Below, piece after piece: positions 1-64,000 of a DNA stretch of 64,000 nt. The notes under the pieces are model-generated. The model had not been told where the DNA came from. It saw only the letters and a list, made by a program, of their open reading frames with translations, and searched no databases. The stretch covers positions 2,275,501-2,339,500 of the forward strand of contig NZ_CP019334.1 of assembly GCF_002163675.1 (NCBI RefSeq), written 5' to 3'. How positions within the stretch are numbered: the first letter of the stretch is position 1; every line of letters begins with the position of its first letter. Origin of the DNA: Polaribacter sp. SA4-12. Its GTDB lineage: Bacteria > Bacteroidota > Bacteroidia > Flavobacteriales > Flavobacteriaceae. Both the position numbers and the translations under genes were made by a program.

Positions 1-891
1 GGTGGATATGTAACTAAATTTCCGCTTTTAATTGGTGATAAAGTTAAAAAAGGGCAATTAGTCGCTAGTTTAGAAAACACAGAATTTATTGAGATTCAAC
101 AAGAATATTTAGAAATTTCTGCACAACTCAATTTTCTAAAGAATGAGTATCAAAGACAAAAAACCTTGTTTGATGAAAAAATTACATCACAAAAAAACTA
201 TTTAAAAGCAGAAAGCACATATAAAGTTAGTTTGGCAAGTTATAACGGATTGCGTAAGAAGTTACAAATGATGAACATCAATCCAAATGCTGTAGATCAA
301 GGACAAATAACTTCAACTATAAATTTATATGCACCCATTAGTGGTTATGTTACAAAAGTAAATGTAAGTAATGGCTCTTTTGTTTCTTCATCAAGTGAAC
401 TTTTAGAAATTATAAACACAGATCATATTCATTTAGAATTAGCTGTTTTTGAGAAAGATGTTTTAAAAATTAAAAAAAATCAAAAAATTGAATTTAAAAT
501 ACCAGAATCATCAGATAAAACTTTTGATGCATCTGTGCATTTAGTTGGTACCTCTATAAATACTGACAGAACTATTAAGGTTCATGGTCATATTAATGAT
601 GAGGAAAGCAATAATTTTATTTCAGGAATGTATATTGAAGCAGCTATTATTTGTGAATCAAAAAAAGAAATATCATTACCAAAAAACGCTATTAAAAAAA
701 GTGGAGATATTTATTTTGCTTTGGTTTTAAAAGAACAAAAGGAGGATTATTATGTATTTAAAAAAGTAAAATTAGACATCGGGTTGCAAGATGAAAACTA
801 CATACAAGTAGTAAATTATAGTTTACTCGAAAACAAAAAGATACTTACCAAAGGTGGCTTTATGTTGTCAAATGATTTTAATGAAGATTAA
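1..891 (+). CDS. Efflux RND/HlyD-type periplasmic adaptor subunit (5' truncated by window)
   Basis: The reading frame is open from the first base, so the true start lies upstream and about 296 codons are visible. The product looks like the periplasmic adaptor that links an inner-membrane RND pump to an outer-membrane channel. The order seen is a lipoyl-like half (GGYVTKFPLLIGDKVKKGQL), a coiled-coil hairpin (about residues 35-90), the second lipoyl half (APISGYVTKVNVSNGSFV), then beta-barrel and membrane-proximal domains. The CusB/CzcB metal-efflux branch is likely but substrate cannot be told. The pump genes must lie to the left. Confidence 0.85.
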   Translation, partial: GGYVTKFPLLIGDKVKKGQLVASLENTEFIEIQQEYLEISAQLNFLKNEYQRQKTLFDEKITSQKNYLKAESTYKVSLASYNGLRKKLQMMNINPNAVDQGQITSTINLYAPISGYVTKVNVSNGSFVSSSSELLEIINTDHIHLELAVFEKDVLKIKKNQKIEFKIPESSDKTFDASVHLVGTSINTDRTIKVHGHINDEESNNFISGMYIEAAIICESKKEISLPKNAIKKSGDIYFALVLKEQKEDYYVFKKVKLDIGLQDENYIQVVNYSLLENKKILTKGGFMLSNDFNED

Positions 892-1059
892 ATTTCTTTT
901 ATTTTACATTTGAATTTAATCAACTTACAGTAAAATTATTATGTTACAATTCAACCAAAAAAAAATACTTTATAACATCTGAATTTAAATTATTTAGACA
1001 GAAAGAGTGAAAATTCAAAAACCAAACACACAAGAAGTATACAATTGAGAGCATTTTTG

Positions 1060-1067
1060 TATGTTTG
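1060..1067 (+). promoter_or_regulatory. -7 promoter element TATGTTTG
   Basis: TATGTTTG fits the Bacteroidota -7 consensus TAnnTTTG and is followed by CAGC. It covers an upstream in-frame ATG at 1065, which argues that translation starts at 1107 with a leader of about 35 nt. I see no convincing -33 TTG at the usual distance. Confidence 0.6.
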
Positions 1068-1106
1068 CAGCATATTATTATAAGTAATAAAACGCTATAC
1101 TCAAAA

Positions 1107-1610
1107 ATGAAAAAATTATTTTTAGCTTTCGGAATTTTAATTAGTTCTCTAGCCTACTCACAACAAGAAATTAAATTAGACATTGCTGATGCCTTAATTA
1201 TAAGGAGCATTGAGTTTTCTTATGAAAACTATTTAACCGAAGATTCTTCTTTTGGTATTTCTGCACTTTTTAATTTAGCAAAGCAAGATATTACTTTTAG
1301 ATATAATGAAAATACAATGATTACACCTTATTATCGTCATTATTTTTCTACGAACGAACAATGGAACTTTTTTGGTGAAGGGTTTATTGGGATCAATTCC
1401 GGTAAAACAGAAGTTACTAATTTAGGAGGTAGTGGTGTTTCTTATAAAAAATATACAGATGGCGCTTTAGGAGTTGCTGTTGGAACTAAATATGTTGCTT
1501 CTGGTGGTTTAATCATTGATTTATACGCTGGAGTTGGAAGAAACTTATTCGGTACAGACTCTCCTATTTTAGTTCCAAGATTAGGACTAAATGTTGGTTG
1601 GAGATTCTAA
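1107..1610 (+). CDS. Small outer-membrane beta-barrel protein
   Basis: The 167-residue product has a signal peptide (MKKLFLAFGILISSLAYSQ) and then alternating amphipathic strands ending in GLNVGWRF, with the terminal aromatic residue typical of outer-membrane barrels. Length and pattern suit an 8-strand porin-like or OmpW/OmpX-like fold. An in-frame ATG at 1065 would add 14 residues before the signal peptide and coincides with the promoter, so 1107 is chosen. A strong terminator follows at once, so the gene is probably monocistronic. No substrate can be inferred. Confidence 0.75.
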   Translation: MKKLFLAFGILISSLAYSQQEIKLDIADALIIRSIEFSYENYLTEDSSFGISALFNLAKQDITFRYNENTMITPYYRHYFSTNEQWNFFGEGFIGINSGKTEVTNLGGSGVSYKKYTDGALGVAVGTKYVASGGLIIDLYAGVGRNLFGTDSPILVPRLGLNVGWRF

Positions 1611-1630
1611 AGATCTCAATTATATATTAA

Positions 1631-1668
1631 AAATCCTCCTGAAATAGATAATTTCAGGAGGATTTTTT
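1631..1668 (+). terminator. Rho-independent terminator
   Basis: A perfect 15-bp stem (AAATCCTCCTGAAAT with its complement) and a short loop run into a T tract. It lies 20 bp after the stop of the barrel gene. Confidence 0.9.
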
Positions 1669-1781
1669 GATTTTATCAATAAGTTCTTCTAATCTTTTTC
1701 ATTTCCAATGTTAAGCTTTCAGGTCTAAAAACAACCTAAAAAACTGTTTTACAGTAACTTATGTTTATTTTACTCCTTATC

Positions 1782-1837
1782 AATGTTAATTTAATGTTAC
1801 CTAATAGTGTTTTTAATGTAATTTATCGGTATATTTG
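1782..1837 (+). promoter_or_regulatory. Promoter with 11-bp-phased AATGTTA repeats
   Basis: AATGTTA occurs at 1782 and 1793 and as AATGTAA at 1815, that is 0, 11 and 33 bp apart. TATATTTG, a perfect -7 match, is at 1830-1837. Read on the other strand the repeats are TAACATT, like the Pho-type arrays of the phosphate island, but here they point away from the gene. The promoter call is firm; a link to the phosphate regulon is tentative. Confidence 0.5.
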
Positions 1838-1873
1838 TGTAAGCAGAATGTTAATTACTAAAAACAAAAGACC

Positions 1874-2224
1874 ATGAAAAAAGCAATTTTACTCGCAATA
1901 TTATTTATATCAGCCTTAGGATTTTCACAAGAAAAAGAAACAACTTTTGAAAGAGATGGTGATTTAGTGAAAGCTACTTACTATTTTGATAACGGAGATG
2001 TTAAAGTTCAAGGTTTTTTTAAAGACAAAAAATTAACTGGTATTTGGACTAGTTTTGATAAGAAAGGAAATAAAACCCAAATTGCGCAATATAAAGAAGG
2101 TAAGAAAACTGGAAAATGGTTTGTTTGGAATAAAGAATCTTTAAAAGAAATTACTTACAATAATAATACTGTTGTAGGTGTTAAAGATTGGAGAGCTGAA
2201 ACTAAACTAGCCTTTAACAACTAG
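1874..2224 (+). CDS. Secreted MORN-like (YwqK-type) repeat protein
   Basis: This 116-residue protein has a signal peptide (MKKAILLAILFISALGFSQ) and three to four short beta-hairpin repeats of the form FDxxGxxxxxxxYKxGKKxGxW (DNGDVKVQGFFKDKKLTGIW, then KEGKKTGKWFVWNKE). The repeats resemble MORN or YwqK modules, which are common in small exported flavobacterial proteins of unknown role; the antitoxin name often attached to this family is not supported here. A -7 element lies 37 bp upstream and a terminator follows, so it is monocistronic. Confidence 0.75.
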   Translation: MKKAILLAILFISALGFSQEKETTFERDGDLVKATYYFDNGDVKVQGFFKDKKLTGIWTSFDKKGNKTQIAQYKEGKKTGKWFVWNKESLKEITYNNNTVVGVKDWRAETKLAFNN

Positions 2225-2246
2225 GAATTAAAAAAATATATCAATA

Positions 2247-2277
2247 AAAAAAGCAGGCTTAATAGCCTGCTTTTTTA
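2247..2277. terminator. Bidirectional terminator
   Basis: The stem AAAAAAGCAGGCT/AGCCTGCTTTTTT with loop TAAT is flanked by A and T tracts. It can end both the MORN-like gene on the plus strand and the lipoprotein gene on the minus strand. Confidence 0.9.
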
Positions 2278-2298
2278 TTTAAAAATATAATTAAAGTC

Positions 2299-4263
2299 TT
2301 ATAGACCTGCAGTTTTCCATGACCAAGAACTAACATCAACTTTAGTACCTGTTTTGTAATCTGCTGTTGTAGAAGCAGCAACTCCATCTATAATTACATT
2401 TGCTAAAGGACCATCATCTTTCATATCGATATTTTTAGCATATCCTTCTAACCAAATGTTAGTAATTGTAGCACCAGAAGTCTTTTTAAATTGTAAAGCT
2501 GTTCCATCTACTGTAGAGATAGCTGTTAAGTTTACAAACTTGGGGTTTCCATTTACTTTATCTCCTTCAAAAGCTGTAGAGAAACCAGTAATTGTATGAG
2601 AAATATAGGTATTTGTTACTGTACCATTCCAACCTTCTGTCCAATCTACAGAATCATCTTCATTGTTTTCTAAATAGATGTTTGTTGCAGAAACTGTTCC
2701 TCCAAAGAATTCTAAACCATCATCTGCTCCATTAATTACAGAAATATTTTCAATTGTAGTTCCAGAACCAACTCCATAAAAAGAGATTCCATTATATTGA
2801 GAATCTGCATTAATTTGAGCACCTGTTCCTTTAATTACTAAGTATTTAATAGATCCAGAATTATCTGCATCATTTGTTCCTCCGTAGATAAAACCACCAA
2901 CCTCAGCTTCAGCATCAACACCAGCAGAAGTTGTTGCATCACCACAGATTGTTAAACCTCCCCAATCACCTGCAGTTGCTGAAGGTGAAGAAATAACTAC
3001 AGGATTTGTAGCGGTTCCTTGAATATCTATTTTTCCACCTTTTAAAACAGCGATGTAAACACCTGTTCCACCATCTCTTGCTTCAATTTTAGTTCCTGCA
3101 GGAATTACTAATTCTCCTCCATCTTGAACAATGTAAGATGAATTTAAACTATAAACTACAGAAGCATCTAAAGTTACTTTACTTGTTACAGTTCCTTGTA
3201 AAACAGAAGTTGGTATAGAAACACTTGAGTTTACCCAAGTATAATCTGCAGCAGTAACAACTGGTGGATTTGTGTAAGATAATAATGGATTTGCAGCAAC
3301 ACCATCAATTAAAACATTTGTTAAAGCTCCATCATCTTTCATATCAATAGATACATCATAACCAGATAATGACAAACCTGTAATTGTACCTCCAGATTCT
3401 TTTTTAAATTGTAAAGCAGTACCTCCAACAGTAGAAACTGCAGTTATATTGTTAAACTTAGGATTACCGTTTACTTTATCACCTTCAAAAACAGTAGAAA
3501 AACCTGCAATTGTATGAGAAATATAAGCATTATCTACAGTACCATTCCAACCTTCTGTCCAGTCGATAGAATCATCTTCGTTATTTTCTAAGTATAAGTT
3601 ACTTGCAGAAACTGTTCCTCCAAAAAATTCAAAACCGTCATCAGAACCATTGATTACTGCAACATTACTAATTGTTGTTCCAGAACCAACTCCGTATAAA
3701 GAAACTCCATTGTATTGAGAATCTGCATTAATTTGAGCTCCAGTTCCTTTAATTACTAAATAGTTTATAGAACCTGAATTATCAGCATCATTTGTTCCTC
3801 CATAGATAAAACCACCTACTTCAGCTTCAGCATCAACACCAGCAGAAGTTGTTGCGTCTCCACAGATTGTTAAACCTCCCCAATCTCCAGGATTCCCAGA
3901 AGCAGAAGACATAAATACAGGATTAGATGCTGTACCTTGAATATTAATTTTACCTCCTTTTAAAACAGCAATATAAACACTTGTTCCTCCATTTAAAGCT
4001 TGTACTCTTGTTCCTGCAGGAATTGTTAAGGTTGCTCCTGACTGAACAACAAACGATGAATTTAAATTATAAACAGTACTTGCAGTTAAAGTATAATCTT
4101 CTTCTAAACCGCCATTCATTACACCAGAATTTAAGTTTCCAATAACTTCTGATGTTGGTTCTTCAATAATTATAGAAGGTTCTTCACTTCCACAATTTGT
4201 TAGTGTTAAAGTAACAATAGAAAATGCTACAATATTTAAAATTTTAAAAACTGATTTTTTCAT
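2299..4263 (-). CDS. Right-handed beta-helix lipoprotein with internal duplication
   Basis: The 654-residue product starts with a lipoprotein signal (MKKSVFKILNIVAFSIVTLT, then LTNCG), so it is probably anchored in the outer membrane. The rest is two tandem copies of a ~300-residue Gly/Asp/Asn-rich domain of beta-helix type. GDWGGLTICGDATTSAGVDA, YGVGSGTTI, IDMKDDG and EGDKVNGNPKF occur in both. The start at 4263 is preferred to the ATG at 4305, which overlaps the -7 element. It lies 130 bp downstream of a TonB-dependent receptor and carries a similar Pho-type array, so a surface role beside that receptor in phosphate or phosphoester uptake is inferred. No catalytic motif was recognised. Confidence 0.7.
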   Translation of the reverse strand: MKKSVFKILNIVAFSIVTLTLTNCGSEEPSIIIEEPTSEVIGNLNSGVMNGGLEEDYTLTASTVYNLNSSFVVQSGATLTIPAGTRVQALNGGTSVYIAVLKGGKINIQGTASNPVFMSSASGNPGDWGGLTICGDATTSAGVDAEAEVGGFIYGGTNDADNSGSINYLVIKGTGAQINADSQYNGVSLYGVGSGTTISNVAVINGSDDGFEFFGGTVSASNLYLENNEDDSIDWTEGWNGTVDNAYISHTIAGFSTVFEGDKVNGNPKFNNITAVSTVGGTALQFKKESGGTITGLSLSGYDVSIDMKDDGALTNVLIDGVAANPLLSYTNPPVVTAADYTWVNSSVSIPTSVLQGTVTSKVTLDASVVYSLNSSYIVQDGGELVIPAGTKIEARDGGTGVYIAVLKGGKIDIQGTATNPVVISSPSATAGDWGGLTICGDATTSAGVDAEAEVGGFIYGGTNDADNSGSIKYLVIKGTGAQINADSQYNGISFYGVGSGTTIENISVINGADDGLEFFGGTVSATNIYLENNEDDSVDWTEGWNGTVTNTYISHTITGFSTAFEGDKVNGNPKFVNLTAISTVDGTALQFKKTSGATITNIWLEGYAKNIDMKDDGPLANVIIDGVAASTTADYKTGTKVDVSSWSWKTAGL

Positions 4264-4293
4264 TTTTAGTTTGATATGGTTATTATTTTTATA

Positions 4294-4349
4294 CAAAGAA
4301 ATCATCTTATCCTTTACTTTTCTTTACCTAAACATTAATAGTATGTTAG
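4294..4349 (-). promoter_or_regulatory. Pho-box-like phased array and -7 box of the beta-helix lipoprotein
   Basis: On the minus strand CTAACAT-N4-TTAATGT (4349-4332) is followed in 11-bp register by GTAAAGA and TAAAGGA. TTTG then appears at 4297-4294, at the same distance from the last 11-mer as in the receptor, porin and PiT promoters. The -7 box itself (GATTTCTTTG) is weaker than in those promoters. Confidence 0.5.
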
Positions 4350-4393
4350 GGTTTCTAAGATTTTAACCGTTTTGTTAAGTAATCGTTAATTGA

Positions 4394-7195
4394 CTAAAAA
4401 GTATATTTTACACTTAATGTTAACTGACTTCCTTTTTTGTAAGACAATACAGTTTCATTGGTTTCTATATCTGTAATTAGACTCTTAACTAACTGTGTTT
4501 GTTTTATTTCTGGATTTAATAAATTTCTACCAACAAGCTTTACCATTAAGTTTTTATTAATTGCTTTGCTCAATACTAAATCTAGACTTACAAATCCTTT
4601 TTCTATAATTTCATCATTATATAACGATGCACTATTAGAAAAATCTTCTGGAGAACCTAAAGCGTAAATTTTATCTGAAGAATAATTACCAGTTAAAGTT
4701 GCTACAAATTCTTTTTCTTTATGATCACTAAAACTTAAAGAACCATTTGCAATGAAATCGGATGCTCCTTGTAAACTAGAATTGGTAACATCTTTATATT
4801 GAAAATCTTTTAGTAAATCTTGCTCTAACCACATTTTTGTAAGATTCGCTGTTAAATTTAGAACACCTTCATCATCAGCATTTTTTATTAAATCAGTTTT
4901 TGCTTCTAATTCGAAACCATAAACAGTTGCTTTTTCTCCTGTATTTGCATAAAAGAAGTATCCTGATGAACCTCTCGTTTGTGCTAAATTTATTGGATTG
5001 TTAATTTGCTTGTAAAATGCTGTTGCAGAAAAAAGTTGTCCTTTTTGTGGAAACATTTCATATTTTAAATCGAAATTATAAATTTCTGATTTTTCTAAAT
5101 CAGGATTTCCTTTAGTTACACGACCCGTTGGAGAAACATATTCAAAAGGAGATAATTCTTTAAACTCAGGTAATGTCTGTGTAATACTTGATGCAAAACG
5201 CAAGTATTTATTTTCTGATAATTCAAACTTTAAATTAACACTTGGGTATAAACTTTCGTAAACTCTATTTAAAGTCCCTACTCTTTCTCTACTATTAACT
5301 AAGTCATAATAGTTAGCAACATCCCAAATTGCATTTATTTCATCTCTTTCAAAACGAAAACCTAAATTACCAGATAATTTATTATCCAAAGCAAAATCGA
5401 AGTTTACAAAACCTGCTATAATCGATAAATCTGCTTCAAATCTATCTGCCGTTGAAGTTCTTAAAGTTAAACCGTTATTAAAACCTGTTGACGTAAATGT
5501 AGAAGACAACTCATCAATAGAAGGTGCTTTAGATCCTTTTGCTTTTACACCAACAAATAAAGATTTAAATGTTCTTTCTTTATATCTATAATTTAATCCG
5601 TAGTTTAAAGAATATGGTTTCTGATTATCCTCATCTTCTAAACCTAAAGCCCATTTATTTTCTACAAAACCATTGTATTCTGTATCTTGAATTTTTTGAC
5701 TCGATTTTCTTTGTTGAAAATCTCCAACATGTGCATATTGAATTGTTGATGAAGATGTAATATCTAAAATATTTACTTCATTTCTAATTCTATTTGGTTC
5801 TTCTGCTAAAACAAAATTGTAACCTCCAGCCCAGTTTAACGTATTATTCTCATTCCATTTATGCTCACCTAAAAGTTGATTTACAAACATTGTTGTTTGT
5901 CTAAAGTTTTGATCTCTTACAAAAGCGCCTTCTTCTTGCGGATCTTGATCAAAAACATAACCAAAACCTTTTCTTCCTTGTTCGTATAAATTATCCGTAG
6001 ATTTATTTACAAATAAAGTATTGTATCTAATCTTGTTGTTGTCATTTAATTTTAATCCAACATTTATATAACCTGTTGTATTTGTTTTAGAAATAAAACT
6101 TTCAACATCATTTGTAGCAGAAATAGCTCCATTAGAAACATCAGGAAAAGCTTTGTCTAAAATATTAGATCTAAAAGCTCTAAAAATTCCTTCTTGATAT
6201 TCAAATGATTTAGAATGAGAACCTGTAAGAAAGATAGAAACATCTTTTCCAAAAATCTCGAACTTTCTTCCTGCAGAAAATGAACCACTGTAATTTATAG
6301 GATTCGCTACTTTTTCTGTATCCCAACCTTGAAGCGTTACTAAGTTTTCTAAAGCGTATTGTTTTTTATGAAAACCAAAAGTTACATCATTATTAATAAC
6401 AGTATTTCTAAATGAGTTTGAAACATCTAAGACATTTGTATTTGTTCCTCCAGAAAGTGATATTGAATATCCTTTTTTAGAGTATTCTTTAGAATTTACA
6501 TCTACATTACCAGAACCTTGATCTGCATAACTAGCCGTTGTGTATGTTTTACTAATACCTACATTTTTAATAATGTTTGTAGAAAATAAATCTAGATTCA
6601 CGTTTTTGTTATCAACATCATCCGAAGGAATAGGCAAACCATTCATTGTTGTAGATAAATAACGATCTCCTAAACCTCTTATATAAATATTTCCTGAACC
6701 TTCACTCTTAGTTACCCCAGAAATTTTAGTAGTTGCATTTGCTGCATTTGAAACTCCTGTTTTTGCCAATGTTTGAGCTCCAATACTTTCTTTAATTACA
6801 ACTGCTTTCTTTTGATCTAGTAAAAGCGCAGAAACAGATTCTTTAGAACTAGAAGACCTAACCACAATTTCATCTAAAGAAACTCCTTCTTCTGCAGAAA
6901 GCACGCCATTAATAGTTACAGTTTCATTCGCTTTAATAATAACTGGCTTTTCAATTGTTTTATATCCTAAAAAACTAAAAACCACTATATGATTACCTGT
7001 TTTTACATTTAAAACATAATTACCATCAAAATCTGTAGTTGTACCAATGCTAGTTCCTTTAATTTGAACATTTGCAAAAGGCAATGGTTCATTGTTGGTT
7101 TCTTTATCTGTTAGTAGACCTTTTAATGTTCCTTTATCTTGAGCAACAACAAATTGACTTAAAGCTAAAAAAGTAATAAATAAAATTTTCTTCAT
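4394..7195 (-). CDS. TonB-dependent receptor with N-terminal carboxypeptidase-like domain
   Basis: This 933-residue outer-membrane receptor has a signal peptide (MKKILFITFLALSQFVVAQ), a CarboxypepD_reg-like beta-sandwich (about 22-110, GTTTDFDGNYVLNV), a plug domain (about 125-235, NIYIRGLGDRYLSTTMNGLP) and a 22-strand-type barrel ending LTLSVKYTF. Such receptors import substrates with energy from TonB-ExbBD. There is no SusD partner; a beta-helix lipoprotein follows instead. Divergence from a phosphate-type porin and a six-unit Pho-like array in the promoter point to phosphate or organophosphate uptake (inference). Confidence 0.85.
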   Translation of the reverse strand: MKKILFITFLALSQFVVAQDKGTLKGLLTDKETNNEPLPFANVQIKGTSIGTTTDFDGNYVLNVKTGNHIVVFSFLGYKTIEKPVIIKANETVTINGVLSAEEGVSLDEIVVRSSSSKESVSALLLDQKKAVVIKESIGAQTLAKTGVSNAANATTKISGVTKSEGSGNIYIRGLGDRYLSTTMNGLPIPSDDVDNKNVNLDLFSTNIIKNVGISKTYTTASYADQGSGNVDVNSKEYSKKGYSISLSGGTNTNVLDVSNSFRNTVINNDVTFGFHKKQYALENLVTLQGWDTEKVANPINYSGSFSAGRKFEIFGKDVSIFLTGSHSKSFEYQEGIFRAFRSNILDKAFPDVSNGAISATNDVESFISKTNTTGYINVGLKLNDNNKIRYNTLFVNKSTDNLYEQGRKGFGYVFDQDPQEEGAFVRDQNFRQTTMFVNQLLGEHKWNENNTLNWAGGYNFVLAEEPNRIRNEVNILDITSSSTIQYAHVGDFQQRKSSQKIQDTEYNGFVENKWALGLEDEDNQKPYSLNYGLNYRYKERTFKSLFVGVKAKGSKAPSIDELSSTFTSTGFNNGLTLRTSTADRFEADLSIIAGFVNFDFALDNKLSGNLGFRFERDEINAIWDVANYYDLVNSRERVGTLNRVYESLYPSVNLKFELSENKYLRFASSITQTLPEFKELSPFEYVSPTGRVTKGNPDLEKSEIYNFDLKYEMFPQKGQLFSATAFYKQINNPINLAQTRGSSGYFFYANTGEKATVYGFELEAKTDLIKNADDEGVLNLTANLTKMWLEQDLLKDFQYKDVTNSSLQGASDFIANGSLSFSDHKEKEFVATLTGNYSSDKIYALGSPEDFSNSASLYNDEIIEKGFVSLDLVLSKAINKNLMVKLVGRNLLNPEIKQTQLVKSLITDIETNETVLSYKKGSQLTLSVKYTF

Positions 7196-7217
7196 TTTAG
7201 TGTATAATTTACATCTG

Positions 7218-7295
7218 CAAAAGTCTACTAGTACTGTAAACCTTATGTTAGTTGTAGATTATGCTTGCATTACAGAAACATTAACTCAATGTTAA
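7218..7295 (-). promoter_or_regulatory. Six-unit 11-bp-phased Pho-box-like array and -7 box of the TonB receptor
   Basis: Read on the minus strand from 7295, successive 11-mers begin TTAACAT, TTAATGT, GTAATGC, ATAATCT, CTAACAT and TTTACAG; TAA holds the same position in the first five. The array ends at 7230 and is followed by AGTAGACTTTTGCAG, whose TAGACTTTTG (7227-7218) serves as the -7 region. Tandem 7-bp repeats with 4-bp spacers are the classical layout of a PhoB operator. Confidence 0.7.
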
Positions 7296-7308
7296 ATCGA
7301 AAAATTAA

Positions 7309-7364
7309 TTAACATTTTATTCATTTAGAGTAAACATTAATTTTAAATATGAGTTGCATTTTTG
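7309..7364 (+). promoter_or_regulatory. Pho-like array and -7 box for a putative small RNA
   Basis: TTAACAT at 7309 and TAAACAT at 7331 (two 11-bp steps) are in register with TTTG at 7361-7364, using the same offset as the porin and receptor promoters. The -7 region is CATTTTTG, one mismatch from TAnnTTTG. Nothing is annotated downstream except a terminator, so the likely product is a short RNA. Confidence 0.4.
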
Positions 7365-7369
7365 TAGCA

Positions 7370-7460
7370 ATCGAATGAGATTAAACGTCATCATAAATCA
7401 ATTAGTTTTTGTCAACTATTTTATATGACTAACTGCCTTTGGCCAAGGCAGTTTTTTTTT
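7370..7460 (+). ncRNA. Putative small RNA or attenuated leader between receptor and porin
   Basis: A candidate promoter at 7309-7364 and a strong terminator at 7431-7460 define a transcript of about 90 nt. It includes a small hairpin (TAGTT with AACTA, near 7403-7418) and the terminator stem. A 17-codon frame at 7375-7428 ends just before the terminator, so a leader peptide is an alternative. The porin has its own promoter downstream of the terminator, which favours an independent RNA. Known RNA families were not recognised. Confidence 0.35.
7431..7460 (+). terminator. Intergenic Rho-independent terminator upstream of the porin
   Basis: A perfect 9-bp stem AACTGCCTT/AAGGCAGTT with loop TGGCC is followed by nine T. 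It lies upstream of the porin gene and after no annotated gene. Confidence 0.85.
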
Positions 7461-7466
7461 ATTTTA

Positions 7467-7512
7467 ATAATACTACATTAACATTAACTTAACATAACTA
7501 TTAGTTATTTGC
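7467..7512 (+). promoter_or_regulatory. Pho-box-like array and -7 box of the porin
   Basis: ATAATAC (7467), TTAACAT (7478) and TTAACAT (7489) are spaced exactly 11 bp. The next 15 nt, ATTAGTTATTTGCAG, align without a gap to AGTAGACTTTTGCAG of the receptor promoter. The array sits where a -33 element would be, as PhoB sites do in activated promoters. Confidence 0.7.
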
Positions 7513-7532
7513 AGCGACAAAAACTAATAATT

Positions 7533-8762
7533 ATGAAATTATCAATACTACAAAATGTAGTAACAGTAATTTGTATTTCTGCTTTCTTAAGTATTAATGC
7601 ACAAGAGACTAATGCGCCTAAGTTTGGTAAAGGTCTATTTAATCTAGTAGGACAAGATAGTACTTGGACAATGAAAGTAGGTTTAAGGTTTCAAACGCTT
7701 GCCACTTCTCAGTGGGATGTAAGTAACGGTCTTACAAATCCAGAATCTTCAATGTTAATTAGACGATCTCGTTTAAAATTTGATGGTTTTGCTTTTTCTC
7801 CAAAATTAAAATACAAAGTAGAATTAGGTTTATCTAACAGAGATCAATCTGGCGCATCATATTACACACACGAAGCTCCTAGATATATTTTAGATGCCGT
7901 TTTAAAATGGAATTTCTCTGGAAATTTTGTTTTATGGTTTGGTCAAACAAAATTACCAGGAAACAGGGAACGTGTAATTTCTTCTGCAAACTTGCAACAA
8001 GTAGATCGTTCTTTATTAAATAGTAGATTTACTATTGATAGAGATATAGGAATGCAATTAAGACATAAGTTTAACCTCTCTGACAATTTTGTTGTTAAAG
8101 AAATATTTTCAATTGCCCAAGGTGAAGGAAGAAATATTACAAGAGGAAATCTTGGTGGTCATCAATATACAACTAGAGTTGAATTATTTCCTTTTGGAGA
8201 ATTTGCCGGTAAAGGTGATTATAAAGGAAGTGATTTAAAATTTGAGCAAAAACCAAAGTTATCTTTAGGTATTGCATATGATTTTAATAACAACGCCTCT
8301 AAAACTAGAAGTAATCAGGGTTCTTATATGTATATAAATGGTACTTCAGAAGGTTCTAGTGCAGATTTTTACCAAACTAACATTTCTACACTTTATTTAG
8401 ATGCAATGTATAAACATAAAGGGTTTTCTTTTATGGCAGAATATGCAAATAGAGATGCAGATGATCCTTATGCAAAAAATTCTGATGGAACTTTAACAGG
8501 AGATGAAGTACAAGTTGGTAATGGTTTAAATTTACAATCTGGATATATGCTTTCTAAAACAGTAGAAGTTTCTGGTCGTTATACAAACATTTCTTTAGAT
8601 AAAACGATAACTGGTAAAGGCGCAGAAAATCAATATACTTTAGGTTTATCTAAATATATTGCAGGACATAGTTTAAAAGTACAAACAGATTTAAGTTATA
8701 CTGATATCGGCTTTAAAACAGATCAATTATTATTTAGATTACAAGTAGATATTCATTTTTAA
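7533..8762 (+). CDS. OprO/OprP-family (phosphate-selective type) outer-membrane porin
   Basis: The 409-residue product has a signal peptide ending in FLSINAQ and a beta-barrel that fits the phosphate-selective porin O/P family: MKVGLRFQTLAT near the start, the RRSRLKFDGFAFSPKLKYK strand, FGQTKLPGNRERV, and the terminal strand LFRLQVDIHF. Such porins pass phosphate or other anions. Start 7533 is chosen over 7509, which sits on the -7 box. It is followed after 83 bp by the PiT transporter gene, consistent with outer- and inner-membrane steps of one pathway. Selectivity in this family varies, so substrate rests on context. Confidence 0.85.
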   Translation: MKLSILQNVVTVICISAFLSINAQETNAPKFGKGLFNLVGQDSTWTMKVGLRFQTLATSQWDVSNGLTNPESSMLIRRSRLKFDGFAFSPKLKYKVELGLSNRDQSGASYYTHEAPRYILDAVLKWNFSGNFVLWFGQTKLPGNRERVISSANLQQVDRSLLNSRFTIDRDIGMQLRHKFNLSDNFVVKEIFSIAQGEGRNITRGNLGGHQYTTRVELFPFGEFAGKGDYKGSDLKFEQKPKLSLGIAYDFNNNASKTRSNQGSYMYINGTSEGSSADFYQTNISTLYLDAMYKHKGFSFMAEYANRDADDPYAKNSDGTLTGDEVQVGNGLNLQSGYMLSKTVEVSGRYTNISLDKTITGKGAENQYTLGLSKYIAGHSLKVQTDLSYTDIGFKTDQLLFRLQVDIHF

Positions 8763-8776
8763 TTATTTATCAAAAG

Positions 8777-8822
8777 ATAACACAAACCTAACATAGACAA
8801 TTATTTATGTCTATAAATTTGC
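8777..8822 (+). promoter_or_regulatory. Pho-like array and -7 box of the PiT transporter
   Basis: ATAACAC (8777), CTAACAT (8788) and a weak AATTATT (8799) follow the 11-bp register, and TATAAATTTGC (8812-8822) places TTTGC at the same offset as in the porin and receptor promoters. TAAATTTG is a perfect -7 match. PiT therefore probably has its own promoter besides read-through from the porin. Confidence 0.6.
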
Positions 8823-8845
8823 AAAACTTAATTTAAACAAACAAA

Positions 8846-11098
8846 ATGGGAGATCCATATATTTTAATGTTAGTCGCTTTAGCTGTTTTAGCTATTGTTG
8901 ACTTAGTTGTGGGAGTTAGTAACGATGCAGTTAACTTCTTAAATTCGGCCATTGGCTCAAAAGCAATATCAGTAAGAAATATTATGATTATTGCTAGTTT
9001 AGGTGTGTTCTTCGGAGCAGTTACCTCTAGTGGAATGATGGAAGTTGCACGTAAAGGGATTTTTAATCCTAATATGTTTATGTTCCAAGACATTATGATT
9101 ATTTTTATGGCAGTAATGATTACAGATATTCTATTACTAGATATCTTTAACTCTTTAGGAATGCCAACATCTACAACAGTTTCTATTGTATTTGAGTTAT
9201 TAGGTGCTGCAGTTTGTATTTCTTTGTTAAAAATATCTGCTAACGATGCACAATCTTTTAATGATCTTTGGAGCTACATTAATCACGAAACAGCAACTAA
9301 AATTATTTTTGGAATTCTACTCTCTGTAGTTGTTGCTTTTTCTGTAGGAGCAATTGTACAATTTGCTTCTAGAATGATTTATTCTTTCAATTTTGAAAAG
9401 AGAGCCACTTATATTAGTGCTTTATTTGGTGGATTTGCAATTACAGCAATCACTTATTTTATCATTATAAAAGGAATGAAAGGAACTCCTTTTTATAAAG
9501 ACATCAAACATTTAATTGAAGGAAATACACTTTTAATTATATTAGGAAGTTTTGTTGCTTGGTCTCTTATTTCTCAAGTTTTAATCTCAACTTTTAAAAT
9601 TAATGTTTTAAAATTAATTATCGGAATCGGTACATTCTCTTTAGCAATGGCTTTTTCTGGAAATGATTTAGTAAACTTTGTTGGTGTACCAATTGCTGCA
9701 TGGAACTCTTACCAAGCTTGGGAAGTTTCTGGTATTGCTGCTGATGCATTCTCTATGGGTGTTTTAGCAAAAAAAGTACCATCTAACATTTGGTTATTAT
9801 TATTTGCAGGTGGTATTATGGTAATTACACTTTGGACTTCTAGTAAAGCTCAGAATGTAATAAAAACAGGGATTGATTTATCTAGACAAGGAGAAGGTCA
9901 TGAGAAATTTCAACCAAACCCTTTATCTAGAGTTGTTGTAAGAGCAGCAATGGGAATTAATTTCGGAATTAGTAAAATTTTCCCTAAACAGATGTTGGCT
10001 TTTGTAGATTCTAAATTTCAAAAACCAGTTATAGAATTACCTAAAGATAAAACATACGAATTACCTGCTTTTGACATGGTAAGAGCGTCTGTAAACTTAA
10101 TTGTTGCTGGTATTTTAATATCTATTGCAACCTCTATGAAACTACCATTATCTACAACTTATGTAACTTTTATGGTTGCGATGGGAACATCTTTAGCCGA
10201 TAGAGCTTGGGGTAGAGAAAGTGCCGTTTATAGAGTTGCTGGTGTAATAAATGTTGTTGGTGGTTGGTTTTTAACAGCAATTACAGCATTTTTAGCTGCA
10301 GCAATCGTTGCCTATTTAATTAGCTGGCATATGGTTATGATTCCTATTCTGTTAGTAGTTGTTGCTTTCTTAATTGGAAGAAATACATTAATCCACAGAA
10401 AGAAATCGAAAGAAGTTAAAAAACAAGTACATATTGAAAGAGCAGAATTAATAACTATTAATGGAGTTATTGAAGAAAGTGCAGATCATATTTCTGAAGT
10501 AATAAATCGTGTAAATAAATTATATACAAATGTTGTAAATGATTTAGCGAATCATGATTTAAATAAATTACGTAAAACAGATAAACACGTTGCTAAACTG
10601 AATGAAGAAATAGATAGTTTAAAAGATGGCGTTTTCTATTTCATTAAATCTTTAGATGAAACTTCTGTACAAGGAAGTAGATTTTACATTATGGTTTTAG
10701 GTTATTTACAAGATGTAGCACAATCTATTAGTTATATTTCTAGAGCAAGTTACAAGCACGTAAATAACAATCATAAGAACTTAAAGAAAGGTCAGATTAA
10801 AGATTTAAAAACAATAGACATTGCTTTATCTGATTTATTAACTAAGGAAGCTGCTATTTTTGAAAATAGAGATCTAGATAATTTGAATGCTCTTTTAGTA
10901 GAGAAAAACGAATTATTACAAGATGTAAGATCATCTATTGAAAAACAAGTAGCAAGAATTAGAACAGATGAAACGAGTCCTAAAAACACTTCGTTATACT
11001 TTAGTGTCTTATTAGAAACTAAAGATTTAATAAAAGCCCTAATGAGTTTATTAGAAACTTATGAAGAGTTTTATTTAAGTACAAAACAAGTGAAATAA
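8846..11098 (+). CDS. Inorganic phosphate transporter, PiT family, with C-terminal PhoU-like domain
   Basis: The 750-residue inner-membrane protein imports inorganic phosphate with a cation. About residues 1-500 form the two-repeat PHO4 membrane domain: DLVVGVSNDAVNFLNSAIGS near the N-terminus and AFSGNDLVNFVGVPIAAW in mid-protein, with PTSTTVSIVFELLGAAV and LSTTYVTFMVAMGTS as the paired repeat motifs. Residues about 535-750 are a charged helical domain of PhoU/DUF47 type, which in many species is a separate gene. Fusion of transporter and regulator suggests self-gated uptake. A terminator follows. Confidence 0.93.
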   Translation: MGDPYILMLVALAVLAIVDLVVGVSNDAVNFLNSAIGSKAISVRNIMIIASLGVFFGAVTSSGMMEVARKGIFNPNMFMFQDIMIIFMAVMITDILLLDIFNSLGMPTSTTVSIVFELLGAAVCISLLKISANDAQSFNDLWSYINHETATKIIFGILLSVVVAFSVGAIVQFASRMIYSFNFEKRATYISALFGGFAITAITYFIIIKGMKGTPFYKDIKHLIEGNTLLIILGSFVAWSLISQVLISTFKINVLKLIIGIGTFSLAMAFSGNDLVNFVGVPIAAWNSYQAWEVSGIAADAFSMGVLAKKVPSNIWLLLFAGGIMVITLWTSSKAQNVIKTGIDLSRQGEGHEKFQPNPLSRVVVRAAMGINFGISKIFPKQMLAFVDSKFQKPVIELPKDKTYELPAFDMVRASVNLIVAGILISIATSMKLPLSTTYVTFMVAMGTSLADRAWGRESAVYRVAGVINVVGGWFLTAITAFLAAAIVAYLISWHMVMIPILLVVVAFLIGRNTLIHRKKSKEVKKQVHIERAELITINGVIEESADHISEVINRVNKLYTNVVNDLANHDLNKLRKTDKHVAKLNEEIDSLKDGVFYFIKSLDETSVQGSRFYIMVLGYLQDVAQSISYISRASYKHVNNNHKNLKKGQIKDLKTIDIALSDLLTKEAAIFENRDLDNLNALLVEKNELLQDVRSSIEKQVARIRTDETSPKNTSLYFSVLLETKDLIKALMSLLETYEEFYLSTKQVK

Positions 11099-11115
11099 TC
11101 TCTATTTTACTTAAC

Positions 11116-11152
11116 AAAAAAAACCATGAAATTATTTTCATGGTTTTTTTTT
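11116..11152 (+). terminator. Rho-independent terminator
   Basis: The stem AAAAAAACCATGAAA/TTTCATGGTTTTTTT with loop TTAT lies 17 bp after the PiT stop. The rest of 11153-11332 holds no gene I can support. Confidence 0.9.
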
Positions 11153-11332
11153 GTAATAGTTTTACCCAAGTATTTTTTTTTAAAATAATTGATAATAAAA
11201 CGGAGATATCTTCTTCTTTAGATAAAGAGAAAACCGAATCATTACACCTCTTATTACTGTCTATTTTAGATTGATTTTGAAGGAATAAGAGCTAATCTAA
11301 TCGGTTTTTTTAGGTTTATGTAGTATTACTAT

Positions 11333-13534
11333 CTAAAACCAAAAACCTAGGTTAAACAACCAATAATTTTCATTCGTATCTGGAGACCAACTATATTTTA
11401 ATTCTATTGGCCCTATAAAAGCATCATAACTATAACCAATAGCATAACCAGATAGTACATTTTTAAACAAATCTATATTTTCAAAAACATTTCTATGTAA
11501 TCGACCATAATTTGCTATAAAAGAAGCATAATGATTCTCTGAAAAAGCATACCTCAAATTAAATTCTGTTTTTAAAAAAGTATCATCAGAAAGTTCAGCA
11601 AAATCATATCCATAGAAAGAAATAAAAGTATTAATATAATTTTGATTGTAGCCTCCCAAATAAAAATCAAAAACATCAGAATCTGTTTTATTCAAAGTAA
11701 AACCTGCCTCATTAGTCATTTTTAGAGTAAGTTTATCCCAAAAAGTAGTTGCAAAACCTAAGGTTCCTTTTGTTTGTGCAAAAGGTGTAAAATCTTCGTT
11801 GTAATCTGATGAAAGCATGTACCATTTAAAGTTTAAATCTGCAAAATATCCTTTAGTAGGAAAGCTTTTTTTATCATAAGTATCTAGCTTTAAATAACCA
11901 AAACTATTTAAATAATTACTATTATCAAAAGTAGTATCATGACTGCTTGCAGATGAAATTGTTTCTGTTTTTGCACTCACATATTTATGCTCTAAACCAA
12001 TACCTAAAGCAAATATTCTATTAAACGTTGTTTGAATAAAAAATTGATTTGTGATATCTGCATATCTTAAATTAATACTGCTTATTGCAGGAAACTGAGA
12101 AACTATTGGATTAAACTTAGAATTGATGTTAAAGTGATTATATCGAGATCTAAAACCATAACTTATATAGAACCCATTATCTACAAAATAATCTAAGTTA
12201 TACCTTAAGTTATCTCCTAAAATCATATCTATCGAAAACATATCGTTTTCTAATAATAAATTTTTTTGATTATAATTTACTAGAAGTCCAGATTGATATA
12301 ACAGATCATAATGAACACCTAATTTTAGATTTGCATTATCGTTAGACTCTTTTAAAGTGAATTTTAATGAGTAGGTGTTATCTTTCTTTTTAGTTAAATT
12401 ATAAGCTATTTTTTCGTAATTTTTTGTTGCAGATAGTAAATGAATTCTTTTAGTAATCTCTTTTCTTGATAGGTTATCTCCTACTCTAATTTTTACTTTA
12501 CCTAAAACAAAAGCTCTTGTAAAATTATTAGAACCCGTTAAATCAATATCAGAAATAAAGTATTTCTGATTATCAAAATTTAATTTCTTGCGTTCTTTTT
12601 TAATAGTTTGTTTTAAGGCTAATTCTTCAAAAACTGTTGTAAACTTCTTTGCTTCTTCAATTCCTTTTTCTAAAATTTTTTCTTTTTTATCAAAACTAAC
12701 AACATTGTATCCTTTAATTTCTGGATTAATATAAACATCTAACTTTTTCTTTTCTGCCCCACTTTTACTATACATCTGATAACTCACTATCTGATTCATA
12801 ATGTCTAAAACAGAGTTCAGTTTTTCTTTTTGAGACAATTGTCCTTCAACATCTACACCTATAACAATATCCATTCCCTTAGACTTCATAATAGTTACAG
12901 GAAAATTATTTGCTACACCACCATCAACCAATAACATATCATCTAAAACAACAGGGTTTAATAAAGTAGGAAAAGAGCCACTTGCTCTTAAAGCCAAAGG
13001 TAAAGAGCCTTTTTCTAACAAAACAGCGCCTCCATTTTCAATATCTGTAGCAATACAAAAAAAAGGAATTGGTAACTTATTAAAATCTGTAACACCTTCT
13101 ACTGAAGCTAATAATTCTAATAGAAAATTTAACACATTCTGACCTTTAGAAACTGCTTTTGGCAAACCTAAAGAACCATCTTTAACAGGTAATGTAATTA
13201 CTGTTTTCTCTCCGAATTCTTTTTCGAAAAAAGTTTCAGAATTTCTTGGTATTTTATCTTGTAGAAGAGAAATAAAATCTGTCTCTAAAACTATTTGTTC
13301 TATTTGTTCACCAGAATAGCCTACTGCATATAAACCTCCTATAATTGCACCCATACTTGTGCCACCAACATAATCTATCTGTAAACCAGCTTTATCAATT
13401 TCTTTTAAAACACCAATGTGAGCAAAACCTTTTGCGCCACCTCCACTTAAAACCAAACCGACTTTTGGTTGTTTTTCTTGACTATGAAAAACAATTGAGA
13501 ACATTAAAAAAGAAATAACTAAAAAATTTTTCAT
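11333..13534 (-). CDS. Patatin-like phospholipase with POTRA and outer-membrane barrel (PlpD type)
   Basis: The 733-residue product has a signal peptide, then a patatin domain (about 25-215) with oxyanion loop LSGGGAKGFAH, nucleophile GTSMG and catalytic DGG (LLVDGGVANNFPV). A POTRA-like segment (about 325-395, ISDIDLTGSNNF) and a BamA/TpsB-like barrel ending in LFNLGFWF follow. This is the architecture of type Vd autotransporters, in which a lipase is exported through its own barrel. The start codon overlaps the uvrC stop (ATGA), so the two are translationally coupled. Confidence 0.9.
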   Translation of the reverse strand: MKNFLVISFLMFSIVFHSQEKQPKVGLVLSGGGAKGFAHIGVLKEIDKAGLQIDYVGGTSMGAIIGGLYAVGYSGEQIEQIVLETDFISLLQDKIPRNSETFFEKEFGEKTVITLPVKDGSLGLPKAVSKGQNVLNFLLELLASVEGVTDFNKLPIPFFCIATDIENGGAVLLEKGSLPLALRASGSFPTLLNPVVLDDMLLVDGGVANNFPVTIMKSKGMDIVIGVDVEGQLSQKEKLNSVLDIMNQIVSYQMYSKSGAEKKKLDVYINPEIKGYNVVSFDKKEKILEKGIEEAKKFTTVFEELALKQTIKKERKKLNFDNQKYFISDIDLTGSNNFTRAFVLGKVKIRVGDNLSRKEITKRIHLLSATKNYEKIAYNLTKKKDNTYSLKFTLKESNDNANLKLGVHYDLLYQSGLLVNYNQKNLLLENDMFSIDMILGDNLRYNLDYFVDNGFYISYGFRSRYNHFNINSKFNPIVSQFPAISSINLRYADITNQFFIQTTFNRIFALGIGLEHKYVSAKTETISSASSHDTTFDNSNYLNSFGYLKLDTYDKKSFPTKGYFADLNFKWYMLSSDYNEDFTPFAQTKGTLGFATTFWDKLTLKMTNEAGFTLNKTDSDVFDFYLGGYNQNYINTFISFYGYDFAELSDDTFLKTEFNLRYAFSENHYASFIANYGRLHRNVFENIDLFKNVLSGYAIGYSYDAFIGPIELKYSWSPDTNENYWLFNLGFWF

Positions 13535-15327
13535 TTTTTTTGAGGATGAAAATATTCATAAACCTTTGTAGCTCTTGAGTTTCCAATAACTTCTTTTAAC
13601 TCATCAAAAGGAGCTTCTTTAACACGTTTTGCCGACTTAAATTTACGCAATAAAGTTGTAATAGTTTGTGCACCAACATCAGGAATTTGCTCTAATTCTG
13701 ACTGAATTGCAGTTTTACTCCGTTTATTTCTATGAAACGTAATACCAAACCTGTGCGCCTCATTTCTTAAGTACTGCGTAATCTTTAAAGTTTCAGATTT
13801 TTTATCTAAATACAACGGAATTGGGTCTCCTGGATAATAAATTTCTTCCAAACGTTTTGCAATACCAATTATTGCAATCTTGCCTCTTAAACCTAAATCG
13901 TCTAACGCTTTTAAGCCAGAAGACAATTGTCCTTTTCCTCCATCGACAATTATTAATTGTGGCAAAGGTTGCTCTTCTTCTAACAAACGTTTATATCTTC
14001 TATAAACAACTTCTTCCATAGAAGCAAAATCATCTGGCCCTTCAACTGTTTTAATATTATAGTGTCTATAATCTTTTTTACTCGGTTTTCCGTCTTTAAA
14101 AACAACACAAGCTGCAACAGGATGCGTTCCTTGAATGTTAGAATTATCGAAACATTCTATATGACGTGGCTCTACATGTAAACGCAAATCCTTTTTCATT
14201 TGCGCCATAATTCGTTTTACATGTCTATCTGGATCAACAATTTGTACTTGCTTAAATTGCTCCATTCTGTAATACTTTGCATTTCTCTCAGAAAGTTCTA
14301 CAATGCGCTTTTTATCACCTAACTTAGGTACCGAAACTTTTACAATTTCCCCCAAATCAACTTTAAAAGGAACATATATTTCTGGAGATTGAGAATCGAA
14401 GCGTTGCCTTATTTCAACAATAAATAATTCTAATAATTCTTTATCAGTTTCGTCTAACTTTTTCTTGATTTCTGTAGTATGAGATTGAATAATTGATCCG
14501 TTAGATATCTTTAAAAAGTTTGCATATCCATGCGTTTCATCAGAAATAATAGAAAACACATCTACATTATTTATCGATGGATTTATAATGGTACTTTTTG
14601 ATTGATAATTGCCTAATAAATACAATTTCTCTTTAATCTTCTGCGCTTCTTCAAACTCCATGTTTTCAGCAAAAACCAACATCATTGCTTGAAATTTTTC
14701 TAAACTTTCTTTAAAGTTTCCTTTTATGATATTTCTAATTTCAACAATGGCATTGTTATAATGAGTTTCTGTTTCTAAACCTTCACAAGCACCTTTACAG
14801 TTTTTTAAATGATATTCTAAACAGACTTTATATTTACCTTCATTTACATTCTGATGACTTAAATCGAACTTACATGTTCTTAGCGGATACAACTCCTTTA
14901 TTAAATCTAATAAAATTCTAACTGTTTTTACAGAAGTATAAGGCCCAAAATATTCTGACCCATCTTTTATAACTCTACGTGTCATAAATACTCTAGGAAA
15001 ACGCTCTTTTTTTATACAGATCCAAGGATAGCTTTTATCATCCTTTAATAAAACATTGTAACGTGGTTTGTACTTTTTAATAAGATTGTTCTCTAATAAT
15101 AAAGCATCGGTTTCTGTATTAACAACAATGTGTTTTATACGAACAATCTTTTTTACTAAAACTCTGGTTTTACCATTTTCATGGTTTTTGTTAAAGTAAG
15201 AAGCAACTCTTTTCTTTAAATTTTTAGCTTTACCTACATAAATAATTACATCTTCTTTATCAAAATATTGATAGACTCCGGGTTCATTTGGTAAGGTTTT
15301 TATTTGAAGTTCTAAAGGTGTAGGCAT
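13531..15327 (-). CDS. uvrC: Excinuclease ABC subunit C
   Basis: UvrC makes both incisions flanking a DNA lesion in nucleotide excision repair. The 598-residue protein has a GIY-YIG domain (GVYQYFDKEDVIIYVGKAKN), a Cys cluster (CKFDL...CLEYHLKNCKGACEG), a UVR motif (FEEAQKIKEKLYLL), the RNase H-like endonuclease region (ECFDNSNIQG, IIVDGGKGQLSS) and a C-terminal helix-hairpin-helix (IPDVGAQTITTLL). The start MPTPLEL at 15327 is chosen over an ATG 5 codons upstream, matching the usual family N-terminus. The stop overlaps the next start by 4 nt. Confidence 0.97.
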   Translation of the reverse strand: MPTPLELQIKTLPNEPGVYQYFDKEDVIIYVGKAKNLKKRVASYFNKNHENGKTRVLVKKIVRIKHIVVNTETDALLLENNLIKKYKPRYNVLLKDDKSYPWICIKKERFPRVFMTRRVIKDGSEYFGPYTSVKTVRILLDLIKELYPLRTCKFDLSHQNVNEGKYKVCLEYHLKNCKGACEGLETETHYNNAIVEIRNIIKGNFKESLEKFQAMMLVFAENMEFEEAQKIKEKLYLLGNYQSKSTIINPSINNVDVFSIISDETHGYANFLKISNGSIIQSHTTEIKKKLDETDKELLELFIVEIRQRFDSQSPEIYVPFKVDLGEIVKVSVPKLGDKKRIVELSERNAKYYRMEQFKQVQIVDPDRHVKRIMAQMKKDLRLHVEPRHIECFDNSNIQGTHPVAACVVFKDGKPSKKDYRHYNIKTVEGPDDFASMEEVVYRRYKRLLEEEQPLPQLIIVDGGKGQLSSGLKALDDLGLRGKIAIIGIAKRLEEIYYPGDPIPLYLDKKSETLKITQYLRNEAHRFGITFHRNKRSKTAIQSELEQIPDVGAQTITTLLRKFKSAKRVKEAPFDELKEVIGNSRATKVYEYFHPQKK

Positions 15328-15392
15328 ATAACGAAAATACACTTTTTTTTAAACACCCGATAAAGGAAAACAACTAAAAAAAGGACAAAAAA

Positions 15393-15509
15393 TAGCTATA
15401 AACCCGTGTTTTTTAACATAAAAACAAGTACTAATCCTCCCTTTTAATTCCTTTTATTTAAATTTATAGCCTAACCTATAACTATTTATAAATCTTAACA
15501 CTATTAAAC
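15393..15509 (+). repeat. Leader repeat, copy A, of the duplicated cassette
   Basis: About 115 bp upstream of the truncated small gene match 16292-16408. The most conserved parts are AAGTAYTAAYCCTCC and ATTTATAGCCTAACC followed by an ATTTATAAAT-like block and CTATTAAACATGGAAAAA. This is the promoter and 5' UTR of the cassette, copied together with the genes. Confidence 0.7.
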
Positions 15510-15647
15510 ATGGAAAAAAAACCCGTCAAAAAAAACAGAATTAGTTTAAAAAAAGCACAAAAATGGGTTACAGAATGGAGAGATGATGAAGTTTCTTATA
15601 ACAAATACTTCGATTGTAGAGCTTTTACATGTCATTTAACGAAGTAA
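15510..15647 (+). pseudogene. Truncated paralogue (45 codons) of the 129-residue cassette protein
   Basis: The frame encodes 45 residues beginning MEKKPVKKNRISLKKAQKW and ending NKYFDCRAFTCHLTK. It aligns with residues 1-40 of the 129-residue protein at 16409 (ISLKTAKKWAKEWRETESTY, DCRAF) and then stops after five unrelated residues. About 85 codons have been lost, joining the fragment directly to the next gene, whose ATG is 1 nt after the stop. It could still make a micropeptide, but decay after duplication is the simpler reading. Confidence 0.7.
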
Positions 15648-15648
15648 A

Positions 15649-16278
15649 ATGGAATTAAAAGAAATTTTTAAAATAATAATTATTCTTGGAAATATTACTT
15701 TAGCACTTAATACATTTCTTTTTTTTAAAGACTATCGTAAAAAAACGGTAGCTTTTAAAATTATAGCATTTTACTTATTGTATGTGTTAATCATACAATT
15801 AAGAATGAGTTATCTTTCAAGTCTTCATTTAAACAACCTTCATTATACTCACTTTTACTTTATAGGTCAGTTAGTTTTATTAAGTTTCTTTTTTATACTA
15901 GAATTTAAAAATAAATTACTTTCTAATATTATAAAAATATACTTGTTTATTGCCTCTCTTTCTTTGGGGCTCTGCTATTTCTTGTTTCCTGAATTAATAA
16001 ATAAACATAATATGTTTGAAGTTGTAATTACCTCTATTCCTTTAACTATTTATAGTTTTATTTTCTTAGTAAGGAGAATAGATAGTGATAACAAAAAATT
16101 TATTTATTTAAACTCAGGTTTGTTCGTCTATATTACATGCAGCACTTTAATTTTTGTTGCCGGTAGTTTCAAATCTGATATAAAGATTTTTATTTGGTTT
16201 TTTAACGCATCTCTTTACCTTATTTATCAAATATTAGTCTTTGTAGATTGGTATAAAAATTTTAGAAAACTTAATTAA
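15649..16278 (+). CDS. Multi-pass membrane protein, cassette copy 1
   Basis: This 209-residue integral membrane protein has about six to seven hydrophobic helices and no signal peptide. Conserved points with the paralogue at 16799 are the GQ in the third helix (FYFIGQLVLLSFFF), TSIPLTIYSFIF, the FIYLNSGLFVY segment, and the end LVFVDWYKNFRK. I recall similar proteins next to two-component genes in other Flavobacteriaceae but know of no assigned function. It starts 1 nt after the truncated small gene, so the two are co-translated. Confidence 0.75.
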   Translation: MELKEIFKIIIILGNITLALNTFLFFKDYRKKTVAFKIIAFYLLYVLIIQLRMSYLSSLHLNNLHYTHFYFIGQLVLLSFFFILEFKNKLLSNIIKIYLFIASLSLGLCYFLFPELINKHNMFEVVITSIPLTIYSFIFLVRRIDSDNKKFIYLNSGLFVYITCSTLIFVAGSFKSDIKIFIWFFNASLYLIYQILVFVDWYKNFRKLN

Positions 16279-16291
16279 ATGGGATAAAAAA

Positions 16292-16408
16292 ATAGGTGAA
16301 AACACGTGTTTATCAATATAAACATAAGTATTAACCCTCCTTTTTCTTTATTTTTATTTAGATTTATAGCCTAACCCAAATTATTTATAAATTTTAAAAC
16401 TATTAAAC
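16292..16408 (+). repeat. Leader repeat, copy B, of the duplicated cassette
   Basis: It matches 15393-15509 over about 115 bp (ATTTATAGCCTAACC, CTATTAAACATGGAAAAA) and precedes the intact 129-residue gene. Retention in both copies, while the small gene decayed in one, suggests that the leader holds a working promoter or regulator site. Confidence 0.7.
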
Positions 16409-16798
16409 ATGGAAAAACAAAAAAATGAAGAAAAAACAATTAGTCTAAAAACAGCTAAAAAGTGGGCAAAAGAATGGAGAGAAACTGAATCTACCTACAA
16501 CAAATACAATGACTGTAGAGCATTTAATATTCCTAAATCTGATTTAGTAAATGTTTTAAAAGAAAACGTAGCAAGTGTTAGAGGCTATATTGGTGTCGCA
16601 ATATTTATTTGCCCAGATACTGGCGAAAAAATTCACCAAGAAAAACTAATGATAGTTGGTGTAGATGAAGATGGTAAAGACATGATTTCTTCTAAAGACG
16701 GACTTACTTTAGATGATGAAAGTGATCTTATTTATGATTTCTCAAGACCTTGTCCTGAGGAATGTGATCCGAATAGCCCTTTAAACGGATTTAACTAG
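16409..16798 (+). CDS. Conserved soluble protein of unknown function, cassette copy 2
   Basis: The 129-residue protein has no signal peptide or membrane segment. It has a charged helical N-terminus (ISLKTAKKWAKEW), a central alpha/beta region (VRGYIGVAIFICPDTGEKI, EKLMIVGVDEDGKDMIS) and an acidic end with paired cysteines (YDFSRPCPEECDPNSPLN). I recall the PCPxxCDxxSPL tail from hypothetical proteins widespread in Bacteroidota. The stop TAG abuts the GTG start of the membrane protein with no gap, implying that the pair works together. Function unknown. Confidence 0.75.
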   Translation: MEKQKNEEKTISLKTAKKWAKEWRETESTYNKYNDCRAFNIPKSDLVNVLKENVASVRGYIGVAIFICPDTGEKIHQEKLMIVGVDEDGKDMISSKDGLTLDDESDLIYDFSRPCPEECDPNSPLNGFN

Positions 16799-17443
16799 GT
16801 GAATTATGATGATTTAATTGTAAATACAGGGTATCTTTTTTTAATAGTAAATACTTTATTATTTATTCTAAGCTATAATAGTAAAGAAAAAGAATTTAAA
16901 TACTTTATAATGTATTTAATTTTATGTTCTATTATTCAACTCTATTCTAGTTACTTGTATAACTCAGGAACAAACAACCTTTATTTAAGTCATTATTTTT
17001 TTACAGGTCAGTTTATTTTTTTAAATCTATTTTTTTTACAAATATTTCATTTAAAAAAATTAAAAAAAATAATTTTATTTACAACTGTTACATTACCTCT
17101 CTGTTTTATCATTTACTTTTATAATTACGATAAAGCTTATAGAAAATGGAGTCAATTAGAAATTGCTTTAACCTCTATTCCTTTATTAATTTATAGCTTT
17201 TATTTTTTTATAAAAAAAATAGACGACAATAAAGATAAAAAGTATATTTATTTTAATTCAGGGTTCTTTGTTTATACACTTTGTAGTACACTTTTATTTA
17301 TCTTAGGTAACATAGGTCGTAGAGAAGTTAAACAATTTGTATGGGATATCAACCAATTTCTTTACTTAATATTTCAATTCTTAATTTTTATAGAATGGTA
17401 TAAGAACTTTAGAAAACCTATACTTTTAAAAAAGAGATCATAA
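16799..17443 (+). CDS. Multi-pass membrane protein, cassette copy 2 (GTG start)
   Basis: The 214-residue membrane protein is paralogous to that at 15649: six to seven hydrophobic helices, FFTGQFIFLNLFFL, TSIPLLIYSFYFF, IYFNSGFFVYTLCSTLLFI and the C-terminal LIFIEWYKNFRK. It starts with GTG directly after the TAG of the soluble partner. The helical arrangement resembles the membrane part of 7TM sensor kinases without a kinase domain; a single-TM histidine kinase gene follows 140 bp later. A role as a membrane sensor module is inference. Confidence 0.75.
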   Translation: MNYDDLIVNTGYLFLIVNTLLFILSYNSKEKEFKYFIMYLILCSIIQLYSSYLYNSGTNNLYLSHYFFTGQFIFLNLFFLQIFHLKKLKKIILFTTVTLPLCFIIYFYNYDKAYRKWSQLEIALTSIPLLIYSFYFFIKKIDDNKDKKYIYFNSGFFVYTLCSTLLFILGNIGRREVKQFVWDINQFLYLIFQFLIFIEWYKNFRKPILLKKRS

Positions 17444-17493
17444 ATCAAGGGTTTATACTAAAAATAGAAAACCACGTATAAACCCCTGATTTT
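17442..17493 (+). terminator. Terminator-like hairpin after the membrane gene
   Basis: A long stem, AAATCA-A-GGGTTTATAC with GTATAAACCC-C-TGATTT, has one mismatch and ends in TTT. It begins inside the stop codon and separates the cassettes from the kinase gene. Confidence 0.6.
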
Positions 17494-17553
17494 CATCTAA
17501 CCCAACAAACACAACAGATAAACTGCTATATTTACGATAACAATATTTTTCCG

Positions 17554-17561
17554 TAAATTTG
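17554..17561 (+). promoter_or_regulatory. -7 promoter element of the kinase-regulator pair
   Basis: TAAATTTG is a perfect -7 match and lies 22 bp before the ATG of the kinase gene, giving a leader of about 17 nt. I see no clear -33 motif. Confidence 0.6.
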
Positions 17562-17583
17562 TTTTGACTTTTCAAAACCCCTT

Positions 17584-18375
17584 ATGGAAAAATTCCTTAC
17601 CCAAGAAGACCAAGTGATTGCTATCGTTTTAATAAGTGTTTTGTTACTCCTAATTATGGGAATTTCTTTACTATTATTTTTCTTTTTCTCAAGAAAAAAA
17701 ATAGTGGAAAAAGAACTTGAGAAAAAAAATCTCGAAATAACGCATCAAAAAGAAATTATACAATCTATCATTATTACACAAGAAGAAGAACGTAAACGTA
17801 TTGCACAAGATTTACATGATGATATTAGCTCTAAACTAAATGTAATTAACCTAAATGCAAATCTTTTAAAAGATGGAAATTTAACCCCAGAAGAATATAG
17901 TATTGTTAATAACGGTATTTTAGAAGCCACGGATAAAACTTTAGAAAGTGCTCGTAAAATTGCACACAATCTATTACCACCAATATTAGAAGAGTTTGGC
18001 TTTAAAGATGCAGTAGAAGAATTAGCAGATTCTTTTAACAATAGCAGAAAAATTAATATAGACTACACCATAAACTACCCAAAGAAACATTTAATTCCGC
18101 AAAACGAATTACACCTATTTAGAATTACGCAAGAGTTAATTAACAACTCCGTAAGACATGGTAAGGCAAATAATAGTTCTATAGATATAGCATATAAAAA
18201 CAAGAAATTAGTTTTCAGTTATAAAGATAATGGTATTGGTTTTAATGCTGATAGTATGGACAGTAAAAAAGGACTTGGTATGAAAAACATAGAAAGTAGA
18301 GTTTCTTTATTAAACGGAAAATATAGTATTGGAAGTGAAATAGGTAATGGCTTTAAAATTTTAATTGTAATATAA
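17584..18375 (+). CDS. NarX/LytS-type sensor histidine kinase (HisKA_3)
   Basis: This 263-residue kinase has one transmembrane helix (about 12-36), a short coiled coil (about 38-60), the HisKA_3 phosphoacceptor segment EEERKRIAQDLHDDISS with the conserved His, and a HATPase domain (ELINNSVRHGK, YKDNGIGFNA, GLGMKNIESRV). It has no extracytoplasmic sensor domain, so it probably receives its signal from another membrane protein or from the cytoplasm. It forms an operon with the LuxR-type regulator 12 bp downstream and lies next to the membrane-protein cassettes. Confidence 0.9.
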   Translation: MEKFLTQEDQVIAIVLISVLLLLIMGISLLLFFFFSRKKIVEKELEKKNLEITHQKEIIQSIIITQEEERKRIAQDLHDDISSKLNVINLNANLLKDGNLTPEEYSIVNNGILEATDKTLESARKIAHNLLPPILEEFGFKDAVEELADSFNNSRKINIDYTINYPKKHLIPQNELHLFRITQELINNSVRHGKANNSSIDIAYKNKKLVFSYKDNGIGFNADSMDSKKGLGMKNIESRVSLLNGKYSIGSEIGNGFKILIVI

Positions 18376-18387
18376 AAACCCCGAATT

Positions 18388-19068
18388 ATGAAAAAAATTA
18401 ATATCGTAATTGCCGATGACGAGCAGCTTTTTAGAAGCGGAATTCGTTTTTTATTAGAAAGAGAACCTAATTTTAATATTTCTTTTGAAGCAGAAAACGG
18501 TAAAAAATTAGTAGATTTTATAAGAACTACAGAAGAGTTTCCAGATATTATTTTGATGGATTTAAAAATGCCAGAAATGAATGGTGTTGAAGCTACTAAA
18601 GTTATTCATAAAACACACCCAGACATAAAAATAATTGCATTAACAAGTTTTGATGGTAAATCTTTTATTACCAATATGATCGATGTTGGCGCTTCTTCTT
18701 ACCTTCTTAAAAACACGAGTCCAAAAATGGTAGTTCATACAATTAATGAAGTGTATGATAAGGGTTTTTATTATGATGAAAAAGTATTGACAATTATACA
18801 TGAAAATATTATATCATCTAGTGGAAAACGTATAAAAAGCGATTTAGATAAAAAACTACTCTCTAAAAGAGAAATAGATGTTTTAGAATTGATTTGTGCT
18901 CAAAAGACCACTGCAGAAATTGCAGAAAAACTCTTTATAAGTCCAAGAACGGTAGAAGGTCATAGAAACAACCTTCTTTTAAAAACACAATCTAAAAATG
19001 TTGCAGGTTTGGTTATTTATGGAATTCAGAAAAAATTAATAGAAATCACTCCAGATTTTAACTTATAA
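18388..19068 (+). CDS. NarL/FixJ-type response regulator with LuxR helix-turn-helix
   Basis: The 226-residue protein has an N-terminal receiver (about 4-125) with the acidic pair DD, phospho-acceptor Asp in PDIILMDLKMPEMNG, Thr in IIALTS and Lys in SYLLKNTS, then a C-terminal LuxR DNA-binding domain (about 155-218, LSKREIDVLELI, ISPRTVEGHRNNL). It is the cognate partner of the kinase 12 bp upstream. The duplicated cassette leaders are plausible targets, but nothing in the sequence proves it. Confidence 0.92.
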   Translation: MKKINIVIADDEQLFRSGIRFLLEREPNFNISFEAENGKKLVDFIRTTEEFPDIILMDLKMPEMNGVEATKVIHKTHPDIKIIALTSFDGKSFITNMIDVGASSYLLKNTSPKMVVHTINEVYDKGFYYDEKVLTIIHENIISSSGKRIKSDLDKKLLSKREIDVLELICAQKTTAEIAEKLFISPRTVEGHRNNLLLKTQSKNVAGLVIYGIQKKLIEITPDFNL

Positions 19069-19091
19069 TCCTTGTTAAATCACATTTTAGA

Positions 19092-19135
19092 GTATAAATA
19101 CTTATTTTTTAAGTATTTATACCCCTTTTTTTTTT
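19092..19135 (+). terminator. Rho-independent terminator
   Basis: The perfect 12-bp stem GTATAAATACTT/AAGTATTTATAC is followed by CCCC and ten T, 23 bp after the regulator stop. Confidence 0.85.
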
Positions 19136-19211
19136 CAGTAACAAGCTCTCTAAACTCCCTTGAAAGTTAGGTCTACATTTGGATTATGTTTAACCAATAA
19201 AAATTTATATT

Positions 19212-19802
19212 ATGGATCCAATGATGGCATCAATTATGTTATTCGCAGGAAATTTTGCTCCTAGAGGGTGGGCCTTTTGCGACGGTCAATTATTACCAAT
19301 TAGTCAATATTCAGCTTTATTTTCCTTGTTAGGAACAACTTATGGCGGAGATGGAAGAACTACTTTCGGTTTACCAGATTTACGCGGTAGAGCTCCAATA
19401 GGCCCTAGAAATGGACCTGGATTAAGTGACTATAGATTGGGACAAAAAGGAGGTGCAGAGCATATTACTTTAAATCAAACTCAAATGCCTAGTCATACAC
19501 ATGCCGCTTCTGCAGCAGATGTAACAGTAGAAATAAAAGCTAGTTCTGCTGAAGCTGATTTGCATACTCCAGCAGCGGGATCTTTTTTGGCAGCAGGAAA
19601 TGAAGTTAACGGTAGAGGAACAGACCCTATACAAATGTATAATTCTTCTACTCCAGATATTACTTTAGGCGGAGGTTCAACAACTTCTAGTAATGTAACA
19701 ATTGGTAATACTGGAGGTAATTTATCTCATGAAAACAGACAACCTTTTATTGCAATTAATTATATTATTGCTATGCAAGGTATTTTCCCTTCAAGAAGTT
19801 AA
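19212..19802 (+). CDS. Phage tail-collar (microcystin-dependent-protein-like) protein
   Basis: The 196-residue protein has the tail-collar signature at its N-terminus (LFAGNFAPRGWAFCDGQLLP, LFSLLGTTYGGDGRTTFGLP, DLRGRAPIG) and the conserved end NRQPFIAINYIIAMQG. Family members act in phage tails and phage-like structures; many free-standing bacterial copies have unknown roles. It has no signal peptide and no other phage gene is near, so this is a stand-alone copy rather than prophage. A terminator follows, so it is monocistronic. Confidence 0.88.
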   Translation: MDPMMASIMLFAGNFAPRGWAFCDGQLLPISQYSALFSLLGTTYGGDGRTTFGLPDLRGRAPIGPRNGPGLSDYRLGQKGGAEHITLNQTQMPSHTHAASAADVTVEIKASSAEADLHTPAAGSFLAAGNEVNGRGTDPIQMYNSSTPDITLGGGSTTSSNVTIGNTGGNLSHENRQPFIAINYIIAMQGIFPSRS

Positions 19803-19825
19803 TCTTCTTAAAAAATTATTATAAT

Positions 19826-19853
19826 AAAGTCAGATTTAAAAATCTGACTTTTT
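19826..19853 (+). terminator. Rho-independent terminator
   Basis: The stem AAAGTCAGATTT/AAATCTGACTTT with a very short loop runs into TTT, about 24 bp after the tail-collar stop. Confidence 0.8.
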
Positions 19854-19981
19854 GGTTTAATAACTATAAACTTTGTGTAGGAAAAATTATTAAAACACTT
19901 CTTTAAAAAAACAGGTATTTATACTTGTTTTTTTTAGCTTTTTTAAAATTAAATTTGAAATCTAATATTAAGTCTCAAATT

Positions 19982-22900
19982 ATGAAAAAAACAATACTTT
20001 ATTTAATTGCTTTTTGTAGCTTTTTTTTAACAGAAATTTCTTTTGCACAAACAACAGAAGTCTTTGAAGATGAAACAGAAGGAGCAACTTCTTTTACTCA
20101 TAGTGGACAAACATTTAACATAACCTCTACTGTTGCTGCAGAAACATATGATATTGAAAGTTTTGGTGGAGCCGGTTGGAGTGGTACTGCTGCTGATAAT
20201 CAATTTATTGATAATTCATTTACTGGAGACAATACAAATAATGGAACTAATTTTACCATAAAAACGAACAACTCAAATAATTTTACTGTAAAAGAACTAT
20301 ACCTATTTTGTTCTACGAAATCATTAGCTGCACATAGTGGTACCTTAACAATAACTGGTAAATTAAACGGTAATGCTACAGCAGTATTTACAATTACTAA
20401 AAATTCAGGTTTTGCAAATCCAGCTACTTTTTCGCCAAATAATGGTTACACTCATATTAATTTTTCTACTGAAGGTGGAGGTGACAATTCTAATAAGGTT
20501 ATTGATGAATTAGTTTTTTCAAGTACAAGTAACTTAGATTACTTGGGCTTAGATGCTTTTAAATGGGAGGCAGCTGCTTCTAATACGACTCCAGTAATAG
20601 GGGGTACATCAGCTGGTCAAGCTGTAAATGATAATAGTACAATATCTCCTTTTTCTGCCATAACAACATCAGATGCAGATGGAGATAATTTAACTGCTAC
20701 CATTGCTTTAAACAGTTATGCAAATGGTGTGCTTACTGGTGCTTCATCAGGTTCTGGGCCCTATGCAATTACTAGTCGTACTCCAGCAGCAATGCAAACG
20801 GCATTACAAGCTTTAGTTTTTAACCCAACAGACAATAGATCAGCTACCACAGAAACTACAACTTTTACTATTGTTGTAAATGATGGTACTGTAGATGCTA
20901 CAAATAATGCTACTACTGTTATTTCAAATGCAGTTGCACCAACAGTTACTTCAATAAATTCTTCAACAGCAAATGGTACCTATAAAACAGGAGATAATAT
21001 AATAATTACGGCTACATTTTCTGAAAACATAACTGTTACTGGAACCCCAACAATTACTTTAGAAACGGGTACAACAGATAGAACTGTAAATTATAATGGA
21101 ACTGGTAGTGGAACAAATACACTTCAATTTACCTATACTGTTCAAGCTGATGACATTAGTGCAGATTTAGATTATGTTGCAACAAACTCATTAACAGCAG
21201 GAACAAGTATAAGAGATTCTGGTAATAAAGATGCAACATTGACTTTACCAACTCCAGGAGCAGCAAACTCTTTAGGTGCTAATAAAGCTTTAGTTATTGA
21301 TGGAGTAATTCCTACTTTAAGTAGTTCTTCTCCTTCAGATAATGCTACTAATGTTGTTATTAGTAATAACATAGAATTAACTTTTTCTGAAAACATCAGC
21401 AAAGGAACTAGTGGAAATATTATTATCAAAAAAACATCTGATAACAGTATTGTAGAAACTATTGCAGTTACCTCTGGTTCTGTTTCAATAACAACAACTA
21501 AAGCTACAATTAATCCTTCATCAGACTTAAATTTAAATACTGAATACTATGTTCAAATAGATAATACTGCTTTTAAAGATGCTGCAAACAATAACTATGC
21601 AGGTATTTTAAACACAACAGATTTAAGTTTTACAACAGAAGCTAACCAAACCAATAGTTACACTGTTGCATCTGGCAATTGGTCAGTAACAAGTAACTGG
21701 TCTTTAGGCAGATTACCAATAAGTACAGACAATGTTAATATAGGTACCAACACTATTAATTTAGACATAAGCAATGTTACTGTTAACGATTTAAGTATTA
21801 GCATAGGTGGAGCTTTCAATATACTAGGTGGTAGATCTATTACAATTAATGGTGATTTGAACCAAAATGGAACGCTAAATATATTATCAAATGCTTCTAC
21901 TAATGGTTCTTTAATTGTTAAAGGAAATCATACAGGGATTAGTAATGTTGATTATCACAGATATTTATCTACAAACTGGCATTTAATTTCTGCTCCAATT
22001 TCAGGTAAGAACATTAGTAATTTCTCAGGAAATGTTAATACTAGCGGAAATAATTACGGGGTTGCTCCTTATGTAAATAACGTTGTAAGTGCTTTTCGTT
22101 GGAACTATTACACAGGTGCAACAGGTGCAGGAACAGGTGTAAACCCATTAACCACTGCCGGAACCTTTACTGCTGGTAAAGGTTATTCAATACAAAAAAG
22201 TACTGGAGGTACTTTAAATTTCTCAGGAGCTTTAAATACTACTGATAAAACTTTCCCTATTACTGATGGTGGAGATAACCCAGCAGGAAATAGATGGAAT
22301 TTAGTAGGTAACCCATATACAGCATTTTTAAATGGTAGTAATGCTGCCGATGCAACGAATAACTTTTTGAAAGTAAATTTTGATGCTGGAAACCTTGATC
22401 CGTCAAGAGCTGGTTTATATTTATGGGATGGGACAGCTTATGTAGAAAAATCTGTAGATGATGCAGCTTTCTATATTGCTCCAGGTCAAGGGTTCTTTGT
22501 TCATGCTCCTGATGCAGGTGGAACTTCTGTTAGTTTTACTGAAGATATGGAAACTCACCAAACTGGAAACATTTTTCTAAGAAGCGGTACAAGTTATCCA
22601 GAAATTATTTTACAACTTACTGATGGAACTAAAAACTCATCAACAAAAATTAGATATATAGAAAACAAAACTACTGGTTTAGATCCTGGTTCTGATGTAG
22701 GTACGTTTACGGGAGTGAGTTCTAGTTTTAATGTTTTTACACATTTGCTAAGTAATAGTGATGGTACAGATTTTGCCATACAAGCTTTACCAAATTCTGA
22801 TTATGAAAACATGATAATTCCTGTTGGGATAAATGCTGAAATTGGCAAAGAAGTTACATTCTCGTTAAATGCATCTAACTTTTCATCAGTTTTAAAAATC

Positions 22901-23284
22901 TTTTTAGAAGATAGGTTAACAAATACCTTTACACGTTTAGATGAAGCAAACAGTTCTTATAAAGTTACTTTAACAGAAGCTTTAAACGGAATTGGTCGTT
23001 TTTACATGCATACAACCAACAGTGCACTTAGTGTTGATACAAACGTAGCTTTAGAAAATATAAGCATCTATAAACTTGACAATGCTACATTAAGAATTGC
23101 TGGTTTATCTAAAAATGATGTTTCTTTTAAATTATTTACACTTCTAGGAAAAGAAGTTTTAAAATCTTCTTTTACATCTAATGGAGTAAAAGATATTTCT
23201 TTACCAAAATTAGCCAGAGGAGTTTATCTTGTTCAGTTAGAAACTGAAAATGGTAAATTGAACAAGAAAATAATTTTAGAATAA
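19982..23284 (+). CDS. Large multidomain secreted protein with T9SS type A sorting domain
   Basis: The 1100-residue protein has a signal peptide (ending ISFAQ), an N-terminal beta-sandwich (about 25-195), a cadherin/Ig-like segment with DADGDNL (about 205-320), a Bacterial Ig-like module (VTSINSSTANGTYKTGDNII), a Big_5/SbsA-like module (SSSPSDNATNVVISNNIEL), and a region with repeated NWxLI/NPY motifs. It ends in a type IX secretion signal (FKLFTLLGKEVL, GVYLVQLETENGKLNKKIIL). It is probably exported by the T9SS and held at the surface or released. Start 19982 is chosen because the upstream residues do not form a signal peptide. Confidence 0.9.
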   Translation: MKKTILYLIAFCSFFLTEISFAQTTEVFEDETEGATSFTHSGQTFNITSTVAAETYDIESFGGAGWSGTAADNQFIDNSFTGDNTNNGTNFTIKTNNSNNFTVKELYLFCSTKSLAAHSGTLTITGKLNGNATAVFTITKNSGFANPATFSPNNGYTHINFSTEGGGDNSNKVIDELVFSSTSNLDYLGLDAFKWEAAASNTTPVIGGTSAGQAVNDNSTISPFSAITTSDADGDNLTATIALNSYANGVLTGASSGSGPYAITSRTPAAMQTALQALVFNPTDNRSATTETTTFTIVVNDGTVDATNNATTVISNAVAPTVTSINSSTANGTYKTGDNIIITATFSENITVTGTPTITLETGTTDRTVNYNGTGSGTNTLQFTYTVQADDISADLDYVATNSLTAGTSIRDSGNKDATLTLPTPGAANSLGANKALVIDGVIPTLSSSSPSDNATNVVISNNIELTFSENISKGTSGNIIIKKTSDNSIVETIAVTSGSVSITTTKATINPSSDLNLNTEYYVQIDNTAFKDAANNNYAGILNTTDLSFTTEANQTNSYTVASGNWSVTSNWSLGRLPISTDNVNIGTNTINLDISNVTVNDLSISIGGAFNILGGRSITINGDLNQNGTLNILSNASTNGSLIVKGNHTGISNVDYHRYLSTNWHLISAPISGKNISNFSGNVNTSGNNYGVAPYVNNVVSAFRWNYYTGATGAGTGVNPLTTAGTFTAGKGYSIQKSTGGTLNFSGALNTTDKTFPITDGGDNPAGNRWNLVGNPYTAFLNGSNAADATNNFLKVNFDAGNLDPSRAGLYLWDGTAYVEKSVDDAAFYIAPGQGFFVHAPDAGGTSVSFTEDMETHQTGNIFLRSGTSYPEIILQLTDGTKNSSTKIRYIENKTTGLDPGSDVGTFTGVSSSFNVFTHLLSNSDGTDFAIQALPNSDYENMIIPVGINAEIGKEVTFSLNASNFSSVLKIFLEDRLTNTFTRLDEANSSYKVTLTEALNGIGRFYMHTTNSALSVDTNVALENISIYKLDNATLRIAGLSKNDVSFKLFTLLGKEVLKSSFTSNGVKDISLPKLARGVYLVQLETENGKLNKKIILE

Positions 23285-23311
23285 TAACGATAATTTTAAA
23301 GACAAAACATC

Positions 23312-23488
23312 ATGAAAAACACAGAAAAAACTCAAGATATTGCTCAAGAAATTACTCGTAAAGAAGCAATTAAAAAAATAGGAAATTATGGTAAATATGC
23401 TGCGTTAACAGCTTTAGGAACTTATCTGATTTTAAACCCACAGAAAGCACAAGCTTCAAGTCCTGAAGCACCAGGTGCTGGGTTCTAA
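23312..23488 (+). CDS. 58-residue peptide gene downstream of the T9SS protein
   Basis: The frame encodes MKNTEKTQDIAQEITRKEAI, KKIGNYGKYAALTALGTYLI and LNPQKAQASSPEAPGAGF. The middle is a hydrophobic helix preceded by a basic stretch with RKEAIKKIG, reminiscent of, but not equal to, a Tat-like signal; the end is small and Pro/Gly-rich. It begins 27 bp after the stop of the T9SS protein and is followed by a terminator, so it is probably co-transcribed. Function unknown; it may be a small exported or membrane-anchored partner. Confidence 0.65.
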   Translation: MKNTEKTQDIAQEITRKEAIKKIGNYGKYAALTALGTYLILNPQKAQASSPEAPGAGF

Positions 23489-23493
23489 TAAAA

Positions 23494-23521
23494 AGCATTA
23501 CAGTTGGGGGATTGTAATGCT
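23494..23521 (+). other. Stable hairpin after the 58-residue peptide gene
   Basis: AGCATTACA and TTGTAATGCT form a 9-bp stem around a G-rich loop (GTTGGGGGA). No T tract follows, so it is not a terminator itself; a true terminator lies 7 bp further on. It may stabilise the 3' end or bind a factor. Confidence 0.55.
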
Positions 23522-23527
23522 AATTAT

Positions 23528-23558
23528 AAAAAGGTTGTCAAATTTGGCAACCTTTTTT
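23528..23558. terminator. Bidirectional terminator
   Basis: AAAAGGTTG and CAACCTTTT pair, and the inner bases CAAATTTG extend the stem. It separates the convergent peptide gene and DUF4230 gene. Confidence 0.85.
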
Positions 23559-23566
23559 ATTTTAAA

Positions 23567-24172
23567 CTACTTTTTAAAATCCTGAAAACTGTTTATAAAA
23601 CCCGAACTTGTATTGTCTACAACTTGCCAATTATAAATAGATGAAAGTTGATAAATTTTAGATAATTCTTCAAACAATCTTGTTTTTGCTTTCTCTTTTA
23701 AATCCGTTACTTCAATTGTTTGTTTAATCTTCTCAATACTTTTTTGGTTAATTTTATTCAATTCTTCTTTAGAAAAAACATTAAACTGACTTTGTTGTAA
23801 ATCGAAATATTTAACATCAGGAGAAATAATAACTTCTTGAGTTGGTATTTTATTGATAATGATTTTCTTACCCACAGAATCTATCTGAATTTCTAGTTTT
23901 GATAAATCATAACCAACCTCAACATCGGCATTAACTGTAATTATTGCTTTTTTATCAAACGATACATAATCGTAAAAATATTTTTTAGAATCTGTGTAAT
24001 TGTAAACTTCAGAGAAAGTACCTTTAGAAACAACCAGTTTACTTAAGTTTTTAATGGAATTTACAACTACTTGTATTTCTTCCTTTTTATGATCTTTCTC
24101 TTTTTTAACATACCAATATTTGGCAATAAAAAAACCAATTAAGAAAACAATAAGGTATTTTAGAAAGCGCAT
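23567..24172 (-). CDS. DUF4230 domain-containing membrane-anchored protein
   Basis: The 201-residue protein has an N-terminal membrane anchor (FLKYLIVFLIGFFIAKYWYV) followed by an exported alpha/beta domain that fits DUF4230 (LVVSKGTFSEVYNYTDSKKY near the start, VDLKEKAK-like helix VTDLKEKAKTRLFEELSKIY near the end). No enzymatic motif is visible. It is the last gene of the minus-strand run that includes lspA and ileS, 98 bp after lspA. Confidence 0.8.
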   Translation of the reverse strand: MRFLKYLIVFLIGFFIAKYWYVKKEKDHKKEEIQVVVNSIKNLSKLVVSKGTFSEVYNYTDSKKYFYDYVSFDKKAIITVNADVEVGYDLSKLEIQIDSVGKKIIINKIPTQEVIISPDVKYFDLQQSQFNVFSKEELNKINQKSIEKIKQTIEVTDLKEKAKTRLFEELSKIYQLSSIYNWQVVDNTSSGFINSFQDFKK

Positions 24173-24270
24173 TTTTTTTTAAGATTTAAACTGTTAGACC
24201 AAATAATTCTAGTTACAATTTCTCAAAAAAAACGAAATAGAAATCAATTTTAAAATTTGAAACTAGAAGA

Positions 24271-24888
24271 CTAAGCTTTAACTACTTCTTCTTCCTTTGG
24301 AAAAGCTTGTTTGCTAAAAATAAATAATAAAGCAACACCAATACTTATAAAAGCATCTGCAGGATTAAAAATATATTGAAAAAAAGTAAACTCTTCACCT
24401 CCCATAAAAGGAATCCATTCTGGTAAAACGCCTTCCCAAAAAGGGAAATATAACATATCTACTACTTTACCATGAAACAACTCACCATAAGGTTTGTCTG
24501 AAAAAAGTGTTGCAACTTTATGATTTGAACTATCAAAAATAACTCCATAAATAACAGAATCTATGATATTACCAACTGCACCAGAAAAAATGAATGCAAT
24601 AGCAATAATTACTGCATTGTGTACTTTTCTTTTAATGTTTTGTGCTAACCAATAGATAATACCAGTTACAGCAACCAATCTAAAAAGCGTTAGAAAAAGT
24701 TTACCTGCTCTACCACCAAACTCAAAACCCATTGCCATTCCATTATTTTCTACAAAATGAATTTTAAACCAATTAAAAACCTCTACTTCTTCATTTAGAA
24801 TAAAGTGTGTTTTTACGTAAATTTTAATTACTTGATCTAAAATAATTGCAATTAGAATAGTAGCAATTGCAAGGTTCTTTTTTGACAT
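24271..24888 (-). CDS. lspA: Lipoprotein signal peptidase (signal peptidase II)
   Basis: LspA cleaves prolipoprotein signal peptides in the inner membrane. The 205-residue protein has four hydrophobic helices, the LDQVIKIYVK helix, FVENNGMAMG, and the two catalytic Asp motifs GAVGNIIDSVIYG and FNPADAFISIG. The family in Bacteroidota has a long insert between these two motifs, seen here as about 55 residues. Start 24888 (ATG, MSKKNLA) is preferred to a GTG 7 codons upstream. Confidence 0.95.
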   Translation of the reverse strand: MSKKNLAIATILIAIILDQVIKIYVKTHFILNEEVEVFNWFKIHFVENNGMAMGFEFGGRAGKLFLTLFRLVAVTGIIYWLAQNIKRKVHNAVIIAIAFIFSGAVGNIIDSVIYGVIFDSSNHKVATLFSDKPYGELFHGKVVDMLYFPFWEGVLPEWIPFMGGEEFTFFQYIFNPADAFISIGVALLFIFSKQAFPKEEEVVKA

Positions 24889-24931
24889 TTTTCTAGTATT
24901 TGTAGGCACAAAAATAACAATATTATTGTGT

Positions 24932-25576
24932 TTATTTAGTAGTTAAGAAAATATTAGCATTTAAAGAGTGTATACTTATTTCTTTCTCTAATTTTTCTTC
25001 CTTTTTTTGATCTAATTTTTCAACTAAAATACCGTTAATTTTAATTTTACCGGTTTTAGAAACCACATCAATTTTTCCGTTATTCAACTTCGCGTATAAG
25101 TTTCCTGTATACATTTTAACCTGTAAATTCGCATAAATTGTATGCAATTTTAAAATTCCGTTTTCAATAAAAATTTTTAAATCTCCTTTATAACTTTTAG
25201 ACTCAACGTTTATTTCATCCCCAAAAACTGCAATCACTTTATTTTTCGGTACTTTAATTATTGCACTTGCTCTATGCAATCTTTTGGTAATAAACTTTCT
25301 AAAAACCCTATCTTCTATTTTATTATCTGGTATTTCAAATTGAATCTTTACTAAATTAAACTCCTCTTTATAAAGAATATGCTGTTCTTCTATATTTTCT
25401 GCAAACAAAGTAATTTCAATAAAATTTGATGCTGAATTTTCTATGACAAAATCATCTAACCCAAGCGTAGAAATTTCTATTTCTTTTGATTGGGTTTCAA
25501 ATTTTTTAACAACTTTCTTTTGCGATAAAATTGCAGTAGAAATCAAACAGAATAAAATGATAAAACGTCTTTTCAT
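24932..25576 (-). CDS. Secreted beta-rich protein of unknown function
   Basis: The 214-residue protein has a signal peptide (MKRRFIILFCLISTAILSQ) and a mature part made of short repeating beta strands (IFIENGILKLHTIYANLQVK, MYTGNLYAKLNNGKIDVVS) like the single-stranded beta-helix of DUF4097-type putative adhesins. The assignment is by pattern only. It lies between the DksA-like gene (58 bp upstream) and lspA (43 bp downstream) and is probably co-transcribed. Confidence 0.6.
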   Translation of the reverse strand: MKRRFIILFCLISTAILSQKKVVKKFETQSKEIEISTLGLDDFVIENSASNFIEITLFAENIEEQHILYKEEFNLVKIQFEIPDNKIEDRVFRKFITKRLHRASAIIKVPKNKVIAVFGDEINVESKSYKGDLKIFIENGILKLHTIYANLQVKMYTGNLYAKLNNGKIDVVSKTGKIKINGILVEKLDQKKEEKLEKEISIHSLNANIFLTTK

Positions 25577-25634
25577 TGAACAAAAAAAGCTTCTTTACAG
25601 AAGCTTTTAGAATTTTATATTACAAATAAAAGGG

Positions 25635-26012
25635 TTATTGTTTACGTTTTGCCTCTATACTTAAAGTTGCATGAGGAACTAACATTAAACGTTCTTTTTG
25701 TATTAGTTTACGAGTAACTCTACACACTCCATAAGTACCATTCTCTATTCTTAATAAAGCATTGTTAAGGTCTCTAAGAAACTTTTCTTGTCTTATAGCT
25801 AATTGTACATTTGCTTCTTTATTCATCACTTCAGAACCTTCATCAAAAGATTTAAAAGAATGAGAAGTATCATCAGTACCATTATTAGCATCATTTTTAT
25901 ATGCAGCTTTTAACAAAGCTAAATCTTCTTCTGCTCTTGCGATTTTTTTGTTAATAACAGCTTTAAACTCTTGTAAGTCCTCTTGGTTGTATTTTGCTTT
26001 TACGTCTGACAT
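25635..26012 (-). CDS. TraR/DksA-family protein with degenerate zinc finger
   Basis: The 125-residue protein has a helical N-terminus (coiled coil about 10-45) and the C-terminal DksA/TraR motif region GTYGVCRVTRKLIQKERLML followed by VPHATLSIEAKRK. DksA proteins enter the RNA polymerase secondary channel and alter rRNA and stress promoters. Only one cysteine of the four zinc ligands remains (GVCRVT; the second pair is replaced by HATLS), so zinc is probably not bound. The start is 5 bp after the ileS stop, so the genes are coupled. Confidence 0.88.
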   Translation of the reverse strand: MSDVKAKYNQEDLQEFKAVINKKIARAEEDLALLKAAYKNDANNGTDDTSHSFKSFDEGSEVMNKEANVQLAIRQEKFLRDLNNALLRIENGTYGVCRVTRKLIQKERLMLVPHATLSIEAKRKQ

Positions 26013-26017
26013 AAATC

Positions 26018-29000
26018 TTACATTTTTTCGATTAATATTTTACTTTTTATGGTATCAAACTCAATTTCTGTACCATCTTTCAACTCATCAACAAAAACCA
26101 ATTCTTGGGTTAATGTTTCACTCATGATATAGTCTTTATTATCTGTGATAGATTTTTGTAGGTTTTCGAAATTTAAAACCGTTAATTTTATTCTATCTGC
26201 TAACTCTAAACCTTTGTCTTTACGTGCATTCTGAATTCTGTTTACCAATTCTCTGGCAACTCCTTCTTTACGTAATTCTTCAGTTATGGTAACATCTAAA
26301 GCAACTGTTAACGAACCTTCATTTGCAACCAACCAACCTTCAATATCTTTCGATGATATTTCTACATCTGAGATATCTAAAGTAATATTTTTCCCATTAA
26401 TGTCAAGCAGAATGTTTTTATCTTTTTCTATTTTGTTAATATCTTCTTGGTCAAATTTTTGAACCTCAGCAGCGATAAAACGCATATCTTTTCCAAACTT
26501 GGGTCCTAATGTTTTAAAATTAGGTTTTATCTGTTTGATTAAAATATCTGATGCATCATCTAAAATTTGAATTTCCTTAATATTTACTTCGTTCTTAATT
26601 AAGTTTGCAACTGCTAAAATTTCTTCCTTCTGTTGCTCACTATCAACAGGAATCATAATTTTTTGTAACGGTTGGCGCACTTTAATCTTTTCTTTTGCTC
26701 TTAATGATAAAACTAAAGAAGATATAATTTGCGCATTTTCCATTTTACGCTCTAAGCTTTTATCAACAAAACTTGCATCGTATACTGGAAAATCTGATAA
26801 ATGAATACTTTCTGATGTTTCTTTACCGGTTACAGAATTTAAATCTTGATACAATCTATCCATAAAAAACGGCGCAATTGGCGACGCTAATTTTGCAATC
26901 GTATTCATACAAGTGTACAAAGTTTGATATGCAGAAATTTTATCTGTTTGATAATCTCCTTTCCAAAAACGTCTTCTACTTAAACGTACATACCAGTTAC
27001 TCAAATAATCTTGTGTAAAATCTGATATTGCTCTTGCAGCTCTTGTTGGTTCATATTCTGCATAGAATTTATCAACTTTATTAATTAAAGTGTGTAATTC
27101 TGATAAAACCCATCTATCTATTTCTGGTCTGTCTTTTAAAGGAATATCTGCTTCCTCATAAGAAAAACCATCTGTATTTGTATATAAAGTAAAGAACGAA
27201 TATGTGTTATATAAAGTTCCGAAAAACTTACGTTTTACTTCTTCAATTCCTTCTAAATCGAATTTTAAATTGTCCCAAGGATTTGCATTTGCAATCATGT
27301 ACCAACGTGTTGCATCTGCTCCATAAGTTGATAATGTTGTAAACGGATCTGTTGCGTTTCCTAAACGTTTAGACATTTTATGTCCGTTTTTATCTAAAAC
27401 TAAACCGTTAGAAACCACATTTTTATATGCTACAGAATCAAAAACCATTGTAGAAATTGCATGTAAAGTATAAAACCAACCACGTGTTTGGTCTACTCCT
27501 TCTGCAATAAAATCTGCTGGAAAAGATTCGTTTTCATCGATTTTCTGTTTATTTTCGAACGGATAATGCCATTGTGCATAAGGCATAGAACCAGAATCGA
27601 ACCAAACATCAATTAAATCGCTTTCACGTTTCATTGGTTGTCCAGATGCTGAAACTAAAGTAATTTCATCAACAATATTTTTATGCAAATCTAATTTTGC
27701 ATAGTTTTCTTCTGAGTTATTATCAACTTCGAAATCTGCAAAAATATCTTTAGCTAAAACACCAGCTTCAACAGCTTTTGCCATTTCTTGCTTTAATTCT
27801 TTAACAGAACCAACACAAATTTCTTCTTTACCATCTTCTGTTCTCCAGATTGGTAATGGAATTCCCCAATAACGAGAACGAGATAAATTCCAATCATTTG
27901 CATTTGCTAACCAGTTTCCAAAACGCCCAGTTCCTGTAGATTCAGGTTTCCAGTTAATGGTTTTGTTTAACTCATACATTCTATCTTTTACATCAGTAAC
28001 TTTAATAAACCAAGAGTCTAATGGGTAATATAAAATTGGTTTATCTGTTCGCCAACAATTAGGATAACTGTGCTTATATTTTTCAACCTTAAAGGCTTTG
28101 TTCTCTGTTTTTAATTTAATAGCTAACTCAACATCTATAGATCTTTCTGGCGCTTCACCATCATTATAATATTCGTTCTTAACATATTTACCTGCAAATT
28201 CGCCCATTTCTGGTCTAAATCTACCTTGTAAATCTACTAAAGGAACTAAATTATCGTTTTCATCTTTCACCAACATTGGTGGAATTACAGGTGTTGCTTG
28301 TTTTGCAACTAAAGCATCATCTGCTCCAAAAGTTGGTGCTGTGTGCACAATACCTGTTCCATCTTCTGTAGTCACAAAATCTCCAGCAATTACTCTAAAA
28401 GCATCTTGTGGATTATCATTTGGAAGACAGTAATCTAAAATTTGTTCGTATTTAATATCAACTAAATCTTTACCAACAAATTCTTTAATTACGAAATAAG
28501 GTATTTTTTTATCACCTGAATTATAAGCAGATAAACCTTCTGAAGTTTCAACTTCAAAGTTATTTTTTCCTCCAAATTGTTTTCCTACTAATTTCTTAGC
28601 TAAAATTACTTTTGTAGGTTCGAATGTATATTGATTAAAAGTATCAACTAAAACATATTCAATTTTTGGTCCAACAGTTAATGCAGTATTACTTGGCAAT
28701 GTCCAAGGAGTTGTTGTCCAAGCTATAAAATAAATAGTTCCTTCGTTTTGTAAAAAGTTTGGAAGCGTATTTTCTATCGCCTTAAATTGTGCAACTACAG
28801 TTGTATCTGTAACATCTTGATACGCACCTGGTTGATTTAATTCGTGAGAACTTAAACCTGTACCAGCTTTTGGAGAATATGGCTGAATTGTATAGCCTTT
28901 GTAAATTAATTGTTTGTTGTAAATCTCTTTTAATAACCACCAAACAGACTCCATGTATTTTGGTTCATACGTAATATATGGATCTTCCATATCTACCCAA

Positions 29001-29425
29001 TAACCCATTTTCTGAGTTAAATCGTTCCAAATACCTGTGTAACGCATCACTGCTTTTCTACAAGCTGCGTTATAATCTTCTACAGAAATTTTCTTACCAA
29101 TATCTTCTTTGGTAATTCCTAATTCTTTTTCTACACCTAATTCTATAGGTAAACCATGTGTATCCCAACCAGCTTTACGCTTTACTTGGAAACCTTTCAT
29201 AGTTTTATATCGTGGAAAAATATCTTTAATTGCTCTTGCTAAAACATGGTGTACACCTGGTAAACCGTTTGCAGAAGGAGGTCCTTCAAAAAACACAAAT
29301 GGTTTTGCATTTTCTCTTGAAGTTACACTTTTTTCAAAAATGTTGTTTTCTTGCCAATAATCAAGAATTTCTTCTGCTACTTTAGGTAAGTCAAGTCCTT
29401 TATATTCAGGAAATTTCGCTTTCAT
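26018..29425 (-). CDS. ileS: Isoleucyl-tRNA synthetase
   Basis: IleRS charges tRNA-Ile. The 1135-residue class I enzyme has the HIGH-region variant NGLPGVHHVLARAIKD, the editing domain in the N-terminal half, the catalytic WFDSGSMPYAQWHYP and EGVDQTRGWFYTLH segments, the KMSKR loop (NGHKMSKRLGNATDP), the anticodon-binding domain (WVLSELHTLINKVDKF, LSRRRFWK) and a C-terminal extension of DUF5915 type. The His-His form of the HIGH motif is like the eukaryotic-type IleRS group (IleS2), part of which is insensitive to mupirocin. Family length is matched. Confidence 0.97.
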   Translation of the reverse strand: MKAKFPEYKGLDLPKVAEEILDYWQENNIFEKSVTSRENAKPFVFFEGPPSANGLPGVHHVLARAIKDIFPRYKTMKGFQVKRKAGWDTHGLPIELGVEKELGITKEDIGKKISVEDYNAACRKAVMRYTGIWNDLTQKMGYWVDMEDPYITYEPKYMESVWWLLKEIYNKQLIYKGYTIQPYSPKAGTGLSSHELNQPGAYQDVTDTTVVAQFKAIENTLPNFLQNEGTIYFIAWTTTPWTLPSNTALTVGPKIEYVLVDTFNQYTFEPTKVILAKKLVGKQFGGKNNFEVETSEGLSAYNSGDKKIPYFVIKEFVGKDLVDIKYEQILDYCLPNDNPQDAFRVIAGDFVTTEDGTGIVHTAPTFGADDALVAKQATPVIPPMLVKDENDNLVPLVDLQGRFRPEMGEFAGKYVKNEYYNDGEAPERSIDVELAIKLKTENKAFKVEKYKHSYPNCWRTDKPILYYPLDSWFIKVTDVKDRMYELNKTINWKPESTGTGRFGNWLANANDWNLSRSRYWGIPLPIWRTEDGKEEICVGSVKELKQEMAKAVEAGVLAKDIFADFEVDNNSEENYAKLDLHKNIVDEITLVSASGQPMKRESDLIDVWFDSGSMPYAQWHYPFENKQKIDENESFPADFIAEGVDQTRGWFYTLHAISTMVFDSVAYKNVVSNGLVLDKNGHKMSKRLGNATDPFTTLSTYGADATRWYMIANANPWDNLKFDLEGIEEVKRKFFGTLYNTYSFFTLYTNTDGFSYEEADIPLKDRPEIDRWVLSELHTLINKVDKFYAEYEPTRAARAISDFTQDYLSNWYVRLSRRRFWKGDYQTDKISAYQTLYTCMNTIAKLASPIAPFFMDRLYQDLNSVTGKETSESIHLSDFPVYDASFVDKSLERKMENAQIISSLVLSLRAKEKIKVRQPLQKIMIPVDSEQQKEEILAVANLIKNEVNIKEIQILDDASDILIKQIKPNFKTLGPKFGKDMRFIAAEVQKFDQEDINKIEKDKNILLDINGKNITLDISDVEISSKDIEGWLVANEGSLTVALDVTITEELRKEGVARELVNRIQNARKDKGLELADRIKLTVLNFENLQKSITDNKDYIMSETLTQELVFVDELKDGTEIEFDTIKSKILIEKM

Positions 29426-29485
29426 TTTCTGTCATTTCTAATAAGAATGCGAAAATAAGGATTTTCTTGGAATTTTAAACGTTTG

Positions 29486-29558
29486 AAAGTAGCAAAGTTG
29501 TAAAGTGAAAAAAAGTTACAAAGGCTCAAAGTTGCAAAGAATATGACTTTGCTACTTT
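29486..29558. repeat. Inverted repeat in the ileS upstream region
   Basis: AAAGTAGCAAAG (29486-29497) and CTTTGCTACTTT (29547-29558) are perfect inverse complements. The interior is made of CAAAGTTGCAAAG/AAAGTTACAAAG units. Similar CAAAGTTACAAAG words recur at about 30368-30380. It looks like a dispersed palindromic element, placed between the DnaJ-like gene and ileS. Confidence 0.6.
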
Positions 29559-29585
29559 GTTACTCTGAAGCTTTGTTATACATGC

Positions 29586-30353
29586 TTACATTCCTCTCTC
29601 ATTTTTTATCTTTTCATAAGCAGCTTGTATGCTTTGAAACTTCTCATTTGCACCTTTTAAATGCTCTTCTCCTAAACCTTGTAATTTGTCTGGATGGTAT
29701 TTTTTCACCATCTTTCTGTAACCACTTTTTACTTCTGCATTAGTAGTAGTTTTTTCTATTTCTAGAATTTTATAAGCATTTTCTGAAGCATCATAAAACA
29801 TTGCTTTAATCGATTCAAAATCTCTTTGGTTGATATATAAATAACCTGCTATTTTTCTAATTTCTTCTACTTCGGCTTCTACTACAAATTCATCAGCTTT
29901 AGCTATACCAAACAAAAAATGCATTAATTGCAAACGTGAAGCGTGCGACATATTTTGTCTAATCTGAATACATACTTGACGTGCAGAAACTTCTTTTTTT
30001 ATAATTCCGCTAAAAAGTTTAAATGCATTATTGGCTCTTTCTTTACCATACATACCAACAAATTGAGCCCTTACAAAGTCTAACTCACGTTGATCTACTT
30101 TTCCATCAGATTTTATAACTATGGATGCCAAAACAAGTAAACTCATTTCAAAATCTCCAGATTGTGTATCTACAGAACCTCTGCCTCCTCTATTGCGACC
30201 AACTCTTTCTTGATATTCTCTTTGTTCTTCAGTTAAATCTTTTTCTGAAAAACCATCTACAAAACTACCTACTGCAAAACCAATGGCTGCACCAATAGGA
30301 CCTCCTAAAGTAAATCCTAATCCTGCTCCTAACCATTTCGTAAAACTTCCCAT
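29586..30353 (-). CDS. TerB-like and J-domain (DjlA-type) protein
   Basis: The 255-residue protein begins with a Gly-rich hydrophobic hairpin (KWLGAGLGFTLGGPIGAAIG), followed by a helical TerB/DjlA-like domain (about 75-180, LLVLASIVIKSDGKVDQREL) and a C-terminal J-domain (about 190-253) with the essential HPD motif (MVKKYHPDKLQGLG). J-domains stimulate Hsp70 (DnaK) ATPase, so this is probably a membrane-associated co-chaperone. It is a single gene on the minus strand, upstream of ileS but separated by a repeat element. Confidence 0.9.
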   Translation of the reverse strand: MGSFTKWLGAGLGFTLGGPIGAAIGFAVGSFVDGFSEKDLTEEQREYQERVGRNRGGRGSVDTQSGDFEMSLLVLASIVIKSDGKVDQRELDFVRAQFVGMYGKERANNAFKLFSGIIKKEVSARQVCIQIRQNMSHASRLQLMHFLFGIAKADEFVVEAEVEEIRKIAGYLYINQRDFESIKAMFYDASENAYKILEIEKTTTNAEVKSGYRKMVKKYHPDKLQGLGEEHLKGANEKFQSIQAAYEKIKNERGM

Positions 30354-30474
30354 ATATTATTTTTAAATAAGAGGCAAAGTTACAAAGATTAAAATAGATT
30401 ATTAGATACTTAGATTGTTGGATTTATAGAAATCATTAAAAATAGTTAGACTTTATTTGCATGAAGGATTGAAG

Positions 30475-30545
30475 CATTTGTTTGAGCTCTTTTTTGTTTT
30501 CTCAAAAAAAGCGAGTGCGAAAAGCCTGACGATTTTTGAAAAAAA
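30475..30545 (+). repeat. Dispersed flavobacterial repeat, copy 1
   Basis: The core TTTGAGCTCTTTTTTGTTTT, then CAAAAAAAGCGAGT and a GAAAGC-like tail, matches the copy at 58442. The A/T runs pair to form a hairpin. It occupies part of the 349-bp gene-free stretch 30354-30702, which otherwise holds only the bacilliredoxin promoter. Confidence 0.7.
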
Positions 30546-30652
30546 GTGTAGTAAAACGAAACTTTTATTTAAAAATGGACATGCCCAAAAAGAAAAAAGT
30601 AATTGGTATCAATTTTATTGATATTTCTATTGAAACTACCATTTTAAGTATA

Positions 30653-30683
30653 TTGAATTTTGACAAACAAATACCTATCTTTG
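30653..30683 (+). promoter_or_regulatory. Promoter of the bacilliredoxin gene
   Basis: A -33 TTG (30653-30655), a 20-nt spacer and the -7 element TATCTTTG (30676-30683) match the Bacteroidota promoter consensus. The leader would be about 15 nt. Confidence 0.7.
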
Positions 30684-30702
30684 CATTTTAAATTTAGAAA
30701 AT

Positions 30703-31113
30703 ATGTATCCAGAAGAATTAGTAAAACCAATGCGTGATGAGTTAATTAACGCAGGTTTTGAAGCATTATATACAAGTGAAGACGTTGAGAACGCAATGTC
30801 TAAAGAAGGAACAACTTTAGTAGTAGTAAACTCGGTTTGTGGTTGTGCAGCAGGTACTGCAAGACCAGGAGCAGTTGCTTCTTTAGCAGCTGAAAAAACA
30901 CCAACAAACTTAACAACTGTTTTTGCAGGTGTAGAAAAAGAATCTACACAAAAAGCACGTGAGTTTATGATTCCTTTTCCAGCATCTTCTCCAGCAATCG
31001 CATTGTTTAAAGATGGTAACTTAGTGCACATGTTAGAGCGTCACCATATTGAAGGTAGATCTGCACAAATGATTGCACAGAATTTAGCACAGGCTTACGA
31101 CGAGTTTTGTTAA
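30703..31113 (+). CDS. BrxA/BrxB-family bacilliredoxin
   Basis: The 136-residue protein is a thioredoxin-fold bacilliredoxin of the YphP/YqiW type with the CGC redox motif (VVNSVCGCAAGTARPG) and the typical start MYPEELVKPMRDEL. In Firmicutes these proteins remove bacillithiol from oxidised protein thiols. Bacteroidota homologues are common, and some members of the phylum make bacillithiol. It has its own promoter and a terminator directly downstream. Confidence 0.93.
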   Translation: MYPEELVKPMRDELINAGFEALYTSEDVENAMSKEGTTLVVVNSVCGCAAGTARPGAVASLAAEKTPTNLTTVFAGVEKESTQKAREFMIPFPASSPAIALFKDGNLVHMLERHHIEGRSAQMIAQNLAQAYDEFC

Positions 31114-31136
31114 GAAACAACTCAAAAAATTATACA

Positions 31137-31167
31137 AAAATCCATTCTTTTTAGAATGGATTTTTTA
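31137..31167 (+). terminator. Rho-independent terminator
   Basis: The stem AAAAATCCATTC/GAATGGATTTTT with loop TTTTTA is followed by a T run, 24 bp after the bacilliredoxin stop. Confidence 0.85.
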
Positions 31168-31187
31168 TTTTTATAAAAACATATTTT

Positions 31188-31427
31188 ATGGCATCTACAT
31201 TTTCTAATTACTCAAAAGAAGAACTTCTTAAAAAACTTAAAAGTCAGAAAACAATAGCTATTGTTCAAGCTATTGTGATTCTATTAATGATCATTTTCGC
31301 GATATTCTCTACAATGGAAAACGGACTTTCATTTCAAACCTTTTTGCCTTTATTTTTTGCTCCAATGTTTTTTGTGATGATTTTTGAAGTGAAAAAAATT
31401 AAAAAAGAACTCGCTTTAAGAAAATAA
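31188..31427 (+). CDS. Small two-helix membrane protein
   Basis: The 79-residue protein has an N-terminal amphipathic stretch (NYSKEELLKKLKSQKT), two transmembrane helices (about 24-42 and 50-66) and a basic tail. I recall similar proteins annotated as redox-active disulfide protein 2 in this family, but there is no cysteine here, so that name should not be used. It is coupled to the HD hydrolase gene, whose ATG lies 1 nt after its stop. Confidence 0.65.
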   Translation: MASTFSNYSKEELLKKLKSQKTIAIVQAIVILLMIIFAIFSTMENGLSFQTFLPLFFAPMFFVMIFEVKKIKKELALRK

Positions 31428-31428
31428 G

Positions 31429-32088
31429 ATGCATCAAGAAAAAATTATTTCTAATACCATCACTTTTGTAAAAGAAGAACTTAAAAATGCAGAAGGTGGA
31501 CATGATTGGTTTCATATAGAACGTGTTTATAAAAATACCTTGTTAATTTCTAAAGAAGAAAATGTAAATGTTTTTGTAGTTTCTTTAGCTGCTTTATTAC
31601 ATGATATTGCTGACCCTAAGTTTTATAATGGTGATGAAACTATTGGACCTAAAGTTGCTCAGAAATTTTTAGAAGAACAAACAGTTGATGAGAAAATTAT
31701 CAATCATGTAATTAACATTATAAAACATATTTCTTTTAAAAATTCTTTTGATAAAACTGGAGAAAAATTCACTTCTAAAGAAATGAAAGTTGTACAAGAT
31801 GCAGATAGATTAGATGCTATTGGCGCTATTGGTATTGCAAGATGTTTTAATTATGGTGGCCTTAAAAACAGAGCTCTTTACAATCCTGAAGTTGCTCCGA
31901 ATTTAAATATGTCTAAAGAGGAGTATAAAAATTCTAATGCTCCAACAATTAATCACTTTTATGAAAAACTACTTTTATTAAAAGATAAAATGAATACTGT
32001 TGCTGGAAAAAAAATTGCCACAAGTAGACATATTTATATGGAAGATTTTTTAAAACAATTTGATGATGAATGGAATGGAATTAAATAA
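31429..32088 (+). CDS. HD-domain phosphohydrolase (YedJ-like)
   Basis: The 219-residue protein has the HD metal-binding pattern: first His in GHDWFHIERVYKN, the HD pair in ALLHDIADPKFY, a further His in IIKHISFKNS and the final Asp in VVQDADRLDAIGAIGIAR. These make a metal-dependent phosphohydrolase site, usually acting on nucleotides; the substrate is not predictable. It forms a two-gene unit with the small membrane protein and converges with the 57-residue gene on the other strand. Confidence 0.9.
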   Translation: MHQEKIISNTITFVKEELKNAEGGHDWFHIERVYKNTLLISKEENVNVFVVSLAALLHDIADPKFYNGDETIGPKVAQKFLEEQTVDEKIINHVINIIKHISFKNSFDKTGEKFTSKEMKVVQDADRLDAIGAIGIARCFNYGGLKNRALYNPEVAPNLNMSKEEYKNSNAPTINHFYEKLLLLKDKMNTVAGKKIATSRHIYMEDFLKQFDDEWNGIK

Positions 32089-32262
32089 TTAATTCTCTTT
32101 TGCAACTTCTAATGCTGTTATTTTATGTTCTAAAACAGCTAACTCTTCTCCGCTTTCAATTATCTGATCTACAGTTAAGTTTTTATTAGAATTTACAAAA
32201 TCTAATAACTCTTTACTTTTAAAGGTGTAATAATCAATTGCAGTTTCAATTTTATCTTTCAT
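32089..32262 (-). CDS. 57-residue helical protein downstream of the AraC regulator
   Basis: The frame encodes 57 residues beginning MKDKIETAIDYYTFKSKELL, continuing with LTVDQIIESGEELAVLEHK and ending ITALEVAKEN. It looks all-helical and acidic, without a signal or membrane segment. It begins 8 bp after the stop of the AraC-type gene and ends directly against the HD hydrolase stop on the other strand, so it is probably the second gene of an AraC operon. Function unknown. Confidence 0.65.
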   Translation of the reverse strand: MKDKIETAIDYYTFKSKELLDFVNSNKNLTVDQIIESGEELAVLEHKITALEVAKEN

Positions 32263-32270
32263 ATAATTTA

Positions 32271-33140
32271 TTATTGAATTAAACTAAGCATTTCATTTCT
32301 GTACTTTGAAGCAGATTTTCCTGTAAATTCTTTAAACAATTTATTAAAGTGAGAAAAATTATTAAAACCACATTCAAAACAAATATCTGTAATACTTGTC
32401 TGACTTTCTGATAATAATTTAGTTGCATGTACAACTCTGTATTCATTTACCAATTTAGTAAACGTTTTACCTGTTGTTTTTTTAAAGAATCTACAAAATG
32501 CAGGAACGGTCATACTAACCAAATCTGCTATTTCATCTAAGCTAATATGCTGATTAAAGTTCTCGTTTATATGTTTAAAAATAATATCAATTTTACTACT
32601 ATCTTGTGGTTGTGTTTCAAAAGCAAAACCATCTGCATTTAAAATTGTATAATCTTCAGATTTAGAAAGTGTATGTAATATTTCTAACAAAATTAAAATC
32701 TGCTTAAACCCTTTCTTCTCTGATAAACGCTCAATCTTAGGACCTAATTTCTCTTTAGTTTTTACTCCAAATAGAATTCCTTTCTTCGCTTTTTCAAACA
32801 AAATGCTAATAGGTTTCATCTCAGGTACTTCAAAAAACACTTCACCTAAAAAGTCTGGTTTAAATTGTACTAGTGTTTCAGAACCATTTGTTGTAAGCCT
32901 ATCTGTAAAACCATTATGAGGTAAGTTAGAACCTATTAATAATAACTGACTATTATTAAAGTAAGACAAATGATTACCAATATGCCTTTTACCTTTTCCT
33001 TTATTTACATAAACCAATTCGATTTCTGGGTGAAAATGCCAGAAAGCTTTTATCTGCTTTAAAAACTCCGTATGCTTTTTTACAAGTATAGAACTTCCAA
33101 AATCTGGGCTAATTTTTTCTAAAGTTGGTTTAACATTCAT
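32271..33140 (-). CDS. AraC-family transcriptional regulator
   Basis: The 289-residue protein has an N-terminal cupin-like sensing domain (FWHFHPEIELVYVNKGKGKR) and a C-terminal double helix-turn-helix (about 190-285: ISLDEIADLVSMTVPAFCRF, then SITDICFECGFNNFSHFNKL and FKEFTGKSASKYR). Such proteins activate genes in response to a small ligand; the ligand is unknown. It is divergent from the secreted-protein pair at 33335, which could be a target, and shares a transcript with a 57-residue protein gene. Confidence 0.92.
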   Translation of the reverse strand: MNVKPTLEKISPDFGSSILVKKHTEFLKQIKAFWHFHPEIELVYVNKGKGKRHIGNHLSYFNNSQLLLIGSNLPHNGFTDRLTTNGSETLVQFKPDFLGEVFFEVPEMKPISILFEKAKKGILFGVKTKEKLGPKIERLSEKKGFKQILILLEILHTLSKSEDYTILNADGFAFETQPQDSSKIDIIFKHINENFNQHISLDEIADLVSMTVPAFCRFFKKTTGKTFTKLVNEYRVVHATKLLSESQTSITDICFECGFNNFSHFNKLFKEFTGKSASKYRNEMLSLIQ

Positions 33141-33221
33141 AATATTCTAATTTATATCAAATTTACGACACTAAAATCTAAAAAGATGTATAAAATTAAC
33201 AAAATTATATACTATATTAAC

Positions 33222-33254
33222 TTAACATCTATTTAACATATACATAACTGATAA
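33222..33254 (+). promoter_or_regulatory. Phased TTAACAT repeats upstream of secreted paralogue 1
   Basis: TTAACAT at 33222 and 33233 and ATAACTG at 33244 are 11 bp apart, the pattern of the phosphate-island operators. They lie about 70 bp upstream of the core promoter and out of register with it, so activation in the same way is doubtful. The gene-2 leader keeps only TTAACAT (34077) and ATAACTG (34088). Confidence 0.4.
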
Positions 33255-33306
33255 TTTAGCACACAAAAATACCAATTTTGATGTTTTCATAACAAAATTT
33301 CTGTCA

Positions 33307-33314
33307 TAGATTTG
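33307..33314 (+). promoter_or_regulatory. -7 element of secreted paralogue 1
   Basis: TAGATTTG followed by CAGTATAATTATTTAATATT and ATG. The same block, with TAAATTTG, recurs before paralogue 2. Confidence 0.7.
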
Positions 33315-33334
33315 CAGTATAATTATTTAATATT

Positions 33335-33916
33335 ATGAAAACAATAAAAAAGATTACACTAGTAGCATTAATGTTAGGAACATTAATTGGTTACGCAAAC
33401 GAAGACAAAAACACTACTGATAATAAAGCTAAAAGAACAGTTAAAGTAGAATTTAAGAATGTTAAAAAAGGACAATCTTTAACTATTAAAAATGATCAAG
33501 GTACAGCAGTCTATAATAATGAAATTAAAAACTCTGGAAGATATTCTAGAATATTTGACTTTTCTGCTTTGGAAGACGGAATTTATTCAGCAGAATTAAA
33601 TAAAGATTTTGAAATCATTATTAAGAAATTTTACGTTAAAAATGGTTTAGTTACTTTTTTAAATAACAATAGTGAAAAAGTATTTAAGCCTGTAATTAGA
33701 ACTAAAGACAATTTACTTTATATTTCTAAATTAGACTTCAACCAAGAACCTTTAAAGGTTATCATATACTATAATGGTAATGTTATTCTTTCTGAAACTT
33801 TAGAAGGTAAAGAGCATTTAAATAGAGTTTACAGATTATCTGAAAATAAAGTTGGTAATTATAAGATTATTCTTAATACTGAAGATAGAACTTTTGTAAA
33901 AGGTTTTACAATATAA
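33335..33916 (+). CDS. Secreted beta-rich protein, tandem paralogue 1
   Basis: The 193-residue protein has a signal peptide (LVALMLGTLIGYANE) and two similar beta-sandwich-like halves, each with a KGQSLTIKNDQGT-like or KVIIYYNGNVILSE strand pattern. The repeated strand-turn pattern is like a T9SS C-terminal or DUF3244-type fold, but the gliding/sorting motif itself is absent. It is paralogous to the gene at 34179 along its full length. The promoter and 3' hairpins are conserved between the copies, so both are probably expressed. Function unknown. Confidence 0.7.
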   Translation: MKTIKKITLVALMLGTLIGYANEDKNTTDNKAKRTVKVEFKNVKKGQSLTIKNDQGTAVYNNEIKNSGRYSRIFDFSALEDGIYSAELNKDFEIIIKKFYVKNGLVTFLNNNSEKVFKPVIRTKDNLLYISKLDFNQEPLKVIIYYNGNVILSETLEGKEHLNRVYRLSENKVGNYKIILNTEDRTFVKGFTI

Positions 33917-33957
33917 AAATTTAGTTAATTGTTTTATTAAGCTTATGGCTTGATAGT

Positions 33958-33987
33958 AAAAGCGAGTCCAAAAGGGCTCGCTTTTTT
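33958..33987 (+). terminator. Terminator of secreted paralogue 1
   Basis: The stem AAAGCGAGTCC/GGGCTCGCTTT with loop AAAA is followed by T. A preceding hairpin (TATTAAGC with a GCTTGATA half, 33935-33955) is shared with paralogue 2. Confidence 0.9.
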
Positions 33988-34150
33988 ATATATAACTAAT
34001 TAACACATCTAAATTACTATGCACGCACAGTATGTGAAATTAACCTAAATCTACTCTATATTAACCTAGTAGTTAATTAACATTTTAATAACTGATAATT
34101 TAGAACATAAATAAACCAATTTTGATGTTTTCAGAATTAAACTTCTGTCT

Positions 34151-34158
34151 TAAATTTG
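34151..34158 (+). promoter_or_regulatory. -7 element of secreted paralogue 2
   Basis: TAAATTTG is followed by CAGTATAATTATTTAATATT before the ATG, identical in that part to the leader of paralogue 1. Confidence 0.7.
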
Positions 34159-34178
34159 CAGTATAATTATTTAATATT

Positions 34179-34757
34179 ATGAAAACACTAAAAAAGATTA
34201 CACTAGTAGCATTAATGTTAGGAACATTAATGGGTTACGCAAACGAAGACAAAAACACTACTGACAAGAAAGCAAAAAGAACAGTTAAAGTAGAGTTTAA
34301 GAATGTTAAGAAAGGGCAATCTTTAACAATTAAAGATAATCAAGGAACAGCATTCTATAGTAATGAAATTAAAAACTCTGGAAATTATTCAAGAATATTT
34401 AATTTTTCTGCTTTAGAAGACGGAATTTATTCAGCTGAATTAAACAAAGACTTTGAAATTCATATTAAAGAGTTTTATGTTAAAAATGGTTTAGTTACCT
34501 TCTTAAATAACAATAATGAAAAAGTATTTAAGCCTGTAATTAGAGCTAAAGAGAATTTGATTTATGTTTCTAAACTAGCATTTAAACAAGAGTCTGTAAA
34601 AATTATTATACACTATAATGATGAAGTTGTTCTTTCTGAAACTTTAGTAGGTAAAGAGTTACAAAGAGCTTACAAACTATCTAAAAATAAAACTGGTAAA
34701 TATAAAATTGTTGTGATTTCTGATAATAGAAGTTATATAAAGGAGTTTACTCTATAA
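34179..34757 (+). CDS. Secreted beta-rich protein, tandem paralogue 2
   Basis: The 192-residue protein is nearly identical to paralogue 1 in the first ~110 residues (for example VKVEFKNVKKGQSLTIK, FSALEDGIYSAELNKDFEI) and more diverged toward the end (KIVVISDNRSYIKEFTL). It has the same signal peptide. The duplication unit covers promoter, gene, the small 3' hairpin and the terminator. Conservation of frame and leader in both argues for function; the divergent C-terminus suggests different partners. Confidence 0.7.
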   Translation: MKTLKKITLVALMLGTLMGYANEDKNTTDKKAKRTVKVEFKNVKKGQSLTIKDNQGTAFYSNEIKNSGNYSRIFNFSALEDGIYSAELNKDFEIHIKEFYVKNGLVTFLNNNNEKVFKPVIRAKENLIYVSKLAFKQESVKIIIHYNDEVVLSETLVGKELQRAYKLSKNKTGKYKIVVISDNRSYIKEFTL

Positions 34758-34798
34758 AAATTTAGTTAATTGTTTTATTAAGCTTATGGCTTAATAGT

Positions 34799-34827
34799 AA
34801 AAGCGAGTCCTTTTGGACTCGCTTTTT
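34799..34827 (+). terminator. Terminator of secreted paralogue 2
   Basis: The stem AAAAGCGAGTCC/GGACTCGCTTTT with loop TTTT is followed by T. The upstream hairpin TATTAAGC/GCTTAATA is perfect here. Confidence 0.9.
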
Positions 34828-34841
34828 ATGTATACTTTTTT

Positions 34842-35615
34842 CTAAAAATTAGGTTTTCTTTTTCCTAAGAAAGCAGTTGTACCTTCTTTAAAATCTTCTG
34901 TTCCAAAACATTCTCCAAACTCTTCAATTTCAACATCAAAACCATCTATACCATCTTCAAAACTTGCATTAATTGCTCTTATAGCCGCACTAATAGCTAC
35001 CGATGAGTTTCTTATAATTTTACTTGCAATTTTTTCTACCAATGGCAATAATTCTTCTTGTGTAGTTACATGATTAACCAAACCACACCCTTTGGCTTCT
35101 TCTGCAGATATCATACCTGCTGTCATAATCATTTCCATTGCTTTTCCTTTACCTACTAATTGAGGCAAACGCTGTGTACCTCCATAACCTGGAATAACTC
35201 CTAAAGAAACTTCTGGCAACCCCATTTTTGCATTATCAGATGCAACTCTAAAATGACAAGACATCGCTAATTCTAAACCACCACCTAAAGCAAAACCATT
35301 TACTGCTGCAATAACAGGTGTAGATAAATTTTCTATATAATCAAATAACATTTCTTGTCCTTCTCTTGCCAAATCTCCTCCTTCTTCAACAGAAAAATGA
35401 GCAAATTCAGAAATATCTGCTCCAGCAACAAAAGCTTTTTCACCACTTCCTGTTAGGATAATTACTCTAATATCATCATCATCTTCTAACGCTTCAAAAG
35501 CAACATTTAACTCATTAATAGTTGCGCTATTAAGTGCGTTTAATTTTTTTGGTCTGTTGATAGTTACTTGAGCTAAACTATCCTTTTTCTCAATTAAAAT
35601 ATTTTCGAAATTCAT
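34842..35615 (-). CDS. Enoyl-CoA hydratase/isomerase (crotonase) family protein
   Basis: The 257-residue protein has both crotonase oxyanion segments (FVAGADISEF and GFALGGGLELAMSCHFRVA) and both catalytic Glu positions of true hydratases (GGGLELA and GLPEVSLGVIPGYGGTQRL). It should hydrate 2-enoyl-CoA in fatty-acid or amino-acid degradation. Length is typical. It lies 48 bp downstream of the histidine kinase gene on the same strand and may be co-transcribed without sharing a pathway. Confidence 0.93.
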   Translation of the reverse strand: MNFENILIEKKDSLAQVTINRPKKLNALNSATINELNVAFEALEDDDDIRVIILTGSGEKAFVAGADISEFAHFSVEEGGDLAREGQEMLFDYIENLSTPVIAAVNGFALGGGLELAMSCHFRVASDNAKMGLPEVSLGVIPGYGGTQRLPQLVGKGKAMEMIMTAGMISAEEAKGCGLVNHVTTQEELLPLVEKIASKIIRNSSVAISAAIRAINASFEDGIDGFDVEIEEFGECFGTEDFKEGTTAFLGKRKPNF

Positions 35616-35663
35616 TATTTATGGATTTAATTACCTCTCAATTTCTTTTAAGGTAATATTATA

Positions 35664-37121
35664 TTATTTCTTTGGTAAAGTCACTGTAAAAATAGTTCCT
35701 ACTCCTTCTTTAGAAGTAAAAGAAATAGAACCATCATAAGCTTCAATTATATTTTTTATCATTGCTAAACCTAATCCCATTCCACTAGTTTTGGTGGTGA
35801 ACTTTGGTTCAAAAATTAAATCTTTCACATCTTCAGCAATTCCTTTTCCATTATCAGAAACTATAATTTTTAAATTATTATCTTCTGTTAAAACTTTAAC
35901 TTCAATTAAAGGATTCTCTTCTTTATCTGTTGCTTGAATCGCATTTTTAACTAAATTAGTTACAATTCTAATCAACTGTGTTTTATCTAAATTAGCATGT
36001 AATTCAGTTTCTTCAGGGTAATACTTTATGTATGATTCATTAAAAATATCTAATGCAAACTTTACAACACTAATAATTTCTATTTGCTCCTTTTTTTGAG
36101 TTGGCATTTTAGCAAAATCAGAAAAAGCAGAGGCTATAGAGCTCATTACATCTATTTGCTGAATTAATGTTTGACTAAATTCTTTTAATTTCTCTTTTGC
36201 TTTTTCATCTAAAGGATCAAACCTACGCTCAAAACTCTGAACAGTTAGTCTCATTGGAGTTAGTGGGTTTTTAATTTCATGAGCCACTTGTTTTGCCATT
36301 TCTCTCCACGCTTGTTCTCGTTCGCTTCTAGCTAATTTAGCAGCACTTTCTCCCAGTTCATCAATCATGTTATTATACGCTTCCACTAAAATACCAATCT
36401 CTGAACTTGCTTTATTTAATATAATTTTTTCATTTCTTTTATTTAAACGGGTTTGCTCCATTTTATCAGAAATGGTTTTTATTGATCTCGTTATATAACT
36501 AGATAAAAAATACGCAAGAGCAATTGCGATTAAGAACATTAAAATATATACCAACCCCAACCTCTGCATAAATTCTTTCAATTCTTTTTCAATTTCAGAG
36601 TTGTCTTGAGTAAATTGTAATTCTAAAATTCCAATTCTTTTAAACTTTGGATCATGAATAAAAGAAAATGATGATTGATAGCCAATTCCTTTTTCTTCTC
36701 TTGTTTTAAATATTTTATGATTAGAATTTTGAGCCAATTCATTAAGAATATTTTCTGGAATTGGTTTATTATCAATCTTTTCAAATGCACTTGCAATTGA
36801 AGATTTTAGTAAATCACCTTGTAAATCATACATAGAAATATTCATCTTATTAATAGATGATATTTCAAAAATTCGCTCTTGAAATATTTTTGGTAAATTT
36901 TGAGTATTTACAGAATATGTAGTCTTGTTTTTTAATTCTAACTCAATGGTTTGTTTTGTAGTTGCTTCTTTACGCTCAAAACGTTGAATATTATAATCTT
37001 TTGTTTGTTCATCATATTGATAAACAGTTACTACCAAAATTAATATTGATGCTAATAACACCAACAGAATCATTGATAAAAATATACGTATTCTTAAAGA
37101 AATCTTTTTAAAGTTACTCAA
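35664..37121 (-). CDS. NtrY-like HAMP sensor histidine kinase
   Basis: The 485-residue kinase has two transmembrane helices (about 14-34 and 185-205), a periplasmic domain between them, a HAMP linker (YITRSIKTISDKMEQ), the HisKA phospho-site MAKQVAHEIKNPLTPMRLTV and HATPase motifs (LVKNAIQATDKEENP, VSDNGKGIAED, GMGLGLAMIKNIIEAYDG). The HEIKNPLTP box is typical of NtrY-type kinases that pair with NtrX regulators. No response regulator is adjacent, so it is an orphan here. It starts 2 nt after the stop of the lipoprotein gene. Confidence 0.92.
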   Translation of the reverse strand: MSNFKKISLRIRIFLSMILLVLLASILILVVTVYQYDEQTKDYNIQRFERKEATTKQTIELELKNKTTYSVNTQNLPKIFQERIFEISSINKMNISMYDLQGDLLKSSIASAFEKIDNKPIPENILNELAQNSNHKIFKTREEKGIGYQSSFSFIHDPKFKRIGILELQFTQDNSEIEKELKEFMQRLGLVYILMFLIAIALAYFLSSYITRSIKTISDKMEQTRLNKRNEKIILNKASSEIGILVEAYNNMIDELGESAAKLARSEREQAWREMAKQVAHEIKNPLTPMRLTVQSFERRFDPLDEKAKEKLKEFSQTLIQQIDVMSSIASAFSDFAKMPTQKKEQIEIISVVKFALDIFNESYIKYYPEETELHANLDKTQLIRIVTNLVKNAIQATDKEENPLIEVKVLTEDNNLKIIVSDNGKGIAEDVKDLIFEPKFTTKTSGMGLGLAMIKNIIEAYDGSISFTSKEGVGTIFTVTLPKK

Positions 37122-37123
37122 AT

Positions 37124-37588
37124 TTAGTCAATTTTTATTCTTTTAGTTTTCATTGTTAGTAAGTCATCAAAATCGCCATCTTCATCCCAATCATACTTAC
37201 TTTTCCCTACAAACCCATCTTCAGTTTTTGTTATAAAATAACTCACTTTTAAATCTCTACCTCCATAATGAAAAGCTACAGTTAAAGAATCATTTACCAC
37301 ATTCCACTTTCCTACAGAATTAGAGACATGATCTCCTTTTCTGTTTTTAAACCAAGCAGAAAAAGTACCATCTTTGTTATATTTAGATTGTGCAACTAAC
37401 TCTGGATTATTATCAAATGTATCTTCATACACCTGCAAAGAATCGGTTTTATTTACAGTGAACATTTCTATTTTTAAATAGGTAGTTTCCCAACTATCAA
37501 CCATAAATTCTTTCGTAGAAAGTTCTGGTTCACAACTCGCAAAAAGTATTCCAAAAAGAGTAATAAAAAATAAATTCTTTGTTTTCAT
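37124..37588 (-). CDS. Small lipoprotein of unknown function
   Basis: The 154-residue protein has a lipoprotein signal (MKTKNLFFITLFGILFASCE; Cys at 19) and a mature beta-rich part of lipocalin-like or DUF4923-like appearance (WETTYLKIEM, DGTFSAWFKNRKGDHVSN, VGKWNVVNDSLTVAFHYG). It is directly upstream of the NtrY-like kinase with a 2-nt gap, so a periplasmic sensing or inhibitor role for that kinase is possible. This is inference only. Confidence 0.7.
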   Translation of the reverse strand: MKTKNLFFITLFGILFASCEPELSTKEFMVDSWETTYLKIEMFTVNKTDSLQVYEDTFDNNPELVAQSKYNKDGTFSAWFKNRKGDHVSNSVGKWNVVNDSLTVAFHYGGRDLKVSYFITKTEDGFVGKSKYDWDEDGDFDDLLTMKTKRIKID

Positions 37589-37637
37589 TTTTAAATTAAG
37601 TTTATTCTAAAATATGCATGTCTTTAACACCTCTAAT

Positions 37638-38747
37638 TTACAACTTATTTATCTCGTTTTTAGCAGTATCAAAGTCTATAGGAGTATTAATATTTCTGAT
37701 AAAATCATCATCAATTTCAACAATTTCTACATCAGAATTAATTAATACTTTTCTAGGACAAGAATATCCTTGTGCTAAATATTGTAATAAAATAGGATAC
37801 GCTTTTGGCTCATAAATAGTAATTAAAGGCTCTGGAAACTCATTTCCCTTTCCTTTAATTGCAGTTGCAATTTTACTTGGATTTCTATGTTTTAATAATT
37901 GCTGAACTACTTCATCATTTATAAAAGGAACATCCGTGGCTAAGACAAACCAAGCAGCATTTGGGTCTTTTTGAAAAGCAGAACATATTCCTCCAAAAGG
38001 GCCTAAATTCAAAAATTTATCATGAATTTCATATTCGTTTTCTGATGAATTTTGAACTGAATAAAAGGTTTCTAAATTATTGTTTTCTAACAATTCTTTT
38101 GCAACTTCCTTTTGAGGTTTTCCAAAATAATCTAATTCAGATTTATCTTGCCCCATTCTTGTGCTCTTGCCACCAACTAAAACCAACCCTTTTACTGGCG
38201 CAATTTTTTCTTGAATAAGATTATGAATGTGATTTGAAATTTTATCAACCTCATCAATTGTATAGCATGTAATATTTTTTATCTGTGCATATTTCTCCTC
38301 TAAGAACGAAAAATACTCCGTCTCTTTTTTCAACCTTACAACAAACTGAATGCTATCTAACTGCTCTAATCTTTTTAAAACGGAAGCTTCTTTTGCTTCA
38401 TCTAAAATTAAAATTTGTTTTGCTCCTTGATAATGATTACCATTGATAAAAACATAATCATATTGTGCAAATTGTAAACGTTGTTCAAACTTATTTACGT
38501 TTCCATAAGTTGTAATTTGCAAGTTTCCTTGATGATGAAAAGTAAATTCTGATAACTTATTTTCAGCAACATCTTTTGCGTGAGAAGCATCAAAATATGC
38601 CAATTTATAGTTTGATAATCTCTCAGAAATTTTATGGACTAAATCTGAAATAATACCACAATTTGTTCCTAGAAATGCTATTTCATTAGGAGCAAAAGTA
38701 TCATTATCTCTTCTTTCTAAATTTGTATGTTTTTTATGTTTTTTCAT
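37638..38747 (-). CDS. MobA-like molybdenum cofactor guanylyltransferase with degenerate N-terminal domain
   Basis: The 369-residue protein has a C-terminal nucleotidyltransferase (about 188-365) with the MobA signature VKGLVLVGGKSTRMGQDKSE, LNLGPFGGICSA and LATDVPFIN, which fits GTP:molybdopterin guanylyltransferase. Residues 1-180 look like a MobB-type P-loop domain that has lost its GKT (AFLGTNCGIISDLVHKI). It is followed by no other gene in the operon, but the moaC, moeA and moaA genes are upstream on the same strand. MobA activity is likely; the role of the N-terminal part is unknown. Confidence 0.8.
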   Translation of the reverse strand: MKKHKKHTNLERRDNDTFAPNEIAFLGTNCGIISDLVHKISERLSNYKLAYFDASHAKDVAENKLSEFTFHHQGNLQITTYGNVNKFEQRLQFAQYDYVFINGNHYQGAKQILILDEAKEASVLKRLEQLDSIQFVVRLKKETEYFSFLEEKYAQIKNITCYTIDEVDKISNHIHNLIQEKIAPVKGLVLVGGKSTRMGQDKSELDYFGKPQKEVAKELLENNNLETFYSVQNSSENEYEIHDKFLNLGPFGGICSAFQKDPNAAWFVLATDVPFINDEVVQQLLKHRNPSKIATAIKGKGNEFPEPLITIYEPKAYPILLQYLAQGYSCPRKVLINSDVEIVEIDDDFIRNINTPIDFDTAKNEINKL

Positions 38748-38783
38748 CTTATGTAGAACTTTTTTTAAATCCTCTTTGTCCGT

Positions 38784-38835
38784 TCGAGCGCAGTCGAGAA
38801 CTATTCATTACCTCTCGACTGCGCTCGAGGTGACA
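38784..38835. repeat. Palindromic dispersed repeat (TCGAGCGCAGTCGAGA)
   Basis: TCGAGCGCAGTCGAGA (38784-38799) and TCTCGACTGCGCTCGA (38813-38828) form a perfect 16-bp inverted repeat around a 13-nt loop, followed by GGTGACA. Its GC content is far above the surroundings. A diverged half copy is at 42072. It sits between the mobA-like gene and moaC. Confidence 0.85.
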
Positions 38836-38836
38836 T

Positions 38837-39310
38837 TTAATTATTAATATCCGATTTCCCTCCAGTTTTAACTAGCAATTTTACTTCTTTAATTATCATC
38901 TCCTGACTGATACTTTTACACATATCATAAATAGTTAAACAAGTAATATTTGCACCCGTTAAAGCTTCCATTTCTACACCAGTTTTTCCTGTAATCGTAA
39001 CTTCACAAAAAACTTCTATATTTTCAGAATCTATAATATTGATATCAATATCAACTCCATTAATCAATAATGGATGACACATTGGTATCAATTCTGATGT
39101 TTTTTTAACACCTTGAATTCCTGCAATAATTGCCGTTTGAAAAACAGGTCCCTTTTTAGTGATTAACTCATCATTTGTAAAATGAACAATTACTTCTTTC
39201 CCTAAAAACATTGTTGCTTTTGCAATTGCTGTTCTTTTGGTAATTTTCTTATCAGAAACATTTACCATTTTAGGATTTCCTTTTTTGTTTAAATGACTGA
39301 ATTCACTCAT
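38837..39310 (-). CDS. moaC: Cyclic pyranopterin monophosphate synthase
   Basis: MoaC turns the MoaA product into cyclic pyranopterin monophosphate, the first committed step of molybdenum cofactor synthesis. The 157-residue protein has MVNVSDKKITKRTAIAKA at the start, the conserved IPMCHPLLINGVDI and the TGVEMEALTGA segment with DMCKS. Length and motifs match the family. Its ATG overlaps the moeA stop by 1 nt (TAATG), so they are coupled. Confidence 0.96.
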   Translation of the reverse strand: MSEFSHLNKKGNPKMVNVSDKKITKRTAIAKATMFLGKEVIVHFTNDELITKKGPVFQTAIIAGIQGVKKTSELIPMCHPLLINGVDIDINIIDSENIEVFCEVTITGKTGVEMEALTGANITCLTIYDMCKSISQEMIIKEVKLLVKTGGKSDINN

Positions 39311-40554
39311 TATCTATATCTTATTATAGGAAAAATATCTCCTTTTTTAAACGTGGTTATATCATCTGGTAATTGAATAAAAGCATCTGTTTTTACCAAA
39401 CTCCCTAAATCTCCAGATCCATTTCCTGTAATTGGAGTTGCAATTAAATGTCCAAATCTAGAATTTAATTTCACTTGTAAAAAGTACGTTAAACTCGGTT
39501 TAAAAGTAACATCTGCTGATAAAATTGCAGTTTCTTTTTCAACTTCTAATCCTACTGATTTGTAATACCAAGGATAAAAATACGCTAAACAATTTACAAA
39601 TGTAGAAATCGGATTCCCAGGAAATCCGAACACAATTGTTTTCTTGCAATTATTATCTTTTTCATTCGGATAAACATTCTGTTCACTAATACTTAAAGAA
39701 GCTGCGCTTCCGAACCAGAAAGGTTTCCCTGGTCTTTGAGTAATTTTATGAAACAGTTTTTCTACACTTAATTCATCAAAAACTTCTGGTAAAAAATCGA
39801 ACTTACCTTTACTAACTGCTCCACTAAAAAGCAATACATCATATTCTTGTAAAAAGCTTTTAATTTTAGATTTTAAAATAGGTTTATCATCTGTTATATG
39901 TGCTGTTTCTGAAGGAATATTTAATTTCTCTAACAAAGAAACTAAGGTAAAAACATTGCTTCTTCTTATTTGATGTTCTAGCGGAATTTCATTTACACCA
40001 ACCAATTCATCACCTGTAGAAACAATCATTACTTTTGGTTGTTTTGCTACTTTTACAAACGATTTACCAACAGTTGCTAGAACTCCTATTTCTGCTGCTG
40101 ATATTTTGGTGTTTTGCTTGATTAATAAATCGCCAACTTTACCGTCTTTTCCTTTATTATGGATGTTTTGCCCATCATTTAATGAATCTACATTAATCGT
40201 TGCTACTCTATTTTCGATAGTTACATCTTCGTATCTAATAACAGTGTTTGCATTGTTTGGTAAAACCGCGCCTGTCATCACTTCAATACAATTTTCAGCG
40301 TTATTTAAAGTGATTTGTTTACTTCCCGCAGCTTGAATACCTTCAATTTCAAAGCTTCTTTGTCCGTTTTTGAATGAAGTATAATCAATTGTAATTCCAT
40401 CCATAGAAACTCTATTGAATGGAGGAAAATCTCTATCTGCGAGAATATCTTCTTTTAAAATTCTACCAACTGATTTTATAAACGGAATTTCTTCAACTCC
40501 AGAACCTTGAGTTGAATTTAAAACAGTTTCTAAAGCTTTTTCTACTGAAATCAT
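39310..40554 (-). CDS. moeA: Molybdopterin molybdenumtransferase
   Basis: MoeA inserts molybdate into adenylylated molybdopterin. The 414-residue protein has the N-terminal DRDFPPFNRVSMDG, the MTGAVLPNNANTVIRYEDV segment, the MPT-binding VMIVSTGDELV and SGAVSKGKFDF motifs, and FGFPGNPISTFVNC. It is the third gene of the moaA-moeA-moaC run. The length is typical. Confidence 0.95.
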   Translation of the reverse strand: MISVEKALETVLNSTQGSGVEEIPFIKSVGRILKEDILADRDFPPFNRVSMDGITIDYTSFKNGQRSFEIEGIQAAGSKQITLNNAENCIEVMTGAVLPNNANTVIRYEDVTIENRVATINVDSLNDGQNIHNKGKDGKVGDLLIKQNTKISAAEIGVLATVGKSFVKVAKQPKVMIVSTGDELVGVNEIPLEHQIRRSNVFTLVSLLEKLNIPSETAHITDDKPILKSKIKSFLQEYDVLLFSGAVSKGKFDFLPEVFDELSVEKLFHKITQRPGKPFWFGSAASLSISEQNVYPNEKDNNCKKTIVFGFPGNPISTFVNCLAYFYPWYYKSVGLEVEKETAILSADVTFKPSLTYFLQVKLNSRFGHLIATPITGNGSGDLGSLVKTDAFIQLPDDITTFKKGDIFPIIRYR

Positions 40555-40581
40555 TTGTTAAAAACGTTTAAGTGTTTATTT

Positions 40582-40622
40582 GTGTAATTGTTCAAGTGTT
40601 TTACACAATTAAACAATTACAC
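40582..40622. repeat. Inverted repeat between moaA and moeA
   Basis: GTGTAATTGTT (40582-40592) and AACAATTACAC (40612-40622) are exact inverse complements. The loop contains a second, partial pair. A dispersed element or an mRNA processing hairpin inside the operon is possible. Confidence 0.5.
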
Positions 40623-40635
40623 GATTAAACTTTTA

Positions 40636-41628
40636 CTATCCTCCAATTGTACTCATACTTTCAGAAGCGCCACCATCTTTTCTATTTGCTTCTGCTATAA
40701 AACCATTTTCTGGCTTCTCTTTTACTAAACCTAAAAAGAGTTCTTTTAAATCGTCATTAGAAGCTCCTTTTCGTATAAAATCTCGAAGATTAAAAACACC
40801 ATCATCAAACAAACAATTTTTAAAAGTTCCTGTACTCGTAATTCTAATTCTATTACAATCTCCACAAATAGTTCTTGTAAAAGCTGGAATAATACCAACA
40901 GAACCTAAATGATTATCAATTGCATAATTTCTTGATGTAGATGATTTTCCTGAGTAAACCTCAGTAACATCAAACTCAGTTTTTATCTCGTTTAAAATCT
41001 TTTTAAAAGTCCAATTCTCTTGCATATCGCGTTGCCCTTTTCCATTAAAAGGCATTTCTTCAATAAAGCGTACTGCAACATTTTTATCTTTTGTCAGTCT
41101 TACAAAATCGACTATTTCATCAGTATTAAAACCAGATTGTACAACTACATTCAGTTTTAAATTTAAACTACTTTTTTCTAGGATTTCAAATGTTTTATAA
41201 ACTTCCGGAAAAACGTCTCTTCTAGTAATTTTCGCAAACTTTTCTCTATGTAAACTATCTATACTTAGGTTGATTTTTTTAACTTTTTCTAATTTTTCAA
41301 TTTTAGAAATATGATGAGAAATTAAAGCGCCATTTGTTGTTATATTAATTTCATCTAACAAATCATTATAAGACAACATTTCTAAAAAACCAACAAAATC
41401 TTTACGAACAAAAGGTTCTCCGCCTGTTAAACGTACTTTATTTACCCCCAATTCTGTTAACACACGAATTAAACGATACATTTCTTTAAAAGAAAGTAAC
41501 TCTTGTCTTGGAACAATATCAATTCCTTTAGCAGGCATACAATATTGGCAACGCAAATTACAGCGATCTGTAACTGCCAATCGCACATATTCCATTTGTC
41601 TTCCAAAATTGTCTACTAATTTACTCAT
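40636..41628 (-). CDS. moaA: GTP 3',8-cyclase (radical SAM)
   Basis: MoaA converts GTP to 3',8-cyclo-GTP at the start of molybdenum cofactor synthesis. The 330-residue protein has the radical-SAM cluster motif TDRCNLRCQYCMP, the LTGGEPFVRKDF motif, the C-terminal second cluster (CGDCNRIRITSTGTFKNCLF) and the conserved C-terminal Gly-Gly (MSTIGG). Its start codon directly abuts the stop of the YeeE-like gene, so translation is coupled. Confidence 0.97.
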   Translation of the reverse strand: MSKLVDNFGRQMEYVRLAVTDRCNLRCQYCMPAKGIDIVPRQELLSFKEMYRLIRVLTELGVNKVRLTGGEPFVRKDFVGFLEMLSYNDLLDEINITTNGALISHHISKIEKLEKVKKINLSIDSLHREKFAKITRRDVFPEVYKTFEILEKSSLNLKLNVVVQSGFNTDEIVDFVRLTKDKNVAVRFIEEMPFNGKGQRDMQENWTFKKILNEIKTEFDVTEVYSGKSSTSRNYAIDNHLGSVGIIPAFTRTICGDCNRIRITSTGTFKNCLFDDGVFNLRDFIRKGASNDDLKELFLGLVKEKPENGFIAEANRKDGGASESMSTIGG

Positions 41629-42042
41629 CTAGTTTGGTAATTTTTTACTCACTAATCCATAAATGAAAGCTCCTAAAACTGCTCCTAAAAGTACAATTAA
41701 AATTGGTAAAAAACCTTGACCAATAAGTACATATAATGGACCTGGACAAGCACCCGATAAAGCCCAACCTAAACCAAAAATGGTTCCTCCAAGAATTGTT
41801 TTTATATATCCTTTTTCCTTTTCTTGTACAATAACTTGATTTCCTAAATAATCTTTAATTACTCCTTTTTTAAAGAGTTGCATTAATACAATTCCGATAA
41901 CAACTGCGCTACCAATTACACCATACATATGAAAAGATTGAAACTTAAACATTTCGTAAATTCTGTACCAAGAAACTACTTCTGTTTTACTTAAAATGAT
42001 TCCGAATAAAACTCCTATTATTAAAAATTTAATATTTTTCAT
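41629..42042 (-). CDS. YeeE/YedE-family sulfur transporter, second half (DUF6691 type)
   Basis: The 137-residue membrane protein has about four hydrophobic helices and the family signature GWALSGACPGPLYVLIGQG with its conserved Cys. In Bacteroidota YeeE/YedE proteins are often split into two genes; this and the gene at 42137 form such a pair and together should move thiosulfate or a related sulfur compound across the inner membrane. It abuts moaA, placing sulfur supply in the molybdenum-cofactor operon. Sulfur is needed for the dithiolene, which makes the link sensible but is inference. Confidence 0.85.
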   Translation of the reverse strand: MKNIKFLIIGVLFGIILSKTEVVSWYRIYEMFKFQSFHMYGVIGSAVVIGIVLMQLFKKGVIKDYLGNQVIVQEKEKGYIKTILGGTIFGLGWALSGACPGPLYVLIGQGFLPILIVLLGAVLGAFIYGLVSKKLPN

Positions 42043-42071
42043 TTAAACATATTTTCAAATTTACTATTAAC

Positions 42072-42094
42072 TTCTCGACTGCGTTCGAAATGAC
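42072..42094. repeat. Half copy of the TCGAGCGCAGTCGAGA repeat
   Basis: CTTCTCGACTGCGTTCGAAATGACA corresponds to the right arm and tail of the element at 38784-38835 (TCTCGACTGCGCTCGAGGTGACA), with two or three changes. No second arm is seen, so no hairpin forms. It lies between the two YeeE genes. Confidence 0.7.
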
Positions 42095-42136
42095 ATAATA
42101 AACAATTATCTATTTTTACTTAATGCCAACTATTGG

Positions 42137-42694
42137 CTAAAAAATTAAAGGGATTAAAAACCACGTCATTATTAAACCACCAATAAAAAACCCAATTGTT
42201 GCTAATAAAGAAGGGAATTGTAAACTACTTAAACCTGTAATTGCATGACCAGAAGTACAACCTCCTGCATAACGAGTTCCAAAACCAATTAAAACTCCAG
42301 CGCCAATTAAAATTAAAAATCCTTTTACAGTTAGTAAACTTTCTAAACTAAAAATTTCTTCTGGTAAATAAGAACTTCCTGCATTTGCAAAACCTAAATC
42401 GGCTAATTCTATAACTGTTTCTGGGTTTAAATCTATTGCTTGAGATTGCATTAAAAATTCTGAAGAAATAAAACCTCCAATAATAATTCCTGCTACAAAA
42501 AATAAGCTCCATTTTCTTTCTTTTAAATCTACTTTAAAATAATCAGAAATTTTCCCTGCTCCACCAATTGTACAAAAAGTTTCTAAACTTTTAGAAACTC
42601 CAAATGCTTGTCCAAAATAGAAGGTTAAAAATAGTACAAAAGCAATTAGTGGCCCACCAACATACCAAGGCCAAGGTTGTGTAATAAACTCCAT
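42137..42694 (-). CDS. YeeE/YedE-family sulfur transporter, first half
   Basis: The 185-residue inner-membrane protein has about five hydrophobic helices and the signature GTRYAGGCTSGHAITGLSSL with the conserved Cys that handles the sulfur substrate in YeeE. It is followed by the smaller YeeE half at 41629, separated by a half copy of a dispersed repeat. Its start is 1 nt after the waaA stop, so waaA and this gene may be co-transcribed. Confidence 0.88.
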   Translation of the reverse strand: MEFITQPWPWYVGGPLIAFVLFLTFYFGQAFGVSKSLETFCTIGGAGKISDYFKVDLKERKWSLFFVAGIIIGGFISSEFLMQSQAIDLNPETVIELADLGFANAGSSYLPEEIFSLESLLTVKGFLILIGAGVLIGFGTRYAGGCTSGHAITGLSSLQFPSLLATIGFFIGGLIMTWFLIPLIF

Positions 42695-42695
42695 T

Positions 42696-43928
42696 TTATA
42701 TTGTATTCTTTAAATAATTCATAATTAATTTCGTTGCCCCAAAGTTATCTTGAATATACCTTTTATTGATAACTCCCGTTAATCTTCTAAAGTTTTCATC
42801 TTTTTTTAACTTGATAAAACTCTCTGTAAATTCTTCTCCGTTTTTAATAGAAATACAACCTCCTATTTTAACCAAATCTACAGCTTCTTTAAATTTGTCG
42901 TATTTATTTCCAATCACTACAGGAATTCCGAAAGTTGCTGGTTCTAAAATATTATGTAAACCTGTTTTTAAACCTCCTCCAACATAAGCAATATCTGCTG
43001 CTGCATAAATTTTGGTTAAAATTCCGATTGTATCAATTATAAATACAGTGTATTCTGACAGGTTTTTATCAGCTTTAGCTGAAAATAAAACAGTTTTTTT
43101 ATTGATAGATTTCTGTAATTCTAAAATAGCTTCTTGCTTAATATTATGAGGTGCTATAATAAACTTCTCATCTTCTAATGCAGTATTATTTATGTAATCA
43201 ACCAAAAACGCTTCTCCTTCTTGCCAAGTACTTCCTGCTACAATTGTGTATTTATTGTTTTTAAATTCATTAATAAAATCAAGAGAATTATCTTGCTCTA
43301 AAATCTTAGAAACTCTATCGAAACGCGTGTCTCCTGCAACTGTAACATTATCAAAATTAATTGAATTTAATAATTTCTTAGAGTTTTCATCTTGAACAAA
43401 AAAGTGATGAAAGGCTTTTAAAGAGTCTTTCATAAAACCACCATAACTTTTAAAGAATAATTGCTTTTCTCTTAAAACACCAGAAACTAAAATTGTTGGA
43501 ATTTCTTTTAACTTTAACTCATTTAAAAGATTTGGCCAAAACTCATACTTTATAAAAACTGCCAAAGAAGGATTCACTTCTTTTATAAATTTTCTTGCAT
43601 TCGATTTAGAGTCTAAAGGCAAATAACAAATTACATCTGCTAAATTATAGTTTTTTCTGATTTCATATCCTGAAGGTGAAAAAAAAGTAACTAAAATCTT
43701 ATACTCAGTATAGTGTTTTTTTAATTCTTCGATGATAGGTCTGGCCTGCTCAAACTCACCTAAAGAAGCTGCATGAAACCAAATAGTTTTTGAATTCTTT
43801 AATTTAGAGATTTTAGAAAACGTTTCATTTCTTCCATTAATAAATAATTTAATTTTTTTATTAAACAACGCTATTATTGGCAGCAAAAGAGAAGTAATAA
43901 AAACGACAAAATTGTATAAAAATTTCAT
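42696..43928 (-). CDS. waaA: 3-deoxy-D-manno-octulosonic acid (Kdo) transferase
   Basis: WaaA adds Kdo to lipid A precursor at the inner face of the inner membrane. The 410-residue protein has one N-terminal membrane anchor (YNFVVFITSLLLPIIALF), the catalytic FHAASLGEFEQARPI Glu, the PLDSKSNARKFI segment and a GT-B C-terminal half (YVGGGLKTGLHNILEPATFG). Start 43928 (MKFLYN) is chosen; the upstream frame overlaps a -7 box at 43941-43934, and the mRNA may be nearly leaderless. Confidence 0.94.
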   Translation of the reverse strand: MKFLYNFVVFITSLLLPIIALFNKKIKLFINGRNETFSKISKLKNSKTIWFHAASLGEFEQARPIIEELKKHYTEYKILVTFFSPSGYEIRKNYNLADVICYLPLDSKSNARKFIKEVNPSLAVFIKYEFWPNLLNELKLKEIPTILVSGVLREKQLFFKSYGGFMKDSLKAFHHFFVQDENSKKLLNSINFDNVTVAGDTRFDRVSKILEQDNSLDFINEFKNNKYTIVAGSTWQEGEAFLVDYINNTALEDEKFIIAPHNIKQEAILELQKSINKKTVLFSAKADKNLSEYTVFIIDTIGILTKIYAAADIAYVGGGLKTGLHNILEPATFGIPVVIGNKYDKFKEAVDLVKIGGCISIKNGEEFTESFIKLKKDENFRRLTGVINKRYIQDNFGATKLIMNYLKNTI

Positions 43929-43933
43929 AACTG

Positions 43934-43941
43934 CAAAAGTA
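43934..43941 (-). promoter_or_regulatory. -7 element TACTTTTG immediately upstream of waaA
   Basis: TACTTTTG fits TAnnTTTG and is followed by CAGTT and the waaA ATG. The last G is 6 nt before the start codon, so the transcript would have a leader of only 0-2 nt. Confidence 0.55.
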
Positions 43942-44112
43942 CGAAATAGTAGTAAGTAAGTTTGAATAAATTCACTGCATAAAAAAAAGCTACCCAAAAA
44001 AAGAATAGCTTACATATTATTGCACGAATTTAGTTTTATAGTCAACATCACATTCCCCCGAAAAAATGTTGAAAAACAATCTAAATCGTACTCAAATGTA
44101 CATTAAAAGAAA

Positions 44113-44157
44113 GTTCTAACATCTAAAAATGTTCTAAACAGCTTTATATTGTTCTAA
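44113..44157 (-). promoter_or_regulatory. GTTCTAA direct repeats downstream of the LytTR regulator
   Basis: GTTCTAA occurs at 44113, 44131 and 44151, read as TTAGAAC on the minus strand, with ATCTAAAAAT between the first two. The same word forms the cluster at 44960-44999 on the other side of the regulator gene. It lies about 185-230 bp upstream of waaA. Binding by the LytTR protein is inferred. Confidence 0.45.
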
Positions 44158-44179
44158 AAACCAACTAATTATTGATTTA

Positions 44180-44902
44180 CTAAATTAAATTAATTCTTTT
44201 TACGATATCTTCCTTATATTTCTTTCCTATTGGAATTTCCTCACTTAAAATCTTAACAGATGTTTGTGTTATTTGAGATAAATACTTGGTATTTATAATA
44301 AAACCTCTGTGCACTCTAACAAAATTATCATTTAGTTTTTCTAAAATATCATTCAAACTTGTTCTTACAACCATTTTCTTATTAGATTTTAAAACAATCT
44401 CAATATACACATGTGAACTTTTTAGATACAAAATATCATCAAAATGTATTTTGCTATAAGACCCTTTATCTTTTACAAAAAGTGAATCTTTAATTATTAG
44501 ATTTTCAGTATCTACCTCACCAATTTTTTTAGAAAAATTATGAAGTGCTATTTCAATAGATGTATATAGTTCATCCTTAGAAAATGGTTTTACCAAATAT
44601 GCAGGAGGCATTACCTCTTTAGCTAAATTTACTGTAAATGCATCTGAATTAGATGTGAGAAAAATAAAAGGAAAGTTATAAGATTCTTTAATCTTTTTTG
44701 CAATATCTATTCCTGTTTTTTTTCCAGACAATTGAATATCTAAAATAGCAATATCTGGTTTTTCTTCTTCTATTCTAAGTATTGCTTCTGTATAATTTAT
44801 TGCTGGTTCTAAAGCTTTATAACCTAAACCATCTAAAGCATCACAAATATTATCTGCAATAATCACCTCATCTTCAACAACTAAAATCTTCACTTTACTC
44901 AT
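44180..44902 (-). CDS. LytTR-family response regulator
   Basis: The 240-residue protein has a receiver domain (about 3-120) with EDE, the phospho-acceptor Asp in PDIAILDIQLSGKKTG, Ser in IFLTSN and Lys in AYLVKPFSKDEL, then a LytTR DNA-binding domain (about 140-238, YLKSSHVYIEIVLKSNKKMV, FVRVHRGFIINTKYLSQI). It pairs with the kinase whose stop is 97 bp upstream. LytTR proteins bind direct repeats about two helical turns apart; a repeat cluster of that spacing lies before this gene. Confidence 0.93.
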   Translation of the reverse strand: MSKVKILVVEDEVIIADNICDALDGLGYKALEPAINYTEAILRIEEEKPDIAILDIQLSGKKTGIDIAKKIKESYNFPFIFLTSNSDAFTVNLAKEVMPPAYLVKPFSKDELYTSIEIALHNFSKKIGEVDTENLIIKDSLFVKDKGSYSKIHFDDILYLKSSHVYIEIVLKSNKKMVVRTSLNDILEKLNDNFVRVHRGFIINTKYLSQITQTSVKILSEEIPIGKKYKEDIVKRINLI

Positions 44903-44959
44903 AGGGATCTTTCAATTTTACACTAAAATATGAATTCCAAAAAGAAATGATACCAAACT

Positions 44960-44999
44960 ATTCTAAAATGTTCTAAAGAGTATAATTACTGTTCTAAAA
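44960..44999 (-). promoter_or_regulatory. TTTAGAAC direct repeats upstream of the LytTR regulator gene
   Basis: On the minus strand TTTAGAACAG, an 11-nt spacer, TTTAGAACAT and TTTAGAATAG follow one another, so units are 21 and 10 bp apart. This is the geometry expected for LytTR binding sites (direct repeats with about 21-bp spacing). Autoregulation of the regulator gene is the simplest reading. Confidence 0.55.
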
Positions 45000-46916
45000 C
45001 TAATTTACTAATTGTCTTGCGCTACTATCTTTAAAATGAATTTCGAATTTTGCTCCTTTTTTATTAGTTTGCTCTAAAGTTCCATGCAGTTGTTTTACCA
45101 ATCTATTTACCAAACGTAAACCTAAACTTTTAGCCTTTTTTACATCAAGATTTTTAGATAAACCTGGTCCATTATCTTCGATCACCAATTTATAATCATC
45201 ATTATCTTCTTTGTGAATTGAAATTGATAAATTATTTTCTTTATCATTTCTAAAGGCATATTTATAAGAATTCGTAATTATTTCATTTATAATTAACCCC
45301 AAAGGAATTGCTGTATCTACATCAAACATCATGTCCTCCGAAGAAACAGTAGTTTTTACATTGTCTTTTGAAGAATACATTGATGATAGCTCTTTTATTA
45401 AAGTTCTTATATATTCATCAAAATCGATTAATCCACCTTCGTTTTGATATAATTTCTGATGAATTAAAGCCATCGATTTTACTCTATTCTTTCCTTGATT
45501 TGCTAATTCTAATGCTTTTTCATCTTCAATTCCCTTAGTTTGCAACTCAAGTAAACTTGATACAATTTGAAAGTTGTTTTTTACTCTATGATGCACTTCT
45601 TTAACCAATAACTCTTTCTCTTTTAATGTTTTTTTTATAATACAATTCTTCTCTTTTAGTTCTCCTGATTGTTTTTTTATTTTTCTTAAGACGACTAATG
45701 TAATTATTAATAGAATGATGGCTAGAAAAGCAATAACACTATAAAGTGTTGTTTTTTCTTTTTCATGTGCTATTTCCTTTTCCTTTTCTTTTACTGCCTG
45801 TTCAGTTCTAAAACTAGCTAAGGATTTAGATAAATCTTCTGCGTATATCTTTCTTGTAATTATAATTGCTTCATCTTTATAATTAATAGCTTCATTTAAA
45901 AAACCATGAGAAACCAAAGCTCTAGAGCCATTATTTATGAGGTGAAAAAAATCATTTGGATTTAAATCTTTACCTAACTTTTTAAGTTTAGATATAAGTT
46001 CCGGTACACTTTTAACATTAAACTTATTAAATATTTCTATTTTTTGTGGCGAACCCACGTCTAATCTCGAAACTAACTTTGCATATAGTGAATACGTATT
46101 TATTCTTACAGATGGGTTTTCATACAACTCATTAATAAGTAATACTACTTTTTTATTGTTTTCTCCTTTGTAAATATATGCATCAATTAAATGTTCTACT
46201 GTAGCATGATAATAAGATGACGTTTCTGGTAACTCTTTTTCTAGCTTAAGACTTTTTTCACTAACATCAATATATTCTTGTAGTTTCCCTTCAATAATTA
46301 AAAAATCTGAAAGATGATATAAGAAAACAATTTGTAATTTTTTGCTATTTAATTTTTTTGCAGCTTCTAAACTTTCTAGACATAATTTTTTTCCATTTTC
46401 TACATCATTTTGAATTTGATACATTACAATAGGATGCGTCTTAATTTTAGTCTTTGCTATTAAAACATCTCTATCTGTATCTTTAAATTTATTTACATAA
46501 TCCTCTAAACTTTTTTGTATTTCTGAAGCTTCATTTAAACCTACTTCATCTCTCAATTTAGAAACTTGAGTCCATTTATTTTCTACATAATCTAAATCAA
46601 TCTTTTCCCCTAAAGGTTCTTTGACATTATTATTAATAAACTCTGAAACTCTTTTATACTTGATTGATTGTCTATTACCAAGTCTAGAGGTAAATATGTA
46701 GTATTCTTTAGAAGAAACCTCTTTTTTGTCTATTATTTTCTGCAGAATATCTTTATACGATTCATCTTTAACTGATTTTAGATAATAATTAGCAGAATCT
46801 AACTTTTTTTCTAAAATAAACGCTTCAACTTTATGAGTTGCGTTTATTGCAGGTTCTTTTTGCCCAAAAGAATTAAATGCTATTAGAAATAAAATGATGT
46901 TTAAAAATGATTTCAT
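45000..46916 (-). CDS. Sensor histidine kinase (HisKA_2 type) with periplasmic helical repeats
   Basis: The 638-residue kinase starts with a signal peptide (SFLNIILFLIAFNSFGQ), then about 370 residues of TPR-like helical repeats, one transmembrane helix (about 400-420), a HisKA_2 domain (VKEVHHRVKNNFQIVSSLLE) with the phospho-acceptor His and a HATPase domain (LGLIINEIITNSYKYAF, IEDNGPGLSKN, SLGLRLVNRLVKQL). It is the partner of the LytTR regulator downstream. The residue-21 ATG at 46916 is taken as the start because it begins the signal peptide. Confidence 0.92.
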   Translation of the reverse strand: MKSFLNIILFLIAFNSFGQKEPAINATHKVEAFILEKKLDSANYYLKSVKDESYKDILQKIIDKKEVSSKEYYIFTSRLGNRQSIKYKRVSEFINNNVKEPLGEKIDLDYVENKWTQVSKLRDEVGLNEASEIQKSLEDYVNKFKDTDRDVLIAKTKIKTHPIVMYQIQNDVENGKKLCLESLEAAKKLNSKKLQIVFLYHLSDFLIIEGKLQEYIDVSEKSLKLEKELPETSSYYHATVEHLIDAYIYKGENNKKVVLLINELYENPSVRINTYSLYAKLVSRLDVGSPQKIEIFNKFNVKSVPELISKLKKLGKDLNPNDFFHLINNGSRALVSHGFLNEAINYKDEAIIITRKIYAEDLSKSLASFRTEQAVKEKEKEIAHEKEKTTLYSVIAFLAIILLIITLVVLRKIKKQSGELKEKNCIIKKTLKEKELLVKEVHHRVKNNFQIVSSLLELQTKGIEDEKALELANQGKNRVKSMALIHQKLYQNEGGLIDFDEYIRTLIKELSSMYSSKDNVKTTVSSEDMMFDVDTAIPLGLIINEIITNSYKYAFRNDKENNLSISIHKEDNDDYKLVIEDNGPGLSKNLDVKKAKSLGLRLVNRLVKQLHGTLEQTNKKGAKFEIHFKDSSARQLVN

Positions 46917-46972
46917 TTGAAGAGAATTAAGTGCCCTAAATTTAATTAAATAAAAGCAGCAATTGTTATAAA

Positions 46973-47013
46973 ACAAAAAAATCGCTTAAACAAATAATTG
47001 CTTAAGCGATTTT
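46973..47013 (-). terminator. Terminator of the rplU-rpmA operon
   Basis: AATCGCTTAA and TTAAGCGATT pair around an AT-rich loop, and on the minus strand the hairpin is followed by TTTTTTTG. It lies 24 bp after the rpmA stop. Confidence 0.85.
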
Positions 47014-47036
47014 AAATCTTTTAAAAGCTAAATTTC

Positions 47037-47297
47037 TTAAGCTTCAAATGGAGTAATAGATACATAAGATCTATTATTTCTTTTCTTACGGAATTCTACA
47101 ACACCGTCAACTTTTGCATGTAAAGTATGATCTTTACCCATGTAAACGTTTTCTCCTGGATTGTGAGTTGTTCCTCTTTGACGAACAATAATGTTCCCTG
47201 CAATTGCAGCTTGTCCTCCAAATATTTTTACACCTAGTCTTTTCGATTCTGATTCTCTACCATTCTTCGAACTACCTACTCCTTTTTTATGTGCCAT
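47037..47297 (-). CDS. rpmA: 50S ribosomal protein L27
   Basis: L27 reaches the peptidyl-transferase centre with its N-terminal tail. The 86-residue protein starts [20 protein letters not shown], continues with [20 protein letters not shown] and ends in SITPFEA; there is no cleavable leader of the Firmicutes kind. It follows rplU by 27 bp in the usual order. Confidence 0.98.
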
Positions 47298-47324
47298 GAT
47301 CTTATGGTTTTAAAATTGAAATTC

Positions 47325-47813
47325 TTATTTAGTTAAAGCCTCAATTAATTCAACTTTCTTTAAAGAAGTATACCCAGAGATACCTTGTTCTTTAGCAGCT
47401 GCTTTTAATTCTGCAACAGTCATAGAACTATAATCTGTTGTAGCTTCTCCTTTTACTTCAGCTTTAGGAGCAGACTCCTTTTTAGCTGATTTTTTAGCAC
47501 CAGAAGTAGCGATAGATTCAATCTGAATCTCACTTAAATACTGTCTGTGTCCATTTTTCTTAATATAACCTTTTCTTCTTTTCTTCTTGAAGACGATTAC
47601 TTTATCACCTTTTAAGTGACTTAAAATTTGAGCTGTTACTGAAGCTCCTTCTATAGCTGGGGCGCCAATTGTAACGTTACCTTTTTCATCAATTAAAAGT
47701 ACATTATCAAAAGTTACTTTTGATCCTACTTCTCCTTGTAAACGGTGAACGTAAACTTTTTGGTCTTTTGCAACTTTAAACTGCTGCCCTGCCATCTCTA
47801 CGATTGCGTACAT
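47325..47813 (-). CDS. rplU: 50S ribosomal protein L21 with C-terminal extension
   Basis: L21 binds 23S rRNA in the large subunit. Residues 1-103 are the standard protein ([40 protein letters not shown]). The remaining ~58 residues are an Ala/Lys-rich linker plus a SAP/HeH-like helix-extended-helix ([20 protein letters not shown], then [12 protein letters not shown]), a form seen in some Bacteroidota. It may add a nucleic-acid contact. It is transcribed with rpmA from a strong promoter at 47903-47874. Confidence 0.97.
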
Positions 47814-47873
47814 ACTATTTGTTTTGCGTATTAATACTAATTATTTTGCATTATCCTAATGAAAATGCGGGTG

Positions 47874-47903
47874 CAAATATACACCTTTTTTAGAACTTAC
47901 CAA
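47874..47903 (-). promoter_or_regulatory. Promoter of rplU-rpmA
   Basis: On the minus strand a TTG (47903-47901), a 19-nt spacer and TATATTTG (47881-47874) match the Bacteroidota promoter consensus fully. The leader is about 56 nt. Confidence 0.8.
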
Positions 47904-48078
47904 TATAGTTTTCATAAATAATTCAATCAAAATCAAGATAATAAAACTCATTTTTAACTTTATATTCTTCAAAAAAAATTATTTTTGGGAACAATTAAAA
48001 TTGTTTGATTCAAAAATGTAACAAATTCATTACATCAGCGTCAAACAAAATATCAAATATTAATTAAAAAAAAATTAA

Positions 48079-49386
48079 ATGAAGAAGAATTTTTTATCCC
48101 TTACTTCTGCTTTTTTAGTAGCATTTTCTTTAAATGCTCAAAAAGTTGAGTTTGAAGAGTACAAGTTAGACAATGGAATGCACGTAATACTGCATCAAGA
48201 CAAATCTGCACCAGTTGTTATTACCTCAGTAATGTATGGTGTTGGTGGTAAAGATGGTGATAGAAAAAGAACTGGTTTCGCACATTTCTTTGAACACCTA
48301 TTATTTGAAGGTACAGAAAACATCAAAAAAGGAGAATGGTTTAAAATTGTTTCTTCCAATGGAGGAAAAAACAATGCAAATACTTCTCAAGACAGAACCT
48401 ATTATTATGAAATATTTCCTTCAAACAAACTAGAGTTAGGTTTATGGATGGAATCTGAACGCTTATTACACCCAATTATTAAACAAGAAGGTGTAGATAC
48501 TCAAAACGAAGTTGTAAAAGAAGAAAAAAGACAACGTACAAGAGCATATTCTAATATTTTACCTGAAATTTCTAAAAACATATTTAAAGTACATCCATAT
48601 AAAGATCCAAATGTTGGATACATGGATCATTTAGATGCTGCTACTTTAGAAGAATTTTTAGCATTCAATAAAAAATATTATGTACCCAATAATGCTACTT
48701 TAGTGGTTGCTGGTGATATTGATTTTGCTACAACCAAAAAAATGATAGAAGATTATTTTGGACCAATACCAAGAGGTGCTGATGTAGTAAGAAGTTTTCC
48801 GAAAGAAGAACCAATTACAGAAGAGTTTAAAGCAACAGCTTATGATGAAAACATTCAAATACCCGCAGTAATTGCTGCTTATAGAACTCCTTCTTTTAAA
48901 ACAAGAGATTCTAAGGTTTTAGATATGATTTCTTCTTATTTAAGTGTTGGTAAAAGTTCTATTCTTTACAAGAAAATGGTTGACAAGAAGAAAATGGCTT
49001 TAGCTGTACAGGCTGTAAATATTAGTCAACAAGATTATGGTATTTACGCACTTTTTTCTCTTCCTTTAGGTAAAGTAGCTTTAACAGACTTGGTTAATGA
49101 AATGGATGAAGAGATTGTAAAAATTCAAACGGATTTAATTTCTGAAAAAGCATATCAAAAATTGCAAAATCAATTCGAAAATAATTATGTAAATTCTAAC
49201 TCTAGTGTTGTTGGTATTGCAAATTCTTTGGCTAGATATCATACTATGTATGGAGACACAAATTTAATTAATTCGGAAATAGATGTGTATAGATCTATTA
49301 CTCGAGAAGAAATTAGAGAAGTTGCAAAGAAATACTTAAATAAAAATCAGAGATTAATCTTAGAATATTTACCTACGAAAAAATAA
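48079..49386 (+). CDS. M16 family metallopeptidase, catalytic subunit
   Basis: The 435-residue protein has a signal peptide (SLTSAFLVAFSLNA), the inverted zinc motif HFFEHLLFEG (HxxEH) with a downstream Glu in NEVVKEEKR, and the C-terminal pitrilysin half (about 190-430). M16 enzymes degrade peptides; paired periplasmic M16 proteins in Bacteroidota are of unknown substrate. It is followed after 8 bp by a second M16 protein that lacks the motif, so the two likely form a heterodimer. Confidence 0.93.
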   Translation: MKKNFLSLTSAFLVAFSLNAQKVEFEEYKLDNGMHVILHQDKSAPVVITSVMYGVGGKDGDRKRTGFAHFFEHLLFEGTENIKKGEWFKIVSSNGGKNNANTSQDRTYYYEIFPSNKLELGLWMESERLLHPIIKQEGVDTQNEVVKEEKRQRTRAYSNILPEISKNIFKVHPYKDPNVGYMDHLDAATLEEFLAFNKKYYVPNNATLVVAGDIDFATTKKMIEDYFGPIPRGADVVRSFPKEEPITEEFKATAYDENIQIPAVIAAYRTPSFKTRDSKVLDMISSYLSVGKSSILYKKMVDKKKMALAVQAVNISQQDYGIYALFSLPLGKVALTDLVNEMDEEIVKIQTDLISEKAYQKLQNQFENNYVNSNSSVVGIANSLARYHTMYGDTNLINSEIDVYRSITREEIREVAKKYLNKNQRLILEYLPTKK

Positions 49387-49394
49387 TATAAAAG

Positions 49395-51443
49395 ATGAAA
49401 ACAAAAATATTATCAATAATAGCACTTATAACAATATCTTTTGCCACAACTGCGCAAATAGACAGAAGTAAGATGCCTACTCCAGGACCAGATCCTGTAG
49501 TAAAATTAGGAAAAGCAAAAAAGTTTTCTTTAAAGAATGGTTTAACAGTAATTATGGTAGAAAACCATAAATTACCAAGAGTTTCTGCTACTTTAAGAAT
49601 AGACAACAAACCATATTCTGAAGGCAATATTGCTGGAGTTTCTGATATAATGGGTAGTTTATTAGGTAGAGGAACTACAAACATCACTAAAGATGAATTT
49701 AATGAAAAGGTAGATTTCTTAGGTGCCAATGTAGGTTTCTTTAGTTCTGGAGCTTCTGCAAGATCATTAAAAAAATATTTTCCTGAAGTATTAGGTTTAA
49801 TGGCAGATGGTGTAAAAAACTCTCAGTTTACTCAAGAAGAATTTGATAAAGAAATAAAAGTAACTTTAGAAAGTTTAAAAACTCAAGAAAAAGATGTTCC
49901 TGCAATTGCTAGAAGAGTAGAACGTATTTTGGTGTATGGTAAAAATCATCCTTCAGGAGAACACACAAGTAAAGAAACTGTAAATAACACAACGTTAGCA
50001 GATGTTAAAAATAACTTTAACACCTATTACAAACCTAACAATGCGTATCTAATTATTGTTGGAGACATAAACACTAAGCAAACAAAAAAGTTAGTGAAAA
50101 AGTTATTTTCTGATTGGAAAAAAGGAGAAATTCCTGTATCTAATTTCCCAAAACCAGAAAACGTTTCTACTACAGAAATCAACTTTGTAAACATGTCAAA
50201 TGCAAAGCAATCTGAGGTTGTTGTTGTTAATACTACAGATTTAACATTAGGAGATAAAGATTATTACGCTGCATTATTAGCTAATAAGATTCTTGGTGGC
50301 GGTGGTTCAGCTAGACTTTTTCAAAACTTAAGAGAAGACAAAGCATACACTTATGGTTCTTACTCTAGAGTTAGTCAAAGCAGATATACAGGTGCTTTTA
50401 GAGCTACTGCAAGCGTAAGAAATGTTGTTACTGATAGTTCTGTTGTAGAAATTCAAAAAGAGATAAGTAAAATTCGTTCTCAGAAAGTAACTGAAAAAGA
50501 ATTACAAGATGCTAAAGAAGAATACATTGGTAGTTTTGTAATGGATGTTCAAAAACCTGCAACTGCAGCAAATTATGCATTTAACATTGCTCTTTATGAT
50601 TTACCAGAAGATTTTTACGCAAATTATATTAAAAATATAAATTCTGTAACTGTTGATGACGTTCAAAACGCCGCAATAAAACATTTTAAAGGTGATAACG
50701 CTAGGATTGTAATTACGGGTAAAGCAATAGATGTACTTGACAATCTTGAAAAAGGTGATTACGCTATTAAATATTTTGATAAATACGGAAATCCTACTGA
50801 GAAACCAGAAATGATAATTCCAATTCCAAAAGGAGTTACTGCTGCAACTGTTGTAGATAAATATATAGATGCAATTGGTGGAAAAGACAAATTAATGGCT
50901 GTAAAATCAATAGTAATGACTTCTGGAGCAAAAGTACAAGGAATGGATATTTCTTTAGTAGCAAAAACTGCAGCACCAAATAAATCTTCTGTAGTTGTTT
51001 CTGGAATGGGGCAAGTTTTATCAAAAATGGTTTTTGATGGAGAAACTGGTTATCAAGAAGCACAAGGAAGAAAAAAAGAAATGAGTGCAGATGAAATAGT
51101 AAAAGCAAAAGCGAAAAATGTAATTACTGAAGAATTAGCATACAAAAATGGAGAACTTTTAAGAATCGAACCTTTAGATGGTAAAAAAGTTTATGTTATT
51201 AAACATAATGACACAGAAATCTTTTTTGATGTAAAAAGCGGATTAAAAGTAAAAGAGGTGAAAATTGTTAAAACTCCGGATGGTAAAGAAGTTAGAGTAC
51301 CAACTGTATTTTCAAATTATAAAGAAGTAAACGGAATGAAATTTCCATTTACAATTGGACAAAAAATGGGTCCTATGGATTTAAATTTTGAAGTAACTGA
51401 TATTAAAATTAACGAAGGAGTTTCTGACGTAGATTTTAAATAG
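49395..51443 (+). CDS. M16 family protein, non-catalytic, with C-terminal extra domain
   Basis: The 682-residue protein has a signal peptide (ILSIIALITISFATTAQ) and two M16 halves (about 45-465), but HxxEH is replaced by GVSDIMGSLLGRGTTN, so it should not bind zinc. The arginine-tyrosine segment NLREDKAYTYGSYSRV is the conserved M16 substrate-binding element. Residues about 485-682 form an added beta-rich domain of outer-membrane-lipoprotein-sorting (LolA/DUF4292-like) appearance (VDKYIDAIGGKDKLMAVKSI). It likely supplies substrate binding to the catalytic partner. Confidence 0.9.
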   Translation: MKTKILSIIALITISFATTAQIDRSKMPTPGPDPVVKLGKAKKFSLKNGLTVIMVENHKLPRVSATLRIDNKPYSEGNIAGVSDIMGSLLGRGTTNITKDEFNEKVDFLGANVGFFSSGASARSLKKYFPEVLGLMADGVKNSQFTQEEFDKEIKVTLESLKTQEKDVPAIARRVERILVYGKNHPSGEHTSKETVNNTTLADVKNNFNTYYKPNNAYLIIVGDINTKQTKKLVKKLFSDWKKGEIPVSNFPKPENVSTTEINFVNMSNAKQSEVVVVNTTDLTLGDKDYYAALLANKILGGGGSARLFQNLREDKAYTYGSYSRVSQSRYTGAFRATASVRNVVTDSSVVEIQKEISKIRSQKVTEKELQDAKEEYIGSFVMDVQKPATAANYAFNIALYDLPEDFYANYIKNINSVTVDDVQNAAIKHFKGDNARIVITGKAIDVLDNLEKGDYAIKYFDKYGNPTEKPEMIIPIPKGVTAATVVDKYIDAIGGKDKLMAVKSIVMTSGAKVQGMDISLVAKTAAPNKSSVVVSGMGQVLSKMVFDGETGYQEAQGRKKEMSADEIVKAKAKNVITEELAYKNGELLRIEPLDGKKVYVIKHNDTEIFFDVKSGLKVKEVKIVKTPDGKEVRVPTVFSNYKEVNGMKFPFTIGQKMGPMDLNFEVTDIKINEGVSDVDFK

Positions 51444-51467
51444 ATTATTAAAATTAAATAACATTAG

Positions 51468-51502
51468 AAAGAGTCAAAACTTCGGTTTTGGCTCTTTTTT
51501 TT
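51468..51502. terminator. Bidirectional terminator with UUCG loop
   Basis: AAAGAGTCAAAAC and GTTTTGGCTCTTT pair around TTCG, followed by a long T run. It serves the M16 pair on the plus strand and possibly the EamA gene on the minus strand. Confidence 0.9.
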
Positions 51503-51513
51503 TGCCTTAAAAC

Positions 51514-52389
51514 TTACTTCTTCTTATTCACTAAATAAACTCCTATTAAAATAATAACTCCACCAAAAACCTGAATAATGCTCAATTTCTCTCCATCTAA
51601 CACTCCCCAAAAAATTGCTACTAATGGAATTAAATAAGTTACAGAAGATGAAAAAACTGGATCTGAAATATGAACCAATTTATTATAAATAGTTTTTGCA
51701 ATACCAGTACCTACAACTGATAAAATAGCTAAATAACCAAGAGACTTCATTAAAACCTCATTTCCTGAATCAAACGTTTTAAAGAAATCGGTACAACCTA
51801 AAACAATCGTTGCTGGTATAATCAACAATAAAAAATTACCCGTTGTAATTGCCAAAGCATCTAAATCATACAAATATTTTTTTATCATATTTGCGTTAAA
51901 AGCATAACCTACAGATGCAATAATAATCAACAAAGCATACCAATAGTTTTGATCCGGATTTAAATCAGCTCCTTTTAATATTAAAATTGAAGTCCCCACT
52001 AAACCTATTAGTATACCATATAATTGGGCTTTCTTAAAATAAAAACCAAATACAATTGCACCAAAAATCAAAGTATTAAAAGGTGTAAATGAATTTAAAA
52101 TAGATACAATTGAGCTATCTATAGTTGTAATTGCAAACGCAAATAGAAAACCTGGTATAAATGTACCTGCTAGTGCTGTATAAGTAATATATTTCCAATG
52201 CCTTTTTTTAATTCTTTTAATTGAAGGAAAAGCTACAGAGAGTAAAAAAATAGCTGTAAATATCATTCTTAAAGCACCTAACTGAATAGGTGTTACACCT
52301 AAAAGGGCTTTCTTCATTAAGATAAAAGAACTACCCCAAACTAGTGAAAGAATAATAAGGTAAAACCACTTTTGTTGTTGATTATTCAT
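51514..52389 (-). CDS. EamA/DMT-family transporter
   Basis: The 291-residue inner-membrane protein has ten hydrophobic helices in two EamA repeats (WGSSFILMKKALLGVTPIQL near the start; a second repeat from about residue 150). Members export amino acids, metabolites or drugs; the substrate is not predictable. A basic tail (LVNKKK) ends the protein. It is a single gene, convergent with the M16 operon. Confidence 0.9.
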   Translation of the reverse strand: MNNQQQKWFYLIILSLVWGSSFILMKKALLGVTPIQLGALRMIFTAIFLLSVAFPSIKRIKKRHWKYITYTALAGTFIPGFLFAFAITTIDSSIVSILNSFTPFNTLIFGAIVFGFYFKKAQLYGILIGLVGTSILILKGADLNPDQNYWYALLIIIASVGYAFNANMIKKYLYDLDALAITTGNFLLLIIPATIVLGCTDFFKTFDSGNEVLMKSLGYLAILSVVGTGIAKTIYNKLVHISDPVFSSSVTYLIPLVAIFWGVLDGEKLSIIQVFGGVIILIGVYLVNKKK

Positions 52390-52525
52390 TTTTATAAAAA
52401 TATTTTGTAAAAATCCGATAAAACTTTAAAAGTCAGCTCTTTTATTAATAAATTTGTGAAATAATCTTATCATTTAATCTAATGACACTCTCAGAGGGTT
52501 TTTGTGAAAAATTAAATCTAAATAT

Positions 52526-53077
52526 ATGAAGACTAAAAAAATATTATTTTCTGTTGCTATTGCTCTTTTTATCCTAACTGGATGTAAAAGTGAAGCAAAA
52601 AAAGAAGTTCTACCTGTTGATAAACAAAATGTTTCTTTAGCTATTTCTGGAATGACTTGCGAAATTGGTTGTGCAAAGACAATTCAATCTAAATTATCTA
52701 AGAAAAAAGGTGTTTTAGACGCTAAAGTTATATTTAAAGATAGTATTGCGAATGTAGAATTTGATGCAAATACAACTTCTAAAAAAGACTTAATTGCTTT
52801 TGTAGATGGTATTGCAGGAGGAGAATTATACAAAGCATCTGAAAATGCGCAAAGCTGCAAAGGAAAAAACAAAGCAAACTGCGCTAACAAAAAAGACTGT
52901 AAAAAAGCAGATTGCAATAAAAAAGATTGCAGTGCTGATAAAAAATGTGATACTAAAAAACAATGCAAGCCAGATTGTAAAAAAGCTTGTTGTTCTGCAG
53001 ATAAAAAATCTGATACTAAAACAGCTTGTAAAGCAGACTGTAAAAAAGAATGTTGTGCTAATAAAAAGACAGCATAA
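52526..53077 (+). CDS. Heavy-metal-associated domain lipoprotein with Cys/Lys-rich tail
   Basis: The 183-residue protein has a lipoprotein signal (FSVAIALFILTGCKSEA), an HMA domain (about 36-100) with the metal motif GMTCEIGCAKTI, a CxxxC variant of CxxC, and a C-terminal tail (about 107-183) with 14 cysteines in KxDCKKxCC-like repeats. HMA domains bind Cu, Zn or Cd; the tail is metallothionein-like. The lipid anchor places it outside the cytoplasm, so it may scavenge or buffer metal there. Repeat units such as KADCKKECC appear to have arisen by internal duplication. Confidence 0.8.
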   Translation: MKTKKILFSVAIALFILTGCKSEAKKEVLPVDKQNVSLAISGMTCEIGCAKTIQSKLSKKKGVLDAKVIFKDSIANVEFDANTTSKKDLIAFVDGIAGGELYKASENAQSCKGKNKANCANKKDCKKADCNKKDCSADKKCDTKKQCKPDCKKACCSADKKSDTKTACKADCKKECCANKKTA

Positions 53078-53092
53078 TAACTACTCTTAAAG

Positions 53093-53134
53093 AAAAAAGC
53101 GCTAAATCTTAATTAAGATTTAGCGCTTTTTTTG
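53093..53134. terminator. Bidirectional terminator
   Basis: AAAAAAGCGCTAAATCTT and its exact complement form an 18-bp arm on each side of AATT, a near-perfect palindrome with A and T tracts. It separates the convergent lipoprotein and glyS genes. Confidence 0.9.
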
Positions 53135-53148
53135 TTATTAAAATTTAA

Positions 53149-54690
53149 TTACATTTTCTGTAACCAAGTTTTTACAGCAACTTCTGCTTTAATAATATCT
53201 TTTAAATCAGCAATTGCAACTCTTTTTTGCTCCATAGTATCTCTATGTCTAATAGTAACACATTTATCTTCTAAAGTGTCATGATCTACAGTAATACAAA
53301 ATGGCGTTCCAGCAGCATCTTGACGTCTATAACGTTTACCAACAGCATCTTTTTCATCGTAAAAAACGTTAAAATCCCACTTTAAATCATCCATAATTTC
53401 ACGAGCAACTTCTGGCAAACCATCCTTTTTAACTAAAGGAAAAATAGCTGCTTTAAAAGGTGCTAAAACTGCAGGTAATTTTAAAACAGTTCTTGATGTA
53501 CCGTTTTCTAGTGCTTCTTCTTGTAATGAATTAGAAAAAACTGCTAAAAACATTCTATCTAAACCGATAGACGTTTCTACAACATAAGGTGTATAACTTT
53601 TATTTTCTTCATGATCAAAATACTGTAATTTCTTACCAGAAAATTCTTCATGTGCTTTTAAATCAAAATCTGTACGAGAATGAATTCCTTCTAACTCTTT
53701 AAATCCGAAAGGAAAATTAAACTCAATATCGGCAGCTGCATCAGCATAATGTGCTAATTTATCATGATCGTGAAAACGGTAGTTCTCTGCTCCCATCCCT
53801 AAAGACAAATGCCATTTTAAACGCGTTTCTTTCCATGCATCATACCATTCTTTTTGAGTTCCTGGCTTTACAAAAAATTGCATTTCCATTTGTTCAAACT
53901 CACGCATTCTAAAAATAAATTGTCTTGCAACAATCTCGTTTCTAAAAGCTTTACCAGTTTGTGCAATTCCAAAAGGAATTTTCATTCTACCCGTTTTTTG
54001 CACGTTTAAGAAATTTACAAAAATTCCTTGAGCAGTTTCTGGGCGTAAATATAAATCCATTGCAGTTTCTGCAGAAGCACCTAATTTAGTACCAAACATT
54101 AAATTGAACTGTTTTACATCTGTCCAATTTCTAGAACCTGTTAAAGGATCTGCAATTTCTAATTCTTCAATTAGCAACTTAACATCAGCTAAATCTTCAC
54201 TTTCTAAAGATTTACCCATTCTTGCTAAGATTGAATTTATTTTTTCTTGATAACCAACAACTCTTCCGTTGGTTGCAATAAATTCTTCTTTATTAAAAGC
54301 ATCACCAAAACGTTTTTCAGCCTTCGCAACTTCTTTGTTTATTTTCCCTTCTATTTTAGCGCAGTAATCTTCAATTAAAACATCTGCTCTATAACGTTTT
54401 TTAGAATCTTTATTATCAATTAAAGGATCGTTAAAAGCATCTACGTGACCTGAAGCTTTCCAAGTTGTTGGATGCATTAAAATTGAAGCATCTATACCTA
54501 CAATGTTTTCATGCATTTGCACCATTGCTTTCCACCAGTAATCTCTAATATTTTTCTTTAGCTCAACTCCATTTTGAGCATAATCGTAAACCGCACTTAA
54601 ACCGTCATATATTTCAGAAGACTGAAATACATAACCATATTCTTTAGCGTGCGATAAAACTTTTTTAAATTTATCTTCTTGTTTTGCCAT
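53149..54690 (-). CDS. glyS: Glycine--tRNA ligase (dimeric, class II)
   Basis: The 513-residue enzyme charges tRNA-Gly. It has the class II motif 2 (FRNEIVARQFIFRMREFEQM), the EMQFFVKPGTQ segment typical of the alpha2-type GlyRS, motif 3 (ETSIGLDRMFLAVFS) and a C-terminal anticodon-binding domain (PAVLAPFKAAIFPLVKK). It corresponds to the eukaryotic/Gram-positive homodimeric type, not the alpha/beta tetramer. A -7 box lies 9 nt before the ATG, giving a leader of about 4 nt. Confidence 0.96.
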   Translation of the reverse strand: MAKQEDKFKKVLSHAKEYGYVFQSSEIYDGLSAVYDYAQNGVELKKNIRDYWWKAMVQMHENIVGIDASILMHPTTWKASGHVDAFNDPLIDNKDSKKRYRADVLIEDYCAKIEGKINKEVAKAEKRFGDAFNKEEFIATNGRVVGYQEKINSILARMGKSLESEDLADVKLLIEELEIADPLTGSRNWTDVKQFNLMFGTKLGASAETAMDLYLRPETAQGIFVNFLNVQKTGRMKIPFGIAQTGKAFRNEIVARQFIFRMREFEQMEMQFFVKPGTQKEWYDAWKETRLKWHLSLGMGAENYRFHDHDKLAHYADAAADIEFNFPFGFKELEGIHSRTDFDLKAHEEFSGKKLQYFDHEENKSYTPYVVETSIGLDRMFLAVFSNSLQEEALENGTSRTVLKLPAVLAPFKAAIFPLVKKDGLPEVAREIMDDLKWDFNVFYDEKDAVGKRYRRQDAAGTPFCITVDHDTLEDKCVTIRHRDTMEQKRVAIADLKDIIKAEVAVKTWLQKM

Positions 54691-54698
54691 AATGAGCG

Positions 54699-54706
54699 CA
54701 AAGATA
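54699..54706 (-). promoter_or_regulatory. -7 element TATCTTTG close to the glyS start
   Basis: TATCTTTG is a perfect -7 match and its last G lies 9 nt from the ATG. With the usual spacing to the transcription start, the mRNA leader would be about 4 nt. Confidence 0.65.
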
Positions 54707-54817
54707 CACGTTTACAGAAATTTTTCAAGAAAAACCTTTCAAGTTTTTTAAGCTAAAGACTCAACTATTTAATATTGATATTTTTACTTATCTTTAAAAT
54801 GAATTGCTAAGAAAAAT

Positions 54818-55504
54818 ATGAGGATTTTAAAAAATTTCTTTAGGATATTTTATCCTGAGTTATGTGCTAATTGTGATAATCAGCTGGCTCAAAACGAAAA
54901 TACTGTCTGCACTTTTTGTAGGCACGACTTACCTTTAACCAACTTTACAAACTATTCTAATAATAAAATAACAAAAACTTTTTACGGTAGAATCATTATA
55001 GAAAAAGCAAATACATTACTTTTTTATCGAAAAGAAGGAATTACTAAAAAGCTAATTCATGAACTTAAATATAAAGGAAATGAAGAAATTGGAACGTTTT
55101 TCGGCAATTGGTTAGGAGAAATTATAAAACAAAACAATGAATTTTCTGATATTGATTTGATAGTTCCTGTTCCTTTACATCCAAAGAAATTGAAAAAAAG
55201 AGGTTATAATCAAGTTTCAAAATTTGGTAAGAAGTTAAGTGATCACTTAGAAAAACCATTTTTAGAAAACGAACTATTGAGAACCTCAACATCAAAAACT
55301 CAAACTTTTAAGGCTCGTTTTGAACGATTTAATAATAATGATACCAAATTTCAGTTAAAGAATACATCAAACTTAAAAGACAAACATATTTTATTAATTG
55401 ATGATGTAATTACTACGGGTGCAACTTTAGAAGCTTGTGCAAAAGAATTACAAAAAACTGAAGGTGTAAAAATTAGTATTTTAACAATGGCGTATACAGA
55501 GTAA
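54818..55504 (+). CDS. ComF-family phosphoribosyltransferase-like protein
   Basis: The 228-residue protein has an N-terminal zinc ribbon (CANCDNQLAQNENTVCTFC) and a C-terminal PRTase fold with the PRPP loop HILLIDDVITTGATLEACAK. ComF proteins assist DNA uptake in competent bacteria and also occur in non-competent ones. Length is typical. It is probably the first gene of a unit with the lipoprotein gene 16 bp downstream. Confidence 0.92.
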   Translation: MRILKNFFRIFYPELCANCDNQLAQNENTVCTFCRHDLPLTNFTNYSNNKITKTFYGRIIIEKANTLLFYRKEGITKKLIHELKYKGNEEIGTFFGNWLGEIIKQNNEFSDIDLIVPVPLHPKKLKKRGYNQVSKFGKKLSDHLEKPFLENELLRTSTSKTQTFKARFERFNNNDTKFQLKNTSNLKDKHILLIDDVITTGATLEACAKELQKTEGVKISILTMAYTE

Positions 55505-55520
55505 AATTTATGATTTTTAA

Positions 55521-57182
55521 ATGAAAAATATATTGTTAATTTGTATAAAATTTACTTTTGTGAAACCATTTTTTAGATTTATTATTTTTAGCCTTTCAAT
55601 TATTTTATTATCTAATTGTGCAAGAACAGGAAGACCAGAAGGTGGCCCAAAAGATGAAGATGCTCCTTTGTTTATAACCTCTAACCCACCTTATGAAACT
55701 ATTAATTTTGATAAAAAAGAAATAGAATTAGAGTTTAATGAATTTATAAAATTGAAAGAATTAAACAAACAACTTATTGTCTCTCCACCTTTAAAAAGCC
55801 CTTTATTGGTAACACCTCAAGGATCTGCAAGTAAAACTTTAACTTTAAAAATTCTTGATACATTAAATGAAAACACTACTTATATTATAAATTTTGGTAA
55901 TGCTATTGAAGATAATAATGAAAGTAATAAACTAGAAAGCTTTAAATACGTCTTCTCTACAGGAAGTTATATCGATTCACTTACAACTTCTGGAGAAGTT
56001 AAAAACTCGTATTTAGACATAAAACCTAAAAACATCAATGTTTTATTGTACAAAATAGATAGTACTTTTACTGATTCTATTGTTTTTAACAAGAAACCAA
56101 ATTATATTACAAATACCTTAGACACTTCTTTTTATAATTTAACTAATCTAAGAGAAGGAAAATATTTAATGATTGCTTTAAAGGAAACTACAAATGATTA
56201 TCTTTTTAACTCAAAAGAAGATAAAATAGGTTTTTTTACTGATACTATAACCTTGCCTAGAGATAGTATTATTAAAAAACCAATTATACTTTTTAAAGAA
56301 ACACAACCTTACAATTTTAAACGTGGAAAAGAAATTACAAAAGGTAAGATTGCTTTTGGTTACGAAGGGGAAATAACAGATTTAAAAGTTAAAATTATTT
56401 CTGACACACCTAAAGATTTTAAAAGTATTTCAAAATTTGAAATAGATAAAGACACACTTAACTATTGGTTTACACCTATTGAAGCAGATTCATTAAACTT
56501 TATAGTTACCAACGAAAAATTCATAGATACAATTACTGTTAAGCTTCGTAAGAAAAAGACAGATTCACTTCTTTTAAGTTCATCAATAGGAAGAACACTT
56601 CATTTTAGAGACACTATTTTTATTAGAGGAAATAATCCGCTTGTAAAAATTGACACAAATAAAATTACACTTACTGATAAGGATACATTAGCTGTTTCAT
56701 ATTCTAGTTATATTTCTACCAAAGAAAATAAAATTGCGTTACTTTTTAAGAAAGAACCACAACAGGCCTATTCATTAAATATACTTCCTTCTGCTATTTT
56801 TGATATTTTTGAACAAAAAAATGACACTTTAAACTTCAACTTTATCACAAAAGAAATTGAAGATTACGGAAGAATTACAATGAACATTGAAAACGAAACT
56901 TCTCAAAATTTAATTATTGAGCTTTTAGAAGGAAAAGATAAAGACAAACTTATTGAAAGAAGATTTATCTCGAATTCTAAAGAAATTCAATTCAATCTTC
57001 TAGAACCTAAAACATACTTTGTTAGAGCAATTATAGATGAAAATAAAAATAATAAATGGGATACTGGAAACTACCTATTAAAACAGCAACCTGAAAAAAT
57101 TATTTATTTTTCTGAAGAATTAGAGGTAAGAGCTAATTATTACTTAGACGGAAACGTCTTCACAATTAAAAGTTTACAATAG
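55521..57182 (+). CDS. Ig-like domain lipoprotein of unknown function
   Basis: The 553-residue protein has a lipoprotein signal (FRFIIFSLSIILLSNCAR) and an N-terminal Big_5-like Ig domain (about 45-150, DEDAPLFITSNPP, TYIINFGNAIEDNNE). The rest is beta-rich and ends in a segment with the FYFVRAIID-type element (ENKNNKWDTGNYL). I recall it as a conserved flavobacterial family beside ComF but know no function. The first ATG gives an unusually long 33-residue signal; a GTG at 55560 (VKPFFRFI) is an equally good start. Confidence 0.8.
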   Translation: MKNILLICIKFTFVKPFFRFIIFSLSIILLSNCARTGRPEGGPKDEDAPLFITSNPPYETINFDKKEIELEFNEFIKLKELNKQLIVSPPLKSPLLVTPQGSASKTLTLKILDTLNENTTYIINFGNAIEDNNESNKLESFKYVFSTGSYIDSLTTSGEVKNSYLDIKPKNINVLLYKIDSTFTDSIVFNKKPNYITNTLDTSFYNLTNLREGKYLMIALKETTNDYLFNSKEDKIGFFTDTITLPRDSIIKKPIILFKETQPYNFKRGKEITKGKIAFGYEGEITDLKVKIISDTPKDFKSISKFEIDKDTLNYWFTPIEADSLNFIVTNEKFIDTITVKLRKKKTDSLLLSSSIGRTLHFRDTIFIRGNNPLVKIDTNKITLTDKDTLAVSYSSYISTKENKIALLFKKEPQQAYSLNILPSAIFDIFEQKNDTLNFNFITKEIEDYGRITMNIENETSQNLIIELLEGKDKDKLIERRFISNSKEIQFNLLEPKTYFVRAIIDENKNNKWDTGNYLLKQQPEKIIYFSEELEVRANYYLDGNVFTIKSLQ

Positions 57183-57241
57183 ACTTTGTTGTTATAAAAA
57201 AATTACTTTATCTTTGATGCTCACTTTAAGACCCCTAAATC

Positions 57242-57493
57242 TTGAAAACCCCTATAACAATTACAAAAATAATTGTTTCTATTCTAGAATTTAAGGCTCA
57301 ACACATCACCAATAATATTGGGACATTTGTTGAATCTACTAGTTTACAAACAGATTACAGACAAAGAAGAAATTTTTCTTTTGCATGGAACAACAATGGA
57401 AAGACATTTTCTATTGCACACTATCTTAGTTTCTATCACAATCCTATAAGATCGGGTCCTCATGACATAATTTATAACCTCCTATTACTTTAA
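57242..57493 (+). pseudogene. Truncated first copy of the THC0290_0291-type gene
   Basis: The 83-codon frame from a TTG matches the start of the gene at 57520 (IVSILEFKAQH, DIGTFV, TSLQTDY) up to the NNNIRWDPHDVIHN position and then ends in LLLL and a stop. The repeated unit begins at 57223 and again at 57501 (ACTTTAAGACCCCTAAATCT), an offset of 278 bp. The signal region has lost a codon and gained a Lys, weakening its hydrophobic core. A decayed duplicate is the best reading. Confidence 0.75.
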
Positions 57494-57519
57494 TTTTTTT
57501 ACTTTAAGACCCCTAAATC

Positions 57520-58314
57520 TTGAAAACCCCTATAACAATTATTTTTTTTGTAATTGTTTCTATTCTAGAATTTAAGGCTCAACACTTAACCCATGATATT
57601 GGGACATTTGTTGGATCTACTAGTTTACAAACAGATTACGGGCAAAGAGGAAACTTTGCCAGCGAATGGAATAACAATGGAAAGACATTTTCTGTTGCGC
57701 ACTACCTTAGTTTTTATAACAATAATATAAGGTGGGATCCACATGATGTGATTCATAACCACTTAATGGTTAAGACAGAATTGCAATATCTTAAAAATGC
57801 TGATTTTCGGCATTATGGTGAATGGGCACAACGTGATTCCTATGGAGGCGAACAACTGAGAGCCATGAAAGGCACAATACGAATGTTAGATGTTGGTTTA
57901 AGCGTAGAATATTTTTTGTATCCACTAGAAGAATTTGTGTATCCTTATAGTAATACCTTGTTCAATCCTTTCGTTACATTTGGAGTAAAATATTCCTTTT
58001 TTACAAATAGTTTAACTTCTGACTTAGGAGACTGGCATGAAGATATTAGTGTTTTACCTCAAAAATACACGCTTAAGAACGCCTTAGATATTGGTGATGG
58101 TGAAGCTGTTTCTTTAAGTTTTGGCTTGGGAACAAGATATAAGTTAGCTCCAAAACTTGATTTAGTTGCACAATTTACATATCAATATTTCTTTTCTGAT
58201 ACTATTGATGGTTTACAAGCGCCAGTTGTTGAAAACAAAAATAATGAATGGTTACTAAATATTCAGTTTGGTTTGGTTTATCATCTAAACTATAATACAC
58301 CATTATTCTATTAA
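57520..58314 (+). CDS. THC0290_0291-type outer-membrane beta-barrel protein (TTG start)
   Basis: The 264-residue protein has a signal peptide (IIFFVIVSILEFKAQ) and a barrel-like remainder with the family landmarks DIGTFVGSTSLQTDYGQRGN, GGEQLRAMKGTIRMLDVGLS, SDLGDWHEDISVLPQKY and QYFFSDTIDGLQAPVVENKN. I recognise this as the THC0290_0291 family of Flavobacteriaceae, of unknown function. No ATG or GTG lies in frame upstream before a stop, so TTG at 57520 is the start. It directly follows a truncated copy of itself. Confidence 0.8.
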   Translation: MKTPITIIFFVIVSILEFKAQHLTHDIGTFVGSTSLQTDYGQRGNFASEWNNNGKTFSVAHYLSFYNNNIRWDPHDVIHNHLMVKTELQYLKNADFRHYGEWAQRDSYGGEQLRAMKGTIRMLDVGLSVEYFLYPLEEFVYPYSNTLFNPFVTFGVKYSFFTNSLTSDLGDWHEDISVLPQKYTLKNALDIGDGEAVSLSFGLGTRYKLAPKLDLVAQFTYQYFFSDTIDGLQAPVVENKNNEWLLNIQFGLVYHLNYNTPLFY

Positions 58315-58360
58315 AAATATCCCCCAAAGAATTTAAATAATCCCTAAATTATTTAAATAA

Positions 58361-58390
58361 AAAAAAGAGAGCCAATTGGCTCTCTTTTTT
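58361..58390. terminator. Rho-independent terminator
   Basis: AAAAAAGAGAGCCAATTGGCTCTCTTTTTT is a perfect palindrome with a T tract, about 47 bp after the preceding stop. Confidence 0.9.
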
Positions 58391-58441
58391 TATGTTTTTA
58401 ATATTGTTCTACTGCTTTTTCTTTTCTATAAGTTGGCAAAA

Positions 58442-58520
58442 TGGTTTAGCCCAGATTGAACGGTCTGTTTGAGCTCTTTTTTGTTTTTACAAAAAAAGCG
58501 AGTAGTGAAAGCTGGAAATA
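58442..58520 (+). repeat. Dispersed flavobacterial repeat, copy 2
   Basis: The element starts TGGTTTAGCCCAGATTGAAC, includes TTTGAGCTCTTTTTTGTTTT, CAAAAAAAGCGAGTAGTGAA, and ends AAGCTGGAAATAGCTTC, in which AAGCT and AGCTT pair. It matches 30475-30545 in its core and resembles the TTAGCCCTGAT-type elements common in Flavobacteriaceae genomes. The poly-A/poly-T arms form a long hairpin. It ends just short of the DinB-like stop codon. Confidence 0.75.
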
Positions 58521-58524
58521 GCTT

Positions 58525-58980
58525 CTATAAAAATTTCTTAATCGATCTAATAATTCCGTAGTGGATTCCTTCATGGAAATTATTAAAAGCAATTGCGTTT
58601 TCTATTGAACTTAAAACGAAACCTGTACTTGTAGGATATTCGGTATAATTCTCAAAAATACCTGCTTCAAAATCTTCTTGTAACGTATCTGGCAAGCCCA
58701 TTAACAATTCTTTTACCTCTTCAAACTCTTCTTCTGTAAAGGTTTTAGTTGGTGAAGTTCCTTTTTTGTGAGCGTCAATTAAATCGTCTGGACATAAACA
58801 GTTTAAACCAGATAATTTATAATGCAAAACTTGTTGTGTAACTACTAAATGTGCGACATTCCAAGCAATATTATTTTTAAACCCTGTAGGAATTGTATGA
58901 ATTTGCTCTAAAGTTAATCCTTCTAGTTCTTTTAAAACGAGATCGCGAGATTTTCTTAAAACATCAAATTGTATTTTCAT
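58525..58980 (-). CDS. DinB/YfiT-like putative metal-dependent protein
   Basis: The 151-residue protein fits the four-helix DinB superfamily, with His in NIAWNVAHLVVTQQ and a second motif IAFNNFHEGIHYGIIRSI that supply metal ligands. Members include bacillithiol transferases, which would suit the bacilliredoxin in this window, but the link is only suggestive. Start 58980 (MKIQFDVL) is chosen; the longer frame overlaps the divergent ArsC-like gene. Confidence 0.85.
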   Translation of the reverse strand: MKIQFDVLRKSRDLVLKELEGLTLEQIHTIPTGFKNNIAWNVAHLVVTQQVLHYKLSGLNCLCPDDLIDAHKKGTSPTKTFTEEEFEEVKELLMGLPDTLQEDFEAGIFENYTEYPTSTGFVLSSIENAIAFNNFHEGIHYGIIRSIKKFL

Positions 58981-58989
58981 TTTTATGTG

Positions 58990-58997
58990 TAATTTTG
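58990..58997 (+). promoter_or_regulatory. -7 element of the ArsC-like gene
   Basis: TAATTTTG fits TAnnTTTG and lies 23 nt before the ATG at 59021. The divergent DinB gene starts at 58980, so the two promoters overlap. Confidence 0.45.
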
Positions 58998-59020
58998 AAC
59001 TGTAAATATAATCCATAAAA

Positions 59021-59368
59021 ATGAAGAAAGTATATTTTTTACAAACTTGTGATACTTGCCGTAGAATTTTAAAAGAGGTAAATACGGATGGTTTTGAACG
59101 ACAAGAAATAAAAGCAAACAATATTACTGCTACTCAATTAGAAGAAATGTATACACTTTCTGGTAGTTATGAAGCACTTTTTAATAAACGCGCAAATCTA
59201 TATAAGTCTATGGATTTAAAAAATCAGGTTTTGTCTGAAGCTGATTATAAACAGTTTCTTTTGGATGAATACACGTTTTTAAAACGTCCTGTTTTTATTG
59301 TTGATAAAGAAATTTTTATTGGAAATAGTAAAAAAGTAATTGAAAATTTAAAAGAGAAGATCGGTTAA
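59021..59368 (+). CDS. ArsC/Spx-family thioredoxin-fold protein
   Basis: The 115-residue protein begins MKKVYFLQTCDTCRRILKEV, with the CxxC-type CDTC of the ArsC/YffB/Spx family, and has LFNKRANLYKSMDL and FLKRPVFIVDKEIFIG with the cis-Pro. It is probably a thiol reductase. The RPV-type arsenate residues are partly present, but no arsenic gene is near. A terminator overlaps the stop codon. Confidence 0.88.
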   Translation: MKKVYFLQTCDTCRRILKEVNTDGFERQEIKANNITATQLEEMYTLSGSYEALFNKRANLYKSMDLKNQVLSEADYKQFLLDEYTFLKRPVFIVDKEIFIGNSKKVIENLKEKIG

Positions 59369-59395
59369 ATCTTCTCTTTTAAGCTTTTTTATTTT
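59351..59395. terminator. Bidirectional terminator overlapping the ArsC-like stop
   Basis: AAAGAGAAGAT and ATCTTCTCTTT pair; the stop TAA (59366-59368) is in the loop. T tracts on both sides serve the convergent DUF4252 gene as well. Confidence 0.75.
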
Positions 59396-59865
59396 GATGA
59401 GATATTTATATCCGAAGAAGAGATCATAGCAGCTAATTCGTCTTTTGTTATTTTAGTTTTTACACCAAATAGCACCAATTTATCATTATCACTATTTGTT
59501 CTTATGATAATTTCTCGGATGTAATCATTCTTTTCAATAAAATATAATTCGGCTTTACTTCCATTATCTTTTACTCTGGCAAGCGTTTTTAGCTTGTTCT
59601 TTCTTCTGAATTTTTTAAAGTCTGTTGCAATAACATTGTCTTCATTATCAAAAATCATCAATTTAAAATCGCTAGATTTTTTTATGATATTCATTAAATC
59701 GCCATCATTTTCATCATCTAAAAATGAACCTGCTAATGATGCTGATAAATTAATTGAAAAAGTTGATTTGTCTTTATTGACTTGGTAGAACTTTTTAAAT
59801 GCTGCTTCTTGTGCAGAAACAGTAGTAATTAAAAGTGCGAAAAAAATTGTTGCTAAATGTTTCAT
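59389..59865 (-). CDS. DUF4252 domain-containing secreted protein
   Basis: The 158-residue protein has a signal peptide (LATIFFALLITTVSAQ) and a compact alpha/beta domain that fits DUF4252 (STFSINLSASLAGSFLDDEN, FKLMIFDNEDNVIATDFKKF, VLFGVKTKITKDELAAM). The function of the family is unknown. It is a single gene between convergent ArsC and the glycosyltransferase run. Confidence 0.82.
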   Translation of the reverse strand: MKHLATIFFALLITTVSAQEAAFKKFYQVNKDKSTFSINLSASLAGSFLDDENDGDLMNIIKKSSDFKLMIFDNEDNVIATDFKKFRRKNKLKTLARVKDNGSKAELYFIEKNDYIREIIIRTNSDNDKLVLFGVKTKITKDELAAMISSSDINISSK

Positions 59866-59952
59866 AATAGTCGGTTTTATAATTTGAAGACGACTAACTA
59901 AAGAGTTTGTTACAATTCCTTATTTTTAGAATTCATTTATCAATCCTAAAAA

Positions 59953-60936
59953 CTAACTTTTTTGATACACTTTCATTAAGTTTTCTGCTTCTTTCTTAGC
60001 ACTCCAATTTTTTAAAATTTCTTCTCTAGCTTGTTTTCCTAGATGTGGAATTTCATTATTTATCGATTTAGACATCAGTTCTTCTAATTCAGAAACGTCA
60101 CCTGCTTCAAATAAATAGCTGTTTTTAGAATGTGATATTAATGATGAATGAACGCCAACATTTTTAGTTGCAATTACAGAACAACCACAAGACATTGCTT
60201 CTGCTGTTACTAAAGAAAATCCTTCTGAAAAACTTGGAACAACGGCAATTTTTGATGCTTGATAATAAGAAATAATATCTGAAGTTTCATCAACAAAATA
60301 AACTTGATTTTCTATCTCGTGCTTTTTTGCGATTACTTTAAGTTCTTCTAAAAAAACAGGTTTATCAATTTTACCAACAATTACTAACGCCCAATTGCTA
60401 TCCTCTTTTAAAACCTTTGCAGCTTCCAATAAAACAACTTGCCCTTTTGCTTTACGAACTCTTCCTGCACATAAAATAATATTTTCTTGTTGAATATCCG
60501 GGAGCTTTTTAGTGCTATCTGGTAAGAATAAATCAACATTTACTCCATGACCAACAATTGTATTTTCTAAACCTAATTTTTCACTCATACTATTAATCAG
60601 CGTAACAACATTGTCTGCACTTTTTAATAGTTTTAAAGTAAGTTTAGATGGTTTAGTTTCTGCATGACGTGTAGCAATCAATTTAAATTTTGCGCCAAAT
60701 GCTCTATAAATAAGCATTCTAATAATTTCGTTATTTCTATGGCAATGAACCACAACTTCTCTCTTAGAAAATAACAATGATTTTAGTTTTGATGAAGAAA
60801 TTTTATTTCCCTCAACATTATAACCATAAATATAATTTTCGAACTTTTCATCAAAAAAAGGCAGTACATTTTCTATACTTCTGGTAACTCCAGTTCTGCG
60901 CTTATGAAAATGTGTATGTATTAAAATTGGTTTCAA
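59953..60936 (-). CDS. Family 4 (GT-B) glycosyltransferase
   Basis: The 327-residue protein has the GT-B fold with IHTHFHKRRTGVTRSIENVL at its N-terminus, ILCAGRVRKAKGQVVLLEAA in the linker to the C-terminal half and the sugar-nucleotide motif PSFSEGFSLVTAEAMSCGCS (EX7E type). It probably acts in lipopolysaccharide core or cell-surface glycan synthesis. It starts 11 nt after the stop of the Glu-rich protein gene, so they are likely co-transcribed. Confidence 0.9.
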   Translation of the reverse strand: MKPILIHTHFHKRRTGVTRSIENVLPFFDEKFENYIYGYNVEGNKISSSKLKSLLFSKREVVVHCHRNNEIIRMLIYRAFGAKFKLIATRHAETKPSKLTLKLLKSADNVVTLINSMSEKLGLENTIVGHGVNVDLFLPDSTKKLPDIQQENIILCAGRVRKAKGQVVLLEAAKVLKEDSNWALVIVGKIDKPVFLEELKVIAKKHEIENQVYFVDETSDIISYYQASKIAVVPSFSEGFSLVTAEAMSCGCSVIATKNVGVHSSLISHSKNSYLFEAGDVSELEELMSKSINNEIPHLGKQAREEILKNWSAKKEAENLMKVYQKS

Positions 60937-60947
60937 TATATAAGGTT

Positions 60948-61721
60948 TTAAGCAAATTTACGTTCTACAATTTCTATAAATCGAGTTTCTAACTCTTCTT
61001 GCTGAGACCAATCGTAATCTGGTTTCACCATTTTATTAATAAATTTCTTTGCTTCTTTTTCTGTTGCATACGTATTTAATTGAGAAACGACTCTATTAAA
61101 ATCTTCTTGACTTCCTTCAAACAAATTCTTTACAAAAGCGATTCTATCATTTAACCCTATTTGAATGTTTGTTGCCAATCTATCGTTTAAAGATTTTGGC
61201 GCAGGAATATCAAACAATGTAGCTAATTGATCTACAGAAATAGTGTCTTGTAATTCTTCTTCTAAAGATAATACTTTATTTTTTTCAACCTTAACAACAT
61301 CATCAATAAGCTCAGTTACAGGTTTTTCTTTAGAAAGCATTAACTCTTCTAATTCATCAAAAGGTTGTTCAAGAATTTCTTCATTTTTAACCTCTACCTT
61401 TACTTCTTCTACAATTTCTTCTTTTATCTCCAAAACCTCTTCTAATTGATGAACGACTGTTTCAACTTCATCTACTGTTTCTATAATATCTTCTTTAGAA
61501 TCCTTTAATTGAAAAGCGTTTTCTACTGTAGAAATCACTTCTTCTTTAGTCTGTTTTAAGTTTGGTCCAGAGTTAACATATTCTTCAACAAATGCTAAAA
61601 CGGATAATTTTTCATAAATTTCCTTCGATTTTTGCTTTAATAAAAACACATTCTCTTTATTTTTCATTTGTAAGATGCTGTGTGCTAAACTTATTAAATC
61701 CGATTCCAGTTTTTTGTGCAT
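60948..61721 (-). CDS. Glu-rich coiled-coil protein of unknown function
   Basis: The 257-residue cytoplasmic protein has a helical N-terminus (LESDLISLAHSILQMKNKEN), a long low-complexity Glu/Val-rich middle (about 85-160, EEIVEEVKVEVKNEEILEQP) and a structured C-terminal part (about 165-257, FDIPAPKSLNDRLATNIQIG, INKMVKPDYDWSQQEELETR). I know similar proteins only as hypothetical in Flavobacteriaceae. It is divergent from tdk and leads into the glycosyltransferase gene. Confidence 0.7.
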   Translation of the reverse strand: MHKKLESDLISLAHSILQMKNKENVFLLKQKSKEIYEKLSVLAFVEEYVNSGPNLKQTKEEVISTVENAFQLKDSKEDIIETVDEVETVVHQLEEVLEIKEEIVEEVKVEVKNEEILEQPFDELEELMLSKEKPVTELIDDVVKVEKNKVLSLEEELQDTISVDQLATLFDIPAPKSLNDRLATNIQIGLNDRIAFVKNLFEGSQEDFNRVVSQLNTYATEKEAKKFINKMVKPDYDWSQQEELETRFIEIVERKFA

Positions 61722-61821
61722 AAGTTGTAAGTTGAAGTTATTTTTTACTCGTAAATATTCATAAATTTGTTGAAAGTCAAAGTAACATCAAATTTAATAT
61801 TCTAATGCCTAAAATTACAAA

Positions 61822-62445
61822 ATGTTTCTCGAAAATACAGTAAATCATACAGAACAATTTGGTTGGATTGAGGTAATTTGTGGCTCAATGTTTTCTGGAA
61901 AAACAGAAGAATTAATTAGAAGGTTAAAACGTGCTCAATTTGCAAAGCAAAGTGTAGAGATTTTTAAACCCGCTGTAGACACTCGTTACGACGATGAAGA
62001 GGTTGTTTCTCATAACGACAATAGAATTCGTTCTACTCCTGTACCTGTTGCCTCAAATATTCGTTTGTTAGCAAGTGATGTTGATGTTGTTGGTATTGAT
62101 GAAGCTCAGTTTTTTGATGATGAAATTGTTGCAGTTTGTAACGATTTAGCAAACAGAGGAGTTAGAGTAATTGTTGCTGGTTTAGATATGGATTTTAAAG
62201 GAAATCCTTTTGGGCCAATGCCAGCTTTAATGGCTACTGCTGAATATGTAACAAAAGTGCATGCCGTTTGCACACATACAGGTAATTTAGCTCATTATAG
62301 TTTTAGAAAAGCGCAAAATGATGACTTAGTGATGTTGGGCGAAACTCAAGAATATGAGCCTTTAAGTAGAGCTGCTTACTACAAAGCTTTGAAAAGCCAG
62401 AAAGCAGAAAAAACTTCTGAAAAAGAAAATAATACAGATGAATAA
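61822..62445 (+). CDS. tdk: Thymidine kinase
   Basis: Tdk phosphorylates thymidine in the salvage pathway. The 207-residue protein has the P-loop [18 protein letters not shown], the DEAQFF motif and the C-terminal lid segment [14 protein letters not shown] and [10 protein letters not shown]. Length fits the family. It overlaps the alanine racemase gene by 8 nt, so they are translationally coupled. Confidence 0.96.
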
Positions 62446-63538
62446 TCATGTTACTATATTAGAAATTGATGGAAATGCAATCTTGCATAACCTAAATTAT
62501 TTTAAAGAAAAACTAAAACCAGAAACAAAAATTTTGGCTGTTGTTAAAGCTTTTGGATATGGAAGTGATGCAGTACAAATTGCTAAATTCTTAGAAGATA
62601 AAGTAGATTATTTTGCGGTAGCTTATGCTAATGAAGGAATCGCTTTACGTGAAGCAAAAATTGAAACTCCTATTTTAGTTTTACATCCTCAAACACAAAA
62701 CTTACAATCTATTGTAGATTATAGACTAGAACCGAACTTATATAGTTTTAAAATATTTAATGCTTTTTTAAAACTAGCTGATGAAATTCCGTTAATGAAT
62801 TACCCAATTCATATAAAATTTAATACAGGATTAAATAGATTGGGTTTTTGGCATACAGATATTCCTAAAATAATTTCTAGTTTAAAAGAAACTACACATG
62901 TAAAAGTACATTCTTTATTCTCTCATTTGGCAGCTAGTGAAGATCTTGAAGAAAAAGATTTTACAATCAATCAGATTAACAATTTTGCATACATAGCACA
63001 ACAGTTCTACAAACATTTAGGTTACGAACCAATGTTACATGTTTTAAATACTTCTGGAGTTGTAAACTACCCAAAAGCACAATTTGATATGGTGAGAATT
63101 GGAATTGGTCTCTATGGTTTTGGGAATGATGAAAAGGAAACGAGTCAACTTAAAAACACGCATAATTTAAAATCAATTATTTCTCAAATTCACTTAATCG
63201 AACCTGGAGAAACAGTAGGTTATAACAGAGCTTTCGTTGCAAAAAAACCAACAAAAACAGCTACGATTCCTATTGGTCATGCAGATGGTTTGTCTAGAAG
63301 ATTAGGAAATAAAAAAGGATTTGTACTTATCAATAATCAGAAAGCACCAATAGTTGGTAACGTTTGTATGGATATGATTATGGTAAATATTACCAAAATT
63401 GATTGTAAAGAAGGTGATGAAGTTATCATTTTTAACAATCAAGAAATGATACAATATATTGCTGATGTTTCTGAAACAATCCCTTACGAAACCTTGACCG
63501 CAATTTCTCAACGTGTTAACAAAATGTTAAAAGTCTAA
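62438..63538 (+). CDS. alr: Alanine racemase
   Basis: Alr makes D-alanine for peptidoglycan. The 366-residue PLP enzyme has the cofactor-binding Lys in [24 protein letters not shown] in the barrel and the catalytic Tyr in [10 protein letters not shown] of the C-terminal domain ([23 protein letters not shown]). It starts inside the end of tdk. Confidence 0.95.
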
Positions 63539-63586
63539 ATTTTTTATTACTTTAGCAATCTAATAATTAATTAAAAATAAAGTAAA

Positions 63587-63997
63587 ATGTTAAAAGAATT
63601 TAAAGATTTTATTACTGGTGGTAATGTAATTGAATTTGCAGTTGCAGTAATTATGGCTGGCGCAATTGGTGCTGTTGTAAAAGGATTTGTAAGTAATATT
63701 GTTATGCCAGTTGTAGGTTTATTTACAGGAGGCGTAAGTTTAGCAGATCAAAAACATGTTTTATCTGAAGCAATTTTAGATGCAGCAGGTAAAGTAACAA
63801 CTCCAGAAAACGCAATTACTTATGGTGCTTGGATTGATACTATTATCAACTTAATCATTGTTGGTTTTGTAATGTTTATGATTGTAAAAGCATACAACAA
63901 GACTAAAAAGAAAGAAGAAGCAGCTCCTGCAGCTCCAAAAGGACCAAGTCAAGAAGACTTGTTATCTGAAATTAGAGATTTATTAGCTAAGAAATAA
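63587..63997 (+). CDS. mscL: Large-conductance mechanosensitive channel
   Basis: MscL opens under membrane tension to release solutes on osmotic downshock. The 136-residue protein has the amphipathic N-terminus LKEFKDFITGGNVIEFAVAV, the pore helix GAIGAVVKGFVSNIVMPVVG, a periplasmic loop, the second transmembrane helix (IINLIIVGFVMFMIVKAYNK) and the charged C-terminal helix. It ends a few bases before the window edge. Confidence 0.96.
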   Translation: MLKEFKDFITGGNVIEFAVAVIMAGAIGAVVKGFVSNIVMPVVGLFTGGVSLADQKHVLSEAILDAAGKVTTPENAITYGAWIDTIINLIIVGFVMFMIVKAYNKTKKKEEAAPAAPKGPSQEDLLSEIRDLLAKK

Positions 63998-64000
63998 GTT

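Follow-up and report, generated by a model that had tools for sequence, protein, structure and literature searches.

The window analysed here, a stretch of 64,000 nt from Polaribacter sp. SA4-12, carries a phosphate-uptake island whose genes encode a TonB-dependent receptor, a lipoprotein-like repeat protein, a porin and a PiT phosphate transporter. A predicted small RNA (sRNA) between the receptor and porin genes is unannotated and is preceded by a fifth phased promoter; both were overlooked in the original prediction. The features of the island, in order of position, are:

2299..4263, minus strand: lipoprotein-like repeat protein gene, adjoining the receptor gene in relatives
4291-4305, minus strand: lipoprotein 15-mer
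4294..4297, minus strand: lipoprotein -7 box TTTG
4328..4349, minus strand: lipoprotein promoter half-sites CTAACATACTATTAATGTTTAG, two turns farther from TTTG
4394..7195, minus strand: TonB-dependent receptor gene
7215-7229, minus strand: receptor 15-mer
7218..7221, minus strand: receptor -7 box TTTG
7230..7295, minus strand: receptor array, six in-phase 11-mers
7309..7352, plus strand: sRNA promoter, four in-phase 11-mers (TTAACATTTTA..TAAACATTAAT..)
7361..7364, plus strand: sRNA -7 box TTTG
7369..7459, plus strand: predicted small RNA, about 91 nt, three hairpins (covariation, family model matches, MFE z -3.4)
7391..7396, plus strand: second sRNA segment UCAUAA, complementing UUAUGA over the porin start codon (duplex prediction, cognate versus swapped leaders)
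7401..7413, plus strand: sRNA antisense arm AUUAGUUUUUGUC in a loop, exact complement of 7516-7528
7432..7460, plus strand: sRNA intrinsic terminator (ACTGCCTT..AAGGCAGT plus T-run), 98% of cells paired, four pairs changed on both sides
7478..7499, plus strand: porin Pho-type box TTAACATTAACTTAACATAACT
7500-7514, plus strand: porin 15-mer
7508..7511, plus strand: porin -7 box TTTG
7516..7532, plus strand: porin 5′ leader GACAAAAACTAATAATT, with the sRNA target at 7516-7528 (complementarity, co-change)
7533..8762, plus strand: Porin O/P family gene (PF07396)
8777..8798, plus strand: PiT Pho-type box ATAACACAAACCTAACATAGAC, one turn farther from TTTG
8810-8824, plus strand: PiT 15-mer
8818..8821, plus strand: PiT -7 box TTTG
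8846..11098, plus strand: PiT phosphate transporter gene (PF01384)

Searches of Pfam and PDB with the lipoprotein-like repeat protein gave no match. Among the family loci, the porin gene lies immediately 3′ of the sRNA in 26/29, and the PiT start falls inside the examined flank in 20/29. The phoB-phoR pair adjoins the homologous receptor gene in 9/29 other genera, and lies about 90 kb from the island in Polaribacter sp. SA4-12.

All five promoters share a half-site, TTAACAT, with an 11-bp period. The four 15-mers that had been singled out for the receptor, porin, PiT and lipoprotein promoters are each present once, with TTTG at positions 9-12. The claim of phased half-sites also stands: a matrix built solely from porin orthologues, among them that of the window, places the half-sites of the receptor, PiT, lipoprotein and sRNA promoters in a common helical phase relative to TTTG. 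A single rigid distance to TTTG does not hold, as the gap between the last clear half-site and TTTG is 8 nt for the receptor and the porin, 19 nt for PiT and 30 nt for the lipoprotein, and the supposed last 11-mer is not recognizable as a half-site in the PiT and lipoprotein promoters. When the 1073 TTTG sites of the window were ranked by their best two in-phase half-sites, the five island promoters took ranks 1-5, the sRNA promoter being second and the lipoprotein site marginal (score 8.3 versus 8.2 for the next site). With adjacent half-site pairs they took ranks 1, 2, 3, 4 and 6, the sRNA promoter being sixth.

In relatives, the best single half-site falls in phase (chance 1/11) in 50/51 porin, 26/27 receptor and 12/13 type 1 lipoprotein promoters, and in 27/50 PiT and 25/45 sRNA promoters; the sRNA promoters of relatives also peak at phase 0. 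Family-wide, the in-phase fraction is 80/81 for porin promoters and 17/74 for sRNA promoters. These counts leave out promoters that offered no anchor, namely 3/53 for PiT, 6/51 for the sRNA (no TTTG in the searched stretch) and some receptor and lipoprotein promoters. The PiT phase of 0 comes from an anchor that retains 50 promoters; an earlier anchor, retaining 16 and giving phase 8, was wrong. Between the boxes and the -7 box of PiT, a hairpin that is striking in SA4-12 and in genome L129 proved not to be general.

The original prediction further described these as promoters with a -7 box and no good -33 box. The second half of that description stands, since TTG in the -33 region occurs in 0/51 porin, 1/27 receptor, 0/13 type 1 lipoprotein and 3/45 sRNA promoters (PiT was left out of this count), a near-absence that class II activation would allow. 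The first half is weaker, as the -7 boxes mostly keep TTTG without TA. TAnnTTTG is the -7 box published for F. psychrophilum, and this sigma-A box of flavobacteria is not what we find at island-type promoters: with TTTG as the anchor, its TA is missing from all 51 porin promoters and occurs in 1/27 receptor, 1/13 lipoprotein and 14/45 sRNA promoters. Porin and receptor half-sites begin 19 and 30 nt before TTTG, at promoters whose start sites are predicted, and those of PiT and the lipoprotein are farther out.

As for the regulator, Pho boxes recognized by PhoB/PhoP are described, in the part of the source consulted, as head-to-tail 11-nt units of seven conserved and four variable bases (PMC4415409), and the island arrays likewise consist of 11-nt direct repeats in tandem, in each of which 7 nt form a conserved core. 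By the same account the E. coli half-site is CTGTCAT against TTAACAT here (PMC4415409), and the island differs further in that its arrays reach as many as six units and its promoters use TTTG as the -7 box and lack a -33 box. The genome encodes a PhoB-like regulator whose best match among the listed families is PhoB, although it scores below the curated TIGR02154 cut-off (216.5 versus 296.2 bits). Repeats are seen by eye in the phoB-receptor intergenic stretch of relatives. In F. johnsoniae, the receptor and lipoprotein genes beside phoBR (Fjoh_0544-0546) are strongly induced by low phosphate, while the neighboring PF07396 porin gene (Fjoh_0542) shows no such induction (-1.3, p-adj 0.245), according to the data consulted from that study (PMC8115612); these genes were matched to the island by gene order and kind alone. 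A Pho-type regulator acting at the tandem 11-bp repeats is well supported by the layout of the repeats, by the PhoB-like regulator of the genome, by phoB near the receptor homologues and by the F. johnsoniae induction. Class II activation is plausible, yet a mechanism of a known kind, and variable spacing and the missing TA speak against it. By itself the motif did not reveal a regulon across the genome, being no more frequent than a reversed control (19 versus 21 at up to one mismatch; 6 versus 7 in a second count).

The predicted sRNA would start at the A of AAUC, 5 nt past its -7 box. In an alignment of 51 sequences (49 distinct), we counted 60 double-change cells versus 24 in shuffles, and the covariation score was reached by 0/500 shuffles, kinship being ignored. 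RNAalifold on the plain alignment recovered the terminator alone; the other two hairpins were first drawn in by hand, chosen by eye, and afterwards put to shuffling and sliding tests, with pairing in 68% and 77% of cells for the two main helices so drawn. The candidate thus combines covarying structure with a terminator, as expected of a base-pairing sRNA. Its arm is present in 51/53 porin-bearing genus genomes, an orthologue set that leaves out the partial or stop-bearing porins G132 and G180; in L126 the porin target is kept and the sRNA is absent. A covariance model matches 94/299 family genomes at E<1e-5, while in the 28 porin-less genomes searched no match was better than 9.4e-4. Matches at E 1e-5 to 1e-3 (36/130 genomes) were left uncounted because, at genuine loci, the model also gives matches on the other strand (21/110 matches), owing to the porin leader and the palindrome of the terminator. 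No Rfam family (4227 searched) matched over the sRNA at E up to 1 in window positions 1-12000 or up to 0.5 in 10 relatives, and viral contigs searched with the sRNA pattern gave no match.

The sRNA loop is antisense to nt 1-13 of the porin message, whose +1 (G of GACAAAAAC, 7516) is placed from the box position and gives a 17-nt leader. Without mismatch, the 13-mer occurs in the genome only at 7401..7413 and 7516-7528. Cognate pairing exceeds that of swapped leaders by each measure below, kinship being ignored throughout: mean helix length is 13.2 versus 12.65±0.07 (reached by 0/20000 swaps), and duplex energy is -14.88 versus -13.88±0.10 in the genus (n=51; 0/5000) and -14.43 versus -13.52±0.09 in the family (n=81; 0/5000). 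Arm and leader change together in 7/19 variant genus genomes (L085, L087, L090, L107, L118, L120, L133) and in family loci L181, L225/L227, L222, L245 and L179; the helix end is unmatched in 9/19 variant genus genomes. Changes in the core are one-sided in 18/24 family loci that have them, several weakening the duplex, and an extra A bulges the helix in four leaders (L184, L204, L253, L219). The start-codon helix is also supported by cognate versus swapped leaders, more weakly in the genus (reached by 8/300 swaps), in a test that misassigns start codons other than ATG (GTG in L222). The family set comprises 89 loci fetched of 93 non-own genomes at E < 1e-5. A regular expression missed the leader in 7/89, and inspection brought the total to 85/89, with imperfect leaders by eye in L168, L219 and L224 and no leader within the examined stretch of L198, L201, L218 and L256; L163, a false match whose true leader lies farther on, did not enter the energy test. 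The sRNA appears, from these comparisons, to have co-evolved family-wide for pairing with the beginning of the neighboring porin's message.

Other accounts of the pairing deserve weighing. The sRNA could be real and pair with the porin leader but activate, covering the mRNA 5′ end against 5′-end-dependent decay; pairing does begin at the predicted porin +1, and the common box phase of sRNA and target would fit a coherent loop. We regard this as unlikely, since the start codon is covered by pairing with the second segment, which in a 17-nt leader should block initiation. Somewhat less likely again is a cis attenuator, in which read-through past the terminator joins both arms in one RNA and a hairpin hides the porin start. 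Both arms do lie on the same strand in a permissive order with a terminator between them, but the conserved Pho box and -7 box of the porin also sit between them (family half-site in phase in 80/81), and the terminator is kept, with 98% of its cells paired.

It is doubtful, slightly more so than the attenuator, that another OmpR-family regulator reads the repeats and that the island responds to some other envelope signal. The genome has three OmpR-type DNA-binding domains, one of them RprY-like, and its PhoB is below the curated cut-off; set against this are the adjacent phoB in 9/29 relatives with its intergenic repeats by eye, the F. johnsoniae genes reported as induced by low phosphate in the source consulted, and the phosphate transporter family to which the transporter belongs. 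By far the least probable account retains four class II Pho promoters alone and takes the inverted repeat for a protein-binding DNA dyad. High conservation of the arm sequences would suit a dyad, yet the arms lie 94-110 nt apart, so there is no fixed DNA spacing, their changes are compensatory, and hairpins and terminator covary.

We favor, with modest confidence, a PhoB-controlled uptake island with a PhoB-driven sRNA that brakes porin translation. Under phosphate limitation, PhoB would bind the TTAACAT repeats, which have an 11-bp period, run head to tail and keep one helical phase relative to a downstream -7 box that has no -33 box, and would recruit RNA polymerase to five promoters, those of receptor, lipoprotein, porin, PiT and the small RNA. 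The sRNA transcript would stop at its own terminator shortly before the porin promoter. Its loop would pair with porin mRNA nt 1-13 and its second segment with the start codon, blocking translation start, and ribosomes would therefore be kept from the porin message. PhoB would thus drive porin transcription and, through the sRNA, also hold back porin translation, which makes an incoherent feed-forward loop. The sites of the sRNA promoter are more degenerate and therefore probably weaker. Porin expression may then be pulse-like: made under mild limitation, and off under deep limitation with the receptor-lipoprotein route still on.

Small RNAs that pair at the start region of porin mRNAs are familiar from enterobacteria (MicF, MicC, OmrA/B). 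The Polaribacter sRNA resembles them in its place of pairing. It differs in its Pho-type promoter, in pairing from +1 and in belonging to another phylum, and its gene lies immediately upstream of the one evident target, with which it shares a strand. DonS-type cis-antisense RNAs of Bacteroides uptake loci overlap their targets on the opposite strand; here, too, RNA would control an outer-membrane uptake locus, in this case without target overlap. Most Bacteroidota mRNAs lack Shine-Dalgarno pairing, and to our knowledge co-evolution backs a target for few regulatory RNAs of the phylum. The Rfp RNAs of F. psychrophilum are described as independent sRNAs, some of them conserved outside that species, in an account that, as far as consulted, concerns Rfp18 and proteases (PMC9723704). 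The F. johnsoniae cluster PUSIV (phoBR-TonB receptor-lipoprotein) has the same receptor-then-lipoprotein order and adjacent phoBR, as in 9/29 relatives, whereas phoBR is some 90 kb away in Polaribacter sp. SA4-12; the likeness is one of gene order, and the portion of the study consulted mentions no sRNA for the cluster (PMC8115612).

With marginally less assurance, we propose that a previously undescribed, Flavobacteriaceae-wide sRNA and phase-matched PhoB-type boxes form an incoherent feed-forward circuit, in which one regulator would transcribe the porin and a dedicated antisense RNA kept matched to it by compensatory mutation across many genera. For this sRNA a start and a regulator can be predicted, one target stands out clearly and compensatory variants occur in nature, which would make sRNA control in Bacteroidota directly testable in a group that matters for marine phosphorus turnover.

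The phosphate island lies in a single-contig genome of 3.99 Mb (window, 2275501-2339500) and comprises the following features:

2299-4263, minus strand: lipoprotein-like gene, without a Pfam match
4394-7195, minus strand: TonB-dependent receptor
7369-7459, plus strand: predicted small RNA (sRNA)
7533-8762, plus strand: porin (PF07396)
8846-11098, plus strand: PiT transporter (PF01384)

Searching the whole genome for PstS with Pfam PF12849 returned no protein above the cut-off, and because the single weak match below it resembles, by eye, a LysR regulator, PiT may serve as the principal importer of phosphate.

The original prediction held that the receptor, porin, PiT and lipoprotein promoters share a rigid architecture, with 11-mer arrays at a fixed distance from TTTG, the core of the -7 box. 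The four 15-nt blocks it named match the sequence exactly, and the phase is constant, with half-sites ending n x 11 + 8 nt before TTTG (phase 0); the distance to TTTG itself is not constant. Repeats are TTAACATTAAC/TTAACATAACT at the porin, CTAACATAAGG/TTTACAGTACT plus four more in-phase 11-mers at the receptor, ATAACACAAAC/CTAACATAGAC and then one unrelated 11-mer at PiT, and CTAACATACTA/TTAATGTTTAG and then two unrelated 11-mers at the lipoprotein. Pho boxes are described in the literature as two 11-nt direct repeats (PMC4415409). The four promoters are a good find and belong to a known type; what surprises is the RNA between them, preceded by a fifth array between receptor and porin (7309-7364), TTAACATTTTA TTCATTTAGAG TAAACATTAAT TTTAAATATGA GTTGCATT TTTG.

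Islands were collected from 52 other genomes of the genus; among 97 searched, these were all the ones whose porin is full-length and intact, with at least 62% identity. A half-site matrix (TTAACAT) built on the porin orthologues was slid along the other promoters with TTTG as anchor. Half-sites peak at the same phase in relatives: phase 0 was the best of 11 for two divergent receptor types, PiT (with a replacement anchor, the initial one being wrong), two divergent lipoprotein types and the RNA promoter. With receptor, PiT, lipoprotein and RNA each taken as one case, the chance of all four agreeing with the porin is about (1/11)^4, or 7e-5. The best single half-site is in phase (chance 1/11) in 50/51 porin (the training set), 26/27 receptor, 12/13 type 1 lipoprotein, 27/50 PiT and 25/45 RNA promoters of the genus, and in 80/81 porin and 17/74 RNA promoters of the family (Flavobacteriaceae). 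Among 1073 TTTG in the window, the five island sites take ranks 1 to 5 when scored on their two best in-phase half-sites, and ranks 1, 2, 3, 4 and 6 when scored on adjacent pairs, the lipoprotein site standing only just above the next and the porin being part of the training set. In the four promoter classes counted, TTG in the -33 window is almost absent (0/51 porin, 1/27 receptor, 0/13 type 1 lipoprotein, 3/45 RNA), as is the TA of TAnnTTTG (0/51, 1/27, 1/13 and 14/45, respectively), the sigma-A box reported for F. psychrophilum at -12 to -5 (PMC9723704); transcription starts were placed from TTTG alone.

Receptors of relatives (e.g. at loci L085, L105 and L106) fall into two divergent types, with 69-80% or 36-41% identity to that of the window; both have divergent lipoproteins yet a nearly identical receptor promoter, as if the receptor-lipoprotein cassette had been swapped behind a constant control region. 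Elsewhere in the genome, a second TonB receptor (G000:2538766-2541309; L339:12767-15310) is followed by a gene without a Pfam match, lipoprotein-like in appearance (L339:10948-12756), and has two TTAACAT repeats before TTTG in the same phase, of the PiT type, making this locus a candidate remote regulon member. An exact tandem TAACAT repeat (1783-1799, minus strand) lies upstream of a small plus-strand MORN-like gene; no in-phase TTTG for it is among the top 14 sites.

Three OmpR-type DNA-binding domains are encoded in the genome. The first protein has PhoB as its best match, yet below the curated cut-off, and is followed by a PhoR-like kinase; the second is RprY-like, and the third begins, by eye, with a hydrophobic stretch. 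Among 29 receptor loci from other genera, nine have a divergent phoB-phoR adjoining the receptor within the 1.5-kb flank, with tandem TTAACA-like repeats (by eye) between phoB and receptor. This is the gene order of F. johnsoniae Fjoh_0541-0546 (GT, OprP, PhoR, PhoB, TonB receptor, lipoprotein), where the FC column of Table 1 (log2FC in the text) lists PhoB at 3.06, receptor at 8.02, lipoprotein at 9.91 and the porin at -1.3, not significant (PMC8115612). Of the porin O genes reported for Bacteroides fragilis, BF0375 is listed at +3.55 for the wild type and at -2.70 for a phoB mutant, and BF2289 shows the opposite pattern, -3.16 and +1.37 (PMC3547664).

The predicted sRNA is 91 nt long, from an inferred +1 at 7369 to a strong terminator ending at 7459, and consists of a 5′ hairpin, a GUCAU/AUGAC stem with loop, and the terminator (-19.2 kcal/mol, z -3.4). 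Rfam gave no match over it, and neither a flavobacterial Pho box nor such an sRNA was found by title and abstract in open-licence PubMed Central papers. Across 51 aligned sequences of the genus, 49 of them distinct, and with relatedness uncorrected, 83.0% of cells pair versus 77.8+-0.6 when shuffled (0/500), two-sided changes occur in 16/23 pairs versus 11.2+-1.7 (2/500), and the covariation score is 0.184 versus 0.118+-0.008 (0/500). All slid versions of the structure score lower; pairing is 68% in helix 1, 77% in helix 2 and 98% in the terminator.

The sRNA loop, AUUAGUUUUUGUC, is perfectly complementary to the inferred first 13 nt of the porin mRNA, GACAAAAACUAAU, and without mismatch this 13-mer has only these two places in the genome. 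The distance between the arms is 94-110 nt across genomes. The mean helix of loop arm and leader is 13.2 bp versus 12.65+-0.07 with swapped leaders (0/20000 swaps as good), and duplex energy over 51 genomes is -14.88 for cognate versus -13.88+-0.10 kcal/mol for swapped pairs (0/5000). Arm or leader varies in 19 genomes, of which seven carry paired changes: T-run and A-run both shortened (L087, L107), GTC/GAC flipped (L118), G-C for U-A (L120), G-C for A-U (L090) and U-A for A-U (L085, L133). Three have a G-U-tolerated change (L100, L130, L131) and nine an unmatched position (L084, L099, L102, L103, L106, L109, L110, L111, L115). The arm is present in 51 of 53 genus genomes having the porin; L132 has lost arm and target, with only weak model matches in its genome (best 2.2e-4), and L126 keeps the target with no model match in its genome. 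In the 28 genomes searched, out of 44 in the genus without an orthologous porin, the model found nothing better than E 9.4e-4.

Across the family, this covariance model matched 130/299 genomes at E up to 1e-3 and 94, own included, at E below 1e-5. In loci from 89 of the 93 others below 1e-5, the arm was found in 89/89 and a complementary leader in 85/89; in the first 29, the porin is directly downstream in 26 (tblastn) and the PiT start inside the flank in 20. Duplex energy is -14.43 for cognate versus -13.52+-0.09 kcal/mol for swapped pairs (81 loci; 0/5000). The core is changed in 24 loci, and the cognate beats both mixed duplexes in six (L179, L181, L222, L225, L227, L245); the rest have one-sided changes, some G-U-neutral, some with weaker duplexes. 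A second sRNA segment, UUUCAU in many family loci, is complementary to AUGAAA at the porin start, with 6.8 bp versus 6.38+-0.11 swapped (0/300) and 5.38 scrambled over 80 family loci, and 6.0 versus 5.69+-0.14 swapped (8/300) in the genus. Scanning for one strict form of the sRNA gave 74 stretches, with titles that name Polaribacter, Tenacibaculum, Winogradskyella, Algibacter, Gelidibacter, Eudoraea, Muriicola, Maribacter, Arenibacter and further genera of Flavobacteriaceae, or Bacteroidota bins. In L184, L204, L253 and L219 the porin leader has one extra A, which would bulge the helix, and the sRNA shows no corresponding change; in L198 a PiT-type promoter and the start of its gene come straight after the sRNA, with no porin in between. 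Three genomes have the sRNA pattern on two contigs each (L285/L314, L320/L325, L301/L326), possibly a second copy.

An sRNA paired with nucleotides +1 to +13 and across the start codon of a message with a 17-nt leader should block initiation of porin translation. Because the porin and RNA boxes lie in one phase, the simplest circuit would be an incoherent feed-forward loop, with PhoB acting on both porin and sRNA. Boxes score higher at the porin than at the RNA promoter, with a matrix derived from the porin, and porin onset may be earlier than that of the sRNA.
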